Position numbers and translations under genes: made by a program | The notes under the pieces: generated by a model | Seen by the model: only the letters and a program-made list of their open reading frames with translations | Databases searched by the model: none | Told to the model about the DNA's origin: nothing | Origin: Dehalogenimonas sp. W | GTDB taxonomy: Bacteria; Chloroflexota; Dehalococcoidia; Dehalococcoidales; Dehalococcoidaceae | Assembly: GCF_037094495.1 (NCBI RefSeq) | Contig: NZ_CP146612.1 | Location: 1,550,001 to 1,614,000 of the forward strand | DNA length: 64,000 bases | Direction of reading: 5' to 3' | Shown here: positions 1 to 64,000 of the stretch, in pieces | Numbering within the stretch: position 1 is the stretch's first letter | Layout: the number at the start of each line of letters is the position of its first letter

Positions 1-2
1 AA

Positions 3-2117
3 GATAAGTACGTTATCGCCCAGGCTCACGCCCAACTTGACGGTCGGGGGCGCTTTTTAGACGAACGTATTGAGTCTCGCCTTGGCGAAAGCTATCTCTA
101 TGAACCACCGGCCAAGATTGAGTATATGGATATCTCGCCCAAACAGATTTTCAGCGTAGCGGCGTCGTTGATTCCATTTTTGGAACACGATGACGCTAAC
201 CGTGCTTTGATGGGCGCCAATATGCAACGGCAGGCAGTGCCTTTGTTGCGGCCCGAAGCACCTTTAGTAGCGACCGGTATGGAAAAAGAAGCTGTTCGTT
301 ATAGTTCTCATGTTATATTTGCCCGTCGTGACGGCAAGGTGCAGTCGGTAACCAGCGAGAAAATCATCGTTGAAACCCTTGATGGGCAGGAAGATGAGTA
401 CAAGCTGGTCAAGTTCATGAAAACCAATCAGGGCACCAGTATTAACCAGCGTCCCATCGTCAACCGTGGCGATAATGTTGTCGCCGGTCAGGTTTTGGTG
501 GATTCCTCCGCCACTGAAAACGGTGAGCTGGCACTTGGACAGAATCTGGTCTGTGCCTTCATGAGCTGGCACGGCTATAACTACGAAGACGCTATCATTT
601 TGAATGAGCGGTTGGTTAAGGAAGACCGACTGACCTCACTTCACATAACGCGCCATGAACTGGAAGCCAGAGATACCAAGCTGGGCGTTGAAGAAATTAC
701 TCGTGATATTCCGAACGTGGGCGAGGAATCACTGCGGGAACTTGATGAAGATGGCATTATCCGCGTCGGGGCTGAGGTAGGGCCTGATGACATTCTGGTG
801 GGAAAAATTACTCCCAAAGGCGAAACCGAGCTGTCAGCCGAAGAGAAGCTGTTGAGAGCCATATTCGGGGAAAAAGCCCGGGAAGTTAAAGACACATCAT
901 TACGTATGCCCCATGGCGAATGGGGTAAAGTAATCGCTGTTAAAATGTTCTCTCGCGACGAAGGCGATGACCTGCCGGCCAGGGTCAATAAATGGGTGCA
1001 GGTCTGGGTTGCCCAAAAGCGTCAAATTTCTGTAGGCGACAAATTGGCCGGACGTCATGGTAATAAGGGTATTGTTTCCATTGTGGCGCCTTCCGAGGAC
1101 ATGCCTTTTTTGCCTGATGGGACGCCGGTTGACGTGATTCTTAACCCTATCGGGGTGCCTTCCCGTATGAATTTGGGTCAGATACTTGAACTGCACCTGG
1201 GATGGGCCGGACATTTGATGGGTTTCAAAGTTCGTACACCTGTTTTTGACGGAGCTTCTGACGTGGATATTGAAGACGATCTGGCACGTGCTTCTATTGC
1301 CCAGATGGCTGGTTTGATTAAACTGGACTACGCGGCCAAGAATACCGCTGAAATTGTTAAAAAATCCGTTGCCTGGCTTAACGAGCGTGGCTATGATGGG
1401 CGTAAAGTGTTTGACAGCCAGGTTGTCGGGTTTGCCCGCGAAGTATGTTTGCGATTATGGCTGACCCAGCAAGGCATAGCTGATGTTGGCGACATCAACG
1501 CCGGGGAGCTCTTTGATCGGGCGTTCAAAGTGGCCAGGGACCATAATATACCATTACCCATTGATGGCAAGACACTGTTACGTGACGGTAAAACCGGTGA
1601 ATATTTTGACCAGCCGATTACCGTCGGGAACATGTATATTCTGAAGCTGAACCATTTGGTGGAAGACAAGGTTCATGCCCGGTCCACCGGTCCTTACTCC
1701 CTGATAAGTCAGCAGCCTTTGGGCGGGAAAGCCCAATTCGGTGGGCAGCGATTCGGTGAGATGGAAGTTTGGACTCTTGAGGCCTATGGCGCCGCATATA
1801 ACCTTCAGGAAATGCTTACCATCAAAAGTGACGATGTGACCGGACGCGCCAAAGCCTATGAGTCAATTGTCAAAGGTGAAGATGTGTCGCAACCAGGTGT
1901 ACCGGAATCTTTCAAGGTTCTGGTTAAGGAATTGCAGAGTCTGGGTCTGTCGGTTGAGGTAATCAACGAAGAGGAAAATCGGTTACCGGCGGAGCATTTA
2001 AACGAATCTCAAGCCGAGGAAGAAGGCTCGGAACTGGCTTTAGCCGGGGAACTGGCGGCCAGTTTGCTGGAATCTGAGGTAAATGAGGAAGAGGATAAAG
2101 AACTACAAGATGAATGA
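3..2117 (+). CDS. rpoB: RNA polymerase beta subunit, 5' end outside window
   Basis: The open frame is already open at base 3 and runs to TGA at 2115-2117, giving the last 704 residues of the beta subunit. The first visible residues read through the fork/rifampicin-adjacent region, and the stretch [20 protein letters not shown] is the conserved beta segment just after it. Further on are the conserved [23 protein letters not shown]-type segment and the switch region [20 protein letters not shown] near the C-terminus. The C-terminal tail is acidic (Glu/Asp rich). The protein is part of the core transcription enzyme. The stop overlaps the rpoC start by eight bases, so the two subunits are translationally coupled. 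The true start lies upstream of this window. Confidence 0.98.
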
Positions 2118-5100
2118 AGTAATTGATTTTGATGCCATCCGGATTTCTCTGGCCTCCCCGGAACAAATTCGCGGGTGGTCATACGGCGAGGTAACAAAGC
2201 CCGAGACCATAAACTACCGTACGTTAAAACCGGAGCGCGATGGACTGTTTTGTGAGCGGATTTTTGGCCCTACCAAAGATTTTGAGTGCCAGTGCGGCAA
2301 ATACAAGCGTATCCGTTACAAGGGCATTATTTGCGATAAATGCGGCGTTGAAGTCGCCAGAGCAAAAGTCCGTCGCGAAAGAATGGGGCATATAGAACTG
2401 GCCTGTGCTGTTGGTCATATCTGGTTTACCCGGGGTATTCCCAGCCGCATCGGTTTGTTGCTGGATCTCTCTACCCGCAGCCTTGAGAGAATCATCTATT
2501 TCTCTCACTTTGTCATTACCCATGTTGATGAAGTTGCCAGGCAAGCTGCAGTGGACAGCCTTGAGCAAGGCCGTCAAATGGAACTGGATGACCGGGAAGC
2601 TGAAATTAACGCCCAGGTGGCCGCTATGGAGTCCGAAGGCGCCGAGATTGCCGAAATCAATAAGCTCCGCGGTGACTTTGAAACTGAACGTGCCGAAAGC
2701 GAAGAACAGACCGCCGTTATAGTTGAACAATTGCGTGGTCTTCGCCGTGGAAATCTGTTAACGGAGAGCGTGTTTTTTGAGTTGAAAACCCGGTTTCCAG
2801 AAGTTTTTGATGCTAAAATGGGTGCCGAGGCGATACTTGACCTTTTAAGGTCTGTTGATCTTGGCGAGATGCGCAACCACCTCATTTTGGAAACACGATC
2901 GTCTTCCGGACAAAGGCGGAAGAAAGCCTCCAAACAACTTCAATTGGTTGAGGCTTTCCGGCGCAGCGGTAATAAGCCGGAATGGATGGTGCTGACCGTA
3001 TTACCGGTGTTGCCGCCTGATTTAAGGCCCATGGTCCAGCTTGACGGCGGTCGGTTTGCTACCTCTGATTTGAATGACCTTTATCGACGCGTCATCAACC
3101 GTAACAACCGGTTGAGTCATCTTTTAGAAATCGGCGCGCCGGAAATTATTATCCGCAACGAAAAGCGCATGTTGCAGGAAGCGGTTGATTCATTGATAGA
3201 TAACGGTCGCCGGGGACGCAGTGTAGCTGTGTCCGGCGATCACAAGGCTAAATCAATATCCGACCTGTTAAGGGGAAAGCAAGGCCGGTTCCGGCAGAAT
3301 CTTCTCGGAAAACGGGTTGATTACTCTGGACGGTCGGTTATTGTGGTCGGGCCGGATCTGAAACTACATCAATGCGGTCTGCCGCGCAAAATGGCTTTAG
3401 AGTTGTTTAAACCATTTGTGATGCATCGCCTGGTTACTGATGGTTTAGCCCCAAATATAAAGAGCGCCCGACGACTGGTTGAAAGAGCCAGACCCGAAGT
3501 ATATGACATTCTTGAGGATGTCGTTAAAGACCGACCGGTAATGCTGAACCGGGCTCCGACGTTGCACCGGCTGTCAATTCAGGCGTTTGAACCAGTGCTG
3601 ATTGACGGTTCGGCGATCCGGATTCACCCTCTGGTCTGCGCTGCCTTTAATGCTGACTTTGACGGAGACCAGATGGCGGTTCATCTGCCGTTATCCAAGG
3701 CGGCCGTTAAAGAAGCCCGGGAGGCCATGCTTTCCATCCACAATATGTTGTTGCCTTCCAGCGGGGATCCGGTAGTGACCCCCAGCTTGGATATGGTTTT
3801 CGGTTGTTTCTATCTGACTACCACACGCCCTGGCCTGAAGGGTGAGAACAAAGTCTTCGGGAGTTTTGAAGAAGCCAAACGATATTTTGACCGGGGCATC
3901 ATTGACCTGCGGGCGGAAATCGATGTACGGACACCTGAAGGGGAGATGGTCAAAACCACGGTCGGACGCATTATCTTTAATGAGGCCCTGCCCCAGGGGA
4001 TAGCGTTTTTCAACAAAGCTGTGGATAAATCAACCTTACGCCGTTTGATCGGCGAGTGTATTAAGATCACCAGCGACAATGAAATGGCCTTGTCATTGGA
4101 TCACATCAAGAGACTGGGCTTTGAGTTCGCCACCCGTTCGGGTATCACCATTGCCATGACCGATATCGCTGTCCCTGGTCCGAAGGCGGAAATTATCGCC
4201 GCTGCTGATCACGACGCTGATTTGATTGAGCACCAGTATGCTCAGGGTTTGATCACAGACGATGAGCGCTATAACGGCGTTGTAGAAATCTGGTTGCGAG
4301 CAACCGACCAAATCGGCGATGCCATCGCCAAGGGCATGGATAACATCGGCAACGTGTATATGATGGCTAATTCCGGAGCCAAAGGTAACGTTTCTCAGAT
4401 CAGACAGATGGCTGGTATGAGAGGTTTAATGACTAATCCTTCCGGTAAGATCATTGATTTTCCCATCAAGTCCAGTCTGCGGGAAGGTCTTTCTACTATT
4501 GAATACTTCATTTCTACCCATGGCGCCCGAAAAGGTCTGGCCGATACGGCATTGCGTACTTCCGGTTCCGGCTACCTTACCCGGAGGTTGATTGATGTTA
4601 CCCAGGACCTGATTATCTACGAAGAAGACTGCGGTACCTTGGACGGTCTGTGGATTGAGGAACCTTCAGAGAAAGGTATTTTGCCGCCGTTAGCCGAGCG
4701 AATTGCCGGACGGTTGGCCGCGATGCCGGTGGCCGATCCTCAGACTGGTGAAATACTGGTTGATCGGGACGGTGAAATTGATGACAAGAAGGCTAGGGAG
4801 ATTACGGCAGCCGGCGTTACCGGCGTGTTCGTGCGCTCTCCGATGTCCTGTGGGTCCAAGCGCGGTATTTGTCAGAAATGTTACTGGCGTGACCTGGGGC
4901 GCGGTAAGACGGTTGAGTTCTATACTGCCGTTGGTATTCTGGCCGCTCAGAGCATCGGCGAACCAGGTACCCAGCTTACTTTGCGGACGTTTCATACCGG
5001 TGGTGTGGTGGGTACAGATATTACCACCGGTTTGCCTCGCGTTGAAGAACTGTTTGAGGCCCGACCGCCCAAAGCTCAGGCGATTATCACGGAAATTGAC

Positions 5101-6000
5101 GGTAACGTTGAAATTCAGGAGAGTGATGAAGGCCGCAGTGTGCGGATTCTGGCTAGAGAGAACTATCAGGATGAATACGATTTACCTGATAATTGGAATG
5201 TTGAAGTCGCCGACGGACAAGTGGTGGACATGGGTTCGGTATTGGCTACTGCTCCTGAAGCCGATAAGGAAGCTGTTCATCTTACTACGGACGGTGAATC
5301 TGTTCTGATTGCCAGAGTCGGTGGCCGCATGAGCGTTGAAGGACAAAAACTGGTTATCAGATATGAAGATCTTGATGAGCGGGAATATATGATTCCTGCA
5401 GCTACTCATATCCTGGTCGCCAATGGTGAAACTGTAAAAGCCGGACAAAAATTGACCGACGGTTCTATCAACCCGCAGGATATATTGTCGATTCTTGGTC
5501 GTGAATCTGTACAGCGGTATCTGGTTGAGGAAGTTCAAAAAGTTTACTTTTCTCAGGGTGTTCACATTAATGACAAGCATATTGAAGTCATTGTCAGGCA
5601 GATGATGAACAAGGTTCGCGTTGATTCTTCCGGCGACACTGACCTGGTACCGGGAGAACTCGTGGATAAGTTCCGCTTTGAGGATATCAATAACAAGATA
5701 CTGGCTGAAGGTGGAGAACCGGCCACTGCGCACACGGTTTTGATGGGTATTACCCGTACCAGTTTGTCCACCGAATCCTGGCTGGCGGCCGCCTCATTCC
5801 AGGAGACCACCCGGGTGTTGACCGATGCAGCCATTCATGGGAAGAAAGATATTTTGGCCGGGCTGAAAGAAAATGTGATCATTGGTAAACTCATTCCTGC
5901 CCAGTGTCAATCATGCCGGGATGCAACATCCGAGAAAGCAGCAGAAATTGAATCTGCCAAACTGGTTCAGATTGAGCAACTTGAACAGCCTGTAATTTAA
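2110..6000 (+). CDS. rpoC: RNA polymerase beta' subunit
   Basis: Core RNA polymerase subunit carrying the catalytic magnesium site, 1296 residues. Visible landmarks are the N-terminal zinc site ([13 protein letters not shown] then ICDKCG), the catalytic NADFDGD at about residues 514-520, the second zinc site ([11 protein letters not shown]) and the conserved [21 protein letters not shown] region, cut here to [18 protein letters not shown] chose ATG 2110, whose product starts [20 protein letters not shown], as the usual family N-terminus; an in-frame ATG at 2083 lies inside rpoB and would add nine basic residues. A purine-rich GAGGAAGAGG at 2086-2095 could serve as ribosome site, with long spacing. 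A strong terminator follows directly. Confidence 0.98.
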
Positions 6001-6016
6001 GTCTGTACATGGATTG

Positions 6017-6052
6017 AAAAAGGGGGGAGCGTCTGACGCTCCCCCCTTTTTT
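6017..6052 (+). terminator. Rho-independent terminator after rpoC
   Basis: A G-rich arm (AAAAGGGGGGAGCG), a five-base loop TCTGA and the matching arm CGCTCCCCCCTTTT form a perfect stem that runs into TTTTTT. It lies 17 bases after the rpoC stop and ends the rpoBC transcript. Confidence 0.95.
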
Positions 6053-6095
6053 ACGTAGGGGCACCTTGGAAACAGGTCAGAAAAGTTTAGGTTTA

Positions 6096-6104
6096 TGATA
6101 TAAT
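6096..6104 (+). promoter_or_regulatory. Extended -10 promoter of ruvB
   Basis: TGATATAAT is an extended -10 element (TG, one base, TATAAT). No good -35 is seen 17 bases upstream, which is normal for extended -10 promoters. The TATAAT ends only 14 bases before the ruvB ATG, so the leader would be about 7 bases. Confidence 0.7.
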
Positions 6105-6118
6105 GCCGACAGTATTTT

Positions 6119-7144
6119 ATGACAGAACGAATTATTTCCAGTCAAAACAATAATGAAGACGATGGTCTTGATACCAGTTTAAGACCGAAATCGCTGGATG
6201 ACTTTATCGGGCAAGCCAAGCTACGTGACAATCTGGATATCGCCATGGCCGCGGCCAGGGAACGCGGGGAAGCACTTGATCATGTACTGCTGTATGGGCC
6301 GCCGGGATTAGGTAAAACGACATTAGCTCACATAATTGCCCGGGATATGGGGGTAAGTATCCGGATTACCGCCGGGCCGGCCATTGAACGAGCCGGTGAT
6401 TTAGCAGCCATTTTGACCGGGCTCCAACCTCATGATGTTTTATTTATTGATGAAATTCATCGGTTGGGACGGGCTGTTGAAGAAATCCTGTATCCAGCCA
6501 TGGAAGATTTTGCTTTGGATATAGTAATTGGCAAAGGCCCGGGTGCCAAAAGCTTGAGGTTGAAACTGCCGCCGTTTACACTTATAGGGGCTACTACTCG
6601 CTATGCCATGTTATCCTCGCCATTAAGGGACCGGTTCGGTTCGGTATTCCGGCTGGACTATTATACTGAGCCCGACATTGAGGCTATTGTCAAACGGAGT
6701 GCTAACATATTGGGTGTCACAGCTGACACTCCAGGACTGCGGGAGCTCGCTTGTCGCGCAAGAGGTACGCCGAGGGTAGCCAATCGTCTATTAAAGCGAG
6801 TACGGGATTACGCGCAGGTGAGGGGTGACGGGTTCATTGATCAGGAGATTGCCGTTGCGGCGCTGGGCAGGTTGGAAGTGGATGATGTTGGTCTGGATAG
6901 TATTGACCATCACCTGCTAAAAACAATTATTGAAAAATTTTCCGGCGGACCTGTTGGATTGGAAACACTGGCAGCGGCAATCAGTGAAGATGCCGATACC
7001 ATTATGGATATTTACGAGCCGTATCTGATGCAGCTAGGATTTTTAGAGCGGACATCGCGTGGGCGGGTGGCTACACCAAGAGCGTACGCTCATTTGAAGA
7101 TCAAGCACAGCCGTAGAGGAAACCAGCAGAATCCGCTGCTGTAG
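6119..7144 (+). CDS. ruvB: Holliday junction branch-migration helicase RuvB
   Basis: Hexameric AAA+ motor that drives Holliday junction migration with RuvA and RuvC. The 341-residue length is typical. Walker A GPPGLGKT is at residues 60-67, Walker B is LFIDEIHRL, and sensor 1 is in the segment [20 protein letters not shown] with the arginine finger motif; the C-terminal winged helix ends with [11 protein letters not shown]. The start is ATG 6119, with no Shine-Dalgarno sequence before it but a -10 box 14 bases upstream, suggesting a near-leaderless mRNA. ruvA and ruvC are not adjacent here. Confidence 0.97.
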
Positions 7145-7158
7145 ATTTTCAAATCAGG

Positions 7159-7188
7159 TTGAAAGCTCCGAATAAGCTGTAGTATATT
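7159..7188 (+). promoter_or_regulatory. Promoter of queH
   Basis: TTGAAA at 7159-7164 and TATATT at 7183-7188 (18-base spacer; GTATAT one base earlier gives 17). The -10 ends six bases before the ATG at 7195, so transcription should begin at or next to the start codon. No ribosome binding site is present, which agrees with a leaderless mRNA. Confidence 0.55.
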
Positions 7189-7194
7189 GAAAAA

Positions 7195-7776
7195 ATGAAT
7201 TGCCCCCGTTTACTGGTACACTGTTGCTGTGTGCACTGTTCCGCCTATACTCTTCAGTATTGGCGCGAACAAGGTTATGACGTTACGGCCTACTGGTATA
7301 ACCCAAATATTCACCCTAATAAGGAGCATCAGCAGCGGTTGGAATCGCTGGGTGCCTATCTTAAAGGCAAGTCTATTGAGTTGATCTGGGAGAACGACTA
7401 CAACCCGGCAGATTATTACGCCGCAATCGGGAATAGAGGCGAAAACCGATGCATTGGTTGCTATTCTATCCGACTCGTTAAAACTAGGGAATATGCAGAA
7501 GGGGCTGGTTATGATGGTTTTACCAGCAGTCTGTTAATCAGCCTGCAACAAGATCATCAGTCCGTCATAGATCAGGCGTTAAGGGCGACAGGTGAAACCG
7601 GATCCAGATTCAAGTATGCTGACATACGGAAAAGCTACAGTGAAAGCCGACGAATGACCAAACAGCGACCGTGGCTATATCGTCAAACCTATTGTGGTTG
7701 TTCATTCAGTGAGGCTGAGGCAGCTGCAAAGCTCAGGTACAAAGAATTTTTACAGCGAGACGAACGGCAACCATGA
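7195..7776 (+). CDS. queH: Epoxyqueuosine reductase QueH
   Basis: Last step of queuosine synthesis in tRNA: reduction of epoxyqueuosine to queuosine. It is the non-cobalamin, DUF208-type enzyme, not the cobalamin-using QueG, notable in a genome that otherwise depends on cobalamin. The 193-residue protein shows the family cysteine pattern: HCCCVHCS at residues 9-16, GENRCIGCYSIR in the middle and YRQTYCGCSFS near the C-terminus; these cysteines bind an iron-sulfur cluster and a redox disulfide in characterised QueH. The ATG at 7195 lies just after a -10 box. The rimI-like gene follows in the same direction 28 bases on. Confidence 0.92.
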   Translation: MNCPRLLVHCCCVHCSAYTLQYWREQGYDVTAYWYNPNIHPNKEHQQRLESLGAYLKGKSIELIWENDYNPADYYAAIGNRGENRCIGCYSIRLVKTREYAEGAGYDGFTSSLLISLQQDHQSVIDQALRATGETGSRFKYADIRKSYSESRRMTKQRPWLYRQTYCGCSFSEAEAAAKLRYKEFLQRDERQP

Positions 7777-7804
7777 AGGGCTGCCTGATTTGTTGGATTA
7801 CACA

Positions 7805-8386
7805 ATGAACACTGACTATATCGTCAGACCGATGAACCGGAAAGACGTAACACAGGTAGCTTCCATTGATCGGGAGGCCTTTCCCACCATGTGGCCGCCG
7901 ATGAATTTTTATCGGGAACTGGAAAACCAACTGGCTTCTTATCTGGTCTTGGTTGAAAAAACGGCGGTTATAGAACAAAGCGATATCGAAAATGAAGAGG
8001 ACGGGATTTCTGGTAAAGTAAAGAGGTGGCTGACGCCACACGGGAAAGACCAGGGAAAAATCATTGCCTTTGCCGGTTTTTGGATCATGGCCGGCGAAGC
8101 TCATATCATCGGAGTAGCGGTAAAAAGCGAGTATCGGCGACAAGGGCTTGGGACGCTGATTCTGCAAGAGTTGATAGACCAGGCTAAGCAACGGCAGGCT
8201 GACTGTGTAACATTGGAAGTCAGGATGTCCAATTACGAAGCGCAACGTTTGTATGCCAGTCTCGGTTTTGTGGAAATGGGGGTAAGGAGGGCTTATTACA
8301 CCGATAATCGGGAGGATGCGGTGATAATGACGCTGAAACCTGTTGCTTCAGGCAACAAAGCTCTGGGTAAGGCTTCCGACTTATAA
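7805..8386 (+). CDS. rimI: GNAT acetyltransferase, RimI-like
   Basis: Predicted N-acetyltransferase of the ribosomal-protein-alanine acetyltransferase (RimI) type, 193 residues. The acetyl-CoA site is GVAVKSEYRRQGLGTLILQE (motif A with R-R-Q-G-L-G), followed by LEVRMSNYEAQRLYASLGF, the typical RimI motif B with the N-x-x-A-x-x-L-Y-x-x-x-G-F pattern. A longer frame starts at 7694 inside queH, but the family-like sequence begins at ATG 7805 (MNTDYIVRP). An insertion around residues 55-85, rich in charged residues, is longer than in many RimI proteins. The substrate is inferred only from the family. Its end faces a convergent minus-strand gene 10 bases away. Confidence 0.85.
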   Translation: MNTDYIVRPMNRKDVTQVASIDREAFPTMWPPMNFYRELENQLASYLVLVEKTAVIEQSDIENEEDGISGKVKRWLTPHGKDQGKIIAFAGFWIMAGEAHIIGVAVKSEYRRQGLGTLILQELIDQAKQRQADCVTLEVRMSNYEAQRLYASLGFVEMGVRRAYYTDNREDAVIMTLKPVASGNKALGKASDL

Positions 8387-8396
8387 GTTTCAGATT

Positions 8397-8594
8397 TTAC
8401 AGCTGGCGAATGGACGACTCGGCGGCTAGTTTACCGCCGCTGGCCCAGTCATGTTTCGGGACGTCCCGAAAGATAATGGTGACCTTTTCCGCTGGAGTGC
8501 CGATTTTAACGAATTCAGCGGTGATGCCTTCGACGAGTTGTTTCTTCTGAGCGATGGTACGACCTTCGTGCATTTCAATACTTATAACGGGCAT
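8397..8594 (-). CDS. 4-oxalocrotonate tautomerase family protein
   Basis: A 65-residue protein of the tautomerase superfamily. It starts MPVISIEMHEGRT, so proline 2 becomes the catalytic N-terminal proline after removal of Met, and the spacing to the KKQLVEGITAEF helix and the DVPKHDWASGG loop fits 4-oxalocrotonate tautomerase-like proteins. Such enzymes form hexamers of about 62-residue subunits. The actual substrate cannot be read from the sequence. A run of short minus-strand genes continues upstream (zinc ribbon protein, methyltransferase). Confidence 0.85.
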   Translation of the reverse strand: MPVISIEMHEGRTIAQKKQLVEGITAEFVKIGTPAEKVTIIFRDVPKHDWASGGKLAAESSIRQL

Positions 8595-8650
8595 GAGTGC
8601 CTGCCTTAATCAAATACTTGTAAAACAAACTGAGGGAGCCTGAAAAAATT

Positions 8651-8872
8651 CTATCTGCCGCCTTTGGCTCGGCGGCGGATTTCCATCTCCTGTTCAAAAC
8701 GGCTAAACTCTTCTTCGCTCATCAACTCGCAGCTTTCCAAACTGTTTTGCTCTAGATGGATCTTCATGGCTGCCCGGCATTTCCAGCAACGGTAAGGGCC
8801 GATGTACTGTGCATCGCTGATGGAAAAACCGCCACTGGTTTCGCATTTGGGACAGGTAATATTGACTAGCAT
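8651..8872 (-). CDS. Small zinc-ribbon protein
   Basis: A 73-residue protein with two CxxC knuckles (CPKC near residue 7 and CWKC about 24 residues later), which looks like a zinc ribbon, followed by a charged helix rich in Glu and Arg that ends RRRAKGGR. The start is ATG 8872, preceded at good spacing by AAGGAG on the minus strand; the frame stays open farther upstream but without such a site. I do not recognise a specific family. It may be a nucleic-acid or ribosome-associated protein, but that is a guess. Confidence 0.75.
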   Translation of the reverse strand: MLVNITCPKCETSGGFSISDAQYIGPYRCWKCRAAMKIHLEQNSLESCELMSEEEFSRFEQEMEIRRRAKGGR

Positions 8873-8943
8873 ATCATTCTCCTTTTTCAGGTAAATGGTC
8901 AGGTGACGGATAAATGTTATCAGTTTATCAGGCTGCAAACAAA

Positions 8944-9606
8944 TTATGATGCAGGTTTTCTAAGCAGGAGACAAATATTGCGGGAAAAATATTTGAAAAG
9001 TCCTTTGTGATTAGCCTCCGGGCTGATGGAAATTATTTCAAAACCGGCACGGCGGGCCAGCTTTTTTATCTCCCCGTAGGTAAATAGATGGTAGAAACGG
9101 TTGACACTTCTGCCACCTGTACGCCAGGGAATGAAGGTGTCACGGCGCGTGAACCAGAATTTTGGCTGCCCGGCATTCCAGACCGTCAAAAACAGTTCGC
9201 CTTCCGGTCTTAAGACCCGTTTAATTTCCTGCAAGGCAAGTAACTGTTCCGATCGGGTTTTTATGTGATGGAGGCTGGCTACAGCAATCACCTGGTCAAA
9301 ATGGCTATCTGGAAATGGCAGTGACCGCATGTCGGCAAGGTCTAACTTGACGTCAAATTGGTGTTTGGCGGCATATTTGGCGGCATATTTCAGCATTTCT
9401 GACGACAGGTCAATGCCAGACAATTCAAAGCGGCCTCGGAATGGAAGGAAGTCTGCACCATGACCGCAACCGGCGTTCAGCAATTTACCTTCAATCCAGC
9501 GGTCAGCTAGGGCGGTCAGCTCACTACCAAAAATGGTGTAGTGACGGAAGTTATACCAGCCAGGGGCGATAGCATCAAATTCGGCCTTTTTATGGTCAAG
9601 CATCAA
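8944..9606 (-). CDS. SAM-dependent methyltransferase, Trm9/ALKBH8-like
   Basis: Class I methyltransferase of 220 residues. It begins with the Trm9-like FDAIAPGWYNFRHYTI segment, has motif I LLNAGCGHGADFL, an acidic strand end GIDLSSEML, then MRSLPFPDSHFDQVIAVASL with HHI and ALQEIKRVLRPEGELFLTVW. The late FYHLFTYGEIKKLARRAGFE matches the Trm9 pattern F-Y-H-x-F. Trm9 and ALKBH8 methylate the carboxyl of 5-carboxymethyluridine at tRNA position 34. It is divergently arranged with elp3, which makes that same cm5U base, so a role in wobble-uridine methylation is a strong inference. The start is ATG 9606 or the adjacent ATG 9603. Confidence 0.8.
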   Translation of the reverse strand: MMLDHKKAEFDAIAPGWYNFRHYTIFGSELTALADRWIEGKLLNAGCGHGADFLPFRGRFELSGIDLSSEMLKYAAKYAAKHQFDVKLDLADMRSLPFPDSHFDQVIAVASLHHIKTRSEQLLALQEIKRVLRPEGELFLTVWNAGQPKFWFTRRDTFIPWRTGGRSVNRFYHLFTYGEIKKLARRAGFEIISISPEANHKGLFKYFSRNICLLLRKPAS

Positions 9607-9632
9607 TAGAATTCATTACACTCCGTAAGTCC

Positions 9633-9640
9633 TGTATAAT
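9633..9640 (+). promoter_or_regulatory. -10 element of elp3
   Basis: TGTATAAT with the TATAAT at 9635-9640, 13 bases before the elp3 ATG. The predicted leader is about 7 bases. No convincing -35 was found. The same 47-base gap must also hold the start of the divergent methyltransferase gene. Confidence 0.6.
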
Positions 9641-9653
9641 TGAACAGTATATA

Positions 9654-11027
9654 ATGAAGAAGAGCACACGAACAATATCAGGCGTGACGCCTATCGCCGT
9701 AATGTCGCCGCCGGCCGGGTGTCCCGGCAAATGTATCTATTGCCCGGATTTTAACAATACTCCCCGGAGCTACACTCCGCATTCTCCTGCGGTGATGCGG
9801 GCGGCCTCCAGAGATTATGACGCCGCAGAACAAGTCGATCTTCGTCTGAAAATCCTTCAGGACATGGGACACCCAACTGATAAAGTGGAACTCATCATTA
9901 TGGGCGGTACTTTTCTGGCCACGTCGATTTCCTTTCAATACAGGTTTATCAAGGACTGTTTTGACGCGCTGAATGGGCGGGTGTCAGAGTCTTTGTCGGA
10001 AGCGCAAGGTCTCAATGAGACGGCACAGCACCGAGCGGTAGGTTTGTGTCTGGAAACCCGACCTGATGTGTGCGGGGATGCGGAAATTGAACGCATGGTT
10101 GCCTGGGGCACGACCCGGGTGGAATTGGGCGTGCAGATGCTGGACGATAAAATCTATGAAATTGTCGGCCGCGGGCATGATATTGCCGCTGTCGCCGACG
10201 CCAGCAGAAGGCTTCGCAACGCCGGACTGAAAGTGCATTACCATTGGATGCCTGGATTGCCGGGTTCTACTCCGGAACATGACCTGGAACTGACGCAGGA
10301 AATTTTTAAAAATCCTGATTATCGGCCGGATGGGTTAAAGCTCTACCCAACGATGGTGGTAGAAGGGACCATATTAGAAGAGTGGCATCAAAACGGGCGT
10401 TACCAGCCGTATTCTGATGAAACTATGACCGGATTAATCGCCGATATGAAAAAGACTATTCCCGGTTATGTGCGTATTTCCCGGGTTTTAAGGGATATTC
10501 CGGCAGAATATGTTTCCGGCGGTTTGAAGAATTCCCTGCGGGATGGCGTCAGAACGAGATTAGAAGAGGAAGGCCTATTTTGCCGTTGTATCAGATGCCG
10601 GGAATACGGACATCGCCTGAAGAGAAAACTAAAAATCGGGACTCCCGGGCTGAAACGGACTGACTACCAGGCATCAGCCGGTCATGAAATATTCCTATCG
10701 TTTGAAGATGAATACGATACTTTGTTCGGATTGCTGCGGTTGAGAATTCAAGCTGAAATACCCAAACAACTGGCAGACCAGTATGAAAACGTTGCCCTGA
10801 TTCGGGAGTTGCATGTATACGGCTCCGAGCTTGCCATAGGTGACCGCAACGATGAAAGCGTACAACACCGGGGTTATGGCCGGCGTCTGCTAAGCGAAGC
10901 AGAGCAAATCGCCCGTGAAGAGTACGGAGCGCAGTATGCGGCCATATTGTCCGGAGTGGGGGCCAGATCATATTATCGTGAACAAGGCTACACACTGCAT
11001 TCATCATATATGGTAAAAACGCTTTGA
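9654..11027 (+). CDS. elp3: tRNA uridine(34) carboxymethyl-modification enzyme Elp3
   Basis: Radical SAM/acetyltransferase fusion that uses SAM chemistry and acetyl-CoA to make 5-carboxymethyluridine at the tRNA wobble base; in eukaryotes it is the catalytic Elongator subunit, but here it would act alone. The 457 residues match bacterial and archaeal Elp3. Radical SAM cysteines are C23, C27 and C30 (CPGKCIYC). A C-rich zinc motif CRCIRCREYGH lies between the domains. The C-terminal GNAT domain has QHRGYGRRLLSEAEQIA and ends with YYREQGYTL. Its start follows a -10 box closely. The divergent Trm9-like gene suggests further methylation of the product. Confidence 0.95.
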   Translation: MKKSTRTISGVTPIAVMSPPAGCPGKCIYCPDFNNTPRSYTPHSPAVMRAASRDYDAAEQVDLRLKILQDMGHPTDKVELIIMGGTFLATSISFQYRFIKDCFDALNGRVSESLSEAQGLNETAQHRAVGLCLETRPDVCGDAEIERMVAWGTTRVELGVQMLDDKIYEIVGRGHDIAAVADASRRLRNAGLKVHYHWMPGLPGSTPEHDLELTQEIFKNPDYRPDGLKLYPTMVVEGTILEEWHQNGRYQPYSDETMTGLIADMKKTIPGYVRISRVLRDIPAEYVSGGLKNSLRDGVRTRLEEEGLFCRCIRCREYGHRLKRKLKIGTPGLKRTDYQASAGHEIFLSFEDEYDTLFGLLRLRIQAEIPKQLADQYENVALIRELHVYGSELAIGDRNDESVQHRGYGRRLLSEAEQIAREEYGAQYAAILSGVGARSYYREQGYTLHSSYMVKTL

Positions 11028-11040
11028 TGGCTCTGGTTGA

Positions 11041-11069
11041 TTGACAAAAAACCTTCTTTACGATAATAT
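11041..11069 (+). promoter_or_regulatory. Near-consensus promoter of the hdr-mvh operon
   Basis: TTGACA at 11041-11046, a 17-base spacer and TAATAT at 11064-11069. It lies 146 bases before the hdrC GTG. The leader contains an inverted repeat, GTACT (11081-11085) and AGTAC (11094-11098), just after the predicted transcription start, which could be an operator, and a small hairpin GTGC-TGTC-GCAC at 11108-11119. Confidence 0.8.
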
Positions 11070-11214
11070 TTTCCAACATGGTACTTTGGATATAGTACTG
11101 CTTATTAGTGCTGTCGCACGGCATGTTTATCAAGGCTTTTGCAGGCTTCAAATATTGCGGACAGGGGCTGGATGTATGTGGAAAAATTTGAAACCGAGGT
11201 TGAGGTGTTGAACT

Positions 11215-11805
11215 GTGCCTGATTCAAATCCGGTGCCTGAGTATGAGCTACTTCCGGGTCATGTCAGTGAATTTTCCTCTAATATCAAGGCAATGCATGG
11301 TATTGATGCCAATATGTGCTATCAATGCGGTAAATGTACAAGCGGTTGTCCCTTGAACGAATATATGGATATGACTCCGACACAGGTGATTCACGCGGTG
11401 CGTCTGGGATTGAAAGAATTAGTATTGAATAGCAATACCTATTGGCTATGTGTCGCCTGCGGAACCTGTACCAGCCGTTGCCCTCAGGATACCGGTTTGT
11501 TACAAGTGATGGATGCGTTGGCCAATATTGCCATGAAAGAGGGGATTAAGCCTAAGGAACCGGCGGTGGCGGCGTTTTACCGCACCGGACTAAGTCTGGT
11601 TAAAAGATTCGGGATGATGTATGAAGCCGGAGTTGCAGGACTGTTAACTCTGAAAACCGGGACATTGGCGCGGGATGCCGGCCTTGGGATCCGTATGCTG
11701 AAAAAAGGTAAGCTGGATGTATTGCCACACTCGCAGAACGCGGGGGAAATGAAAAGGATATTTGAGCGGGTAGCCCAAAAGGAAAAGGAGCTGGCTGGTT
11801 CATGA
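11215..11805 (+). CDS. hdrC: Heterodisulfide reductase-type subunit C
   Basis: Electron-transfer subunit with two [4Fe-4S] clusters that passes electrons between HdrA and HdrB. The 196-residue protein has CYQCGKCTSGCP and CVACGTCTSRCP, both full ferredoxin-type motifs. The start is GTG 11215, seven bases after GAGGTG. It has no membrane span, so a cytoplasmic complex is expected. It is the first gene of an eight-gene operon and overlaps hdrB by four bases (ATGA), showing translational coupling. The organism type has no known coenzyme M or B, so the name reflects homology, not substrate. Confidence 0.93.
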   Translation: MPDSNPVPEYELLPGHVSEFSSNIKAMHGIDANMCYQCGKCTSGCPLNEYMDMTPTQVIHAVRLGLKELVLNSNTYWLCVACGTCTSRCPQDTGLLQVMDALANIAMKEGIKPKEPAVAAFYRTGLSLVKRFGMMYEAGVAGLLTLKTGTLARDAGLGIRMLKKGKLDVLPHSQNAGEMKRIFERVAQKEKELAGS

Positions 11806-12668
11806 AATACGCGTATTACAACAGCTGCTCCTTACGTTCAACAGGCAAAGAATATGACAACTCATTGCAACATGTCTTTAAGGCGCTGGATATTGAACTT
11901 GAAGAACCGAAAAATTGGGTCTGTTGCGGTTCAACTCTGGCCCATAACGCTTCGGTATTGTTAGCCGATACATTGCCTCTGAAAAATCTGGCCGAGGTTG
12001 AAAAAATGGGGCTTGATGAGGTCATGGTTCCGTGTACAGCGTGTTATAACCGATTCAAGATAGCCCAATATGAACATGAAGACGATCGCAGAATTAGACA
12101 TGAGATTGAAGATATCATTGGACATACATTTCAAAAAGACATCTCTGTGTTACATCCATTGGAAATATTAGCCCTTGATCAGAATCTGGAAAAATTAAAA
12201 ACACTGGTAAAGCGGGATTTATCCCATTTAAAAGTTGTTAGTTATTACGGTTGTCTTCTGGTTCGGCCTCACAAGGAAACACAATTCAGAGATAATCCCG
12301 AATATCCGGTCACCATGGACCGAATCCTCAGCGCGATAGGTATTAAGACGTTGGATTGGTCTCACAAAGTGGAATGTTGCGGCGGTTCACTGTCAATTAC
12401 CAGGCCGGATGTCGTGCTTGACCTGACCTCCCGGATTTTGGACGATGCTAAAGCGGTTGGTGCAACTGCGGTGGCGGTGCCCTGTACGTTTTGTCAGTTA
12501 AACCTTGATATACGGCAGGAAGATCTGGCAAAAAGAGGTAAGACGTACGATATGCCGATATATTATTTTACAGAATTGATTGCGCTGGCTTTGGGTATTC
12601 CTGAGAGGGAATTGATGCTGGGTAAACATTTTGTGGAATCTGAAAAAGTACTGGCGAGGGCGACTTAA
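11802..12668 (+). CDS. hdrB: Heterodisulfide reductase-type subunit B
   Basis: Catalytic-type subunit with two cysteine-rich CCG domains, 288 residues. In characterised HdrB these bind two non-cubane [4Fe-4S] clusters that cleave the disulfide substrate. Visible cysteine blocks are CCGSTLAHN and PCTACYNRF in the first half, and YGCLLVRP, ECCGGSLSITRPD and PCTFCQLNLD in the second, so both CCG modules appear complete. The start ATG overlaps the hdrC stop. hdrA follows one base after the stop. The substrate in a non-methanogen is unknown. Confidence 0.93.
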   Translation: MKYAYYNSCSLRSTGKEYDNSLQHVFKALDIELEEPKNWVCCGSTLAHNASVLLADTLPLKNLAEVEKMGLDEVMVPCTACYNRFKIAQYEHEDDRRIRHEIEDIIGHTFQKDISVLHPLEILALDQNLEKLKTLVKRDLSHLKVVSYYGCLLVRPHKETQFRDNPEYPVTMDRILSAIGIKTLDWSHKVECCGGSLSITRPDVVLDLTSRILDDAKAVGATAVAVPCTFCQLNLDIRQEDLAKRGKTYDMPIYYFTELIALALGIPERELMLGKHFVESEKVLARAT

Positions 12669-12669
12669 T

Positions 12670-15600
12670 ATGGTGGATAAGACCAAAGTTGGCGCTGCCT
12701 TGGTGATCGGCGGTGGGGTAGGCGGCATGCAGACTGCATTGGATCTGGCTGAAGCGGGCATCAAGGTATATCTGCTGGATGAAGCTCCGGCAATCGGCGG
12801 CAAAATGGTTCAACTGGATAAAACCTTTCCGACTAATGACTGTGCCATGTGTACCGTGTCACCGCGCCTGGTTAATATTGACCGGCATCTTAATATAGAA
12901 TTACTGACCAATTCAAAAGTAGTTAGTTATGACGGGGAGCCCGGTAACTTCAGGGTGAAGGTACATAAAAAAGCCCGATGTGTGGATGAATCCAAATGCA
13001 CCGGGTGTAATGTGTGTATTGAAAAGTGCCCGGCAAAAACCAGCAGCGAATTTGATCATGGACTGGCAAACCGCAAGGCGATATATACCCTGTATTCCCA
13101 GGCGGTGCCGAATGTGCCGGTTATTGATAAAGCCCACTGTATTTATTTTATAAAAGGCAAAGGTTGCCGAGCGTGTGAAAAGTTTTGTGAAGCCAACGCT
13201 ATTCTTTTAGATCAAGACGATGAGGAATTAGAGCTGAATGTAGGGGCCATTGTGATAGCCCCGGGGTACGATCTGTTTGCCGCCGAAGAAAAGCCACAGC
13301 TAGGTTACGGCCGATATCCGGATGTATTGACCAGTTTGCAATTTGAACGTATGCTTTCGGCATCGGGTCCTTCGGCCGGCAAGGTGATGAGACCTTCCAA
13401 CGGCGAGTTACCCAAGAAAGTGGCCTTCATCCAGTGTGTCGGGTCTCGGGAAACGGGTGCCGATTTTTGTTCTGCGGTTTGTTGCATGTACGCGACCAAA
13501 GAAGCCCTGATATTGAAAGAGCATTATCCGGATACAGAAGTAACCATTTTCTATATTGACATTCGGGCTTATGGCAAAGGTTTTGAATCCTATTATGAGC
13601 GCGCAAAAAAAGCCGGCGTGAGATATGTTAGATGTCAGCCATCATCAATTAAGCAGGTTCCTTCCAATGATGAACTGATAATTCGTTATCAGGATGAACA
13701 AGGCAAGATCAGAGACGAAAGATTTGAAATGGTGATGCTTTCCTGTGGGTTAAGGCCCGCAGCGGCCGGACAGGAATTGGCGGCTAAACTGGGCATTAAA
13801 ACTACCGGTGATGGGTTTTGTGTGACTGAAGGTTTGGACCCTGTAGCCACCAGCGTGGCAGGTGTTTATGCCGTCGGGGCTTTTACAGCACCGAAGGATA
13901 TTCCAGAAACAGTCATCCAGGCCGGGGCTGCAGCATCCAGAGTTTTGGCTTTATTAGCTGATAAAAAGGGCGAACTGATACAAGAACGGGTAAATCCGGC
14001 GGAACGGCCCATTAGTGATGGAAATCCAAAAATCGGGATATTCGTGTGTCATTGCGGAAAAAACATATCTTCAGTAGTCAGTATTCCTGAGGTAGTTGAA
14101 GATGCGAAAACTATTCCCAATGTGACATTTGTTGATGATACTCTTTTTGCCTGTGCCTCCGATGCGGGTGAAAAAATTAAACAGGCGATTATTGAAAATG
14201 ATTTGAGCCGGGTCATAATTGCTGCTTGTACTCCCAGGACCCATGAAGGGCTGTTTCAGGATACGATGCGTGAAGCCGGGTTGAATCCGCACCTGCTGGA
14301 AATTGCCAATATCCGGAATCAATGTTCCTGGGTTCACATGAATCAGCCTGAAGCGGCTACTGCCAAGGCCAAGGACATCATCCGATTAGCCGCAGTTAAG
14401 GTTACTCATTTGAAGCCGCTTTATCCCGGTCATATGGCGGTGAGTAATGAAGGCCTGGTTGTTGGCGGCGGTCTGGCCGGTATGTCTGCTGCAATTGATT
14501 TAGCTGATGCCGGATATCAAACCTACCTGTTGGAAAAAAGCGGGGACCTGGGCGGTAATCTTAAACGAGTGAAAATTGGGGAACCCGGCCGGGAGCCACA
14601 GATTAAATTGAAGGAACTTATCGAGCGGGTCAAGATTCATCCGAGGGTGAAGTTGTTTTTAAATTCTGAAGTAACTTCGTTTGAAGGCTCTGCGGGCAAT
14701 TTTGTCATTGATTTTAAACATGATGGTGACAACCACGAAATAAAGGCTGGTGCCGTTATTGTAGCAACCGGAGCGTCGGAATATCGCCCTGGGGAATACC
14801 TGTACGGACAGGACTCAAGGGTAATAACCCAGCTTGAATTAGAGGAACGATTGAGCACGGACAGGATTGATGCTCGTACCGTGGTAATGATTCAATGTGT
14901 TGGTTCCAGAGACGAGGCTCACCCTTACTGCAGCCGGTTGTGTTGTATTCAGGCTGTTAAAAATGCCATTAAATTGAAAGCCCGCAGGCCGGAAACTGAA
15001 GTGTTCATTTTATATCGGGATATCCGCACCTACAGCCTGCATGAATCAGAGTACAGCCGAGCGCGCAAACTGGGCGTCAGATTTATCCGCTTTGAAGAAA
15101 ATTCCAAACCTGACGTTATAGTTGATGGTAGCCGGCTGAAAATTTCAGTAATTGATTCGGTGCTGAACGCCAGACTAAATATCCCGGCAGAACTGGTGGT
15201 ATTATCGGCCGGAATTGTACCCGATGCGGATCAAAGTTTGGCAAAGTTGATGAAATTGCCTCATTCCGAAGACGGCTTTTTGATGGAAGCCCATATTAAA
15301 CTGAGGCCGGTGGACTCGCCGGTTGAAGGGGTATTTTTAGCTGGTTTAGCCCATGGCCCGAAATTGGCTGAAGAATCCATCGCGCAGGCTGGGGCTGCGG
15401 CGGCCAAGGCTGCTGCTATATTATCCAAGGATAATATCCAGCTTGAGGCTTGTGTTTCCGAGGTGCTTGATGAAAATTGTGACGGATGCGCCTATTGCGT
15501 TGATCCTTGCCCCTATGATGCCATCACCCTCATAGAATATAATTCAAACGGCAGCTTGAAAAAGACAGTTGAGGCTGATCCGGCCAAGTGTCATGGTTGC

Positions 15601-15702
15601 GGTGTGTGCATGGCGACCTGCCCTAAAAAGGGGATTATGGTGAAAAACTACTATCTGGACGAATTGTCCGAAATGGTTGCCTCAATTCTGACTCCGGCTT
15701 AA
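12670..15702 (+). CDS. hdrA: HdrA-type electron-bifurcating flavoprotein, tandem-duplicated form
   Basis: Predicted FAD- and iron-sulfur-containing bifurcating subunit, 1010 residues, far longer than single HdrA (about 650). The first half has the FAD site VIGGGVGGMQ near residue 12, a ferredoxin motif CTGCNVCIEKCP and the HdrA signature IQCVGSRETGADFCSAVCC. The second half repeats it: FVCHCGKNIS, a second FAD site VVGGGLAGMS and IQCVGSRDEAHPYCSRLCC. The C-terminus has two [4Fe-4S] motifs, CDGCAYCVDPCP and CHGCGVCMATCP. The start ATG 12670 follows a GAGGGCG; an earlier frame start at 12631 lies inside hdrB. Electron bifurcation is inferred from the MvhADG-HdrABC family. Confidence 0.92.
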   Translation: MVDKTKVGAALVIGGGVGGMQTALDLAEAGIKVYLLDEAPAIGGKMVQLDKTFPTNDCAMCTVSPRLVNIDRHLNIELLTNSKVVSYDGEPGNFRVKVHKKARCVDESKCTGCNVCIEKCPAKTSSEFDHGLANRKAIYTLYSQAVPNVPVIDKAHCIYFIKGKGCRACEKFCEANAILLDQDDEELELNVGAIVIAPGYDLFAAEEKPQLGYGRYPDVLTSLQFERMLSASGPSAGKVMRPSNGELPKKVAFIQCVGSRETGADFCSAVCCMYATKEALILKEHYPDTEVTIFYIDIRAYGKGFESYYERAKKAGVRYVRCQPSSIKQVPSNDELIIRYQDEQGKIRDERFEMVMLSCGLRPAAAGQELAAKLGIKTTGDGFCVTEGLDPVATSVAGVYAVGAFTAPKDIPETVIQAGAAASRVLALLADKKGELIQERVNPAERPISDGNPKIGIFVCHCGKNISSVVSIPEVVEDAKTIPNVTFVDDTLFACASDAGEKIKQAIIENDLSRVIIAACTPRTHEGLFQDTMREAGLNPHLLEIANIRNQCSWVHMNQPEAATAKAKDIIRLAAVKVTHLKPLYPGHMAVSNEGLVVGGGLAGMSAAIDLADAGYQTYLLEKSGDLGGNLKRVKIGEPGREPQIKLKELIERVKIHPRVKLFLNSEVTSFEGSAGNFVIDFKHDGDNHEIKAGAVIVATGASEYRPGEYLYGQDSRVITQLELEERLSTDRIDARTVVMIQCVGSRDEAHPYCSRLCCIQAVKNAIKLKARRPETEVFILYRDIRTYSLHESEYSRARKLGVRFIRFEENSKPDVIVDGSRLKISVIDSVLNARLNIPAELVVLSAGIVPDADQSLAKLMKLPHSEDGFLMEAHIKLRPVDSPVEGVFLAGLAHGPKLAEESIAQAGAAAAKAAAILSKDNIQLEACVSEVLDENCDGCAYCVDPCPYDAITLIEYNSNGSLKKTVEADPAKCHGCGVCMATCPKKGIMVKNYYLDELSEMVASILTPA

Positions 15703-15717
15703 AAAGGTGGAATGATT

Positions 15718-16170
15718 GTGAGTACGATGATTACAACGGAAAAATCTGAAACCGAGCAGGACAGTGGTTACCAACCTTTAATCATTTGTTTTGCCTGCAA
15801 TTGGTGTTCTTATGCGGCGGCTGATTTAGCCGGTGTATCCCGCATTCAATATCCCCATAATGTGCGTATTATCAGAGTGATGTGTTCCGGTATGGTCCAT
15901 CCCAACCTGGTGATTGATGCGTTGACCAAAGGCGCGGATGGGGTGCTTATGTGCGGTTGTCATCCTGGAGATTGTCACTACCGGGAGGGCAACTTAAAGG
16001 CCGAGTCACGGGCTGAGGCTATTCAGCTGATGCTGCAGGATTTTGGCCTGGAAGAAGAGCGCTACCGGCTGGAATGGGTGTCGGCGTCAGAGGGGGCTCG
16101 CTTCGCACAGATTGTGACAGATATGGTGGCCGAGCTAAAGAGCCTGGGTCCCAGTCCGTATAGGATGTAA
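15718..16170 (+). CDS. mvhD: F420-non-reducing hydrogenase iron-sulfur subunit MvhD
   Basis: Small [2Fe-2S] protein that carries electrons from the Mvh hydrogenase to HdrA, about 150 residues. The cysteines are in ICFACNWCSYAAADLAG, VMCSGMVHP and VLMCGCHPGDCHYREGN, as in the MvhD family. I chose GTG 15718 because AGGTGG at 15705-15710 lies seven bases upstream of it; ATG 15712 is only one base from that site. It is directly downstream of hdrA, where it would dock. The protein is cytoplasmic, with no signal or membrane segment. Confidence 0.92.
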   Translation: MSTMITTEKSETEQDSGYQPLIICFACNWCSYAAADLAGVSRIQYPHNVRIIRVMCSGMVHPNLVIDALTKGADGVLMCGCHPGDCHYREGNLKAESRAEAIQLMLQDFGLEEERYRLEWVSASEGARFAQIVTDMVAELKSLGPSPYRM

Positions 16171-16172
16171 GG

Positions 16173-16361
16173 ATGATGCAAATGGAGTTAGCACGCTTTT
16201 TTGATGGACGGAAATTCATGTGGGATGGGGAAACCTATGATTCTGAAACGGAGTATCGTCCCCATCTGGAAAAATATTCGGCTGAAGGATTTGAAGTAAA
16301 AGAGCTCAATGAGAATGAGAAGTACTACTTGTTTACCCGGCGTGTGGTGGCTGGTAGTTAG
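16173..16361 (+). CDS. Small protein of unknown function inside the hydrogenase operon
   Basis: A 62-residue protein between mvhD and mvhG. In-frame ATGs at 16173, 16176 and 16182 are all possible starts; TAAGGA at 16168-16173 best fits 16182. The sequence is acidic and aromatic (ARFFDGRKFMWDGETYDSE, KYSAEGFEVKELNENEKYYL), with no cysteine, so it is not an iron-sulfur carrier. I do not recognise the family. Its place between two hydrogenase genes, with tight spacing, suggests a subunit, chaperone or assembly role for the MvhAGD-HdrABC complex; that is inference. Confidence 0.75.
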   Translation: MMQMELARFFDGRKFMWDGETYDSETEYRPHLEKYSAEGFEVKELNENEKYYLFTRRVVAGS

Positions 16362-16439
16362 AGATAACCGCTCCGCCGGTTGACTGGTTACCGGTATTAT
16401 CTTCAGGTAAGGTTGAAAAAACATAAGGAGGACCCAATC

Positions 16440-17360
16440 ATGGTACGTGTAGCCGAGGAATGGTTCGCGGTATGTGGAGGCTGCGAAGTGTCTATTCTGG
16501 ACATTGGCGAGCCGCTGTTGGACCTGTTGCCCAGTCTGGAGTTTGTTCACATTCCGGTTTTGATGGACCACAAGCTTTTTGGACAGACTGGTGAAAAATC
16601 CCAGATGGAAATCCCGGATGCCGACGTCGGTATCATTACCGGAAGCATCCGCACCCAGGAAAATAAAGAACTGGCCGAAGAAATGCGCCGGAAGTGCAAG
16701 GTAATTATTTCGTTAGGGTCCTGCGCCAATTTCGGGGGTATCCCGGCGTTAGGCAATATGTATTCCAATGATGACATTTATGAGACTAACTACCGTTCAG
16801 GTGTCAGTACCCAGTCCGGTGAAAACCCGTCGGAAGGCCTGCCGGCATTGACCGACAGGGTATATTCGGTCAATGAGGTTATCAAAGTTGATGTTTCTAT
16901 CCCTGGTTGTCCGCCGACTCCAGAATGGATTGCCGGTGCGCTGGTGGCGCTTTTAGAGGGGAAGACCTTTAGTCTGCCGGAGCGCAGTGTTTGTGATGAT
17001 TGTCCTACTGTCCGGGAAAAGAAAGCTCAGGTGGATATCCGACGACCGCTACAGGCTCCAGAATTCACGCCGGGACGATATGACAATATGCGTTGCTTGA
17101 ACGAACAGGGCATTCTTTGTTTGGGACCGGCGACCCGCACCGGGTGCGGCGGATCAGAGAAGACACCGCGGTGTATCAAAGCCTATACCGCTTGCCGGGG
17201 TTGCTACGGTCCCATTCGGGCCGGAGCTAATCCGATGGTGGATATGATGGGAGCCCTTTCATCTGTCGGGCTTGACCCCAAGCAGATTGAAGACCGGATG
17301 GCTACTTTTAACCGCTTTATCGGCGCCGGGCGTCTACGCCCGATGCCGGCCCGTAAATAA
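16440..17360 (+). CDS. mvhG: F420-non-reducing [NiFe] hydrogenase small subunit
   Basis: Iron-sulfur subunit of a group 3c-like [NiFe] hydrogenase, 306 residues. It has the proximal cluster cysteines in CGGCEVSILD, SLGSCANFGG and PGCPPTPEWI, and C-terminal cluster cysteines in CLGPATRTGCGGSEKTP and CIKAYTACRGCYGP. There is no twin-arginine signal, so the enzyme is cytoplasmic, unlike Hup-type uptake hydrogenases. ATG 16440 is chosen because AAGGAGG lies nine bases upstream; the frame is open from 16380 without such a site. It is followed by mvhA at 19 bases. Confidence 0.93.
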   Translation: MVRVAEEWFAVCGGCEVSILDIGEPLLDLLPSLEFVHIPVLMDHKLFGQTGEKSQMEIPDADVGIITGSIRTQENKELAEEMRRKCKVIISLGSCANFGGIPALGNMYSNDDIYETNYRSGVSTQSGENPSEGLPALTDRVYSVNEVIKVDVSIPGCPPTPEWIAGALVALLEGKTFSLPERSVCDDCPTVREKKAQVDIRRPLQAPEFTPGRYDNMRCLNEQGILCLGPATRTGCGGSEKTPRCIKAYTACRGCYGPIRAGANPMVDMMGALSSVGLDPKQIEDRMATFNRFIGAGRLRPMPARK

Positions 17361-17379
17361 GGGATTAGGAGAGAAAAAA

Positions 17380-18822
17380 ATGAAAGAAATTGTAATTCAG
17401 CCAGTTTCCCGTATTGAAGGCGGGGCGAAGATAACCATTAAACTTGATGATGCCGGAAATGTTGCCGACACTCAGGTAAATGTGTTGGAATTAAGGGGTT
17501 TTGAACGTTTCTGTATCGGGCGTCCGGTAGAGGAAATGCCGCGCATTACTACCCGTATTTGCGGTGTTTGTCCGTGGTCACATCACTTGGCATCGGCTAA
17601 AGCCTGTGACGCTGTTTTCGGCGTCACTCCGCCACCGGCCGGGCGTAAATTACGAGAATTGTGCAACAGTATTGCCTTTATGGAAGAACATATCCTTCAC
17701 TTCTACTTCCTGGGTGGGGGCGATTTTGTGATGGGACCTGATGCGGACTATGCGGTGCGTAACGTTTTTGGTATCGCGCAAAAACTGCCGGATGTCGCCC
17801 GTAACGTGGTCAAGGTGCGTCATATGTGTGCCCATATGCTGGAGATTATTGCCGGCAAGAGCATTCACCCCACCGCAGCGGTCCCGGGAGGATTCTCCAA
17901 ACCGATGACTGAAGATGAACGCAAACAGCTTATCCCGATGGCGGAACAGGCTTTTGAACTTGCCAAGTTCTCCATTGACTATGCCAAGAAAAACATTTTC
18001 CCAGCCTATATTGATGTCGTCAAAACGGTAGGAGTCATTAAAACCGGCTTTTTAGGCACAGTCAAAGATGATGGGACACTGGATCTGTACGACGGTAAGC
18101 TTCGTATGATGGACCCGGAAGGGAATTATGAGGATTTTGAAGCGAAAGATTATCTGGACTATATCACGGAGCATATAGAGCCATGGTCATACGTCAAATT
18201 TCCTTACAATAAAAAATGGGGTGAATTTTCCATGGATCCGGAGAATCCCAATGGTATTTATCGGGTCAATACACTGGCACGGATGAATGTGTCCGATAAA
18301 ATCAGCACTCCATTGGCTCAGGCTGAACTTGAAGAATTCCGGGCGGCCTTTGGTCGGCCGGCTCAACAGACGATGCTTTTCCACTGGGCACGTCTCATTG
18401 AAATATTGTACAACGCTGAAAAAGCTCTGGAACTGCTGAATGACCCTGAAATCACCAGTACTGAGACCAGGGTTCCGGTCACCCCGAGGGCGGCCAGAGG
18501 CGTTGGTTGCACTGAAGCGCCACGCGGCACTCTTATCCACGACTATACCACCGATGAAAACGGACTGGTTACTGCAGCTAATCTGATTGTGGCCACTTGT
18601 CAGAATAACGCGCCGATTAACATGTCTGTCAAACAGGCCGCCAAGCTGCTGATAAAGGACGGCAAATACGACCAAGGGATTCTGAATACGGTGGAAATGA
18701 CTATTCGCGCTTATGATCCTTGTCTTTCCTGTGCCAGCCATGATTTGAACGGGCAGTTAGCCTGTAAACTGGATATTGTCAGTGCTGACGGGGAACTCAT
18801 AGAGACCTTGAAAAATCACTAA
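17380..18822 (+). CDS. mvhA: F420-non-reducing [NiFe] hydrogenase large subunit
   Basis: Catalytic subunit that splits hydrogen, 480 residues. The nickel ligands are in RICGVCPWSHH near residue 62 and DPCLSCASHD near the C-terminus; all four are cysteines, not selenocysteine. About 25 residues follow the DPCxxCxxH motif, which fits a cleaved maturation tail and the protease gene downstream. ATG 17380 follows AGGAGA; an earlier frame start at 17272 lies inside mvhG. With MvhG and MvhD it should deliver hydrogen electrons to HdrA. Confidence 0.95.
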   Translation: MKEIVIQPVSRIEGGAKITIKLDDAGNVADTQVNVLELRGFERFCIGRPVEEMPRITTRICGVCPWSHHLASAKACDAVFGVTPPPAGRKLRELCNSIAFMEEHILHFYFLGGGDFVMGPDADYAVRNVFGIAQKLPDVARNVVKVRHMCAHMLEIIAGKSIHPTAAVPGGFSKPMTEDERKQLIPMAEQAFELAKFSIDYAKKNIFPAYIDVVKTVGVIKTGFLGTVKDDGTLDLYDGKLRMMDPEGNYEDFEAKDYLDYITEHIEPWSYVKFPYNKKWGEFSMDPENPNGIYRVNTLARMNVSDKISTPLAQAELEEFRAAFGRPAQQTMLFHWARLIEILYNAEKALELLNDPEITSTETRVPVTPRAARGVGCTEAPRGTLIHDYTTDENGLVTAANLIVATCQNNAPINMSVKQAAKLLIKDGKYDQGILNTVEMTIRAYDPCLSCASHDLNGQLACKLDIVSADGELIETLKNH

Positions 18823-19322
18823 TGGAATATGTGCCGGATTACTACCGTAAGGATCTCTTGATTATGGGAGTGGGTAATCCGCTCTTTGGGGATGATGGAT
18901 TTGGCCCGGCCGTGGCGGAGGAATTAGAACGCCGCGGCCGGGTGCCGTCTTATGCAGCGGTGTTGGATGTCGGAACAGGGGTGCGTGAAATTCTTTTTGA
19001 CCTGATACTCAGCCCAAAACGCCCGAAAGAAGTTATCATCGTTGATGCACTGGATTGCGGTCGGGAAATCGGCGAAATCTTTAAAGTCAAAATTGATGAA
19101 GTACCGGCTATCAAGCGCCATGATTTTTCATTGCATCTGGCGCCCAGTCTTAATTTACTTAAAGAATTGAGAGACGATGCGGAAGTGACAGTGACAATTT
19201 TAGCCTGTCAACCGGAATCAATACCCGATCTGGTGACCGGCGGCTTGTCATCAGTGGTGGAACAATCAGTTCAAGGAGCCGCCGACTATATTGAAGCTCA
19301 GTATTTCAATAAAATAATTTAG
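18822..19322 (+). CDS. Hydrogenase maturation protease
   Basis: Endopeptidase of the HycI/HyaD family that removes the C-terminal tail of the [NiFe] large subunit once nickel is inserted, 166 residues. The start GVGNPLFGDDGFGPAVAEEL carries the nickel-sensing acidic residues, VIIVDALDCG holds the second conserved Asp, and the KRHDFSLHLAPSL segment holds the histidine. Its ATG shares a base with the mvhA stop (TAATG), so its synthesis is coupled to its probable substrate. It overlaps the convergent minus-strand gene by four bases. Confidence 0.92.
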   Translation: MEYVPDYYRKDLLIMGVGNPLFGDDGFGPAVAEELERRGRVPSYAAVLDVGTGVREILFDLILSPKRPKEVIIVDALDCGREIGEIFKVKIDEVPAIKRHDFSLHLAPSLNLLKELRDDAEVTVTILACQPESIPDLVTGGLSSVVEQSVQGAADYIEAQYFNKII

Positions 19323-19630
19323 GCGTTATCATCTGACCAATTCTGCATGATACGTTTTATGCGCTCGGCCAGTTTCGGCGAAGTGCGCAGACGCTGGATG
19401 AAAACCGGGCAGGCCTCAACCATAGAATTTTGAACGGCTTGAGCCATATTAGCCATCATCCCCTGCATTATCGCGTCATCCGGTATGCCTGAAGTGGTTC
19501 CTTGCTGGGATTCCAATTGACGCTGGATATCTCCTGGTGAAAAGCGCATCGGCATAGCACAAGACTTGTACCAGGGGCATTCCCGGCATTGAGCAATATT
19601 ACTGGCTTCGTTAAGTATATCGTCTGTCAT
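19319..19630 (-). CDS. Cysteine-containing protein of unknown function
   Basis: A 103-residue protein with a cysteine cluster CRECPWYKSC near the N-terminus and a later lone cysteine in EACPVFIQRL. The cysteines could bind an iron-sulfur cluster or zinc. A Met/Gln-rich middle (DDAIMQGMMANMAQAVQNSM) separates them. ATG 19630 follows GAGGTG on the minus strand; the frame extends to 19645. It is convergent with the hydrogenase protease and overlaps its end by four bases. I do not recognise the family. Confidence 0.7.
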   Translation of the reverse strand: MTDDILNEASNIAQCRECPWYKSCAMPMRFSPGDIQRQLESQQGTTSGIPDDAIMQGMMANMAQAVQNSMVEACPVFIQRLRTSPKLAERIKRIMQNWSDDNA

Positions 19631-19730
19631 TTGACACCTCATCAACAGGATTGTGTACGTAGCACATATTATACATCACCGTACCCCGCCGAACCCAGCG
19701 GCAGAAAGTATGGCGCATTTCTGGACTGTT

Positions 19731-20213
19731 TTAATCTAGTCTTTTCAGGAAATTTTCAAGTTCATTAATATTTGCGAAAGGGCCGACTTTAATATCGGCA
19801 ATTTTCCCATAACTGTTGATAAAATAGGTGGTGGGGGTGAATCTGACGTCATATTCGGCCGTCACCGTTCCGAATTTATCCTGAAGGACCGGAAAGGTGT
19901 AGGCATTTTCAACCATAAACTGGGTCAACGCACTCTGGGAATCCCTGATAGCAATAGTAATTATGTTAGTTGCCGTAGTTTGATTGGTATAAACTGCCTG
20001 AATAAAAGGCAGTTCCTTAATGCATCCCGGGCAGTCCAGTCTCCAAAAATTAATGATTACCGGTTCGCCGGCAAACTGACTGAGCGAGGTGGCATTGCCG
20101 TATAAATCCGACAATGAAAAGTTTGCCGGTGTGGCATCAATTGACTTATTACTACACCCAGAAAATAAAAGGGTGATCATACCAAAAAGATAGATAGACA
20201 GCTTTAATTTCAA
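19731..20213 (-). CDS. Thioredoxin-like lipoprotein (ResA/TlpA type)
   Basis: Membrane-anchored thiol-disulfide exchange protein, about 160 residues. The N-terminus has a hydrophobic segment ending with lipobox LFSGC, so it is a likely lipoprotein outside the membrane. The thioredoxin-fold active site is INFWRLDCPGCIKELP, a CxxC of the CPGC type, and the cis-proline is in RFTPTTYFINSYGK. The start is TTG 20213, eight bases after AAGGAG on the minus strand; the upstream frame overlaps ccdA. With CcdA just upstream it forms a transmembrane electron relay to extracytoplasmic proteins. The final acceptor is not shown. Confidence 0.88.
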   Translation of the reverse strand: MKLKLSIYLFGMITLLFSGCSNKSIDATPANFSLSDLYGNATSLSQFAGEPVIINFWRLDCPGCIKELPFIQAVYTNQTTATNIITIAIRDSQSALTQFMVENAYTFPVLQDKFGTVTAEYDVRFTPTTYFINSYGKIADIKVGPFANINELENFLKRLD

Positions 20214-20227
20214 ATTACACTCCTTGT

Positions 20228-20920
20228 TTACACCGACAGGAGGTTTAACTTGCCGGTCAATATTAACAACCCGGTAAGCACCAATACTAGGCCTCCAGCA
20301 GCATAAAGCCAAATGAAGATACCTTTAAAACGCCGGATGGCAGAAAGGGCGGTTCCGGCAAAAAAAGCGATGATTAATAGTGGGATACCCATCCCTAACG
20401 AAAAGAGCATCAGCAGCCCGGTGGAATAGTAAACATCAGTGCCGCCGACCGCCAACGTCAGAATGCTGCCTAGTACCGGTGTGACGCACGGCGTCCAGGC
20501 AAGAGTGAAAACCGTCCCGGTAACAAAGGACCGAAGCAAACCCTGGCGACCAGCGGGGAGATGAATTCGCCTTTCCAAATTTAATTGGGGGAAACGAATG
20601 GCGGCTAGCATGAAAGTTCCCAACACAAAGAATATAAATCCAGAAATATATCGTATGACGGGAGATTCAGGACTTATCAGGTTGCCGGAAATACCAGCAA
20701 TGAACCCCAGACCTGTAAAAATAATGCTGAATCCGGCGATAAATGCCACAGCATGTTTAAAGATAGAAAGACGCACCTGCCTGCTAACAGGCGACGAATT
20801 ATCCAGGAATTCGGGGCCAGCCAGGATCACCAGATAGACTGGAATCATTGGCAAAACGCACGGAGAAATAAAGGCGACTACTCCGCCTCCGAAGGCAATC
20901 AACAAGTTTAAATCGTTCAT
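20228..20920 (-). CDS. ccdA: Cytochrome c biogenesis protein CcdA / DsbD core
   Basis: Integral membrane protein, 230 residues with about six hydrophobic segments, that carries reducing equivalents from cytoplasmic thioredoxin to extracytoplasmic thiol proteins. The two redox cysteines are in VVAFISPCVLPMIPVYL and LAWTPCVTPVLGS, each in the expected P-C or C-x-x-P setting. The stretch HLPAGRQGLL in a cytoplasmic loop looks like an inserted repeat-derived segment. The start ATG 20920 has no Shine-Dalgarno but a TATAAT 11 bases upstream. The next gene, a thioredoxin-like lipoprotein, is its likely partner. Confidence 0.92.
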   Translation of the reverse strand: MNDLNLLIAFGGGVVAFISPCVLPMIPVYLVILAGPEFLDNSSPVSRQVRLSIFKHAVAFIAGFSIIFTGLGFIAGISGNLISPESPVIRYISGFIFFVLGTFMLAAIRFPQLNLERRIHLPAGRQGLLRSFVTGTVFTLAWTPCVTPVLGSILTLAVGGTDVYYSTGLLMLFSLGMGIPLLIIAFFAGTALSAIRRFKGIFIWLYAAGGLVLVLTGLLILTGKLNLLSV

Positions 20921-20931
20921 TGGCTACCCCA

Positions 20932-20937
20932 ATTATA
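20932..20937 (-). promoter_or_regulatory. -10 element of ccdA
   Basis: TATAAT on the minus strand, 11 bases before the ATG at 20920; TTTAGA lies 17 bases farther up as a weak -35. The leader would be four or five bases. Confidence 0.55.
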
Positions 20938-21008
20938 AGGGCTAAAGGTGATTATCTAAAAATTGCCGTAATACGGGCTCAGATGATGTTAATATGTGTA
21001 ACTTATGG

Positions 21009-21014
21009 TATAAT
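21009..21014 (+). promoter_or_regulatory. -10 element upstream of the radical SAM-nrdJ genes
   Basis: TATAAT about 100 bases before the TTG start at 21116. No clear -35 is seen. The leader is long enough to hold regulation and contains the inverted repeat at 21031-21045. Confidence 0.5.
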
Positions 21015-21030
21015 TCCCCGGAGCAAACTA

Positions 21031-21045
21031 ATCTAAACTTTAGAT
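21031..21045 (+). repeat. Perfect inverted repeat in the leader of the ribonucleotide reductase operon
   Basis: ATCTAAA-C-TTTAGAT, seven-base arms around one base, located 16 bases after the -10 element. It does not look like an NrdR box. It could bind a regulator, but no protein can be named. Confidence 0.4.
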
Positions 21046-21115
21046 ACATATTTATTCTAAAACTAATTTCTGAATACGGGGGCGGCAAGTTCCCATCTCG
21101 TGAAGGAGTTGACTG

Positions 21116-21859
21116 TTGAAGGTATATCATATTGCTTATGAACCATCTTATGGTTCTGTGGATATTCATATCTGGACAAAATGCACACTGGATTGCCGCG
21201 CCTGTTATACCAACTGGGAACTATATGATTTTGGCTTATATGACGATGCGTTGGAAGATATTAAAAACCGTGAACGACAGGCACCACCGGACAAATTTTT
21301 GTCCTATGACGAAGTAATAGCCTACCTGAAACCGCTGGAGATTAAATACGCGGTGTTTATGGGGACTGAAGCCGCCCTGGATCCGGAATTGCCTCAACTG
21401 GCGAAGGAACTCCATGAAAAGTGGAATTCGTACAATATTTTACTGACCAACGGCATGGTTATGCCGAATTTGGAAGATATTGATCAAGTTATATTCAGCT
21501 TAAAGGCTTACTCTGAAGATGTTTTTAAGGCATATACAGGGCGATCTAATAAGACAGCTTTGAAAAATTTTGAGGCAATCGCCAAAGCAGGTAAGAACCT
21601 TCACGCTGAGGTGGTCTATATTCCAGAACTTATTGAGGCTGACGAGGTTGAAAGAGTAGCCCAATTCGTCGCCTCAGTTGATCCTAATATCTCATTCCGT
21701 ATTGACGCATATTTTCCGGTCCCGGAATGTCCCTGGCGGGCGGCAACAAACGAAGAAGTTGAGATAGCCGCTGAAAGAGCCAAAAAACATATGGACAATG
21801 TCACCATACTTACGCTTGATATGAAACGTATTGGGGACAAGGCGGTGAGGGTTTATTAA
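21116..21859 (+). CDS. Radical SAM protein coupled to class II ribonucleotide reductase
   Basis: A 247-residue radical SAM enzyme with the cluster motif CTLDCRACY (CxxxCxxC) near residue 23, then KYAVFMGTEAALDPELPQL, resembling the G-E/T-E motif that binds SAM, and a later ILLTNGM strand. It resembles the small activase type (NrdG or PFL activator) in length but I cannot assign a substrate. The TTG start follows GAAGGAG. Its stop overlaps the nrdJ ATG (TAATG), so the two are translationally coupled. Class II reductases need no glycyl-radical activase, so the coupling is unexpected. Confidence 0.8.
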   Translation: MKVYHIAYEPSYGSVDIHIWTKCTLDCRACYTNWELYDFGLYDDALEDIKNRERQAPPDKFLSYDEVIAYLKPLEIKYAVFMGTEAALDPELPQLAKELHEKWNSYNILLTNGMVMPNLEDIDQVIFSLKAYSEDVFKAYTGRSNKTALKNFEAIAKAGKNLHAEVVYIPELIEADEVERVAQFVASVDPNISFRIDAYFPVPECPWRAATNEEVEIAAERAKKHMDNVTILTLDMKRIGDKAVRVY

Positions 21860-22605
21860 TGGCAGCGCCAGCCATTGACAGTCTCTTGAATCTGACGCCT
21901 AATGCCCTTCGTGTTTTGGAAAAACGGTATCTCAGGCGAGACAGCCGGGGGGAAGTGGTTGAAACTCCCGCTGAAATGTTTCGCCGAGTGGCTGACGCCG
22001 TCGCCGCCGCTGAACGTAAATATTCTTCTGATACATGTGTAAGGTCTATCGCCGACGAATTTTATCGGATTATGACCGGTTTGTTGTTCTTACCAAATTC
22101 CCCAACACTTTTAAATGCGGGGACGACCAGCGGACAATTATCAGCCTGTTTTGTATTACCGGTTGAAGATTCTATTGAGGCGATATTTGATGCCGTCAAA
22201 TACACGGCGTTAATTCATAAAAGCGGCGGTGGCACCGGGTTTTCCTTTGCCCATGTCAGGCCGGTCGGCGATATGGTCGACGGCCGGGTTGAAGCTGCAA
22301 CCGGTCCGGTGGCACTCATTGACGTTTTTTCTAAAGCCGCTGATTATGTGCGGCAGGGGGGGATTCGCCGAGGTTGTAATTCGGTAGTTTTACCAGTTGA
22401 CCATCCGGATATAATGGATTTTATTAAAGCCAAGGCCGATCCTTTGTCCCTCACTAATTTTTATATTTCTATTGCGGTTACCGATGATTTTATGCGACGG
22501 GTAAAGAGTCGTCAGGACTACCCGCTGATTAATCCGCGAAATGGACAGATATCCGGATGGTTGAATGCAAAGGCTGTTTTTGACAGGATAGTTGATCAAG
22601 CCTGA
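21859..22605 (+). CDS. nrdJ: Adenosylcobalamin-dependent ribonucleotide reductase, N-terminal part (interrupted by TGA)
   Basis: First 248 residues of class II ribonucleotide reductase, which makes deoxyribonucleotides using adenosylcobalamin. It starts LTPNALRVLEKRYLRRD and includes LPNSPTLLNAG, SGGGTGFSFAHVRP and VDHPDIMDFIKAK, all conserved in NrdJ. The frame ends at TGA 22603-22605 in ...IVDQA-stop, and the very next codon starts the rest of the protein in the same frame. In NrdJ proteins a Trp codon usually sits at this point, before x-T-G-D-P-G, so TGG to TGA is the simplest change. RRGCNS replaces the common RRGANM. It may be a nonsense mutation, a sequence error, readthrough, or a split enzyme. 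Confidence 0.9.
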   Translation: MAAPAIDSLLNLTPNALRVLEKRYLRRDSRGEVVETPAEMFRRVADAVAAAERKYSSDTCVRSIADEFYRIMTGLLFLPNSPTLLNAGTTSGQLSACFVLPVEDSIEAIFDAVKYTALIHKSGGGTGFSFAHVRPVGDMVDGRVEAATGPVALIDVFSKAADYVRQGGIRRGCNSVVLPVDHPDIMDFIKAKADPLSLTNFYISIAVTDDFMRRVKSRQDYPLINPRNGQISGWLNAKAVFDRIVDQA

Positions 22606-23637
22606 ATGACCGGTGACCCTGGATTCGTATTTATTGACCAGATTAATGCGGCTAATCCCACACCCCAACTGGGACGGATTGAAATAATCAGCGGTTGCGG
22701 TGAGCAAACACTTCTGCCGTACGAATCATGTAATTTGGGTTCCATCAATCTGGCAAGAATGGTCAAGAATGACGGCGACAAGATTGGGGTTGATTTTGAC
22801 ACCTTAAGCGATGTTGTACCGCTGGCAGTTAGATTTTTGGATAATGTTATTGACGTAAATAAATTTCCGATTACCAAAATAGAAGAGATGACCAAACGTA
22901 CGCGTAAAATCGGACTCGGCGTTATGGGATTCGCTGATATGTTGTATCAAATGGGTGTTCCTTACAATTCCGACCGTGCCGTGGGAATCGCACGGGAGGT
23001 GATGCGGTTTATTCGGGATAAAGCTCATGAAACCTCAAGGCAATTAGCCAGGGAGAGAGGCGCCTTTCCAGCTTTCAAGGGCAGCATCTTTGACGTTGAA
23101 GGTGGTGAACCGATTCGCAACGCCGCCTGCACAACAGTGGCGCCGACAGGTACATTGTCCATTATTGCCGGGTGTTCCAGTGGGATTGAACCGGTGTTTG
23201 CCGCGGTTTTTGTGCGTAATATTTTAGATGGGGAGAATCTACTTGAGGTTAATTCCCATTTTGAAAAGGCGGCCAAAGAAGCAGGGGTGTGTTCGCTGGA
23301 TCTATTGCATCGGTTGGTGACATGCAACCACCTGCATGAGCAGAAGGATGTTCCAGAATACATTAGAAGTGTATTTGTAACCGCTCACCAGGTCAGTCCT
23401 GAATGGCATGTTAAAATTCAGGCTGCTTTCCAAGAATTCACAGATAATGCTGTTTCTAAAACGGTTAATTTTCCAAAAGAGGCTACACGGCAAGATATAG
23501 CGTCAGTTTTTAATATGGCGTATGAATCAGGACTAAAAGGGATTACCGTCTATAGAGACGACAGTCGTGAGCTTCAACCACTTTGTACCGGTGACGCCGG
23601 TATTGAATTAGTAAAATCCTACTTCAAACGTAAATAG
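22606..23637 (+). CDS. nrdJ: Adenosylcobalamin-dependent ribonucleotide reductase, C-terminal part
   Basis: The remaining 343 residues of class II ribonucleotide reductase, in frame with and directly after the TGA that ends the N-terminal part. ATG 22606 (MTGDPGFVFIDQIN) touches the stop, so restart of ribosomes is possible, although only a distant AGGA (near 22585) precedes it. Catalytic-site sequence LLPYESCNLGSINL carries the active cysteine, and APTGTLSIIAGCSSGIEP is the conserved substrate loop. The protein ends KSYFKRK without the long C-terminal tail with a CxxC pair found in many NrdJ, so reduction of the active site may need another route. A split two-gene class II enzyme is known in Pseudomonas aeruginosa (NrdJa/NrdJb). 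Confidence 0.9.
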   Translation: MTGDPGFVFIDQINAANPTPQLGRIEIISGCGEQTLLPYESCNLGSINLARMVKNDGDKIGVDFDTLSDVVPLAVRFLDNVIDVNKFPITKIEEMTKRTRKIGLGVMGFADMLYQMGVPYNSDRAVGIAREVMRFIRDKAHETSRQLARERGAFPAFKGSIFDVEGGEPIRNAACTTVAPTGTLSIIAGCSSGIEPVFAAVFVRNILDGENLLEVNSHFEKAAKEAGVCSLDLLHRLVTCNHLHEQKDVPEYIRSVFVTAHQVSPEWHVKIQAAFQEFTDNAVSKTVNFPKEATRQDIASVFNMAYESGLKGITVYRDDSRELQPLCTGDAGIELVKSYFKRK

Positions 23638-23652
23638 TCCCCCCAAAGTTGC

Positions 23653-23689
23653 TTGACATCACGGTCGTATTGCGTTATATTATACGCAA
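23653..23689 (+). promoter_or_regulatory. Promoter with overlapping palindrome before the cobalamin uptake genes
   Basis: TTGACA at 23653-23658, 17 bases, then TTATAT at 23676-23681. The palindrome TTGCGT (23670-23675) / ACGCAA (23684-23689), eight bases apart, covers the -10. A bound dimer there would block transcription. The leader to btuF is about 130 bases and shows no cobalamin-riboswitch core. Confidence 0.65.
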
Positions 23690-23819
23690 ATAGACCTTAT
23701 ATAAAACAAGACTACTTGATAAAATATGTCTTACTACTTTAAGCGGGTCAAAATATGCAAGTAATTACAGAGTCTGACAGTTATTTGGATTCAAATATAT
23801 TAAGGAAGGTGGATAGGTC

Positions 23820-24779
23820 ATGAAAAAACTATGGGAGTCAAGGGTGAAACACAGGCTATTTAAGGTATTGAGTGTTTTGGCGGCGTCGATGCTTGTGGCT
23901 ATTGTGTTAGTTGGGTGTAGTAGTGAAAACGCCCCCGGAGCTATTACAGATCATGCCGGGCGACAATTGAATGTTAGTGAGATTCCAAACAGGATCGTGT
24001 CATTAATACCAAGTCATACGGAAATTGTCTTTGCACTTGGCTTAGGAGATAAAGTTGTTGCGGTAGATGATTATAGTGACTATCCGCCCGCTGCAACCAG
24101 TAAAGCAAAGGTAGGTAGTACATTATCTGGGTTAAGTACCGAGGCAATTGTTATTGCTGAACCTGATTTAATACTAGCTGATATTTCAGCAGTTGAATTA
24201 GGCGTTGTCGATACATTAACCAAACTGCTCCCGAAAACCGTTGTCGTTGTCGTAAAAGGCACCAGCGTGGCGAGTTTTCAAGATGTATATGAATCAATAG
24301 AGCTTATTGGAAAAGTCACTGGTGCTTCTAAAAATGCTGAACAAATCATTTCTGATATGAAAGCCAGAGTAAAGGCAGTAACCGACAAAACCGGTGGACT
24401 AACAACCGCAAACAAACCACGGACGGTGTATATCATCTGGCCTGAGCCGATGTACGTTTATGGCGGTCATGCGATCGGGTCTGCTTTGATAGAAGCCGCA
24501 GGTGGCGTCAATATTTTTGCTGAAAATCAAGGCGATGCAGTTCAGCTTGAAGAGCTAATTAGCCGTAATCCTCAAATAATACTGGCTTCCGCGAGTGAGG
24601 CAATGGGCGATTATGCTTACCAGTTTGCCCTTACCGATACCAGATTGGATACGACTGAAGCCAAAATCAACGGGGCTATTTATGGTATGAATGATGATTT
24701 TACCGGTCGTCCAGGCCCACGATTGGTTGAAGGTCTTGAGCAGATGGCGAAATTATTGCATCCGGAATTGTTCACCTGA
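23820..24779 (+). CDS. btuF: Cobalamin-type ABC transporter substrate-binding lipoprotein (first copy)
   Basis: Periplasmic-binding-fold protein of the BtuF/FecB type, 319 residues, that captures corrinoid and hands it to BtuCD. A hydrophobic leader ends in lipobox LVGC, so it is membrane-anchored by lipid. The mature part begins DHAGRQLNVSEIPNRIVSLI, then PSHTEIVFALGLGDKVVAVD, typical of BtuF. AAGGAAGGTGG precedes the ATG. A second copy follows at 24927, and the two have clearly diverged. Substrate (cobalamin, cobinamide or iron chelate) rests on the neighbouring cob genes. An rpoD-like promoter with a palindrome lies upstream. Confidence 0.88.
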   Translation: MKKLWESRVKHRLFKVLSVLAASMLVAIVLVGCSSENAPGAITDHAGRQLNVSEIPNRIVSLIPSHTEIVFALGLGDKVVAVDDYSDYPPAATSKAKVGSTLSGLSTEAIVIAEPDLILADISAVELGVVDTLTKLLPKTVVVVVKGTSVASFQDVYESIELIGKVTGASKNAEQIISDMKARVKAVTDKTGGLTTANKPRTVYIIWPEPMYVYGGHAIGSALIEAAGGVNIFAENQGDAVQLEELISRNPQIILASASEAMGDYAYQFALTDTRLDTTEAKINGAIYGMNDDFTGRPGPRLVEGLEQMAKLLHPELFT

Positions 24780-24834
24780 TACATGAAAAATAACCGAGCG
24801 TTCCATGTCCGGGTCGTTTTTATGTCTTTGCTGA

Positions 24835-24922
24835 TGGAATTCCGGTGATAGTCTGGGAAAGAACCGCCTGCTGTAACCGTTAGTAGGTCATGCTAAAGCC
24901 AACGATATGATTCCAAGGAGGG
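24835..24922 (+). promoter_or_regulatory. Candidate compact cobalamin riboswitch before the second btuF
   Basis: The segment CCGGTGATAGTCTGGG (from 24842) followed by ACCGCCTGCTGTAACCG aligns with the cobalamin riboswitch core GGTGAAA...CCGC..CTGTAACCG, and AAAGCCA at 24895-24901 matches the following AAGCCA block. TGGAAT (24835-24840) and ATTCCA (24910-24915) would close it as P1, directly next to the ribosome site AAGGAGGG (24916-24922). The long variable arm of classical forms is missing, so it is a compact or degenerate type. The location fits translational control of btuF. Confidence 0.55.
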
Positions 24923-24926
24923 AAAC

Positions 24927-25880
24927 ATGAAAGGTCCAAAATATCTTATTTCGATCATTACAGTGCTTATCGCAGTCATTGGCGTCAGCGCTTTGACGGG
25001 GTGTAAAGCGGGGGAACCGGAGGAGGTGTATGCCGACACAACCTATCCGCTTACTATTACTGATCAACTGGGGCGTTCTGTAACGATAAAATCCGAGCCG
25101 CAAAAGATTATTTCATTGGCGCCCAGCAATACAGAAATCGTGTATGCATTAGGATTGCAGTCCAGGCTGGTAGGCGTTACGACTTACTGTAATTATCCGG
25201 AAGCCGCCAAGGACAAACCGAAGGTCGGCGGCTTTTCCACCGTTAATGTTGAACTTATAACGTCCGCAAAACCAGATCTCATTATTGCCGCTAACATCCA
25301 CGCGGGGAAAGTAATTCCTCAACTTGAAGGTCTTGATTTTACGGTGGTTGCTGTCAGTCCGAATAATATTGATGAAGTTATGCAGGCAATGGAATTGGTG
25401 GGGAAAGTTTCAAATGTGAATGCAACTACCGGGCCATTGGTTAAGGCTCTTCGTGATAGAATTGATATTGTTGTTAACAAGACTGCGACATTGAGTCAGT
25501 CGCAATTAACTAAAACCTTCTATATTGTTTGGCACGATCCGTTGCAGACCATTGGTGCAACTTCTTTTATTCATAGTCTGATTGGGGCTGCCGGCGGGTT
25601 GAATATTTCGGGTGATATTGAAGAAAAATATCCAAAAGTAAGTCTGGAAACAGTTATAGGATACAATCCTCAGGCGATAATTGCCCAAATTGGAATGGGT
25701 TCCGGTGAAGATGGGCCATTGATTTATGCTCAAACCGAGCCATTATTAGCCGGGGTAGATGCTCGAAGCAATGGCCAGATTTACGGGGTAATCTCGGACG
25801 TTGTTGGAAGGCCCGGACCGCGGGTGGTTGATGCACTTGAGCAATTAGCAAAGATGCTTCATCCGGAGCTTTTCAGTTAA
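24927..25880 (+). CDS. btuF: Cobalamin-type ABC transporter substrate-binding lipoprotein (second copy)
   Basis: BtuF/FecB-type binding protein of 317 residues with a signal segment and lipobox ALTGC. The mature part has TITDQLGRSVTIKSEPQKII, SLAPSNTEIVYALGLQSRLV and ends RPGPRVVDALEQLAKMLHPE, nearly the same as the end of the first copy, so the two are paralogues. The ATG follows AAGGAGGG at ideal spacing, next to a riboswitch-like element, unlike the first copy. A 12-bp stem-loop follows the stop before btuC. Two binding proteins may widen the range of corrinoids accepted by one BtuCD. Confidence 0.9.
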   Translation: MKGPKYLISIITVLIAVIGVSALTGCKAGEPEEVYADTTYPLTITDQLGRSVTIKSEPQKIISLAPSNTEIVYALGLQSRLVGVTTYCNYPEAAKDKPKVGGFSTVNVELITSAKPDLIIAANIHAGKVIPQLEGLDFTVVAVSPNNIDEVMQAMELVGKVSNVNATTGPLVKALRDRIDIVVNKTATLSQSQLTKTFYIVWHDPLQTIGATSFIHSLIGAAGGLNISGDIEEKYPKVSLETVIGYNPQAIIAQIGMGSGEDGPLIYAQTEPLLAGVDARSNGQIYGVISDVVGRPGPRVVDALEQLAKMLHPELFS

Positions 25881-25886
25881 AATAAA

Positions 25887-25918
25887 ATCAGGGTTGGCCT
25901 TTGTAAGCCAATCCTGAT
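25887..25918 (+). repeat. Intergenic stem-loop between btuF and btuC
   Basis: Arms ATCAGGGTTGGC and GCCAATCCTGAT (one G-T pair) around CTTTGTAA make a 12-bp stem. It is not followed by a T run, so it is more likely an mRNA-stabilising or partial-attenuation structure that separates highly expressed btuF from btuC. Confidence 0.65.
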
Positions 25919-25946
25919 CTTCAAACTTAATAAGGGAAACGAATAT

Positions 25947-27020
25947 TTGAATATATCTGACGTTCAGGAAAGAGCAGCGGCGATTTCAAAAACCTGGAGA
26001 AGCCGAACGCTGGCGATTGGCTTTTTATTTATCATTCTGGTATTGGTGGGTGTTTTTGCTACCACACTGGGCAGTGTTAGTATTCCGTTTAATGAAACAT
26101 TCAGTATATTGTTTTCCAAATTACCATTCATAGATATTACGCCAACCTGGCCTCCGGCGTTCGAGGTCATTATTACTAACATCAGGTTGCCAAGGGTGCT
26201 GCTTGCCTGTATTGTTGGTGTAGCTTTAGCGGTGGCGGGCGCCTCATATCAAGGATTATTTAGAAACCCTTTAGCTGATCCTTATTTGATTGGTGTAGCT
26301 CAGGGTGCGGCGCTCGGAGCGGTTTTAGGATTTTTATTCCCAATAGTGATTTTTGGAAGCACTGCGGGCGTAGTTCCAATATTTGCTTTTATCGGCGCAC
26401 TGGTCAGCGTGGGCGTTGTATATATACTGGCCCGAGTTGGTGGGGTTATACCGGTGACGACACTGATATTGGCAGGTGTCGCTATGGGAGCTCTCTTTTC
26501 AGCTATGGTTTCATATCTTATTACCATTAGCGGTGACAAGATTCATGGTATTATTTTTTGGATGATGGGTAGTTTTTCTTCAAGTCAATGGACTGAAGTT
26601 AAGATTACGTGGCCAATAATCGTGATTGGTGTTGCCATAATATTCCTATTTGCACGGGCATTGAATATAATGCAACTTGGTGAAGAACAGGCTAAACAAC
26701 TAGGCATTGACGTTGAAAAGGTAAAAATTATCTTGCTTGCCGTTTCCACCCTAATCACTGCAGCTGCTGTTTCTTTTGTCGGGATCATCGGGTTTGTCGG
26801 AATTATTGTTCCCCACGCCGTGAGGTTGGTATGGGGGCCGGATCACAGATTTTTATTGCCGCTTTCTGCCTTAGTAGGAGCAATATTTATGATAGTGGCA
26901 GACATCATTGCCAGGACTTTGCTGGCTCCAACGGAGATCCCCATCGGAATTATCACGGCGATTAGCGGCGCTCCATTCTTCCTATATCTATTGCGAAAAC
27001 GTACTAAGGTGCTATTTTAA
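25947..27020 (+). CDS. btuC: Cobalamin ABC transporter permease
   Basis: FecCD-family membrane permease of 357 residues with about nine or ten hydrophobic segments. The FecCD hallmark RLPRVLLACIVGVALAVAGA, then YQGLFRNPLADPYLIGVAQG, is present, and the cytoplasmic coupling stretch GIIGFVGIIVPHAVRLVWG near the C-terminus contacts the ATPase. The start is TTG 25947 with AAGGGA upstream. It forms the channel for the corrinoid delivered by either BtuF and is followed by btuD after two bases. Confidence 0.92.
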   Translation: MNISDVQERAAAISKTWRSRTLAIGFLFIILVLVGVFATTLGSVSIPFNETFSILFSKLPFIDITPTWPPAFEVIITNIRLPRVLLACIVGVALAVAGASYQGLFRNPLADPYLIGVAQGAALGAVLGFLFPIVIFGSTAGVVPIFAFIGALVSVGVVYILARVGGVIPVTTLILAGVAMGALFSAMVSYLITISGDKIHGIIFWMMGSFSSSQWTEVKITWPIIVIGVAIIFLFARALNIMQLGEEQAKQLGIDVEKVKIILLAVSTLITAAAVSFVGIIGFVGIIVPHAVRLVWGPDHRFLLPLSALVGAIFMIVADIIARTLLAPTEIPIGIITAISGAPFFLYLLRKRTKVLF

Positions 27021-27022
27021 TT

Positions 27023-27829
27023 ATGCTGACCATTGAACTAGAAAAAATATCACTGGCTTATGGCGAAAACACAGTAGTCAGGGACGTGAGTTTTCGCATG
27101 CTCCCTGGTGAAATGGTTGGATTAGTTGGCCCGAATGGTTCGGGGAAATCAACTTTAATCAAGTCACTAAGCCGGATTTTGTCGCCGATACGGGGTAGGA
27201 TCACAGCCAACAACTGTGACATTTCCCGGCTTGGTAGAAGAGAACTAGCCAGACTCATAAGTGTAGTGCCGCAGACGCCATGGCTGCCAAGCGCGTACAC
27301 TGCATTTGAAATTGTACTGATGGGTAGAAACCCTCATTTAGGCACATTTCAATATGAAAGTGAGAAAGATCTTGCTATTGCCTGGGAAGCCATGGAGAGG
27401 GCGGGTGTACAACAATTTGCAGAGAGAAGAATATCCGAGCTTTCAGGTGGTGAAATTCAGAGTGTCCTGATCGCCAGAGCTTTGGCGCAGGAAACTGAAG
27501 GCATCCTGCTTGATGAACCAACCGCCAATCTGGATATTGGCCGCCAGATAGAAGTTCTGGATTTGATCAAAGAGGAGTGCCACCGCCGGCATTTGACGGT
27601 AATCGCAGCCATTCATGACCTGAATCTGGCAGCTCATTATTGTGAGAAACTGGTGCTTATTCGTCGTGGGGAACTCTACGCCTTTGGGTCACCCCAAGAG
27701 GTAATTACGACGGATAATATTTGTCAGGTTTACGGTCCCGGTAGTTATGTTCATGAACATCCTTTAACTGGATTACCAGCAGTGTTGCCTCGGGTCGGTA
27801 ATGTAAAAAACGGTGATGGTTGCCGATAA
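27023..27829 (+). CDS. btuD: Cobalamin ABC transporter ATPase
   Basis: ABC ATPase of 268 residues that powers BtuC. Walker A is GPNGSGKST near residue 36, the Q-loop is VVPQTPWLP, the signature is LSGGEIQSVLIARALAQE, Walker B is GILLDEPTANLD, and the H-loop is AAIHDLNLA. The C-terminal part after about residue 240 is a short extension. It starts two bases after the btuC stop. Substrate specificity rests on the cob genes around it; FecE-type iron transport is the alternative. Confidence 0.92.
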   Translation: MLTIELEKISLAYGENTVVRDVSFRMLPGEMVGLVGPNGSGKSTLIKSLSRILSPIRGRITANNCDISRLGRRELARLISVVPQTPWLPSAYTAFEIVLMGRNPHLGTFQYESEKDLAIAWEAMERAGVQQFAERRISELSGGEIQSVLIARALAQETEGILLDEPTANLDIGRQIEVLDLIKEECHRRHLTVIAAIHDLNLAAHYCEKLVLIRRGELYAFGSPQEVITTDNICQVYGPGSYVHEHPLTGLPAVLPRVGNVKNGDGCR

Positions 27830-27887
27830 AAAAAGCGGTAATTTAGTATTTACTTGCGTTAACGGGGACACAAAGGGAGAATAAAAA

Positions 27888-27950
27888 ATGGCGCGGCGCT
27901 GTAATAGCTACGTCATAAACATCACCGGGCGTTGTAAGCCTTTGTATTGA
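27888..27950 (+). CDS. Possible 20-residue peptide before cbiB
   Basis: ATG 27888 is preceded by AAAGGGAGA at workable spacing and opens a 20-codon frame with two cysteines that ends at TGA 27950, just before the ribosome site of cbiB. It could be a leader peptide, or the region could be a degenerate cobalamin-responsive RNA (it contains GCGGCGCTGTAA followed later by GTAAGCC). Codon evidence is too short to decide. Confidence 0.2.
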   Translation: MARRCNSYVINITGRCKPLY

Positions 27951-27963
27951 TAAGGGGTATTGT

Positions 27964-28893
27964 TTGGATATTATTTATATTTTGATAGTCGCCTTGGTGA
28001 TTGAATTCACTATTGGTGATCCTCCTAACCAGGTTCATCCCGTGGCCTGGGTGGGTAAGGCGATTTCTTTTTTAGAACGCTTCGCATTTATTGGGGGGAA
28101 AGTCTATCAGTTTATTTACGGTATTGTTATAACCTTATTGCTGACTGCAGGGGTGGTCATTGCCTTAATATTGTTTCTGGATTGGCTGAAAGATATTAAT
28201 TATTGGTTGTTTATAGCGGTTGCGGGTTTACTTTTAAAAGTCAGTTTTTGTTTTTTCTATTTACGTAAAACAGCGTTAGGCATCAAAAAACAGCTAGAGT
28301 CAGGGAAGCTGGGTGAAGCACGGTTTGATCTGAGGGGACTTGTAAGCCGGGACACGTCAAAATTATCTGAGCCGTATTTAGTATCAGCTACTGCGGAATC
28401 CGTTTCAGAAAGCTTATGCGACAGTGTGGTTACGCCGTTGTTTTATTTTCTTATTTTCGGTGTACCTGGAGCACTGGGATTCAGGGTGGTAAGCACTTTT
28501 GACAGCATGGTGGGCTACCGCGGCAAGTACGAATTTCTTGGAAAGTTTCCGGCTCGGTTAGATGATGTGCTTAACTTTATACCCGCGCGTATCACCGCCG
28601 GTTTGATCATATTGTCATCTGTTATTAGCGGTATGTCAGCGCGTCGTGCGCTGGAAATCGCCCGTCGCGATAATTGTAAAACCGAAAGCCCAAATGCCGG
28701 TTGGCCAATGGCTGCCGCTGCTGGCGCACTGGAAGTTCAATTTGAGAAAATAGGTCATTATAAGCTTGGAGACCCCAATAGACTGATGACCACTCGGATT
28801 ATTGATGACTCACTAAGATTGATTAATGGAGCCACTTTGATTTGGTTTGTCATATGTTTTGCGGCAGGGGGTGTTATTATTGCTGTCGGCTAA
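27964..28893 (+). CDS. cbiB: Adenosylcobinamide-phosphate synthase CbiB
   Basis: Membrane enzyme that attaches aminopropanol phosphate (or similar) to adenosylcobyric acid, 309 residues with several hydrophobic segments. The N-terminal FTIGDPPNQVHPVAWVGKAI is the CbiB hallmark; ESLCDSVVTPLFYF, DSMVGYRGKYEFLGKFPARL and RRDNCKTESPNAGWPMAAAA are also family blocks. The start is TTG 27964 after AAGGGG. The next gene, cobD, overlaps its end and would supply the aminopropanol phosphate. Confidence 0.95.
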   Translation: MDIIYILIVALVIEFTIGDPPNQVHPVAWVGKAISFLERFAFIGGKVYQFIYGIVITLLLTAGVVIALILFLDWLKDINYWLFIAVAGLLLKVSFCFFYLRKTALGIKKQLESGKLGEARFDLRGLVSRDTSKLSEPYLVSATAESVSESLCDSVVTPLFYFLIFGVPGALGFRVVSTFDSMVGYRGKYEFLGKFPARLDDVLNFIPARITAGLIILSSVISGMSARRALEIARRDNCKTESPNAGWPMAAAAGALEVQFEKIGHYKLGDPNRLMTTRIIDDSLRLINGATLIWFVICFAAGGVIIAVG

Positions 28894-29968
28894 GCCCAAT
28901 ATATCAGTATTGAGACGTTGCTATCACGGCGGGCCTGATTTTGCCGAATTAGAACGTCTAAAAATCAAACCCGAAGACGTTTTGGATTTTAGTTCAAATT
29001 CAAACCCGTATCCGTTTAACCTAAACTTCAACCTGAATGATGTGGTGATAGACCATTATCCGGATTCAAATTCTACCGAATTACGGCGTCTTATCGCAGC
29101 CCGGAATAAGCTGACAGAGGATAATGTTGTTGTCGGTGCCGGCAGTATGGAAATTATCCGGCTGATAGCGCAGGCTTACTTAGGCCCTGGAAATAAGGCG
29201 TTAATCTTGAAGCCGACTTTCGGTGAATATGAGACGGCCTGTCAAATTGCCGGCGCGGAAATAATTGAGTATTGGGCGGAAGAAAGCACACAATTCAAGT
29301 TTGATTCAGCACGATGTGGGGCAATTGCTATTCAATTAAAACCGAAAGTTGTGTTTATCTGTAATCCTAATAATCCCACAGGACAATATCTTTCCGGGGC
29401 AGAAATTGAGGCAATAATTGACGGTGTCGGCACTGATGGTCTGGTTGTTATTGATGAAGCATACATCGCCTTTACTCGCGACTCATGGGATTCGGCTGAA
29501 TTACTGACCCGTCACCATAATCTGGTGATTATACGCAGTATGACCAAGGATTTTGCATTGGCAGGGTTACGTTTGGGTTATGGCTTGGGCAATTCCGAAA
29601 TTATTGAAAATTTGGATAAAGTTAAACCGCCGTGGAATGTTAATGCGGTTGCGCAGAAGGCTGGATTACAAGCATTAAATGATGGTGCTTACATTCAGCG
29701 CAGTGAGCGCCAAATCCGTCTTAATCGGGATTATCTACTTTCTGAAATTAAAGCTCTTGGACATAAAACCTTGTCTTCCTGTACCAACTTTTTTTTAGTG
29801 AAGGTTGGAAAAGCGGCCCAATTTCGCGCCAGGCTGTTGCAAAATGGAATTATTGTGCGTGACTGTACTTCGTTTGGGCTTTCTGAATATGTGCGTATCG
29901 CGCCAAGGACTATGCCTGAATGCCGCAAACTGGTGAACGCTCTGCAGGCTCCTGTTAGTAAATGTTGA
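28880..29968 (+). CDS. cobD: Threonine-phosphate decarboxylase CobD-like aminotransferase-fold enzyme
   Basis: PLP enzyme of fold type I, about 362 residues. The N-terminal YHGGPDFAELERL and VLDFSSNSNPYPF pattern resembles CobD, which makes aminopropanol phosphate for the nucleotide loop; histidinol-phosphate aminotransferase (HisC) is its close relative. The PLP lysine is in IRSMTKDFALAGLRLGYG and CNPNNPTG is the conserved loop. I chose TTG 28880 because AGGGGGTG lies just upstream; TTG 28847 and GTG 28871 are alternatives. It overlaps cbiB by 14 bases, which supports the CobD role. Confidence 0.85.
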   Translation: MLSAKPNISVLRRCYHGGPDFAELERLKIKPEDVLDFSSNSNPYPFNLNFNLNDVVIDHYPDSNSTELRRLIAARNKLTEDNVVVGAGSMEIIRLIAQAYLGPGNKALILKPTFGEYETACQIAGAEIIEYWAEESTQFKFDSARCGAIAIQLKPKVVFICNPNNPTGQYLSGAEIEAIIDGVGTDGLVVIDEAYIAFTRDSWDSAELLTRHHNLVIIRSMTKDFALAGLRLGYGLGNSEIIENLDKVKPPWNVNAVAQKAGLQALNDGAYIQRSERQIRLNRDYLLSEIKALGHKTLSSCTNFFLVKVGKAAQFRARLLQNGIIVRDCTSFGLSEYVRIAPRTMPECRKLVNALQAPVSKC

Positions 29969-29993
29969 CATGATATAACGTCTTCATTAAAAT
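29965..29993 (+). promoter_or_regulatory. Promoter of the riboswitch-cobTSCU unit
   Basis: TTGACA at 29965-29970, a 17-base spacer and TAAAAT at 29988-29993. The -35 overlaps the cobD stop codon. Transcription would start near 30000, just before the riboswitch, so cobT-cobU is a separate unit. Confidence 0.8.
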
Positions 29994-30007
29994 GATTATT
30001 AATTGAA

Positions 30008-30178
30008 TATCGGGCTTACGGCGCTCGTAAGAGCTTAATTGGGAAATCCGCGAAAGTCGGATGCGGTCCCGCCGCTGTGACTGGTGACGAAAACGGCAAA
30101 CAGCCACTGCTTTCCAACAGGAAGGTGGGAAGGCGCCGGTAGTAGGTTTGAGCCAGAAGTCAGAAGACCTGCCGTAGT
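30008..30178 (+). promoter_or_regulatory. Cobalamin riboswitch upstream of cobT
   Basis: A full classical cobalamin aptamer. In order: GGGAA at 30041, the GCGAAAGTC loop, the CCCGCCGCTGTGA core at 30068-30080, the GCCACTGCTTTCC and GGAAGGTGGGAAGGC arms around 30103-30134, and GAGCCAGAAGTCAGAAGACC near 30150-30169. It begins shortly after a strong promoter and is followed by a terminator-type expression platform. Binding of cobalamin should lower cobT-cobS-cobC-cobU expression. Together with the attenuator it fills most of the 449-base gap between cobD and cobT; the last 127 bases before cobT show nothing else. Confidence 0.95.
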
Positions 30179-30213
30179 GTTAAAGCCCTCGAGGAAGGGT
30201 TCGGGAGATGGTA

Positions 30214-30290
30214 AATCCCTGGACCGGAGAAGGTTCGGGGATTATTGCATTTATATCCCTGAACTGGATTCCAGTTTGGGGATTTTTCTT
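30214..30290 (+). terminator. Riboswitch expression platform with tandem competing hairpins
   Basis: Hairpin 1: AATCCCTGGACC (30214-30225) pairs with GGTTCGGGGATT (30232-30243). Hairpin 2: ATCCCTGAACTGG (30255-30267) pairs with CCAGTTTGGGGAT (30271-30283) and runs into TTTTTCTT, a clear intrinsic terminator. The 3' arm of hairpin 1 (TTCGGGGAT, 30234-30242) can also pair over nine bases with the 5' arm of hairpin 2 (ATCCCTGAA, 30255-30263), giving an antiterminator. The two hairpins are near copies of each other. Confidence 0.85.
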
Positions 30291-30417
30291 TAGATTGAAA
30301 CAAAGAAGATGGCAAGGCTAAATACACTGGGACGGCTGGTTTAAGTAGTATTTTGGTTTAAATTCATGTCAATTATTCAAGTATGCGGCATATAAAATAT
30401 ATTAAAGGAGTCAAGGA

Positions 30418-31476
30418 ATGGGAGAACTACTTAACAAAACGCTGGCGTCCATCAAACCACTGGACAAAGAAGCCATGCGCAAGGCATCCGCGAGACAGGA
30501 TACTTTGATCAAACCCCAAGGTGCGTTGGGCCGATTGGAAGAAATATCTATTACATTGGCTGGTATTCAACGCAAGGCTATTCCGCAAATCAAAAATAAA
30601 GCAGTGGTTACCATGGCTGGGGACCACGGAGTGGTTGCTGAAAAAGTAGGGAATTATCCCCAGGAAGTTACCCCGCAAATGGTGCTGAATTTTGTCAACG
30701 GTGGTGCGGCAATCAATGTAATTGCCCGTCAGATCGGGGCCAGGGTAGTGGTTGTAAACATGGGGGTAGCCGGAGATTTGCCAGCGGAAATTCCCATAGT
30801 CAATAAACTAGTTGCCAGGGGTACCGCAAATATCGCCAGGGGCCCCGCTATGTCTGAGGCTCAGGCTATTCAAGCGATTGAGTCCGGAATTGAGGTGATT
30901 AATTCTGAAATTGATAAAGGGCTGGATATTGTGGGTACCGGGGATATGGGCATCGGCAACACCACACCTTCAGCGGCTATTTGTGCCGTTATGACAGGCC
31001 AAAGCGTAAAAAATGTCACCGGGCGAGGCACCGGACTTTCTGACGAACAGCTGGAATATAAAATCGGCGTGATTGAAAAGGCCATTACTCTTAACGACCC
31101 GGACGCTAATAACGCACTGGACGTGTTAGCCAAAGTTGGTGGTTTTGAAATCGGGGGTATTGCCGGGGTAATTTTGGGTGCCGCCGCCCGCGGGGTACCG
31201 GTGGTTGTTGACGGGTTTATCTCCGGAGCAGCGGCACTTATCGCCGAAGGTTTATGCGCACAAGCCAAAGACTATATGCTGCTTGGACACTTGTCGGTGG
31301 AACCAGGGCATCGTATTATGGCCGAAAAATTGGGTCTAAAGCCCATTGTTACTCTAGACTTGCGATTAGGTGAAGGTACCGGAGCCGCCATAGGTATCTT
31401 TATTGCTGAGACTTCCGCTAAAATACTGGCGGAAATGGCAACATTCGGCGAAGCCGGCGTTTCGGAATCCGAGTAA
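30418..31476 (+). CDS. cobT: Nicotinate-nucleotide-dimethylbenzimidazole phosphoribosyltransferase
   Basis: Activates the lower-ligand base (dimethylbenzimidazole or an analogue) to its alpha-riboside phosphate for cobamide assembly, 352 residues as expected. N-terminal DTLIKPQGALGRLEEISITL, the TMAGDHGVVAEKVGNYPQEV block and GDMGIGNTTPSAAICAVM are CobT signatures, and the catalytic glutamate is in DLRLGEGTGAAIG near the C-terminus. AAAGGAG precedes the ATG. It leads a four-gene unit behind the cobalamin riboswitch. In corrinoid-scavenging bacteria this enzyme helps decide which lower ligand is used. Confidence 0.97.
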   Translation: MGELLNKTLASIKPLDKEAMRKASARQDTLIKPQGALGRLEEISITLAGIQRKAIPQIKNKAVVTMAGDHGVVAEKVGNYPQEVTPQMVLNFVNGGAAINVIARQIGARVVVVNMGVAGDLPAEIPIVNKLVARGTANIARGPAMSEAQAIQAIESGIEVINSEIDKGLDIVGTGDMGIGNTTPSAAICAVMTGQSVKNVTGRGTGLSDEQLEYKIGVIEKAITLNDPDANNALDVLAKVGGFEIGGIAGVILGAAARGVPVVVDGFISGAAALIAEGLCAQAKDYMLLGHLSVEPGHRIMAEKLGLKPIVTLDLRLGEGTGAAIGIFIAETSAKILAEMATFGEAGVSESE

Positions 31477-31512
31477 GAGCAGCTCAACCCTTATAATGAG
31501 GAGTAGGCATAA

Positions 31513-32280
31513 ATGAAGTCTTTTCTCGCAGCCTGGCGTTTTTTAACCAGCGTACCAGTCCCGTTTTATAAAGAAGAATGGGACCGTCCCCTAAGTCAGG
31601 AGCAATTTGCCCGGTCATTGGTTTATTATCCTGTTATAGGTCTGCTTATAGGGACTATTCTGTGCGCGCTGTACTGGCTGTACAGCCAATTCCTGCCGGA
31701 ACTGCTGGTAGATGCTATGCTGCTGGGAAGTATGGTCATGCTGACCGGTGGCTTGCATCTGGATGGAGTGGTGGATACCTTTGATGGTTTGGCAGGAGGG
31801 CATCGTTCACCCGAAAGACGCAAACAGATAATGAAAGAGCCGGGAGTCGGCGCCATCGGCGTTGTCGTGGTGGTGGTGCTGCTGTTGCTGAAATATGCCG
31901 CGCTACTTAGTTTGCCTGATAATGTTATGTATTCAGCGTTGGTCTTGATGCCGGTACTCAGCCGATGGGCGATGGTTTATGCCGTCTTTAGTTTTCCTTA
32001 TGCCCGGGAACAGGGTATGGGAAAATCCCTGAAGGATGGTTCCGGCCGTGCTGTTTTGTTGATGGCAAGTGTAACGGCATTGATCATCGCGGTTTTGGCA
32101 GGGGGCTGGCGGGGTTTGGTGCTGTTCGCATTTATCTGGTTGCTAACCATTGCTTTATCCCGCTTTTTTCAAGGCAAGTTTCAAGGGTTAACCGGTGATA
32201 GCTACGGCACGATAAACGAGTTTAGCGAGTTTGCCGTTCTGGTTTTAGTCGTGTTATTCTCTTTCAACAGTTGGTTGTAG
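31513..32280 (+). CDS. cobS: Adenosylcobinamide-GDP ribazoletransferase CobS
   Basis: Integral membrane enzyme that joins alpha-ribazole to adenosylcobinamide-GDP, 255 residues with several hydrophobic segments. Family blocks are RFLTSVPVPF near the N-terminus, GGLHLDGVVDTFDGLAGGHR with the metal-binding aspartates, and MKEPGVGAIGVVVVV. GAGGAG precedes the ATG. It uses the product of CobT (after CobC) and of CobU, both in the same unit. Confidence 0.96.
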   Translation: MKSFLAAWRFLTSVPVPFYKEEWDRPLSQEQFARSLVYYPVIGLLIGTILCALYWLYSQFLPELLVDAMLLGSMVMLTGGLHLDGVVDTFDGLAGGHRSPERRKQIMKEPGVGAIGVVVVVVLLLLKYAALLSLPDNVMYSALVLMPVLSRWAMVYAVFSFPYAREQGMGKSLKDGSGRAVLLMASVTALIIAVLAGGWRGLVLFAFIWLLTIALSRFFQGKFQGLTGDSYGTINEFSEFAVLVLVVLFSFNSWL

Positions 32281-32290
32281 GAGTTTAAGG

Positions 32291-32911
32291 TTGAAATTGA
32301 TTCTGGTTAGACATGGTGATACAGCCACTGATGATTCCGGCAAATGCTATGGCGCAACGGACATTGATTTATCCGAAAAGGGACAGCAGCAGGCTTTAGC
32401 ACTGCAACAATCCTTTGCGGAAATTAAAATTGATGCCATCTACTCCGGTACTTTGAAACGCGGAGTTAAAACGGCAAATACTATCGCTGGCGTGCATGGC
32501 GTAACTGTCGTGAAGGCACCGGAATTAAATGAAGTTAATTTTGGGCTTATTGAAGGGCTCACGTTCAATGATGCCCGCTTGCAGTTCCCCGATGTTGCCG
32601 AAAGCTGGCAGCTAGGAAGTCAGGATCTATGCTTTCCTGATGGAGAAAGTTTCCATGAGTTATACGACAGGACCCTGAAATTTTTAGAGCGACTGAAAGG
32701 ACACCAAAGTGATGAGACCGTTATGGTGGTAGGGCACGGAGGTCCATTGCGGATAATGGTATGTCATTTACTTGGGGTATCAGTCAGCCATCATTGGCAG
32801 TTTACCATGTCGCGATCTTCTGTGAGTGCACTAAGTATATATCCTAATGGTAGTGTACTGGAAAAGCTCAACGATATGGCCCACTGGAAATATTTTGAGG
32901 ATAAAAAATAA
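32291..32911 (+). CDS. cobC: Alpha-ribazole phosphatase
   Basis: Histidine phosphatase of 206 residues that removes the phosphate from alpha-ribazole phosphate or from adenosylcobalamin phosphate. The catalytic LVRHGDT is at the N-terminus and the second histidine is in MVVGHGGPLRIM. The TTG start is supported by TAGGAG at suitable spacing, where TAG is also the cobS stop. The family contains many phosphoglycerate mutase-like enzymes; the CobC assignment rests on its place between cobS and cobU. Confidence 0.9.
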   Translation: MKLILVRHGDTATDDSGKCYGATDIDLSEKGQQQALALQQSFAEIKIDAIYSGTLKRGVKTANTIAGVHGVTVVKAPELNEVNFGLIEGLTFNDARLQFPDVAESWQLGSQDLCFPDGESFHELYDRTLKFLERLKGHQSDETVMVVGHGGPLRIMVCHLLGVSVSHHWQFTMSRSSVSALSIYPNGSVLEKLNDMAHWKYFEDKK

Positions 32912-32913
32912 AT

Positions 32914-33468
32914 ATGTGTCACAGAACCATCTTGTTGATTGGCGGGGCTCGTTCAGGTAAAAGCAACTTTGCGGAGGAACTGGCCAAACAAGCCGGGGGT
33001 GACGTTTTATTTGTGGCAACCGCAGAGGCCGGCGATGATGAAATGAGGCGCCGGATTGAAGTTCATAAAAAATCCAGGCCATCACATTGGCATACACTTG
33101 AGGCCACGCGCGGTGTCGGTACCCACATACAGGGAGAAAGCCGGAAGCACAGTGTAGTGATTTTAGATTGTATCACTCTTCTGGTAACCAATGTGCTCTG
33201 TCAGCATATGGCCGTCAGCGGTGAGGATTTAGATGAAAACAGTTTTGAATGCGATGTCCGCGCCGAAGTCAATTCAGTAATTGAGGTGATGAATAAGGAA
33301 TCTGCCTCATTTATTATTGTGACAAATGAAGTCGGTGAGGGGATTATACCGATTGGGGCCGCAACTCGTATGTACCGTGATGTGTTGGGGAGGGCGAATC
33401 AGATGCTGGCACATGCCTGCGATGAGGTTTATTTAATGGTAGCCGGTATTCCACTCAAGGTAAAATAA
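32914..33468 (+). CDS. cobU: Adenosylcobinamide kinase / guanylyltransferase
   Basis: Bifunctional enzyme that phosphorylates adenosylcobinamide and transfers GMP to it, 184 residues. The P-loop is LIGGARSGKSNFAEELA; VTNEVGEGIIPIGAATRMYR is the conserved CobU block and AHACDEVYLMVAGIPLKVK is the typical C-terminus. It starts two bases after cobC and ends the unit at a terminator. It allows salvage of cobinamide as well as late synthesis. Confidence 0.95.
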   Translation: MCHRTILLIGGARSGKSNFAEELAKQAGGDVLFVATAEAGDDEMRRRIEVHKKSRPSHWHTLEATRGVGTHIQGESRKHSVVILDCITLLVTNVLCQHMAVSGEDLDENSFECDVRAEVNSVIEVMNKESASFIIVTNEVGEGIIPIGAATRMYRDVLGRANQMLAHACDEVYLMVAGIPLKVK

Positions 33469-33498
33469 AGAGCATCTGACTAAACGGAAAACGATATA

Positions 33499-33543
33499 TA
33501 AAGGAATGGCGGCACAAAAAAGCCGCCATTCCTTTATTTTCTT
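33499..33543 (+). terminator. Terminator between cobU and trxA
   Basis: TAAAGGAATGGCGGC and GCCGCCATTCCTTTA, a perfect 15-bp stem around ACAAAAAA, followed on the plus strand by TTTTCTT. It separates two convergent transcripts and may also act, less strongly, on the minus strand. Confidence 0.93.
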
Positions 33544-33554
33544 AAATTATCTAC

Positions 33555-33872
33555 TTAAGCCAGTTTATTGATTTTTTCTTCAAGGGTGCTTTCCGGCACT
33601 GCACCAACAACGGTATCTTCAACTTTACCGTCTTTGAAAAACATCAGAGTCGGGATGGACATGACGCGGAACTGTCCTGCGGTCTTCTGGTTTTCATCCA
33701 CATTCATTTTGCAGAATTTGAAATTTTCCTTGTATTTCTCCTCAAGTTTGTCCACGATCGGGCCTACCATACGGCAGGGACCACACCAAGGCGCCCAGAA
33801 ATCCACCAGAACTGGTAGTGTGGACTTAACGACTTCGGCATCAAAAGTATCGTCAGTAATTTCAAGCGGCAT
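33555..33872 (-). CDS. trxA: Thioredoxin
   Basis: Classical thioredoxin of 105 residues with active site FWAPWCGPCRMV near residue 28 and the cis-proline in VMSIPTLMFFKDGK. It reduces cytoplasmic disulfides and could supply electrons to CcdA. AGAGGAG precedes the ATG on the minus strand, and TATAAT lies at 33897-33902, about 25 bases before the start. No thioredoxin reductase gene is adjacent. Confidence 0.96.
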   Translation of the reverse strand: MPLEITDDTFDAEVVKSTLPVLVDFWAPWCGPCRMVGPIVDKLEEKYKENFKFCKMNVDENQKTAGQFRVMSIPTLMFFKDGKVEDTVVGAVPESTLEEKINKLA

Positions 33873-33973
33873 ACTATTCTCCTCTTAATATCATGTATTA
33901 TACCTGTATGATGGTAACGCGAAATCATCCAAAGGTCAAACCGCAGAAAATTTAAACGGTTAAACAAACTTGA

Positions 33974-36900
33974 TTATGGCTTCAATATTGCGTTTACCAT
34001 AGCGCTTAACTGATCGGTGGTAAAGTTTTTAACGACAATCCCTTTTTTAGGGCAGGTAGCCATACAAACCCCGCAACCTCGGCATTTTACCGGATCAGAT
34101 TCAACTGTCTTTTTAATGTCACCGTTTCTGCAGTATTCAATAAGGGTAATGGCATTATAGGGGCAAGGATCAATACAGTACGCGCATCCGTCACAGTTGT
34201 CATCAATAACTTCCGAGACGCATGGTTCCAGAGTAATATACCCTTTACCAATGGTTGCCAGCACACGAGCCGCTGCTGCTTGGGCTTGAGCAACGGTTTG
34301 CGGGATATCCTTGGGTCCTTGGGCACATCCGACGACAAAGACACCGTCATTCATGGTGGCCACCGGGTCAAGTTTGGGATGCCGTTCCATAAAAAAGCCG
34401 TCTGCGCCGCGGGAGACTCCGAACAGGCGGCCTACAGATTCCGTGTCCTTTTGAGGTTCTACTGCGCCAGCCAGCACGACCATATCCACCGGTACGCGCA
34501 GTACCTGACCCTGAAGGGTGTCTTCCACGATGACTATCAGCTTCCCGGGTGTTTCGTCTCCAATAATGTGATTGGTAACTTCAGCGACCTTACCACGAAT
34601 AAGGGCAACCCCTTCATCGGTTACCCTGTGGGAAAATTCCTCATAGCCTTTTCCGGCACAACGCAGGTCAATATACATTTGATATACTTGAGCGCCGGTA
34701 CGTTCTTTTACGATGTGAGCCTGTTTCAATGAATACATACAGCAAATTTGAGAACAATACTCATGGTAATTCTTGTCTCGGCTGCCGACGCAATGCACAA
34801 AAGCAACACTTTCCGGCTGGCTGCCGTCCTTTAACACTATTGCACCGCTGGTGGGGCCGGAGGCATTGGCTAGTCTTTCAAACTCCAAACCAGTAATAAC
34901 ATTATCCAATCTGCCATAACCGTAATGTGCAATTCCCGATGGATCAAACATTTCGTAGCCGGTAGCAAGGATAATATTACCGGCTTCAATTTCAGACTCT
35001 TCGGGCTGCTGGTCAAAATTAATGCATTTAGGCTCACATGCCGCGACACACTGCCGACAGTCGGCGCATACAGCGCAATTCAGACATCTCGAGGCTTCGG
35101 CTATTGCCTGAGATTCAGTAATGGTTTGCGCTGTCTCGTCAAAAGAACCGGCTGAAAATGGTAAATGGGAAACATGGACTCGGTCTTTTTTTGCGATCCC
35201 TCCGGCAGATGGGCGGGTGACATTTACATTTGGTTTCCGGTTAATTGTTAAATCACGCCGGGTTAAATAGCGGTCAATAGAAACTGCGGCTTCTTTGCCG
35301 ACGGCAATCGCTTCAATAACCGTGGCGGGGCCGGTGACGGCGTCACCTCCGGCAAAAACGCCGTCAATGTTGGTCTCCAGTGTTAAGGGGTTAACTCTGA
35401 CAGTGCCGTTGTTTTCAAGGTCTAATCCGGACAATCCGGCCTTGTTAACCGACTGTCCGGCAGCAATGATGACAGAATCAGCCTTAAGCTCAAATTCACT
35501 CCCAGGCACAGGAATCGGCCTGCGTCTGTCGCTGGAATCAGGTTCAGCCAATTCCATCCGGATACAAAGCAATCCACTGATATTGTGATCCCTTTCGTTA
35601 ATAGATACCGGGGTGGCGAGAAAGATAAATTTCACTCCCTCTGCCTCAGCTGCCAGTACTTCCTCAGGTATCGCGGGCATTTCGGTGCGTGACCGACGGT
35701 AAATGATACTGACTTCGGCGGCGCCCGACCGTAGGGCTGTTCGAGCCGCATCAATCGCTGCGTTGCCACCGCCGATAACGGCAACTCGATCCCCCAATGC
35801 CGGCATTTGGCCCTGTTTGACTCGTGTAAGAAAGTCCAGGGCATAATAAACGCCACCAGCCGTTTCACCAGGAATATCAAGGTGCTGGTTTTGCCAGGCC
35901 CCGCAGGCGAGAAATATGGATTCAAATCCGTCCTTTTTAAGCTGTTGAACCGAATCAACTCTACAATTTGTCTTGATTACTGCACCTATTTCCTTGATGT
36001 AATCAATATCATTATCCAAAACCGCATCAGGAAGGCGATAAGATGGGATTCCATATCGAAGCATACCGCCAGCCTTCTCTGCCGCTTCAAAGAGAGTAAC
36101 TGGGTAGCCCAGTTTCAGTAAGTCATAGGCGCAGGAAAGGCCAGCAGGTCCGGTACCGATAACCGCGATTTTTTCACTACGATTAACCACGGACTTGATG
36201 GGTTGGCGTTTGTGGATTATTTCGTAATCACCGATAAATCTCTTTAAGGCGCGAATGGCTACCGGGGAGTCAATATCGGCACGGCTGCATTCAGTCTCAC
36301 ACGGGTGAGTACATACTCGCCCGCAGACAGAGGCAAAGGGCATGGTACGTCTTAGGACCTCAAGTGCTTCAGAGAATTTACCTTGCGAGATCAAAGCAAC
36401 GTAGCCGTGAGCATTCACGCCGGCAGGGCAGGCGGCGCGACAGGGTGAAATGCCGCGCCGGTCAATTGTGTAAGTATTAGGGACCGACTGAGGGAATGGA
36501 CGGTAAATTGCTTTGCGATTGGCTATTCCTAAATCAAATTCTGAGGGGACGGCTACCGGGCAGGCCACGGCGCAATCACCACAGCCTTTACATTCCTTCT
36601 CGTTTACATAACGAGGTTTGTGTTTCACTTGAATTTTGAAGTTACCTGCGTGTCCTCCAACATTGGTTACTTCGCTATACGCCATCAAAGAGATGTTAGG
36701 GTGTTGCCCAGTCTGGCTCATTTTGGGTGTGGAAATGCAAGCGGCACAATCAAGAGTGGGGAATGTTTTGTCTAATTGGGCCATGTGTCCGCCAATGGCT
36801 GGGTTTCTTTCTACCAGAAAGACCTGATTGCCTGACTCGGCAATCTCCAGTGCGGCGGTAATTCCGGCAATGCCGCCACCAACAACGAGGGTGTTGGAAT

Positions 36901-37327
36901 TAACCTTTATCTGCGGTGATTCTAAAGCCTGCTGAGTAGAAACTCTTGCTACGGCTGCTTTGACCAAATCCTGAGCTTTGGTGGTGGCCATAAGCTTGGC
37001 GGGGTTAACCCAGGCACAATGTTCGCGAATATTAGCCATTTCCAACAAATAGGCATTGATTCCTGCCGATTCAAGTACCCTGCGATAGGTCTTTTCATGC
37101 ATGGAGGGAGAACATGCGGCTACAACAATTCTGTTAAGACCATATTTTTTTATATCATCTTTGATGATTGTCTGACCCGGATCGGAGCAGGTGTACTTGT
37201 TAGTTCTGGAAACAGCCACCCCGGGTAATGATGCAGCATATTCGGCAACTGCGTTAACGTCAACAATACCGGCAATATTTACCCCGCAGTGACAGACATA
37301 AACTCCGGTACGGATTTCGTCGGTCAT
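33974..37327 (-). CDS. HdrA-type flavoprotein with an inserted GltD/NfnB-like NAD(P)H module
   Basis: An unusual 1117-residue protein. Residues 1-290 are HdrA-like: VCHCGVNIAG near 11, an FAD site VVGGGIAG near 148 and a ferredoxin motif CKGCGDCAVACP near 246. Residues 291-690 are a complete glutamate synthase small-subunit/NfnB-like unit: cysteines CRAAC and CGRVCTHPCETEC, an FAD site VIGTGPAGLSCA near 389 and an NAD(P) site VIGGGNAAIDAA near 517. After a cysteine cluster at about 728-748, HdrA resumes (HCVGSRDKNYHEYCSQICC) and ends with CDGCAYCIDPCP and CRGCGVCMATCP. It is likely a cytoplasmic bifurcating or transhydrogenating hub that links NAD(P)H, ferredoxin and the HdrD-like partner encoded just upstream on the same strand. 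Confidence 0.9.
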   Translation of the reverse strand: MTDEIRTGVYVCHCGVNIAGIVDVNAVAEYAASLPGVAVSRTNKYTCSDPGQTIIKDDIKKYGLNRIVVAACSPSMHEKTYRRVLESAGINAYLLEMANIREHCAWVNPAKLMATTKAQDLVKAAVARVSTQQALESPQIKVNSNTLVVGGGIAGITAALEIAESGNQVFLVERNPAIGGHMAQLDKTFPTLDCAACISTPKMSQTGQHPNISLMAYSEVTNVGGHAGNFKIQVKHKPRYVNEKECKGCGDCAVACPVAVPSEFDLGIANRKAIYRPFPQSVPNTYTIDRRGISPCRAACPAGVNAHGYVALISQGKFSEALEVLRRTMPFASVCGRVCTHPCETECSRADIDSPVAIRALKRFIGDYEIIHKRQPIKSVVNRSEKIAVIGTGPAGLSCAYDLLKLGYPVTLFEAAEKAGGMLRYGIPSYRLPDAVLDNDIDYIKEIGAVIKTNCRVDSVQQLKKDGFESIFLACGAWQNQHLDIPGETAGGVYYALDFLTRVKQGQMPALGDRVAVIGGGNAAIDAARTALRSGAAEVSIIYRRSRTEMPAIPEEVLAAEAEGVKFIFLATPVSINERDHNISGLLCIRMELAEPDSSDRRRPIPVPGSEFELKADSVIIAAGQSVNKAGLSGLDLENNGTVRVNPLTLETNIDGVFAGGDAVTGPATVIEAIAVGKEAAVSIDRYLTRRDLTINRKPNVNVTRPSAGGIAKKDRVHVSHLPFSAGSFDETAQTITESQAIAEASRCLNCAVCADCRQCVAACEPKCINFDQQPEESEIEAGNIILATGYEMFDPSGIAHYGYGRLDNVITGLEFERLANASGPTSGAIVLKDGSQPESVAFVHCVGSRDKNYHEYCSQICCMYSLKQAHIVKERTGAQVYQMYIDLRCAGKGYEEFSHRVTDEGVALIRGKVAEVTNHIIGDETPGKLIVIVEDTLQGQVLRVPVDMVVLAGAVEPQKDTESVGRLFGVSRGADGFFMERHPKLDPVATMNDGVFVVGCAQGPKDIPQTVAQAQAAAARVLATIGKGYITLEPCVSEVIDDNCDGCAYCIDPCPYNAITLIEYCRNGDIKKTVESDPVKCRGCGVCMATCPKKGIVVKNFTTDQLSAMVNAILKP

Positions 37328-37344
37328 AATAACCTCCTTCAGGT

Positions 37345-38490
37345 CTATAAAGCCTCTGCAACTAACTCGTTGATGTCCAGTATCACAAAATCCTCCGGCA
37401 GGGCATGATTCAGTTTGCTGTCTCTGAGGTTAGAGAGGCAATATGGGCAACTGGTCACCAATTTATTTGCGCCGCTGGCTAGTGCCTGCTGCAAACGAGT
37501 GTCACTGAAACGTTCATTTTTTGGGGTTTCCAACCATATTCTGGCACCACCGCCACCGCAACACAGGCTGTCAGGTCCATAGCCCTGCATTTCTACAAGT
37601 TCCGTACCAGGCAGCGATTTAATAATTGTCCGGGGCTCATCATAGACATTATTATGCCGGCCTAAATAACATGGGTCGTGATATACAATGCGACCATTAA
37701 TTGGTTTGGTAAATGTTAACCTGCCGCCTGTTATTAATGTTGACAATAATTGGGTGGTATGAATAATTTCAAATCCGGCGCCAAAATCTGGATAGTCGTT
37801 TTTGAAGGCCTGATAACAATGGGGCGAATTAACGATTATTTTGGTGACTTTGTGAGTGGAAATTGCCGACATATTGCCCTTAACAAGGCTTTGAAAGAGG
37901 GCTTCATCACCGCATTTTCGTACACTTTCACCACAGCAATTCAAGCCATCCAGAATTCCAAAGTTGATGCCGGCTTTTAAAAGAATGTCAGCAATCATCC
38001 GGACGCTATTCTTCTGGGTTGGGTCATAGGCCGTCACACAACAAGGGAAAAAAAGATATTCTGTTTCAACGTCAAACTGTTTGATACCAAGACCATCAGC
38101 CCAGTCGTTGCGTTTCTCCTGAGCTTCACCCATAGGATTACCGGTGGCGGTCAGGTTTCGCAGGGTACCGGATAACGCGACAGGTACTTCGGCAATCCCC
38201 AGGCTGGTGACTGCTCTTCTCAAGGAACGCATAAAATCAATGATAGGAACACCTCTGGGGCACCGTTGAACACACTTATTACAGGTGACGCAACGCCAGA
38301 TATCACTGGAATCAAAATCGGTCAGGCCAAGTCGGGCTTCCAACAGCATTTTGCGAGGTAAAAATGAAACATAGTCCTGCCAGGGGCAGGTGGCGGAACA
38401 GGTCCCGCATTGGAAGCATTGGGACAGAGCCTCGCCACCATTTTCTTTGATTAGATCAAGTACTTCCAGGAACGGTGATTTGGTGGACAT
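37345..38490 (-). CDS. HdrD-like (fused HdrC-HdrB) iron-sulfur protein
   Basis: A 381-residue fusion. The N-terminal HdrC part has CFQCGTCSATCP and CVTCNKCVQRCP, two [4Fe-4S] motifs. The C-terminal HdrB-like part has two CCG-type domains: FFPCCVTAYD and GLNCCGESVRK in the first, YHDPCYLGRH, DSLCCGGGGARIW and TSCPYCLSNL in the second. It has no membrane span. AAGGAGG precedes the ATG. It lies 17 bases before the HdrA-GltD gene on the same strand, so the two probably form one soluble complex. The substrate is unknown; relatives reduce disulfides or quinone-like acceptors. Confidence 0.9.
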   Translation of the reverse strand: MSTKSPFLEVLDLIKENGGEALSQCFQCGTCSATCPWQDYVSFLPRKMLLEARLGLTDFDSSDIWRCVTCNKCVQRCPRGVPIIDFMRSLRRAVTSLGIAEVPVALSGTLRNLTATGNPMGEAQEKRNDWADGLGIKQFDVETEYLFFPCCVTAYDPTQKNSVRMIADILLKAGINFGILDGLNCCGESVRKCGDEALFQSLVKGNMSAISTHKVTKIIVNSPHCYQAFKNDYPDFGAGFEIIHTTQLLSTLITGGRLTFTKPINGRIVYHDPCYLGRHNNVYDEPRTIIKSLPGTELVEMQGYGPDSLCCGGGGARIWLETPKNERFSDTRLQQALASGANKLVTSCPYCLSNLRDSKLNHALPEDFVILDINELVAEAL

Positions 38491-38579
38491 GACCAGTCCT
38501 CCTTAATGTGGTTGAACGCTCATTCAATATAAGGGATTATATCATAGTCAGGCACAAATGCTACAATCTTGGCGTTTGG

Positions 38580-39746
38580 TTAGTAGGTGTGCTCTTTGGA
38601 ATCTGTTGCCATGGGTAACTCAACCGTGACGGTGGTACCCTGACTGGGAACGGAATCAATTTTAAGATTGGCACCAATCAGTCGTGCCCGTTCCTGCATC
38701 CCGGTTAGGCCAAGTTTTCCATTGACAGCCAGATCGCCGATACGTTCAGGAGGGTTGAACCCACGACCATTATCTTTAATGGTTAAATAGGTGGCCTGAT
38801 CTGAAAAATCGATGGTGAGCCATACCTTGTCGGCAAACGCATGTTTACCAATATTACGCAAAGATTCCTGCACAATACGGAACAACACAAGTTCGGTTTC
38901 AACTGGGAACCTTCTGGGTTTGCCGATAATCTGGATTTCAGTTTTAAATTTAAAATGCTTGTCCAGTTCCGGAGCCAGCCATTCAATAGCCGGAATCAGG
39001 CCGAGATCATCCAATACCGAGGGTCTAAGGTCCTGACTGAAGCGACGTACACTGCTTAATGTACGATTTAAATGCTGGTGAACATCTTCAAAGTACGCTT
39101 CATCTGAAGACGGCAGGGCGGGGTGAAGCGACATATAGCCGTCAATTTTTCGGGAAATCGCAATCAAATCCTGAGCGGTATCATCATGTAGTTCTTGCGC
39201 AATCCGGCGACGTTCTTCTTCCTGTGCGATGGTGATCTGTTTCAGATAAAACCGAAGATTTTGCTGCATGCGTTGCAATTCACGCTGGGCATTTTCCAGT
39301 CTTAGGTAGGCCATCTGTCTGTGATGCTTGTCAGTTTCGTAGCTCTCCAACCAAAGATTAACTACCAGGCCAATTATTACGATGCCGATTATTTCAATGA
39401 TGTCATCGGCAGTAATCGGTATTTCTAAGATAAAAAGATTAGGGACGATGATTGAAATAGCTGCCAGCAACACAAGGAGACCGATGCGAATCCCAAACAC
39501 CAAGGCGGCGTAGGTCACCGGTAGCAACATGATTAATCGGCCGAAAGAGTGGCGACTTAAATCAAAAAAACTATTAGGGTCTAAAGTATCAACGAAAGGT
39601 ATGAGTTGCGGATATTGTAATAAAAAGCCACCTATCAGCAAAAGAAGCAATAGCCATAAATGAAAGTTGGTAAATATCCTGAAAATCCGTCGCTGCCAGG
39701 AAAGCCTGCTACGGCCCGGAGAGTGGGTGGAAGAATTATTCTTCAG
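38580..39746 (-). CDS. Membrane sensor histidine kinase, NarX/DegS type
   Basis: HisKA_3-type kinase of about 388 residues. The N-terminal third holds about four hydrophobic segments with short loops (first LLLLLLIGGFLLQYP), then a coiled helix (QRELQRMQQNLRFYLKQ), the phospho-acceptor box EERRRIAQELHDDTAQDL and a HATPase domain with IKDNGRGFNP and GLTGMQERARLIG. I chose CTG 39746: GGAGG lies seven bases upstream and CTGA overlaps the regulator stop. GTG 39770 is the only standard alternative and has an SD with no spacing. The signal is unknown. Confidence 0.85.
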   Translation of the reverse strand: MKNNSSTHSPGRSRLSWQRRIFRIFTNFHLWLLLLLLIGGFLLQYPQLIPFVDTLDPNSFFDLSRHSFGRLIMLLPVTYAALVFGIRIGLLVLLAAISIIVPNLFILEIPITADDIIEIIGIVIIGLVVNLWLESYETDKHHRQMAYLRLENAQRELQRMQQNLRFYLKQITIAQEEERRRIAQELHDDTAQDLIAISRKIDGYMSLHPALPSSDEAYFEDVHQHLNRTLSSVRRFSQDLRPSVLDDLGLIPAIEWLAPELDKHFKFKTEIQIIGKPRRFPVETELVLFRIVQESLRNIGKHAFADKVWLTIDFSDQATYLTIKDNGRGFNPPERIGDLAVNGKLGLTGMQERARLIGANLKIDSVPSQGTTVTVELPMATDSKEHTY

Positions 39747-40435
39747 GGTAGTTCCTCCATATAGAACCACCCTCGTTTTAGGCCATATAGGATTGCTTCC
39801 GTTCTGGAAGCAACATTGAGCTTCTTGAAAATATTAGACAGATGAGTTTGAACAGTACGGCTGCTCAAGAACAATTGAGAGGCGATATCCCGATTACTGA
39901 CGCCTTTGGCCGCGAGTTTCAAGACTTCCATTTCGCGTTCAGTTAATGCGTGAGACATGGAATCTGTCTCTGCCTCGGTAGCCTCAGAAGCCGGCGGGTT
40001 GTTCTTGTTGAGCTGGTCAATCACCCGTCGGGTCGTGGATGGCTGCAAAATAGATTCACCCGAATGCACAGCCCTGATAGCATCAATCAATTGATTGCCG
40101 CGGACATTTTTGAGCATATATCCTGCGGCACCGGCTTCAATCAAGGCCATGATATATTGGTCGGAATCATAGGCAGTCAATATTAACACTGCGGTTGTGG
40201 GGAGTATTTTCTTGATTTCCCGGGTTGCCTCTATACCGTTCATATTAGGCATGGCTATATCCATGACAATAACATCAGGACGATATACCCTTGCAAGTTC
40301 AACCGCGTCAACTCCGTCATTGGCTTCGGCAACAACCTGAATATCCGGTTGTCTTTCCAGCATCTCCCGCGTACCTTCGCGCACAATAATGTGGTCGTCA
40401 GCCAACAATACTTTAATTCTGTCGTTACTTTCCAT
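39743..40435 (-). CDS. NarL/FixJ-type response regulator
   Basis: A 230-residue DNA-binding regulator that receives phosphate from the kinase encoded next to it. The receiver has the acidic pair LADDH at 11-15, phospho-acceptor D59 in VIVMDIAMPN, and the switch Thr/Lys region VLILTAYD and LKNVRG. The LuxR-type helix-turn-helix is LTEREMEVLKLAAKGVSNRD and continues through LSSRTVQTHLSNIFKKL. It is upstream of and overlaps the kinase gene. The targets are not evident; the HdrA-GltD/HdrD pair downstream on the same strand is a candidate. Confidence 0.93.
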   Translation of the reverse strand: MESNDRIKVLLADDHIIVREGTREMLERQPDIQVVAEANDGVDAVELARVYRPDVIVMDIAMPNMNGIEATREIKKILPTTAVLILTAYDSDQYIMALIEAGAAGYMLKNVRGNQLIDAIRAVHSGESILQPSTTRRVIDQLNKNNPPASEATEAETDSMSHALTEREMEVLKLAAKGVSNRDIASQLFLSSRTVQTHLSNIFKKLNVASRTEAILYGLKRGWFYMEELP

Positions 40436-40559
40436 AATAATTGTATTATAACGCTAACAAAGACTGGTGTCCATGATATTTTAGTTTTTGTAAAAAGCCT
40501 GACTTTTAGACGAGACTTATTTACTGAGTGTATAGGCGATAATTATAAAACTGATTAAG

Positions 40560-40632
40560 CGTCCCAGGAGGGATTCGAACCCGCGACCCGCTGCTTAGAA
40601 GGCAGCCGCTCTATCCACTGAGCTACTGGGAC
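40560..40632 (-). tRNA. tRNA-Arg (anticodon UCU)
   Basis: The minus strand folds into a full cloverleaf: acceptor stem GTCCCAG/CTGGGAC (7 perfect pairs), D arm GCTC...GAGC, anticodon stem GCTGC/GCAGC with loop CTTCTAA (anticodon TCT) and T loop TTCGAAT. The T stem (GCGGG/CCCTC) has one C-U mismatch. The discriminator is G and CCA is not encoded. It reads AGA codons and is a substrate type for wobble-uridine modification, as made by Elp3. Confidence 0.95.
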
Positions 40633-40666
40633 TCGTGGTTATACTATCATCGCTTTAAATCGGGGG

Positions 40667-41212
40667 TCAAGGTCTACTCTTTAGCCGCGTAAATATGAAA
40701 ATGCCAATTAAAAATAATCCGGCTATAAAGGCTCCGGCCCATCCCAGCAGTGCCAAACAAGTGACGATTACTCCGGCGATTAACACGCCTGTAAGAATAG
40801 AGAATAAAGCGGCATGGAAACCCATTCCCAACAGTACCGCTGCAATGGCGCCGGTCCATGCCCCAGTCAGTGGCAAAGGAACAGCCACGAACATTACGAG
40901 TCCAATGCTCCGATATTTAAAAATGATACCGCTGCGTTTTTGAGTGCGTGCAAAGAGCCATTCAACGAAAGCCGCCCCCCAAGAATATTGCCTGACTTTT
41001 TCCGTAAACCAGGACAATAATTGTAAAATGAACGGAACAGGCAACATATTTCCGGCAATAGCTAAAAAATATGCGCCGAGCCATGGATAATCCAAGATAT
41101 TAATCGCTACGGGAATGGCGCCGCGTAATTCAACTACGGGTAAAGTGGAAATAATAAAAATAACCAGTGAAGGTGAGAATCCAAGGTCTAAGAAGTACTG
41201 TTGGATGTCCAT
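40667..41212 (-). CDS. Small membrane protein of the COG2426 type
   Basis: A 181-residue integral membrane protein with about four or five hydrophobic segments and the N-terminal pattern PVVELRGAIPVAI, the hallmark of the COG2426 family, sometimes labelled small multidrug export protein without good proof. Other family features are the RKSGIIFKYRSIGLVMFVAVPLPL-type segment, cut here to GLVMFVAVPLPLTGAWTGA, with conserved prolines and glycines. Function is unknown. It sits alone between a tRNA gene and dxs, in the opposite direction to dxs. Confidence 0.8.
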   Translation of the reverse strand: MDIQQYFLDLGFSPSLVIFIISTLPVVELRGAIPVAINILDYPWLGAYFLAIAGNMLPVPFILQLLSWFTEKVRQYSWGAAFVEWLFARTQKRSGIIFKYRSIGLVMFVAVPLPLTGAWTGAIAAVLLGMGFHAALFSILTGVLIAGVIVTCLALLGWAGAFIAGLFLIGIFIFTRLKSRP

Positions 41213-41265
41213 GTTTTGTGGAGTCTAACAAAGCTCATAACGGGCGTCAATACGAACGTGCCAGC

Positions 41266-41297
41266 TTGACAGACCAATCGGGCGCTGTTAGTATAAT
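41266..41297 (+). promoter_or_regulatory. Promoter of dxs
   Basis: TTGACA at 41266-41271. TAGTAT at 41289-41294 gives a 17-base spacer; the better-looking TATAAT at 41292-41297 gives 20. The leader to the TTG start at 41330 is about 25-30 bases. Confidence 0.6.
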
Positions 41298-41329
41298 CGT
41301 TGTGCCCAACCCTTTGAAAAGGCGGTTCA

Positions 41330-43252
41330 TTGTCTAAAATACTGGACAAAATTAATTCACCAATAGATGTTAAATCTCTCTGTGGGGCGGATTTGGACCG
41401 TCTGGCTGCGGAACTTCGGGAAGAAATTATTACCCGGGTTACGGCCAACGGAGGTCATCTAGCCTCCAGTCTTGGCGTTATTGAATTGACGATAGCTTTA
41501 CACCGGGTATTCACTACCCCAACAGATAAAATAATCTGGGATGTGGGACATCAATCTTATGCCCATAAACTTTTAACCGGACGCAGGGAGCAATTTGCAA
41601 CGTTACGACAATATAACGGCATGTCCGGCTTTACCTGTCGGGATGAAAGCTCTCATGACCCTTTTACTGCCGGCCATGCCAGCACTTCCATTTCTGCCGC
41701 TATCGGTATGGCGGTTGCTCGTGATTCACAAAAACAAAACCACAACATCATTGCCGTTATCGGTGACGGAGCAATAACCGGTGGAATGGCAATGGAGGCC
41801 TTGAATCATGCCGGCCATTTGGGGAAACGGCTGATTGTAATTTTAAATGATAATGGGATGTCAATTTCTCCAACAGTCGGCGCAGTTGCCAAGATATTCA
41901 GTCGCGTCCGTTTTGATCGACGGTATTACAAGGTCAGTGAGAAAAGCCGCCACATTCTAAAAAGAACGAAGCAGGGATCTAGACTGTGGGATTTTGGACA
42001 AAGAATCAAGGGTAGTTTAAAGCGGATGGTGATGCCGACGACGTTATGGGAAGAATTCGGCTTTGCTTATACGGGACCAATTGATGGGCACGATATTGAA
42101 GAAATTGTGGCGGCGCTGGAACAAACAAAAAATTATTCTCATAAACCTTCATTAATTCATATTATGACCACTAAGGGTAAAGGTTACGCCCCTGCGGAGA
42201 GCGACGCGGTGCATTTTCATGGCATTTCTCCCAAAGGCAGCCCGAAAAAGAATGGACACGGGCAACACTTACCTTCCTACAGTGAGGTTTTTGCCGCGAC
42301 TGTTGAAAAATTGGCGGGAGATAATCCCAAAGTTATGGTTGTCACTGCGGCTATGCCTGACGGCTATTGCCTGGGCCAGATGCAAAAGAATATGCCCCAA
42401 AGAGTCTATGATGTTGGTATTTGTGAGCAACACGCCGTTACCTTCGCCGCCGGTATGGCTGCGGAAGGACTGATTCCGATAGTAGCGATATATTCTACTT
42501 TCCTTCAAAGGGCCTTTGATCAGATTATACACGACGTCGCCCTTCCCAAATTGCCGGTGATATTTGCTTTGGACAGGGGAGGGATCGTCGGCGAGGATGG
42601 TAAAACCCATCAGGGTATATTTGATCTGTCTTATACATCATTGATTCCCGACCTTATCGTGGCGGCACCGGCTGATGAAAACGAGTTACAGCATATGTTA
42701 TACACTGCCACCCAGTGCGGGCAACCGATGGTTATCAGATATCCCAGAGGTACCGGTACCGGATTGAATTTGGATCGCGAACTTAAGATGATCCCTATCG
42801 GTAAGGCCCAGTTAATCCGGGAAGGCTCGGATGTGCTTTTTGTGGCTACCGGTGCCAGTGTCAACGCTGCGATCGAGGCTGCTGGGATGCTTGAGGAACA
42901 AGGTCATTACGCGGCAATAATCAACATGCGTTTTATAAATCCGCTGGACACCGATTTATTGCGAGAGATGACGAGATCAATCAAGAAGGTGATCACCATT
43001 GAGGAAAATGTCCTGAGCGGTGGCCTCGGAAGCCGGGTTGCCTTGTTTTTAGAAATCACCGGTATCAAGGACGTGGACTTAAGATGTCTGGCCATACCGG
43101 ATGAATTTGTGAAACATGGCACGCAATCTCAATTAAGGGCGGACTACCACCTGGACGCCAGGGGAATTTACCAAGAAGCTGTTTCCTTTATCAACCAATC
43201 CTATCAAACCGACCAGGAAAACAATCTTATTTCTAACCATATAGGTTCATAA
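41330..43252 (+). CDS. dxs: 1-deoxy-D-xylulose-5-phosphate synthase
   Basis: First enzyme of the MEP isoprenoid pathway: condenses pyruvate and glyceraldehyde 3-phosphate with thiamin diphosphate, 640 residues. GHASTSISAAIGMA and the TPP motif GDGAITGGMAMEALNHAG are present, then ILNDNGMSISPTVG; the transketolase-like second half has FDQIIHDVALPKLPVIFALD and the catalytic DRGG region. The start is TTG 41330 with only a weak ribosome site. The glycolytic genes downstream (pgk, apgM, tpiA) supply its substrates, so the placement is fitting. Confidence 0.96.
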   Translation: MSKILDKINSPIDVKSLCGADLDRLAAELREEIITRVTANGGHLASSLGVIELTIALHRVFTTPTDKIIWDVGHQSYAHKLLTGRREQFATLRQYNGMSGFTCRDESSHDPFTAGHASTSISAAIGMAVARDSQKQNHNIIAVIGDGAITGGMAMEALNHAGHLGKRLIVILNDNGMSISPTVGAVAKIFSRVRFDRRYYKVSEKSRHILKRTKQGSRLWDFGQRIKGSLKRMVMPTTLWEEFGFAYTGPIDGHDIEEIVAALEQTKNYSHKPSLIHIMTTKGKGYAPAESDAVHFHGISPKGSPKKNGHGQHLPSYSEVFAATVEKLAGDNPKVMVVTAAMPDGYCLGQMQKNMPQRVYDVGICEQHAVTFAAGMAAEGLIPIVAIYSTFLQRAFDQIIHDVALPKLPVIFALDRGGIVGEDGKTHQGIFDLSYTSLIPDLIVAAPADENELQHMLYTATQCGQPMVIRYPRGTGTGLNLDRELKMIPIGKAQLIREGSDVLFVATGASVNAAIEAAGMLEEQGHYAAIINMRFINPLDTDLLREMTRSIKKVITIEENVLSGGLGSRVALFLEITGIKDVDLRCLAIPDEFVKHGTQSQLRADYHLDARGIYQEAVSFINQSYQTDQENNLISNHIGS

Positions 43253-43299
43253 TTGTCGCATTGGGATGCTGTCTGGTCATTTAAAAAGCAGGAGATCAA

Positions 43300-44511
43300 A
43301 TGGATACATTGACGATTCGGGATGTTAATGTAAACAATAAGCGCGTGATAGTACGCGTTGATTTTAATGTTCCTGTTAATGGGGACGGACAGATTACTGA
43401 TGATGGCAGGATCAGGGCATCCGTGCCAACCATAGAATACCTTGTTGAACGAGGAGCCAAGGTTATCCTGATGTCTCATTTGGGACGACCTGAAGGGCAT
43501 TATGATCCGTCAATGAGTCTTAGTATCACCGCTGAGAGACTAGCTGTGATAATGCGCCACCCAGTACGGTTCGTTGGAGCGAGTGTCGGTCCGGAGGTGG
43601 AGCAGGCGGTTGACGCTATGGTTGGAGGGGATATAACTGTCCTTGAGAACTTACGGTTCCATCCTGAGGAGGAGGCCAACGATCCCCAATTTGTCGCTCA
43701 ATTAGCCAGTGTGGGAGACATATTTGTTGATGACGCTTTCGGAACAGCCCATCGCAATCACGCTTCTATCGTCGGAATTGCCGAATATTTGCCGGCTTAT
43801 GCGGGACTATTACTTGAGAAAGAGATAATTTCTTTGGGGCATATTCTGGAAAAGCCGGATCGGCCTTTTTGCGTGTTATTCGGTGGGGCTAAAATAAGCG
43901 ATAAGGTCAAGTTATTAGAGAACGTATTGGATAAAGTAGATACAATTCTTGTTGGCGGCGGAATGGCGGCAACCTTTTTAAAAGCCAATAATTACGAGGT
44001 TGGAAAATCTATTGTTGATGAAAATTTGGAAGCGGCCGCCAAAATCATGGCTAAAGCAAAAAGTCATAACATTAGATTGTTACTGCCCCGGGATGTAATT
44101 GTCACCGGCGATCTGACACCGGATGCCAGGGGTGTGTGTGTTCCTATTGAAAATATTCCGCCATTGGGAAAGATCGTAGATATTGGCCTATTGACTATCA
44201 GTGTCTTCACCAAGGAGCTAGAACGTTGTCGCACGGTATTTTGGAACGGCCCCATGGGAATTTACGAAATGCCTCAGTTTTCCGAAGGTACTAAAGCTAT
44301 GGCGGAAGTCATAGGGCGTTTGCATGCGACCACCATTATTGGCGGCGGATCTACCGCCGAGATTGTAGCTGAATTGAAAATGGCTGAAAAGATGAGCTTC
44401 GTATCTACCGGTGGTGGATCATCCATGCTGTTTTTATCCGGCGAAGCGCTTCCCGGTGTGGAAGTATTACAGAAAAAAAAGACGATTTGTGATCCCGGTA
44501 GGAAAGTATGA
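43300..44511 (+). CDS. pgk: Phosphoglycerate kinase
   Basis: Glycolytic and gluconeogenic enzyme that interconverts 1,3-bisphosphoglycerate and 3-phosphoglycerate, 403 residues. RVDFNVPVNGDGQITDDGRI, LMSHLGRPEG, LENLRFHPEEEANDP, VDDAFGTAHRNHAS and the nucleotide-binding GGGSTAEIVAE and FVSTGGGSSMLFLSGEALPG segments are typical. CAGGAGA precedes the ATG. It overlaps the next gene by four bases (ATGA), so the two enzymes are made together. Confidence 0.97.
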   Translation: MDTLTIRDVNVNNKRVIVRVDFNVPVNGDGQITDDGRIRASVPTIEYLVERGAKVILMSHLGRPEGHYDPSMSLSITAERLAVIMRHPVRFVGASVGPEVEQAVDAMVGGDITVLENLRFHPEEEANDPQFVAQLASVGDIFVDDAFGTAHRNHASIVGIAEYLPAYAGLLLEKEIISLGHILEKPDRPFCVLFGGAKISDKVKLLENVLDKVDTILVGGGMAATFLKANNYEVGKSIVDENLEAAAKIMAKAKSHNIRLLLPRDVIVTGDLTPDARGVCVPIENIPPLGKIVDIGLLTISVFTKELERCRTVFWNGPMGIYEMPQFSEGTKAMAEVIGRLHATTIIGGGSTAEIVAELKMAEKMSFVSTGGGSSMLFLSGEALPGVEVLQKKKTICDPGRKV

Positions 44512-45716
44512 AAGATCAACTATCGTTGTTGCAGACATTGTCCGTTGAAACCGATAGTAAAATAGTGATGTTGGTTTTGGACGGCATTGGGGGAATACCC
44601 CATCCGGATACCGGCTTAACCGAATTAGAAACCGCGGCCACGCCCAATTTAGATGCTCTGGCTGCTATAAGTATTTGTGGGATGTCTGATCCGGTGATGC
44701 CTGGGATTACCCCTGGAAGTGCCCCTGGGCATCTAGGGTTATTTGGATATGACCCGCTGGAATATTATATCGGTCGCGGTGTGCTGGAAGCTTTGGGCAT
44801 TGACTTTGAATTGCGGGACGGTGACGTAGCTGCAAGGGGTAATTTTTGTACTTTGGATGAAAATGGAATTATCGTTGACCGCCGGGCCGGGCGAATTTCA
44901 ACAGGGAAAAGCACAGCATTGGCTGAGCAACTATGCGGTATTGATGTTGAAGGCGTTGAAGTTATTGTAAAAGCCGTTAAAGACCATAGAATAATAGTCG
45001 TCTTTCGGGGAGAGGGCTTGACGGACAAAATTACTGATTCGGATCCACAGCGGGTTGGATTTAGACCACAAACCGTTGAAAGACTGGCTGTTGATGGCTC
45101 AAAAATGGCTGAAGCTGCTAATCAGTTCATAGAAAAGGCCCTCCATGTTTTGAAAAACCATCACCCAGCCAATGGTTTAGTGTTAAGGGGGTTTTCTCAA
45201 AAGCCCGATTTACCTGGATTTTCGGAAATCTATAAATTGAAAGCCTGTGCCATTGCCAGTTATCCGATGTATCGGGGATTAGCTAAAGTGGTGGGCATGG
45301 ATATTATCAGAACCGGGCAAACGGTTCAAGACGAGATCCAATCGCTGGTTGAAAATTACCGGAAATACAATTATTTTTTCGTACACTACAAGCCGACCGA
45401 TGCTACCGGAGAGGACGGAAAGTTTGAACGTAAAGTCGCTATGATTGAAGAATTGGACCGCGTAATACCTCAGATTCAAGCTCTGGGACCGGATGTGTTG
45501 GTGGTAACAGGTGACCACTCTACTCCGGCTGTCATGAAAGGGCACAGCTGGCATTCCGTGCCGGTAATGATTTGCGGGGCTTTTTGTCGCCCTGATAACG
45601 TAAATTCGTTTAATGAAAGAGCTTGTTTGTACGGTGGCCTGGGGCATTTGACTGCCAGTCAGATTATGCCTGTTGCCATGGCGAATGCGATGAAATTGGA
45701 AAAATACGGGGCTTAG
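44508..45716 (+). CDS. apgM: Phosphoglycerate mutase, 2,3-bisphosphoglycerate-independent, archaeal type
   Basis: Alkaline phosphatase-superfamily mutase of 402 residues that interconverts 3- and 2-phosphoglycerate without bisphosphoglycerate. It starts KIVMLVLDGIGGIPHPDTGL and has PGITPGSAPGHLGLFGYDPL, where the phospho-acceptor serine lies, DGDVAARGNFCT, and metal ligands in FVHYKPTDATGEDGK and VVTGDHSTPAVMKGHSWHSV. It is the apgM (archaeal) family, shorter than the 510-residue bacterial GpmI. It overlaps pgk and precedes tpiA by four bases. Confidence 0.94.
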   Translation: MKDQLSLLQTLSVETDSKIVMLVLDGIGGIPHPDTGLTELETAATPNLDALAAISICGMSDPVMPGITPGSAPGHLGLFGYDPLEYYIGRGVLEALGIDFELRDGDVAARGNFCTLDENGIIVDRRAGRISTGKSTALAEQLCGIDVEGVEVIVKAVKDHRIIVVFRGEGLTDKITDSDPQRVGFRPQTVERLAVDGSKMAEAANQFIEKALHVLKNHHPANGLVLRGFSQKPDLPGFSEIYKLKACAIASYPMYRGLAKVVGMDIIRTGQTVQDEIQSLVENYRKYNYFFVHYKPTDATGEDGKFERKVAMIEELDRVIPQIQALGPDVLVVTGDHSTPAVMKGHSWHSVPVMICGAFCRPDNVNSFNERACLYGGLGHLTASQIMPVAMANAMKLEKYGA

Positions 45717-45720
45717 GCAT

Positions 45721-46473
45721 ATGGAAAAGCGGAAAATTGTTATCGCGGCTAACTGGAAAATGAACACTAATCTTGACGAGGCAGTGGAGCTGGCCAGTGA
45801 AATGCTGTTTGAGCTGTCCGAAATAGATAGTGTTGAAACCATTCTTTGCCCACCGTTTATATCATTACAAAAGCTCAAAGAACTATTCACTGATACCCGG
45901 ATAAAATTGGGAGCTCAAAATGTATTCTATGAAGAAAAAGGGGCGTTTACTGGCGAAATATCGGCTTTGATGCTTCATGACCTTTGTCAGTATGTCATTA
46001 TAGGGCACTCTGAAAGAAGACAATATTTCTGTGAAACTGACGAGATCGTCCAAAAAAAATTGGCCTCAGCTGTCAACTTGGGTATAAAGCCAATATTTTG
46101 TGTTGGAGAAAATTTGGAACAATACCAATCCGAGCAAACCGAAGAGGTTATCATTACTCAATTAACAAGAGGGCTAAGCGGACTGAAATTGCCGGATATA
46201 TTGATCGCTTACGAGCCCATATGGGCTATCGGTACCGGCCAGGCAGCCAGTGCTGTTGAAGCGAACGAGGTAGCGTCTTTAATTCGGCGAACTTTCGGGG
46301 AATTATTTGGCCTTGATGCGGCCGGAGTGCTACCGGTTTTATATGGTGGCAGTGTAAACGCTGATAATATAGCTGAATATGTTTCAAAGACTGATATAGA
46401 TGGGGCATTGGTAGGCGGAGCCAGCCTTAAATCAAGTCAATTTGTCAGTATTATTAAACGAGTGGCTCTATAG
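45721..46473 (+). CDS. tpiA: Triose-phosphate isomerase
   Basis: Interconverts dihydroxyacetone phosphate and glyceraldehyde 3-phosphate, 250 residues in a TIM barrel. Substrate residues are in AANWKMNTN, catalytic histidine in VIIGHSERRQYF, catalytic glutamate in IAYEPIWAIGTG and the phosphate loop in VLYGGSVNADN. It starts four bases after apgM and completes a three-gene triose block with pgk. Confidence 0.97.
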   Translation: MEKRKIVIAANWKMNTNLDEAVELASEMLFELSEIDSVETILCPPFISLQKLKELFTDTRIKLGAQNVFYEEKGAFTGEISALMLHDLCQYVIIGHSERRQYFCETDEIVQKKLASAVNLGIKPIFCVGENLEQYQSEQTEEVIITQLTRGLSGLKLPDILIAYEPIWAIGTGQAASAVEANEVASLIRRTFGELFGLDAAGVLPVLYGGSVNADNIAEYVSKTDIDGALVGGASLKSSQFVSIIKRVAL

Positions 46474-46501
46474 GGGATATTACCAGGCCTGTGTCTTTTT
46501 A

Positions 46502-47452
46502 GTGATTGACAACAAACTTGTTGCCATTGTAGGCCCAACCGGTAGTGGGAAATCAGAATTAGCGGTTAAGCTGGCGCATTTATTTCCGGGTGAAATAGTA
46601 AATGCCGACAGCAGACAGTTATATCGTTTCCTTTCCATTGGGACAGCTAAGCCCACTGATGCAGAAATGGAAAGTATACCGCACCATCTATTAGATTTGA
46701 TTGAACCGGATCAGGATTTTAATCTGGCAGAATACCAGCATGTAGCCCATGAGATGATCCGGGGTATTCAATCCAGAGATTTGTTACCATTTATGGTGGG
46801 TGGAACTGGGTTGTACGTCTGGGCAACAATTGAGGGTTGGAATGTTCCTCAGGTGGCCCCAGATTGGAAATTGCGTCACTCATTGGAGGAGCGAGCCCGA
46901 CGCGATGGGGCGGAAGCTTTGCAAAAATATCTTTCTGAGATTGCACCTGATGCAGCCTGCAAAATTGATTACAGAAATGTGAGACGCGTCATTAGAGCCT
47001 TGGAAGTCGCTTTGTATTTACGTAATGATAACAATCGCGATAACCCGACAACTCAAAGTCCGCCATACCAGACCTTAATTATAGGGCTTACCACTGACCG
47101 GGAATCCCTATATCAGCGTATTGACGCGCGGGTGGATAAAATGTTAGAAAAAGGTCTTGTCGGCGAAGTCCAGACAATTTTAGGCGCTGGATTTACGAGT
47201 GGTGCCGCCGCTTTCAAAAGCGTTGGGTATAGAGAAGTGCTAGAATATCTGGGTGATAGAGTCAGTGCTTCGGATATGGCAACAAAAATTAAAACACAAA
47301 CCCACAGGCTGGTCCGGCAACAGTATAACTGGTTTAAACTTAATGATTGTCGGATACACTGGTTTGACATAAAAGCGGATTATTTTTCTGACGCCGTTGT
47401 TTTAATTAAGCGATTCCTTGATAAAAAAGGACGGAATAGTGGATTTTACTAA
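46502..47452 (+). CDS. miaA: tRNA dimethylallyltransferase MiaA
   Basis: Adds dimethylallyl to A37 of tRNAs reading U-starting codons, about 316 residues. The P-loop VAIVGPTGSGKSELAVKLA is at the N-terminus, then VNADSRQLYRFLSIGTAKPT, HHLLDLIEPDQDFNLAEYQ and the VGGTGLYVWATIEGW segment, all typical. GTG 46502 is chosen because it places the P-loop right at the start as in the family; the frame is open from 46442 within tpiA. The ribosome site is poor. The dimethylallyl donor comes from the pathway that dxs begins. It overlaps dapF by 14 bases. Confidence 0.95.
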   Translation: MIDNKLVAIVGPTGSGKSELAVKLAHLFPGEIVNADSRQLYRFLSIGTAKPTDAEMESIPHHLLDLIEPDQDFNLAEYQHVAHEMIRGIQSRDLLPFMVGGTGLYVWATIEGWNVPQVAPDWKLRHSLEERARRDGAEALQKYLSEIAPDAACKIDYRNVRRVIRALEVALYLRNDNNRDNPTTQSPPYQTLIIGLTTDRESLYQRIDARVDKMLEKGLVGEVQTILGAGFTSGAAAFKSVGYREVLEYLGDRVSASDMATKIKTQTHRLVRQQYNWFKLNDCRIHWFDIKADYFSDAVVLIKRFLDKKGRNSGFY

Positions 47453-48287
47453 AGTTCAGAGCGTGGGCAATGACTTTGTCTTGATTGAGGCTTCCAAAAA
47501 CAAACGAGATTGGTCTAGTCTGGCAAAAAATATTTGCTCAAGGCATTTTGGAGTTGGGGCGGACGGTTTGTTGGTATTATTTCCATCAAATGACGCCGAT
47601 TTTAGGATGCGGATATTTAACAGTGACGGTACTGAGGCAGAGGCCTGTGGTAACGGGTTAAGATGCCTGGTAAATTATGTGCATCAAAAAAGAATTCACA
47701 GTGGTGACCACATGACGGTTGAGACAATGGCGGGAATAAGAAACGCCGAAATTAAAGTAGAAGGTGAAGGCACCAAAATCAGAATAGGCATGGGGTTGCC
47801 GGTTTTTGAGACCAGTAATATTCCGGTTGTCGTAGAGAAAGGGCAGGCAAAGCAAATTTGTAATATGACGACCGAATATCCACTTAATGTGCGGGATATT
47901 CAACTTAGCTTGTCTTTTGTGTCAATGGGCAACCCACATGCAGTGCATTTTAACAATTATCCGGTGACTGAATTCCCTCTGGACGTTTATGGGCCATTGG
48001 TAGAAAATGCCGCGATTTTTCCGGTACATACCAATTTTGAAGTAGTAAGGGTGATTCAACCGGATAAGATAGAAATGCGGGTGTGGGAACGGGGAGTAGG
48101 GGAGACGCTGGCGTGCGGAAGCGGGGCTTGTGCTGTTGCGGTGGCATCCTGGATATTAGGCTACACTGGCAGCAAGGTGGATATTAAACTACCCGGCGGT
48201 CTTCTCCAAGCTGAGTGGGATGGATACAACGAAGTGTTTCTGACAGGCAAAGCTGAAATCGTCTTTTTTGGTGTATGGCAACAATAA
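47439..48287 (+). CDS. dapF: Diaminopimelate epimerase
   Basis: Converts LL- to meso-diaminopimelate, about 282 residues. The two catalytic cysteines lie in EACGNGLRCLVNYV and ETLACGSGACAVAVASW, and the N-terminal FTKVQSVGNDFVLIE is the usual start. GTG 47439 is chosen because AAGGA lies seven bases upstream; the frame extends to 47418. It is directly followed by dapL, which makes its substrate. Since the presumed lineage has no peptidoglycan, the pathway probably serves lysine only. Confidence 0.95.
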   Translation: MDFTKVQSVGNDFVLIEASKNKRDWSSLAKNICSRHFGVGADGLLVLFPSNDADFRMRIFNSDGTEAEACGNGLRCLVNYVHQKRIHSGDHMTVETMAGIRNAEIKVEGEGTKIRIGMGLPVFETSNIPVVVEKGQAKQICNMTTEYPLNVRDIQLSLSFVSMGNPHAVHFNNYPVTEFPLDVYGPLVENAAIFPVHTNFEVVRVIQPDKIEMRVWERGVGETLACGSGACAVAVASWILGYTGSKVDIKLPGGLLQAEWDGYNEVFLTGKAEIVFFGVWQQ

Positions 48288-48327
48288 TAGCGACACAACA
48301 ATTCAACAACGAAAGGTCTGTTTATAA

Positions 48328-49512
48328 ATGGAAATTGCTAATCGTATTAAAGAATTACCGCCGTATCTCTTTGTGACTATTAGTAAAAAGATAGCTGAAA
48401 AGAGGGCCAAAGGCGAGGAAATAATCAGTTTTGGCATCGGTGACCCTGATTTACCCACTCCTCAGAGGATAATTGATAAAATTTGTCAGGAATCAAGTGT
48501 TACGGCCAATCATAGATATCCTGAATCAGAAGGCTTACCCGAACTCAGACAGGCTATTGCTCAATGGTATCAGAAACGCTTTGGTGTCATGCTGGATCCT
48601 GAAACGGAAGTATTGCCTTTGGTTGGGTCCAAGGAAGGTATTGGTCATATAGCCTGGTGCATGTTAAATCCTGGAGATATCGCTTTGGTGCCGGATCCAG
48701 CTTATCCAGTTTATGCCATAAGCACATTGCTGGCCGATGCGGAACCGTACTATCTGAAATTGACCGCCGACAACAACTATTTACCAGATTTACCTAGTAT
48801 TCCTGATAATGTACGGGCTAAGGCAAAAATGCTGTGGTTAAATTACCCCAATAATCCGACAGGTGCTATAGCAGACATAAAGTATTTTGATTCGGTTGTC
48901 CAATTTGCCGACGCAAACGACATTGCCGTGTGTCATGATGCCCCGTATACGGAAATTGCCTTCGAGGGCTATCGTCCCCCCAGTTTTCTTCAGGCATCGG
49001 GTGCTAAGAATATCGGCATAGAATTTCACTCGTTATCAAAGAGTTATAACATGTCCGGTTGGCGTATCGGGATGGCAGTTGGAAATGCGACTATGATTGA
49101 TGCACTAAAACGCTTCAAGTCCAATATTGATTCAGGAATACCTCAAGCCATACAAATGGCTGCCATTGAGGCTTTAACCGGGTCTCAGGAGGATATCGCG
49201 AGAAATACAGCGGTTTATCAGCGCCGTCGTGACTTAATTGTGGAAACTTTATCTGATATGGGGCTGGAAGTAGAGAGCCCTAAAGCGAGTCTGTATATCT
49301 GGGCTCGTGTACCCACAGGATATACATCGGCCTCTTTTGCTACGGAGCTTCTGGACCAGGTTGGCGTCGTGGTTACTCCGGGCAACGGTTACGGTAGCCA
49401 TGGTGAAGGTTATGTCAGACTGTCGCTGACAGTACCGGACGCGAGTCTATTAAAGGGGTTGTCTAAACTCGCCGCATGGAAAGGGATGGTTGGGCGAAGT
49501 AAAACCCGGTAG
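48328..49512 (+). CDS. dapL: LL-diaminopimelate aminotransferase
   Basis: PLP aminotransferase, 394 residues, that makes LL-diaminopimelate from tetrahydrodipicolinate in one step, bypassing acylated intermediates. The family blocks ISFGIGDPDLPTPQRIIDKI, RYPESEGLPELRQAI, LWLNYPNNPTGAIA and the PLP lysine in EFHSLSKSYNMSGWRIG are visible. Its position next to dapF supports DapL over other class I aminotransferases. GAAAGG lies 13 bases before the ATG, a weak match. It is the end of the pgk-to-dapL run of genes. Confidence 0.9.
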   Translation: MEIANRIKELPPYLFVTISKKIAEKRAKGEEIISFGIGDPDLPTPQRIIDKICQESSVTANHRYPESEGLPELRQAIAQWYQKRFGVMLDPETEVLPLVGSKEGIGHIAWCMLNPGDIALVPDPAYPVYAISTLLADAEPYYLKLTADNNYLPDLPSIPDNVRAKAKMLWLNYPNNPTGAIADIKYFDSVVQFADANDIAVCHDAPYTEIAFEGYRPPSFLQASGAKNIGIEFHSLSKSYNMSGWRIGMAVGNATMIDALKRFKSNIDSGIPQAIQMAAIEALTGSQEDIARNTAVYQRRRDLIVETLSDMGLEVESPKASLYIWARVPTGYTSASFATELLDQVGVVVTPGNGYGSHGEGYVRLSLTVPDASLLKGLSKLAAWKGMVGRSKTR

Positions 49513-49632
49513 ACTTGTTGAAAACAAATATATAGAGATTATGTAAACAGATAAACGGGTCTTTTGCGAGATATCTAACATAACATATATAGTGCGAACC
49601 TATATTGCAACATTGAATTAACAATTCCTTTT

Positions 49633-50673
49633 TTATTCATCAGATGAAATGAGAGCGGCTATTGTTTCCATCAGGTCTGACAAACCCCAACGCTTTACGG
49701 TGGAAGTTAATACAGTATTATCTGGACGATTGGATACAATAGCAGAAAGTTCATTCAAAGCTTTTGCCTCGTCCCAATCCCCGGCTACGCCAGGTAACAG
49801 GTCAATTTTATTGTAAACGGTAATACGCGGTTTTTGGGATATTTTAAGGTCGGATAGCACCGATTCAACTGTTTGGCAATGTTCTGGGGCGTTGTGCGCG
49901 GCTATGTCTATAACATGAACAATAATGGAGGCCTCCTGAAGTTCCTCTAAAGTGGCATTAAAGGCATTAACTACTGCCGGAGGCAGTTTGTTGATGAAGC
50001 CCACAGTATCAGTTAAAAGAACCTGGCGATTTCCCGGCAATGAAATTCGTCGAGTTGTCGGATCTAAAGTGGCGAATATCTTATCCTGAACAATGACGTC
50101 TGCTTTGGTTAATGCTTTAAGCAGGCTGCTTTTGCCGCTATTGGTATAGCCGACCAGCGCAACGACAGGTATGCCCTGGCGACGGCGATTTGAACGGTAT
50201 AGCTCCCTTTGGTTACTCACATCATCAAGTTTGTGTTTTAGCGTGACAATTTTTCGTTGGATAAGGCGCCGGTCTGTTTCCAATTGGGATTCACCGGGAC
50301 CTCTGGTACCAATCCCAGCCCCCAGCCTTTCCAGATGACTCCATTGACCGGCTAGTCTGGGTAAAAGGTATTCATGCTGGGCAAGTTCAACTTGCAAACG
50401 GCCTTCCCTGGTTTCAGCGTGCTTTGCGAATATATCAAGGATTACGGCGACCCGGTCTATAACCTTGACCTGAAGGGTGGCTTCTAAAACTCGTTGTTGC
50501 AACGGAGACAATTCATCGTCAAAAATAACGGTTTCGTAATTAAGGCTTTGTTTTAATTCTACAAGTTCTTCCAGTTTTCCCTTGCCCAAATATGTTGTTT
50601 TTAAGGGCTTAGGTAACCGTTGGGTAAGTCTTCCTACCACCGTTCCACCGGCAGTTTTGACGAGGTTTTCCAA
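49633..50673 (-). CDS. hflX: GTPase HflX
   Basis: Ribosome-associated GTPase that splits stalled ribosomes. LVKTAGGTVVGRLTQRLPKP, TYLGKGKLEEL, QVELAQHEYLLPRL and GAGIGTRGPGESQLETDRRL are family blocks; the G domain has VALVGYTNSGKSSLLKAL and LLTDTVGFINKLP. The listed start is TTG 50673. However, homologous coding clearly continues upstream (reading VLVALDLATTRTTSGW and more) to about 50790 with no ATG, GTG or TTG; an ATA at 50790 with GAGG nine bases before it is the only good candidate. The true protein is therefore probably about 385 residues. Confidence 0.9.
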   Translation of the reverse strand: MENLVKTAGGTVVGRLTQRLPKPLKTTYLGKGKLEELVELKQSLNYETVIFDDELSPLQQRVLEATLQVKVIDRVAVILDIFAKHAETREGRLQVELAQHEYLLPRLAGQWSHLERLGAGIGTRGPGESQLETDRRLIQRKIVTLKHKLDDVSNQRELYRSNRRRQGIPVVALVGYTNSGKSSLLKALTKADVIVQDKIFATLDPTTRRISLPGNRQVLLTDTVGFINKLPPAVVNAFNATLEELQEASIIVHVIDIAAHNAPEHCQTVESVLSDLKISQKPRITVYNKIDLLPGVAGDWDEAKALNELSAIVSNRPDNTVLTSTVKRWGLSDLMETIAALISSDE

Positions 50674-50861
50674 TTCATCAAGTGAATCCTGGCTATCCCA
50701 ACCGCTCGTAGTCCGGGTTGTTGCCAGATCCAGAGCAACGAGAACCCCTCGCTCAGACTGGTGCGATGTTGAATGAGAAGCTTTTTTTATTAACCGTTAC
50801 CTCAGTAAATCCAATAAACTTAAACAATATATAAAAGAGAGTGAAAGTTATGGTAAATCCC

Positions 50862-51713
50862 TTAGCGTTTTCTTCTTCGTCTGCGCGGCGGCCGCGTAGC
50901 CTCTGGTTCTTTTAACGGGGAGACAATTATGTCAAGCGTGTTGTCATCGTCGGTGATATTAGGTAAATCTTTTTCGGGCTCTGCCGTCCTAACCGGTCTC
51001 CTGCTGGGTTGAACCGGCATCGGTTTGGCCTCTATTGCCTGACAAGCACAGGCAGCACGCTCCTGATTTAACTGACGATACACTTCGTACTCATGACCCA
51101 AGCAACACAATAGTCGACCACAAACTCCAGATATTTTTAATGGGTTTAAGGGTAAATTTTGTTCTTTGGCCATCTTAATAGATACCGGTTCAAATTCAGA
51201 TAGATAGCTAGAACAACAGAATTCCCGACCACAACGACCGAACCCTCCGAGTAATTTCGCTTCATCCCGTGGGCCAATTTGCCGTAACTCAACCCGCACA
51301 TGCAACTGCCGGCCTAACTCCCTGACCAACTCACGAAAATCAATTCGACCTTCGGCGCTGAAAAATATGGTTACATGAGACTCATCAAGATTATATTCGG
51401 CTCCGAGGCATTTCATGGGAAGATTCAACCGGCTTACCTGTTCCCGACACGCCTCTAAAGCCTGAGACTCAGACTGGCATATATGATGCTTGTGTGTCAT
51501 ATCTTCATCGGTGGCAAGCCTGATTACTGGTTTTAAAGGACTTTCCAGTTGAGTTTCACCTTCTTGGGCTCGCACGGCGATTACTTTACCTACCTCTAAC
51601 CCCCTCACCGTTTCAACAACAGCTAAATCACCCTGTTTGAGGGTAAACTCTGCACAATCAAAAGTATAGGCTTTGCCGGCCTTTTTAAATCTAATATCAA
51701 CAACGTCAGGCAT
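50862..51713 (-). CDS. ricT: PSP1-domain protein, RicT-like
   Basis: A 283-residue PSP1 C-terminal-domain protein. Conserved cysteines are in GGFGRCGREFCCSSYL and ISGVCGRLLCCLGHEYEVY, which in the Bacillus RicAFT complex bind an iron-sulfur cluster and help control mRNA processing and phosphorelay. The C-terminal 60 residues are proline- and arginine-rich and end RPPRRRRRKR. The ATG overlaps the holB stop by eight bases. The holB-ricT arrangement is common in bacteria. The organism does not sporulate, so the older sporulation name should be ignored. Confidence 0.9.
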   Translation of the reverse strand: MPDVVDIRFKKAGKAYTFDCAEFTLKQGDLAVVETVRGLEVGKVIAVRAQEGETQLESPLKPVIRLATDEDMTHKHHICQSESQALEACREQVSRLNLPMKCLGAEYNLDESHVTIFFSAEGRIDFRELVRELGRQLHVRVELRQIGPRDEAKLLGGFGRCGREFCCSSYLSEFEPVSIKMAKEQNLPLNPLKISGVCGRLLCCLGHEYEVYRQLNQERAACACQAIEAKPMPVQPSRRPVRTAEPEKDLPNITDDDNTLDIIVSPLKEPEATRPPRRRRRKR

Positions 51714-52743
51714 AATGGTTAATTGGCCCTCCTGAAAGTGGTAATTCTAACATTAAGGACTCGAGTGTAAGTTTTGGATTCGCATTTAATCCCAAAAACT
51801 TGCTGGTCTTTACGATAGACTGGAGTAAATGGCAGACTTCGTCTGTTTCAAACTGTGCGGCCAGGTAATTGGCAGCGTTAAAGTGCGTCAGATTCACGAC
51901 AGAGTCTGTTATGTTAAGTTTACAGAGCAAAATATCTCTGCAGAAACTGCCCCAACTCGCCAACATACTATACACGTCTTCTCGTTTTGCGGCCATTAAC
52001 CCAGCTATTTGATTTGCGGAGTCAAATCTAATTTTGTAATCAGCCGGCAACAGTTTAACAAATGCATCCAGATCACTTTCTCGTTGCTGTAGTATGCTAA
52101 TATCGTCAATAGCACTGACAGCCCATCCGGCTCGTCCTTGGCAAAGGCGTGACAGTAAATCTGCCTGTTCCGTAGGCGTGTCGTGATTCTGAATCAACAA
52201 ATCCCTGATATCGTGTTCCTTTGCCAGCCCTATATTCAATATCTGACAACGAGAACGAACAGTTTCCGGTAGCCCAGCTAAATTAGTAGTAATTAGAATA
52301 AACACTAGGTGAGCGGCCGGTTCTTCCAAAGTTTTTAAAAATGCATTTGCGGCTGATATTGTCATCTTTTCGGCTTGTTCAATGATGAACACCCGATATT
52401 GACTTTCATAAGGCGGAAGCGATGCTGCGTGATTGATGTCTCTTATCTGTTCCACCGTAATACTTGTTTTTGCTTTTATGTCAGCGGTGTCAGTAGCAAT
52501 TTCAGTTATTTGGATGTCGGGGTGAAGGTTCTCAATAATGCGGCGGCATGACTCGCATGTTCCACATGGTGGATTATTTTCTACACAATTCAATGCTTGA
52601 GCAAACTTAAGGGCCAGCGTATGTTTCCCGCTATGCTCCGGGCCGTTGAAAATATACGCTTGAAATATTTCTCCGTTCTCAATCGCTCGTGACAGGTATT
52701 TTATTGGATTATCAAGTCCGATAAGCCCCCAGGTGCTATTCAT
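51706..52743 (-). CDS. holB: DNA polymerase III delta' subunit
   Basis: Clamp-loader subunit of about 345 residues. It starts STWGLIGLDNPIKYLSRAIE, has a P-loop-like GPEHSGKHTLALKFAQAL and a zinc module CVENNPPCGTCESC, then FIIEQAEKMTISAANAFLKT with the SRC motif VRSRCQIL. It overlaps both neighbours: its ATG shares bases with the lysA stop (TGATG) and its end overlaps ricT. It belongs to the lysA-holB-ricT unit on the minus strand. Confidence 0.92.
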   Translation of the reverse strand: MNSTWGLIGLDNPIKYLSRAIENGEIFQAYIFNGPEHSGKHTLALKFAQALNCVENNPPCGTCESCRRIIENLHPDIQITEIATDTADIKAKTSITVEQIRDINHAASLPPYESQYRVFIIEQAEKMTISAANAFLKTLEEPAAHLVFILITTNLAGLPETVRSRCQILNIGLAKEHDIRDLLIQNHDTPTEQADLLSRLCQGRAGWAVSAIDDISILQQRESDLDAFVKLLPADYKIRFDSANQIAGLMAAKREDVYSMLASWGSFCRDILLCKLNITDSVVNLTHFNAANYLAAQFETDEVCHLLQSIVKTSKFLGLNANPKLTLESLMLELPLSGGPINHYA

Positions 52744-54050
52744 CAATTGATATCACATCGTAATAAGTCAGCCATTACTTCCCGGCGTCGGATCAATCTC
52801 GCCTGGCCTTTATGGACCATCACTACCGCAGGTTTGAGCGAACCGTTGTAGTTTGATGCCATAGGGAGGCAATAAGCCCCGCAAACGGGCACAACGATGA
52901 CGTCCCCGGATTTGACCGCGGGCAATTCAATGTCAGTTGCTAGGATGTCTCCGGATTCGCAATAACGTCCCGCAACCGTATAAACCTTATCCGGGGTTTC
53001 ATTCATCCGATTGGCCAGGTAAGGCTCATATGCGGCACCATACAAAGAAGGTCGGATATTATCAGCCATCCCGCCGTCAACGCAAACATAATTTCTTATC
53101 TCGGGTATTTCCTTGATAACGCCAACTGTATATAAAGCGACCGCAGCCCGGGCGATCAATCCCCTGCCCGGCTCAATGGTTAAACCTGGGGGTACAATTT
53201 TCAATCGACCGCACTCATTGTCAAAGTGGCCTAAAATAGCTTCGGCATAAACGCCGATATCCGGCGGTTTCTGGTCTGACAGGTATTGAACTGCGAAACC
53301 TCCGCCGGCATCAAGTTCTTGTGTTACGAAGCCATGCACCTTTTGCATTTCTGAAATGAACTCTAAGGTTGTCGTCATGGCATCAAGGAATGGCTGGATC
53401 TCAAATATCTGTGATCCAATATGATAGTGAAATCCCACTATCTCAACATTTTTCAAAGCCATCGCCTGGGGGACTGAGACCATCGCTTCATTAAGGCTAA
53501 AACCGAATTTAGAATCAATATTTCCAGTAGAAATCTTAGCATGGGTATGAGGGTCGATGCCTGGCCTTATCCGAAATAAAATTTTCGGTTTGGCCCCCCG
53601 GTCTTCAGCAAGGCGATTCAAGCGGAACATTTCCCCAGGATTATCAATGACAATCCGCCCGACCCCTTTTTCAAGAGCTAATTCAAGCTCGCTGTCAGAT
53701 TTATTGTTCCCATGCAGGTATACTTTTTCCATAGGAAACTCGGCGGCAGATGCAATCTCAAGCTCACCACCAGACACGGTATCCAAGCCCAACCCTGCTT
53801 CAGCGATGATTTTGAGAATAGCAATATTCAGCAACGCCTTGCCGGCAAACACAATTCTTGTATGATGACCATTTCGGTGGAATTCGGTAGCAAACTCTCG
53901 GCAACGTCCCCTGATGTCTTCTTCCGAGAATACATATAATGGAGTGCCGTACTCTGCGGCCAGGGTAACGGTATCGTATCCGCTTATGGTCAAATGACCT
54001 TCATCAGAAATAGATGAGCTGATAGGAAATATTTTAGATGGTTGTTTCAT
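52743..54050 (-). CDS. lysA: Diaminopimelate decarboxylase
   Basis: PLP enzyme of fold type III that makes lysine from meso-diaminopimelate, about 435 residues. The PLP lysine is in IVFAGKALLNIAIL, HIGSQIFE is the pyridine-contact block, GGGFAVQYL is the glycine loop, and the active cysteine is in AGRYCESGDILATD. The ATG at 54050 is preceded, just six bases away, by the -10 box TATGAT with TTGACT 17 bases upstream, so the message is leaderless; the GTG at 54074 would lie inside this promoter and is rejected. Confidence 0.95.
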   Translation of the reverse strand: MKQPSKIFPISSSISDEGHLTISGYDTVTLAAEYGTPLYVFSEEDIRGRCREFATEFHRNGHHTRIVFAGKALLNIAILKIIAEAGLGLDTVSGGELEIASAAEFPMEKVYLHGNNKSDSELELALEKGVGRIVIDNPGEMFRLNRLAEDRGAKPKILFRIRPGIDPHTHAKISTGNIDSKFGFSLNEAMVSVPQAMALKNVEIVGFHYHIGSQIFEIQPFLDAMTTTLEFISEMQKVHGFVTQELDAGGGFAVQYLSDQKPPDIGVYAEAILGHFDNECGRLKIVPPGLTIEPGRGLIARAAVALYTVGVIKEIPEIRNYVCVDGGMADNIRPSLYGAAYEPYLANRMNETPDKVYTVAGRYCESGDILATDIELPAVKSGDVIVVPVCGAYCLPMASNYNGSLKPAVVMVHKGQARLIRRREVMADLLRCDIN

Positions 54051-54056
54051 AAGTTC

Positions 54057-54085
54057 ATCATAGCAAGCAGACACGATGTAGTCAA
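54057..54085 (-). promoter_or_regulatory. Promoter of lysA, leaderless
   Basis: On the minus strand: TTGACT at 54085-54080, a 17-base spacer and TATGAT at 54062-54057. The ATG begins six bases after the -10, exactly where transcription should start. Confidence 0.75.
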
Positions 54086-54121
54086 AGTTACCTACGTTTC
54101 AAAATGGAAGGTGGTTACCTT

Positions 54122-54150
54122 TTGTCGCGTTAAACTTGCTATGCTAGAAT
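54122..54150 (+). promoter_or_regulatory. Promoter of dprA, near-leaderless
   Basis: TTGTCG at 54122-54127, 17 bases, TAGAAT at 54145-54150. The TTG start codon is nine bases after the -10, so the leader is about two or three bases. It faces the lysA promoter, with 36 bases between their -35 boxes. Confidence 0.6.
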
Positions 54151-54159
54151 TGCAACACT

Positions 54160-55254
54160 TTGAATAATTATAGTAATAAAGCCTGGCATATCGGTTTCAG
54201 CATGATTCCAGGTGTTGGTCGTGCACGGATAGCTTTATTGGAAAACTATTTTGGTAATTTATATGAAGCATGGCGCGCAAATATTGAAGAGTTTTCCAAA
54301 GTTGGATTAGACACAGCAACGGTTCAGTCTATCGCTTCCTGGCGACCTAAAATAGAGCCGGAACGTGAATTAGAGAAAGCCAACGAATCAGGGGTTGAAG
54401 TGCTGATACCTGCCGACAGTGGCTATCCTGAGCGACTCAAAGAAATTTATGAGCACCCGATAATACTTTATGTTAAAGGCACCTTGGAACCTTCCGATGC
54501 AATATCGATCGCAATTGTGGGAACACGCAAACCGACAATCTACGGCCGGCAGGTTACTGAAGAACTGACGGCAAATCTTGCTGGTTGCGGACTTACAATA
54601 TGCAGTGGTCTGGCAAGAGGTGTTGATACACTGGCTCACCAGACGGCGTTGAAGAATAATGGCCGCACACTTGCCGTTTTAGGTAGTGGAATTAACGTAG
54701 TTTATCCCTCAGAAAACCGTGAATTGGCCAAGCGAATTGTGGAAAGCGGCGCTCTTATCAGTGAATATCCAATTAATTCCGGTCCGAAGGCCGAAAACTT
54801 TCCCAGGAGAAACCGCATTATTTCCGGTTTGACGCTTGGCACGTTGGTCACTGAAGCCGGCAATTCCAGTGGAGCCAGTATAACAGCTGAATTTGCACTG
54901 GAGCAGAATCGGGAAGTGTTCGCAGTCCCTGGAAGTATTTTATCGGCTCAAAGCCGAGGCACTAACAAATTAATACAGCAAGGCGCGAAGTTGGTCAGAG
55001 AGGCCGCCGACATACTGGGTGAACTTAATTTGCGGTCGGTTATCAGCCAGCTTGATTTTAAAGAGATAGTACCGGAGAATGAGGCTGAAACGCTTATTTT
55101 GAGTAACCTTTCGCCGGAAGCGAAACATATTGACGAAGTCTGCCGGGCTTCCGGAATGTCCATCTCTCTGGTTAGCAGTACTTTAGCCGTCATGGAACTC
55201 AAAGGATTAGTTCGGCAGTGTGGAGGCATGCATTATGCTCTGTTCGGAAAATAA
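54160..55254 (+). CDS. dprA: DNA processing protein DprA
   Basis: RecA-loading protein for incoming single-stranded DNA in natural transformation, 364 residues. An N-terminal helix-hairpin-helix-like SMIPGVGRARIALLENYFGN is followed by the Rossmann domain with SIAIVGTRKPTIYGRQ, CSGLARGVDTLAHQTAL, VVYPSENRELA, FPRRNRIISGL and GTNKLIQQGAKLV; a C-terminal winged-helix-like part starts near residue 300. The start is TTG 54160 close to a -10 box. topA follows after 25 bases, as in many genomes. Confidence 0.95.
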   Translation: MNNYSNKAWHIGFSMIPGVGRARIALLENYFGNLYEAWRANIEEFSKVGLDTATVQSIASWRPKIEPERELEKANESGVEVLIPADSGYPERLKEIYEHPIILYVKGTLEPSDAISIAIVGTRKPTIYGRQVTEELTANLAGCGLTICSGLARGVDTLAHQTALKNNGRTLAVLGSGINVVYPSENRELAKRIVESGALISEYPINSGPKAENFPRRNRIISGLTLGTLVTEAGNSSGASITAEFALEQNREVFAVPGSILSAQSRGTNKLIQQGAKLVREAADILGELNLRSVISQLDFKEIVPENEAETLILSNLSPEAKHIDEVCRASGMSISLVSSTLAVMELKGLVRQCGGMHYALFGK

Positions 55255-55279
55255 AAGGAGTCAATAATTCAAACAGCTT

Positions 55280-57409
55280 ATGGTTAAAAGTAAAAAACTT
55301 GTCATTGTTGAATCACCGGCCAAAGCCAGGACTTTAGGCAGATTCTTAGGTTCTGGCTATACGCTGAAAGCGTCACTGGGTCATATCCGGGATTTACCTA
55401 AAAGTAAAATCGGTGTTGACGTTGATAACGATTTCACCCCGCAATACATAAATATGCGGGTGAAATCCGCCGTTTTAAAGGAACTTAGGGAAGCGGCAAA
55501 GAACTCGACCTCAATAATCCTGGCGACTGACCCTGATCGTGAAGGAGAAGCCATTGCCTGGCATTTGGTTGAGGCTATTAAGGCCGTCAACACCCCCTAC
55601 CGGCGGGTAGTCTTTCATGAAATAACCAAAGATGCCATTGAGCAGGCATTTAAGTCGCCGCGGGATCTCAATATGAATTTGATCAATGCTCAACAAGCGA
55701 GGCGAATTCTTGATCGTCTGGTTGGATACAACCTGTCTCCTTTACTGTGGCAGAAAGTCCGGCGGGGCCTTTCCGCTGGTCGTGTGCAATCGGTTGCCTT
55801 GCGTATAATTGTGGACCGCGAACGTGAAATAGATGCGTTTGTACCGGTTGAGTATTGGACGATTGAAGCTGAATTTACTAAAGAGGCCGTAAAAGCTGCT
55901 TCTAGTTTCAAAGCAATACTCATCGGTGCAGGTGAGAAGAAAAAAATTACCATTTCAGACCAACGCGCTGCGGGAGATCTCATCGCTGATTTAAAACCCG
56001 CGGTATTTGCAGTCGGAAAAGTTACTACGAAAACTGCACCGAGGGAACCAGCCGCGCCTTTTATCACCAGTACTCTGCAACAGGAAGCCTGGCGTAAACT
56101 GAGATTTTCAGCTAAACAGACCATGGCACTAGCTCAACAATTGTATGAAGGATTGCCACTGGGACCCGAGGACAGTACCGGTTTAATAACCTATATGCGT
56201 ACTGACTCAACTCATGTAGCGCAATCTGCCATTTCGGAAACCAGAGACTACATTTTAGATAAATACGGACATGATTATCTCCCGCAGAAGACACGCCAAT
56301 TTGCAGGTAAAGTGAAAGGAGCCCAGGAGGCTCATGAAGCCATACGCCCAACTAGTATCAAACGCGAACCGGGAAAGATAAAACAATATTTAGAGTCAAA
56401 TCAATTTAAACTTTACCAACTAATCTGGCAAAGAATGGTAGCCAGTCAAATGGCATCTGCCAAATTTGAGAATATTACGATTGATATTGAAGCCGGCAAA
56501 ACGCACTCCGGGACTAAGTATACTTTCAGGGCGCAGAGTTCAGACAGTGTGTTTCCAGGATTCATGGCGCTTTACACCGAAGGCAAAGATGAAGATGAAG
56601 AGCAGAAGGTGCCTAAACTGCCTAAACTCGTTGAAAAAGACCCGTTGAAACTTCTCCGTATTCTTGATGAACAGCATTTTACTCAGCCTCCTCCGCGTTA
56701 CACCGAGGCGACGCTGGTAAAAATGCTGGAACAGCACGGCATTGGGAGACCAAGTACTTATGCACCTATTCTTTCAGTTGTACAGCAAAGAGATTATGTG
56801 GAAAAGCAAAGAGGTGTTTTTAAGCCGACTGAATTGGGAATATTGATCCGGGATATCCTGGTGCAACAGTTTCCTGAGGTAATTGACACCGGTTTTACCG
56901 CACAGATGGAAAATAAATTGGACAAAGTGGCTGAGGACGGCTACGACTGGGTAAATGTGGTCAGGGATTTTTACATCCCCTTTGCAAAAGACCTCTTGGC
57001 TGCCAGGGAACAATTAGAAAAAGTTCCTCCGCCGATAGAGACTTCTGAAGAAGAGTGTCCTCAATGTAAACAGGACAAACTTTTAATAAAAGTAGGTCGC
57101 TACGGTAAATACATGGAGTGTCCTTCATGTCAATTCAGACAGTCATTCCGGATTCATACCGGCGTCCTTTGTCCGGGTTGTCCAGAACAAGCTGAAATTA
57201 TCGGGCGATATACAAAAAAAGGCAAGATATTTTACGGTTGCGCCGCATTTCCGAAACATAAATTTGCCATGAATGCAAAGCCCTTGCCAACACCATGCCC
57301 CCAGTGCGGTGGTTTATTGGCCGAGTATCGCGATGATCAGGTTAAGTGTACGGATGCCAAATGCGGGTACAAAGCGAAAAAGAAAGATGACAACAACGCC
57401 GTTACCTGA
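55280..57409 (+). CDS. topA: DNA topoisomerase I
   Basis: Type IA topoisomerase that relaxes negative supercoils, 709 residues. The TOPRIM domain begins LVIVESPAKARTLGRFLG with ATDPDREGEAIAWHL, the active tyrosine is in TGLITYMRTDSTHVAQSA, and RPTSIKREPGKI is conserved. The C-terminus has cysteine-rich ribbons: CPQCKQDKLL, ECPSCQFRQS, CPGCPEQAEI and CPQCGGLLAEY, so at least three zinc-binding units. AAGGAG lies about 20 bases before the ATG, which is rather far. It overlaps xerC by 23 bases. Confidence 0.97.
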   Translation: MVKSKKLVIVESPAKARTLGRFLGSGYTLKASLGHIRDLPKSKIGVDVDNDFTPQYINMRVKSAVLKELREAAKNSTSIILATDPDREGEAIAWHLVEAIKAVNTPYRRVVFHEITKDAIEQAFKSPRDLNMNLINAQQARRILDRLVGYNLSPLLWQKVRRGLSAGRVQSVALRIIVDREREIDAFVPVEYWTIEAEFTKEAVKAASSFKAILIGAGEKKKITISDQRAAGDLIADLKPAVFAVGKVTTKTAPREPAAPFITSTLQQEAWRKLRFSAKQTMALAQQLYEGLPLGPEDSTGLITYMRTDSTHVAQSAISETRDYILDKYGHDYLPQKTRQFAGKVKGAQEAHEAIRPTSIKREPGKIKQYLESNQFKLYQLIWQRMVASQMASAKFENITIDIEAGKTHSGTKYTFRAQSSDSVFPGFMALYTEGKDEDEEQKVPKLPKLVEKDPLKLLRILDEQHFTQPPPRYTEATLVKMLEQHGIGRPSTYAPILSVVQQRDYVEKQRGVFKPTELGILIRDILVQQFPEVIDTGFTAQMENKLDKVAEDGYDWVNVVRDFYIPFAKDLLAAREQLEKVPPPIETSEEECPQCKQDKLLIKVGRYGKYMECPSCQFRQSFRIHTGVLCPGCPEQAEIIGRYTKKGKIFYGCAAFPKHKFAMNAKPLPTPCPQCGGLLAEYRDDQVKCTDAKCGYKAKKKDDNNAVT

Positions 57410-58364
57410 AAATTATATAGATGAATATGTTTCCCACCTGCAGACAGAGTTAAACCTTTCTCCCAGGACAGTTAGAAATTATCTGAACGATATTATCGGT
57501 AACTATGAGCATGGAAAGCCCAAAGGCTTTTTTCAGTATCTATCATCTATCAGCGTGGATTTCCCAACCGGTGTAGATAAATATGTTATTCGGGGTTATA
57601 TCGCCTGGCTCCTGGAACAAGGAGTGGCTAAAAACTCCGTTGGGCGGAAACTATCGGCCATCAGATCGCTGTACCGGTTTTTGTTGAGGGAAGAAATGAT
57701 CAGTGAAAGCCCGATGCCGGTAGCCCGAAAACACGGTGGCAGATTATCGGCATTTTCCATCAAGCTTGATAAAAGGCTGCCTTCTTTTCTTACAGAAGAT
57801 GAAATGCAGCGGTTGCTGGAAGCTCCCGACCCTGCTACGCCTTTAGGACTTCGCGATCGGGCAATTATGGAGCTTATCTACGCCGCAGGATTACGCGTCA
57901 GTGAACTTGTCAGCCTTCAGGATAATCAGATAGACCTTTACAGCCGGGAGCTCAGAGTTACCGGCAAGGGAAATAAAGAGCGCCTGGTACTGATTGGCAA
58001 ACCGGCGGTGGATGCGATTAACCGGTATATCAAATCCGGACGGCCCCTGCTGATGAAAGACAAGAAAACTGATACGGCTTTATTCGTGAATTACCATGGC
58101 ACCCGACTCACAGCCAGATGGATTCAAAAGCAGATGCTGAAGTATGCCAAATCAGCAGGTATCCGGCAGGAAGTTCACCCACATTTATTGCGGCATAGTT
58201 TCGCGACCCATATGCTTGATGGGGGGGCTGACTTGAGAGTCGTCCAGGAATTGCTCGGGCACGCCAGTTTATCCACCACACAAATATATACGCATGTATC
58301 CCGGAGCCACGCACGTAAAGTTTATCTGGCATCACATCCTCTGGCGAAAGAAGAAAAAACTTGA
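57387..58364 (+). CDS. xerC: Tyrosine recombinase XerC/XerD-like
   Basis: Site-specific recombinase of 325 residues that resolves chromosome dimers. The N-terminal SAM-like domain includes LSPRTVRNYLNDI. The catalytic set is visible: Arg in AAGLRVSELVSL, Lys in VTGKGNKERLVL, HLLRHSFATHML with His-x-x-Arg, His in LLGHASLSTTQIYTHV and the nucleophilic Tyr in the same block. ATG 57387 starts MTTTPLPENYIDEYVSHL; the frame upstream is topA in another frame. The location in a topA-xerC pair is the usual chromosomal one, so it is not a phage integrase. Confidence 0.93.
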   Translation: MTTTPLPENYIDEYVSHLQTELNLSPRTVRNYLNDIIGNYEHGKPKGFFQYLSSISVDFPTGVDKYVIRGYIAWLLEQGVAKNSVGRKLSAIRSLYRFLLREEMISESPMPVARKHGGRLSAFSIKLDKRLPSFLTEDEMQRLLEAPDPATPLGLRDRAIMELIYAAGLRVSELVSLQDNQIDLYSRELRVTGKGNKERLVLIGKPAVDAINRYIKSGRPLLMKDKKTDTALFVNYHGTRLTARWIQKQMLKYAKSAGIRQEVHPHLLRHSFATHMLDGGADLRVVQELLGHASLSTTQIYTHVSRSHARKVYLASHPLAKEEKT

Positions 58365-58372
58365 GGTCACAT

Positions 58373-59437
58373 ATGACAGAAAGACTCACCAGGCTCCGCC
58401 AGGAGTTTTCAGCGTTAGGCGTTGACGGCATGCTGATTGCGCAACCGGATAATCGGTATTATCTTTCCGGCTTTGACGGGTCGTCTGGTTATCTGTTGAT
58501 AACCAGCAACCGGATGGTATTCGCGGTGGATTTCCGCTACGTGGAACAAGCAAAATTGCAGGCTCCGGGATTTGAGATTTTCCAAATACAGGGGAAGTTG
58601 AAAAATTGGCTGCCGGAATTATTACATGGGGCGAGTATCAGTAAGTTAGGCCTGGAGGCTAATTTCCTGAGCATGGCCGATTATCGGAATATCAGTGGGG
58701 TTTTGTCCGATTTGCAGCCGGCTGTTGAGGCCATTCACACCAGCGATGCCATAGAGATGTTACGCATGATCAAGGATGCCAAAGAAATCAGTCTGGTAAC
58801 CGCGGCTGTCAAAGCGACCGAACGGGCGATGTTATTTGCATCGGAGGAGGTCATCAAACCGGGAATCAGCGAAAAAGAAGCCGCCTGGCAAATAGAGAAA
58901 TATATTCGCCACGCCGGAGGCGAACTCGCATTTCCGATTATCGTTGCCGGTGGCGCAGCATCAGCCATGCCGCATGCTCAGCCCAGTGAACGTCCGATTC
59001 AAAAGAACGAGCCCATCGTGGTGGATTTAGGTGTCAGGCTTAATAAATATTGCGGGGACCTGACCCGGACTTTCTGGCTGGGTGAAAAAAGCCCGCGTTT
59101 TGAAGAGTTGTACCGCCTGGTGCTGGAGGCTCAGACCCAGGCTATCGCCAATATTTCCAGTGGTCACAGTGGTGTTGAAGCCGATGCCTTTGCCCGGGAT
59201 ATTATAGACAAGGCCGGTTACGGTCAGGAATTCGGGCATGGTTTGGGACATGGAATTGGCCTGGCTGTGCATGAGCTTCCCCGAGTCAGTACTGCCGGTG
59301 AGTCCCGGCTGACGGACGGGATGATTTTTACTGTTGAGCCTGGTCTGTATATTCCCGGCTGGGGCGGGATTCGGATTGAAGATGATGTGCTTCTTGAATA
59401 TGGTAAAATCAAGCAACTGTCCACGTTGGCGAAATAG
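58373..59437 (+). CDS. M24 metallopeptidase (Xaa-Pro aminopeptidase/dipeptidase type)
   Basis: Creatinase-fold peptidase of 354 residues. The N-terminal creatinase domain begins near LRQEFSALGVDGMLIAQPDN. Metal ligands are in VVDLGVRLNKYCGDLTRTF (two aspartates), GHGLGHGIGLAVHE (histidine) and FTVEPGLYIPGWGGIRIEDD (two glutamates), so the dimetal site is complete. ATG 58373 follows GAGG at good spacing; the frame runs from 58361. It likely cleaves peptides with a proline at the second position. Peptidase and PHP genes run in the same direction. Confidence 0.92.
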   Translation: MTERLTRLRQEFSALGVDGMLIAQPDNRYYLSGFDGSSGYLLITSNRMVFAVDFRYVEQAKLQAPGFEIFQIQGKLKNWLPELLHGASISKLGLEANFLSMADYRNISGVLSDLQPAVEAIHTSDAIEMLRMIKDAKEISLVTAAVKATERAMLFASEEVIKPGISEKEAAWQIEKYIRHAGGELAFPIIVAGGAASAMPHAQPSERPIQKNEPIVVDLGVRLNKYCGDLTRTFWLGEKSPRFEELYRLVLEAQTQAIANISSGHSGVEADAFARDIIDKAGYGQEFGHGLGHGIGLAVHELPRVSTAGESRLTDGMIFTVEPGLYIPGWGGIRIEDDVLLEYGKIKQLSTLAK

Positions 59438-59449
59438 AAAGGCTGCGAT

Positions 59450-60112
59450 TTGATCAAGGTTGACCTGCATATTCATACGTTTTACTCACCGGACGCCAAT
59501 ACTACTTTTGAAGAATTGACCGACCGATGCCGGGTGCTTGGCTTGGGCGCGATCGCTATTGCTGATCACGGCACCGTTGAGGGTGCGCTGGACTATATTA
59601 AAACCGGCCCGCCGGTGAAGGTTATCGTGGCCGAGGAGATACTGACCCCGCATGGTGAAATTATGGGTATGTTTCTGAAAGAAACCATACCTTCAGGTTT
59701 CTCCGTAGATGAAACGATCAAAGCCATCAGAGAACAGGACGGACTGGTATGTATTCCGCATCCCTTTGACCCGGTGCGCAGTTCAGCGCTTGACAGCCGT
59801 GTCCTGGAGCAATTGGCGGAAGCGCATAAAGTGGATATTCTGGAAACGGTTAACGCCCGTTATGTATTTAACTCCAGCATTCGGCAAGCCCGAAAATTTG
59901 CCGAAAGTCAGCGGCTGTTGCCGGGAGCCGGCAGCGACGCGCACAGTGCGGAGGAAATCGGCAGCGTTTATCTGGAGATGGCTGATTTTAATAATAAAGC
60001 CCAATTTCTGGAAGCCTTAAGGAAAGCCCGGATTTACGGACGCAACCGCAGTCCCTTTGTCCATGTCAGCAGTATCGCGCGGAAAATTAAAAAGAACATC
60101 ACGGGGCGTTAG
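59450..60112 (+). CDS. PHP-domain metal-dependent hydrolase
   Basis: A 220-residue protein with a polymerase-and-histidinol-phosphatase fold. Metal-binding motifs are KVDLHIHTFYSPDA, IAIADHGTVEGAL, AEEILTPHGEI, CIPHPFDPVRSS and GAGSDAHSAEEIG, so the trinuclear site looks intact. Likely a phosphoesterase. TTG 59450 follows AAAGG. Its stop is directly followed by the ATG of a formyltransferase-like gene, and a PfkB kinase comes third, so the three probably act in one route. The substrate is unknown. Confidence 0.88.
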   Translation: MIKVDLHIHTFYSPDANTTFEELTDRCRVLGLGAIAIADHGTVEGALDYIKTGPPVKVIVAEEILTPHGEIMGMFLKETIPSGFSVDETIKAIREQDGLVCIPHPFDPVRSSALDSRVLEQLAEAHKVDILETVNARYVFNSSIRQARKFAESQRLLPGAGSDAHSAEEIGSVYLEMADFNNKAQFLEALRKARIYGRNRSPFVHVSSIARKIKKNITGR

Positions 60113-60949
60113 ATGTACTCAATCGGTTGGTTCTCTACGGCCAAAGGGCCCGGTTCCCGCAATCTCTTAACGGCGGTGCAAAAAAGCATTGAGTCCGGTG
60201 AAGTTAAAGCCAGAATCAGCTTTGCGTTTGTCAGCCGGGAACCCGGAGAGTCAACGGAAACAGATAAGTTTATTGAGCTGGCTGGTTCTTACCAAATTCC
60301 CGTGGTGTGCTACTCCTATAAACGTTATCGGCGGGCCCACCAGAAAGCATCTGAGGATGAAACCGGTTTTCCCGAGTGGCGCCTGGGTTATGACCGGGAA
60401 GTGATGCGGCTGTTAGCTGATTTCCCCAAACCTGATCTTAACATGCTGGCCGGATATATGCTGATAGTCGGCCCGGAAATGTGTACCCGGTACAATATGG
60501 TTAACCTGCATCCGGCGGCTCCTGACGGTCCCTCCGGCACCTGGCAGGAAGTAATCTGGCACCTGATCAACGCCGGAGCCAGTTCTTCAGGTGTAATGAC
60601 GCATCTGGTGACTCCGGAACTGGATCAGGGACCGGTGGTCAGTTACTGTCGCTTTCCGATTCGTCATGCCTATCAGTTTGACCAGTACTGGCGTGACAAC
60701 GAGGGTTTGTGCAGCGACGACATCAAAGCCGGCGAAGGCGAACATAACCGGTTATTCCGGGAAATCAGGCGGCATGGCGCCGTTCGGGAATTGCCGCTCA
60801 TCGTCAGCACCGTAAAGGCTTTCAGTGACGGCATCCTGAATATTAGCGACGGTCAGATATACGATACCCAGGGGGTGCTGACCACCGGATATGACCTGAG
60901 CGAACAAATTGACCGGCTGGTGAAAGCTGAACTTGATGGAGCCGCTTGA
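60113..60949 (+). CDS. Formyltransferase-fold protein, PurN-like
   Basis: A 278-residue protein with resemblance to formyl-tetrahydrofolate-dependent transferases. LNMLAGYMLIVGPEM, YNMVNLHPAAPDGPSGTWQE and THLVTPELDQGPVVSYCRF match the Asn-His-Pro and Asp motifs of glycinamide ribonucleotide formyltransferase (N, H and D being catalytic). It is longer than PurN (about 200 residues) and starts differently (GWFSTAKGPGSRNLLTAV). No purine gene is nearby. It is flanked by a PHP hydrolase and a PfkB kinase, so I infer a nucleotide- or sugar-related substrate that is not the standard one. Confidence 0.75.
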   Translation: MYSIGWFSTAKGPGSRNLLTAVQKSIESGEVKARISFAFVSREPGESTETDKFIELAGSYQIPVVCYSYKRYRRAHQKASEDETGFPEWRLGYDREVMRLLADFPKPDLNMLAGYMLIVGPEMCTRYNMVNLHPAAPDGPSGTWQEVIWHLINAGASSSGVMTHLVTPELDQGPVVSYCRFPIRHAYQFDQYWRDNEGLCSDDIKAGEGEHNRLFREIRRHGAVRELPLIVSTVKAFSDGILNISDGQIYDTQGVLTTGYDLSEQIDRLVKAELDGAA

Positions 60950-61928
60950 AGTAATCGGCCTGGGCGGTTTTCGGCAGGATGAGATCTATGGGCTTGACGA
61001 TGATTATGCCGGCGCGGAGCGCCCTGCCCGACTGATTGCCACTGCTTCCGGCGGTCCGGCAATTAATACCATATTCAGCCTCGCACGGCTGGGTTTGAAA
61101 TGCGGCGTCAGCGGCGCTGTAGGGGCAGATACAGCCGGTGGCCTGATGTTGGATGATATCCGGCGGGCCGGCATAGATACCTCCCTGGTGGCTGTTCGCG
61201 ACGGGTCTGCTACCGACAAAGCCATTATCGTGTACGATCAGAATACCGCAAGTACTGCTTACCATTGTTACGACGCCGGCAATACCTGGGTTCCCGATGA
61301 AAGGCTCGCCTCTTTTTTGGCCCAGGCCTCGGTGGTTCATATTGCCGGTTTAGCCTCCGCGTCACAGTTGACCGCCCTGGGTGAGGTTATTGCCCGTGTC
61401 GCCCCCGAAGTCCGCCTCAGTCTGATGATCTCGGAACGCGAAGCCGCCTGGGGCATCAAGGCTTACGCGCCTCTGATTGGCCGCTCAGCGGTGGTATTTG
61501 CCGGCAAAACAGCCATTGAACGGCTGACCGGCAAGAATTTTAAAAGCGCCATGAGGATTTGCCGTAATCTGGGAGCCCAGGCGGTGGCGGTGTTTTTAAG
61601 CTGCGGTGAAGAAACCCGGAAGATTCGGAAAAAAGGCAAAGCCGCCTGTGTTTCCACGTTTATCTGCAATCATGAGTACGAATGCATGATAGAGTCAGCA
61701 ATTCGTAAATGGCCGAATATCGTTGAGATAACCGGTGCCCAGGATGCCTTTGCCGCGGGGTTTATCTTTGGGATGGTCAAAAACAAAGGCATTGATGAGT
61801 GCGGCTTTATCGGGGATATCGTGGCTCAATTCTGTCTCAAAACTCCGGGGGCCAGGGATTCTCTCCCTGACCCCCGTGAACTTACGGAGCGTTTCTTCCA
61901 GATACACCGAGAAGAGTTGATTATTTAG
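60936..61928 (+). CDS. PfkB-family carbohydrate or nucleoside kinase
   Basis: Ribokinase-like kinase of 330 residues. The N-terminal [20 protein letters not shown] is PfkB signature 1 and the C-terminal [17 protein letters not shown] is signature 2. The usual GAGD anion hole is GAQD here, with the catalytic aspartate kept. The first base pairs overlap the previous gene by 14 bases. The start is ATG 60936 (TTG 60933 adjoins it). Substrate not determined. It ends in an eight-base overlap with clpP on the other strand. Confidence 0.88.
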
Positions 61929-62535
61929 CCGGCTTGTCTTCCGGTTTCTTGAGAATATCATCTATCAGACCGTATTCCTGGGCCTGAATGGGGTTCAGGT
62001 AGTAATCCCGGTCGGTATCGTGGATGATTTTATCCAGTGTCTGTCCGGTTCTGGCGGCCAGAATATCCCGGATGATGTCCTGAAGACGGGTGATTTCCTT
62101 GGCCTGAATCACAATATCAGACGCCTGACCCCGGGCGCCGCCGAGGGCCTGATGCATATGGATGGTGGAATTAGGCAGGGCAAAGCGTTTGCCCTTGGCC
62201 CCGGCGCAAAGCAGGACAGTTGCCATGCTGGCGGCCATGCCGACACAGATCGTGGACACCGCCGGACGAATCAGCTGCATGGTATCGTAGATCGCCAGAC
62301 CGGCCGAGATCACGCCGCCGGGTGAATGGATGTACAGGTGAATATCCTTGTCCGGGTCTTCCCGGTCAAGAAACAGCAATTGGGCAATGATGGTATTGGC
62401 GACCTGATCATTGATTTCGCTGCCCAGGAATATAATTCTCTCTCTGAGCAGCAGGGAATAAATATCAAAAGACCGTTCCCCGCGGGAACTGCTTTCAATT
62501 ACCATCGGGATTATGTTGGATGGATTCATAGTCAT
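61921..62535 (-). CDS. clpP: ATP-dependent Clp protease proteolytic subunit
   Basis: Serine protease subunit that works with ClpX or ClpA, 204 residues. The active serine S103 is in [20 protein letters not shown], the histidine H128 in [11 protein letters not shown], and the aspartate is in [20 protein letters not shown]. The start ATG shares a base with the trigger factor stop (TAATG), with AGGAGG 11 bases upstream. The tig-clpP order is widespread; clpX usually follows but is not present here, as the next gene points the other way. Confidence 0.97.
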
Positions 62536-63950
62536 TATTCGGTTGCCTCCTCTTTTTCCTCTACCGCTTTTTCGGTTTTCTTAACGGTTTTTTTGGCCGG
62601 AGCTTTTTTAGCCGCGGCTTTGACCGGTTTTTTGACGTCACCGGCTTCAGGCGTTTCGCCGGCGTCCTGCCCGGCCAGTTCTTTCAAACGGGCCATGGTC
62701 TTGCGGGACAAAATAATTTGATTAATCTCATCACGGGCTTCCGGCCCTTCAAATCCCGGACGCTGGGCTTCGCGCTGATCCTCAGGGATGCCGGACAGCA
62801 TCACTTCAATCTCGGCGTTTATCTCTTCTTCGGTAACTTCAATGGCTTCAGCCGTGGCGAGTTGTCCCAAAATCAAAGAGCGGCGGACCCGTTCCTCAGC
62901 CTGGGGGCGCAGCTGCCGGGCAAGGTCTTCCGGATTAACCCGGGCAAGTAATTCCCGGTATTCTTCCTCGGAACCCACCTGTTGCTGCCAGCGATCCAGC
63001 TGCTGATTCACCAGACGTTCATATTCCATGTCCACCAGATTGGACGGGAACTCAGCCGTGCTGACCTTAACCAGTTCGTCAACCAGCTTTGACTCAAATT
63101 TGCCTTCGGCACTGTTTTCAAGCTGTTTGCGATAGTTGTCGGTCATCCGTTCTTTGAGTTCGGCAAAGGTTTGAATTTCAGCTACGTCGATTGATTTAGC
63201 GAATTCATCATCCTCCGGCGGCATATTCTCTTCCTTGACTTCATGCACTTTAATCTTAAATTCAGGTTCCTTGCCGGCCAGTTCCGGTTTGGCGAAGTCA
63301 TCGGGGTACCTGAGCTTGAATTCTTTTTCATCACCGGCTTTAAGCCCGATAAGCGCTTCGGAAAAACCCGGGGCCGGATAACCTGACTCCAGATTGATAC
63401 CGATTTGGACGCCTTTTTGGTTAACAAAAGGGGTTCCGTCAATATTGCTTTCCATATCCATGACGGCCAGGTCCCCGTCTTTTACCGGCCGCTCAACAGG
63501 TTCCCAGGTGGCTTTTTCGTGGCGTATCTGCCGGATCATATTGGTAATGATTTCTACCGACACCTCCACCGGTTCAGGAGATAACCGGATGCTTTTATAA
63601 TCACCAAGCTCAACCTTGGGCGGCAGCGGCACTTTGGCCTTAAAAATAACCGGGTCGTTCTGCAGAATCTCAACTCCGGGTGTGCCGAAGCTTTTTAGAT
63701 CCTGTTCTTTAATGGCGGCTGAACAGGCTTTGGGTAAGACCTCATCCAGAGACTCTTCAATAAGCCGGTCCTTGCCAATATAACGCTCCAGAATCGGCCG
63801 GGGCGTTTTACCTTTGCGGAAACCCGGGACTTCGGTCTTTTTCACCAGCCTCTGATAGGCGTTTTCCATGGCTTCCTGCATGTCCGCGGTGTCCAGCTCA
63901 ATGGTGAGCAATGCCTGGCAACCTTCAATCGTTGTTTCGGTGACTTTCAT
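62535..63950 (-). CDS. tig: Trigger factor
   Basis: Ribosome-associated chaperone and peptidyl-prolyl isomerase, about 471 residues, somewhat longer than usual (about 430). The ribosome-binding tip is [11 protein letters not shown] after VKKTEVPG, the PPIase domain follows ([20 protein letters not shown]), and the C-terminal chaperone arm contains [20 protein letters not shown]. The last 40 residues are Lys- and Ala-rich ([19 protein letters not shown]), similar to histone-H1-like tails, then acidic. ATG 63950 follows GAGG; TTG 63953 is the alternative. It leads a unit with clpP. Confidence 0.95.
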
Positions 63951-63978
63951 CAATACCTCTAAATATTATTACTATATT

Positions 63979-63984
63979 ATTATA
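63979..63984 (-). promoter_or_regulatory. -10 element of tig-clpP
   Basis: TATAAT on the minus strand, 28 bases before the tig ATG. Its -35 would lie just outside the window. Confidence 0.45.
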
Positions 63985-64000
63985 AGCTAATCTGGTACGT

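Follow-up and report, generated by a model that had tools for sequence, protein, structure and literature searches.

In yeast, Trm9 acts as a complex with Trm112 and forms mcm5U34 on the Arg(UCU), Gly(UCC), Lys, Gln and Glu tRNAs, and its residues R29, H115, R241, Y243 and N271 have been shown to matter (PMC5372719). In archaea, M. infernus Elp3 forms cm5U34 (PMC13315578, PMC5372719), and a 2008 paper put forward a system in which Elp3 and Trm9 work without the remaining Elongator subunits, pointing to a gene cluster in S. solfataricus and making a prediction for Haloferax (PMC2584109). The same paper lists mcm5U as typical of eukaryotic tRNAs (PMC2584109), and according to a 2017 review bacterial genes similar to the Trm112-partner methylases were not detectable (PMC5372719). 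Bacterial Elp3 was described in a 2020 review as confined to Dehalococcoides, with its product not known; the D. mccartyi enzyme (DmcElp3) is weakly active in vitro, and xcm5U34 was not measured in that species (PMC7663514). A preliminary description of the locus reported here regarded a two-gene bacterial Elp3/Trm9 system, without Trm112 and Elongator partners, as new. A two-gene system had already been proposed for archaea (PMC2584109), but no bacterial Trm9 or bacterial Elp3/Trm9 pair appeared in the papers that we searched, which were mainly open ones, and an earlier report is possible.

We analysed a 64,000 bp stretch of the Dehalogenimonas sp. W genome (contig NZ_CP146612.1, positions 1,550,001 to 1,614,000), referred to here as the window. 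It contains an elp3 gene and, back to back with it, a gene for a Trm9-like methyltransferase (MT). The features that concern us are:

8944 to 9603, minus strand: Trm9-like class I SAM methyltransferase (MT), 219 aa from the ATG at 9603; predicted cm5U34 carboxyl methyltransferase
9654 to 11027, plus strand: elp3, 457 aa; radical SAM and acetyltransferase tRNA U34 enzyme
9604 to 9653, no strand: divergent intergenic region between the MT and elp3 start codons, 50 bp from the ATG; presumed shared promoter region
8651 to 8872, minus strand: zinc-ribbon protein, 73 aa, directly downstream of MT on the same strand; speculatively, a possible accessory partner
40559 to 40632, minus strand: tRNA-Arg(UCU), the sole tRNA in the window; plausible substrate

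The spacer of 47 bases given in the preliminary description corresponds to an alternative TTG start of MT at 9606 (ORF 8944-9606), and measures 50 bp if the ATG is used. Both ORFs lie where that description had placed them, and the blocks that it quoted from MT (HHI, LRPEGELFLTVW and FYHLFTYGE) are present and correspond to conserved blocks of the MT family. The tRNA-Arg(UCU) that it named as a target is likewise present, and is a plausible one by analogy with the yeast tRNAs that carry mcm5U34 (PMC5372719). A second wobble-base modification gene in the MT neighbourhood, queH (epoxyqueuosine reductase, PF02677; acting on G34), is located at 7195-7776, approximately 1.2 kb from the MT gene. The region after elp3 (11215-17360) holds HdrC/HdrB/HdrA-like heterodisulfide-reductase-like genes, an MvhD-like gene and a hydrogenase small-subunit-like gene, all named from the appearance of their sequences alone.

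The identity of the window's Elp3 is unambiguous. Against TIGR01211 (cut-off 350) the protein reaches 557 bits, its best PDB chain is DmcElp3 (5l7j), and it conserves the radical SAM cysteines (CX3CX2C at 23/27/30) and the KAT/acetyl-CoA residues E385, H387 and R410 (E386, H388 and R411 in DmcElp3). The Elp3 of one genome in our dataset (G009) matches DmcElp3 with 100% identity, and MT sits divergently there, approximately 70 bp from elp3. D. mccartyi, whose Elp3 provided the model bacterial structure, has the elp3/MT pair.

A profile of 19 MT orthologues returned yeast Trm9 (5cm2_Z) first among 177,635 PDB sequences (E 5e-21). The same chain was second when the window MT was searched as a single sequence, with an alignment extending across the C-terminal RFYHLF block. 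Using a profile of archaeal Trm9 only, the window MT was the top methyltransferase of its genome (130 vs 63 bits) and the elp3-linked MT ranked first in 9 of 9 elp3/MT-bearing genomes searched (113 to 143 bits), the next-best score in any of the 25 genomes searched being 75 bits; these archaeal sequences are themselves predicted Trm9 and were gathered with a profile of four rows, one of them the window MT. A search of plasmids with MT returned distant methyltransferases only.

The five yeast residues (R29, H115, R241, Y243 and N271) align with R20, H112, R169, Y171 and N209 of MT, where R29 and N271, both outside the YlTrm9 segment used, were mapped through archaeal Trm9 and what we take to be the yeast numbering. 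R20, H112, R169 and N209 are found in 35/35 orthologues and Y171 in 34/35, and the five residues are likewise shared by all, or almost all, of the 31 archaeal sequences compared. As a set they are missing from UbiE, UbiG, BioC, CmoM and 15 other methyltransferases of the order, and W142 of MT is present in 35/35 orthologues vs 0/19 outgroup sequences. Judged by these alignments, MT has a Trm9-type active site. It also shares with yeast Trm9 and the ALKBH8 methyltransferase domain the class I fold, an RYYHLY-type lid block, and VW and PW motifs, and here it is tied to Elp3 by gene pairing. In contrast to them it is bacterial, 219 aa long, approximately 27% identical over the aligned core, and without a Trm112 (PF03966) in its genome.

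We consider it likely that Elp3 and MT catalyse the two steps of a pathway that modifies the wobble uridine, in a bacterium without MnmG. Elp3 would use acetyl-CoA and radical SAM chemistry to form cm5U34 on tRNAs with U34, such as Arg(UCU), and MT would then esterify the cm5U34 carboxylate in a SAM-dependent reaction to give mcm5U34, in this genome probably without Trm112. While the identity of Elp3, the Trm9-type active site, the conserved pairing and the absence of MnmG are observed, we infer the substrate, the order of the steps, the product and the independence from Trm112. The role predicted for MT resembles that of CmoM, the E. coli tRNA cmo5U34 carboxyl methyltransferase, which esterifies a carboxylate on the U34 side chain. 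We rejected CmoM as the identity of MT: unlike MT it lacks the Trm9 residues, and it falls with the outgroup in trees (one E. coli sequence on a long branch).

Elp3 is not limited to Dehalococcoides, contrary to the 2020 review (PMC7663514), since elp3 loci occur in other Chloroflexota families and in Patescibacteria. The earlier reading of the locus as a two-gene pair is supported, but the pair is not restricted to the Dehalogenimonas clade. Elp3 is longer in the other Chloroflexota families (approximately 530 to 780 aa), and a divergent MT of a second type is located nearby at most loci examined. This type keeps the equivalents of R29, H115 and R241 and has lost those of Y243 and N271, and its U34 product is possibly different. 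It is marked by the motifs RYVH and GLYQVW and was seen at loci L080, L082-L084, L087, L089-L091 and L096-L099. We also examined 31 elp3 loci, mostly from Patescibacteria, with one unplaced bacterium represented as well. In 20 of them a divergent Trm9-like MT lies upstream, immediately adjacent to elp3 in 18 cases. The patescibacterial loci with the pair are L182, L185, L187, L189-L195, L199, L201, L202, L204, L206, L208, L213 and L214. Our literature search for Elp3 in Patescibacteria returned nothing relevant.

The second MT type, which lacks the Y243 and N271 equivalents, raises the possibility that products differ by group, and with it an alternative in which MT acts after Elp3 at U34 but gives another product, for instance by acting on a further cm5U/cm5s2U derivative, or as one link in a longer route through mcm5U. 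T. acidophilum has ncm5U34 (PMC6313347), and in yeast trm9 mutants ncm5U is reported to build up, which suggests a further step (PMC3110198). We regard this alternative as unlikely for the window's genome, whose type I MT keeps all five Trm9 residues, which favours the Trm9 reaction.

The association of MT with elp3 was counted across genomes that include relatives, so the counts below are not independent and overstate the number of independent events. In the order, an MT orthologue was identified in 32 of 41 genomes, and 32/32 have a divergent elp3 on the same contig, within approximately 340 bp in 30 genomes and at 1.5 and 3.1 kb in the other two. Five of the 41 have neither gene, elp3 is truncated at a contig end in G017, G025 and G034, and the sole clear elp3 without an adjoining MT is in G013, where no Trm9-like match was detected. 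For the class, the phylum sample contained both genes in 22/33 genomes and neither in 11/33, with a divergent arrangement in 22/22 (Fisher 5e-9, uncorrected for relatedness). Scanning genome contigs yielded 80 MT loci, 73 of them with a divergent elp3, and for two unlinked bacterial MT loci whose genomes were checked, elp3 is located elsewhere in the genome. Around 76 of these loci, no neighbour other than elp3 (75/76) is almost always retained, the next family being rimI-like (25/76). The divergent arrangement is far beyond chance. Co-occurrence across Chloroflexota, to which the preliminary description had looked for confirmation, is near-perfect, and MT was never seen without elp3 in the genomes tested. 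The archaeal system is similar in its stand-alone Elp3, its Trm9-type methylase and its proposed mcm5U route (PMC2584109), whereas elp3 was found within 1.5 kb at 0/30 of the archaeal Trm9-like loci sampled.

These patterns are difficult to reconcile with MT being a tRNA, rRNA or protein methyltransferase that is unrelated to the Elp3 product and linked to elp3 only by a shared promoter or co-regulation. Besides the lack of any MT without elp3 among the genomes tested, the same pairing turns up with diverged MTs in distantly related bacterial groups, and the Trm9-specific residues are retained. We judge this explanation improbable, even though the class I fold on which a Trm9 assignment might lean is generic. 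The AF2 model of MT (pLDDT 90.7) has a class I SAM methyltransferase fold with 5cm2 at Foldseek rank 1, and it superposes on Trm9 with a Z of 21.6 (rmsd 1.8 over 173), a Z-score that METTL6, glycine sarcosine MT and others equal. Because other methyltransferases tie, the modelled fold alone proves little about MT identity, and we dropped the structural Z-score as a discriminator of the family.

Phylogenetic analysis separated the Trm9-like sequences from the outgroup, with 96 SH-aLRT in a quick tree and 82/85 in a more careful one. With the latter, moderate support, MT grouped with archaeal Trm9, apart from UbiE, UbiG, BioC, CmoM and the order's other methyltransferases. In the careful tree a topology placing YlTrm9 among the outgroup was not rejected (p-AU 0.34), and the branching order within the Trm9-like set was weakly supported, leaving the exact place of Trm9 unfixed by the tree. 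An MT from Aenigmatarchaeota (L103:3884-4534) shares 43% identity with the window MT and has no elp3 nearby. In the quick tree it is sister to the Dehalococcoidia MT type with a support of 100, a placement that hints at exchange of MT between archaea and bacteria.

The Pfam matches of MT (generic Methyltransf_11/25 and weak UbiE-family) could point to a menaquinone-type or other small-molecule methylase, an identity that we consider very improbable, as no NCBIfam model matched above its cut-off (38.1 bits vs 158.35 for UbiE/MenG, TIGR01934; UbiG and BioC also far under theirs) and UbiE, UbiG and BioC lie apart from MT in the trees and lack its Trm9 fingerprint. The grouping with such methylases that the preliminary description had set against its own proposal was not observed; Trm9 was the top profile match and the five residues are kept.

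The preliminary description had also proposed that the pair works without Trm112. This is true for the window's genome (G000), where Trm112 (PF03966) gave no match; short stand-alone Trm112-like ORFs were identified in approximately 12 of the 32 MT-bearing relatives. Because Trm112, which eukaryotic Trm9 requires, is missing, we did not classify MT as a Trm9-Trm112 holoenzyme, and we predict that it works on its own or with a different partner. The missing Trm112 marks a difference from the eukaryotic enzyme, not from the Trm9 methyltransferase fold. The zinc-ribbon protein downstream of MT (CPKC...CWKC) is conserved in the genus and some relatives and is not a PF03966 Trm112. Its gene is clustered at 17/76 MT loci, on the MT strand in 17/17 members. 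With only 17 of 76 loci it is not a general, conserved Trm112 substitute, and to assign it an accessory role instead of Trm112 would be speculation.

The MnmE/MnmG (and MnmC/MnmM) pathway likewise performs bacterial xm5U34 modification, but its chemistry is unrelated and MnmG is missing from all elp3-bearing Chloroflexota genomes sampled. In the order, no MnmG scored above the cut-off (41 genomes). Of 251 Chloroflexota genomes, 47 carry elp3, 102 carry mnmG and none carries both (19.1 expected; hypergeometric 6e-13, uncorrected for phylogeny). In the phylum of a Peribacteria genome (Patescibacteria; 240 genomes), elp3 was found in 89 and mnmG in 6, with 0 shared; taken alone, this exclusion is weak because mnmG occurs in so few genomes. 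Whether a complete, divergent Elp3/Trm9 pair replaces MnmEG throughout Chloroflexota and Patescibacteria, yielding mcm5U with a Trm112-independent Trm9, is a broader proposal, for which we see the sequence evidence as evenly poised.

A conserved elp3/Trm9-like pair that never occurs with mnmG provides a partner for bacterial Elp3 and predicts its missing product. It also suggests that the wobble uridine is dealt with in bacteria by one or the other of two routes. For studies of mechanism, the family may offer Trm9 enzymes that act without Trm112, among them that of D. mccartyi, whose Elp3 structure is solved.
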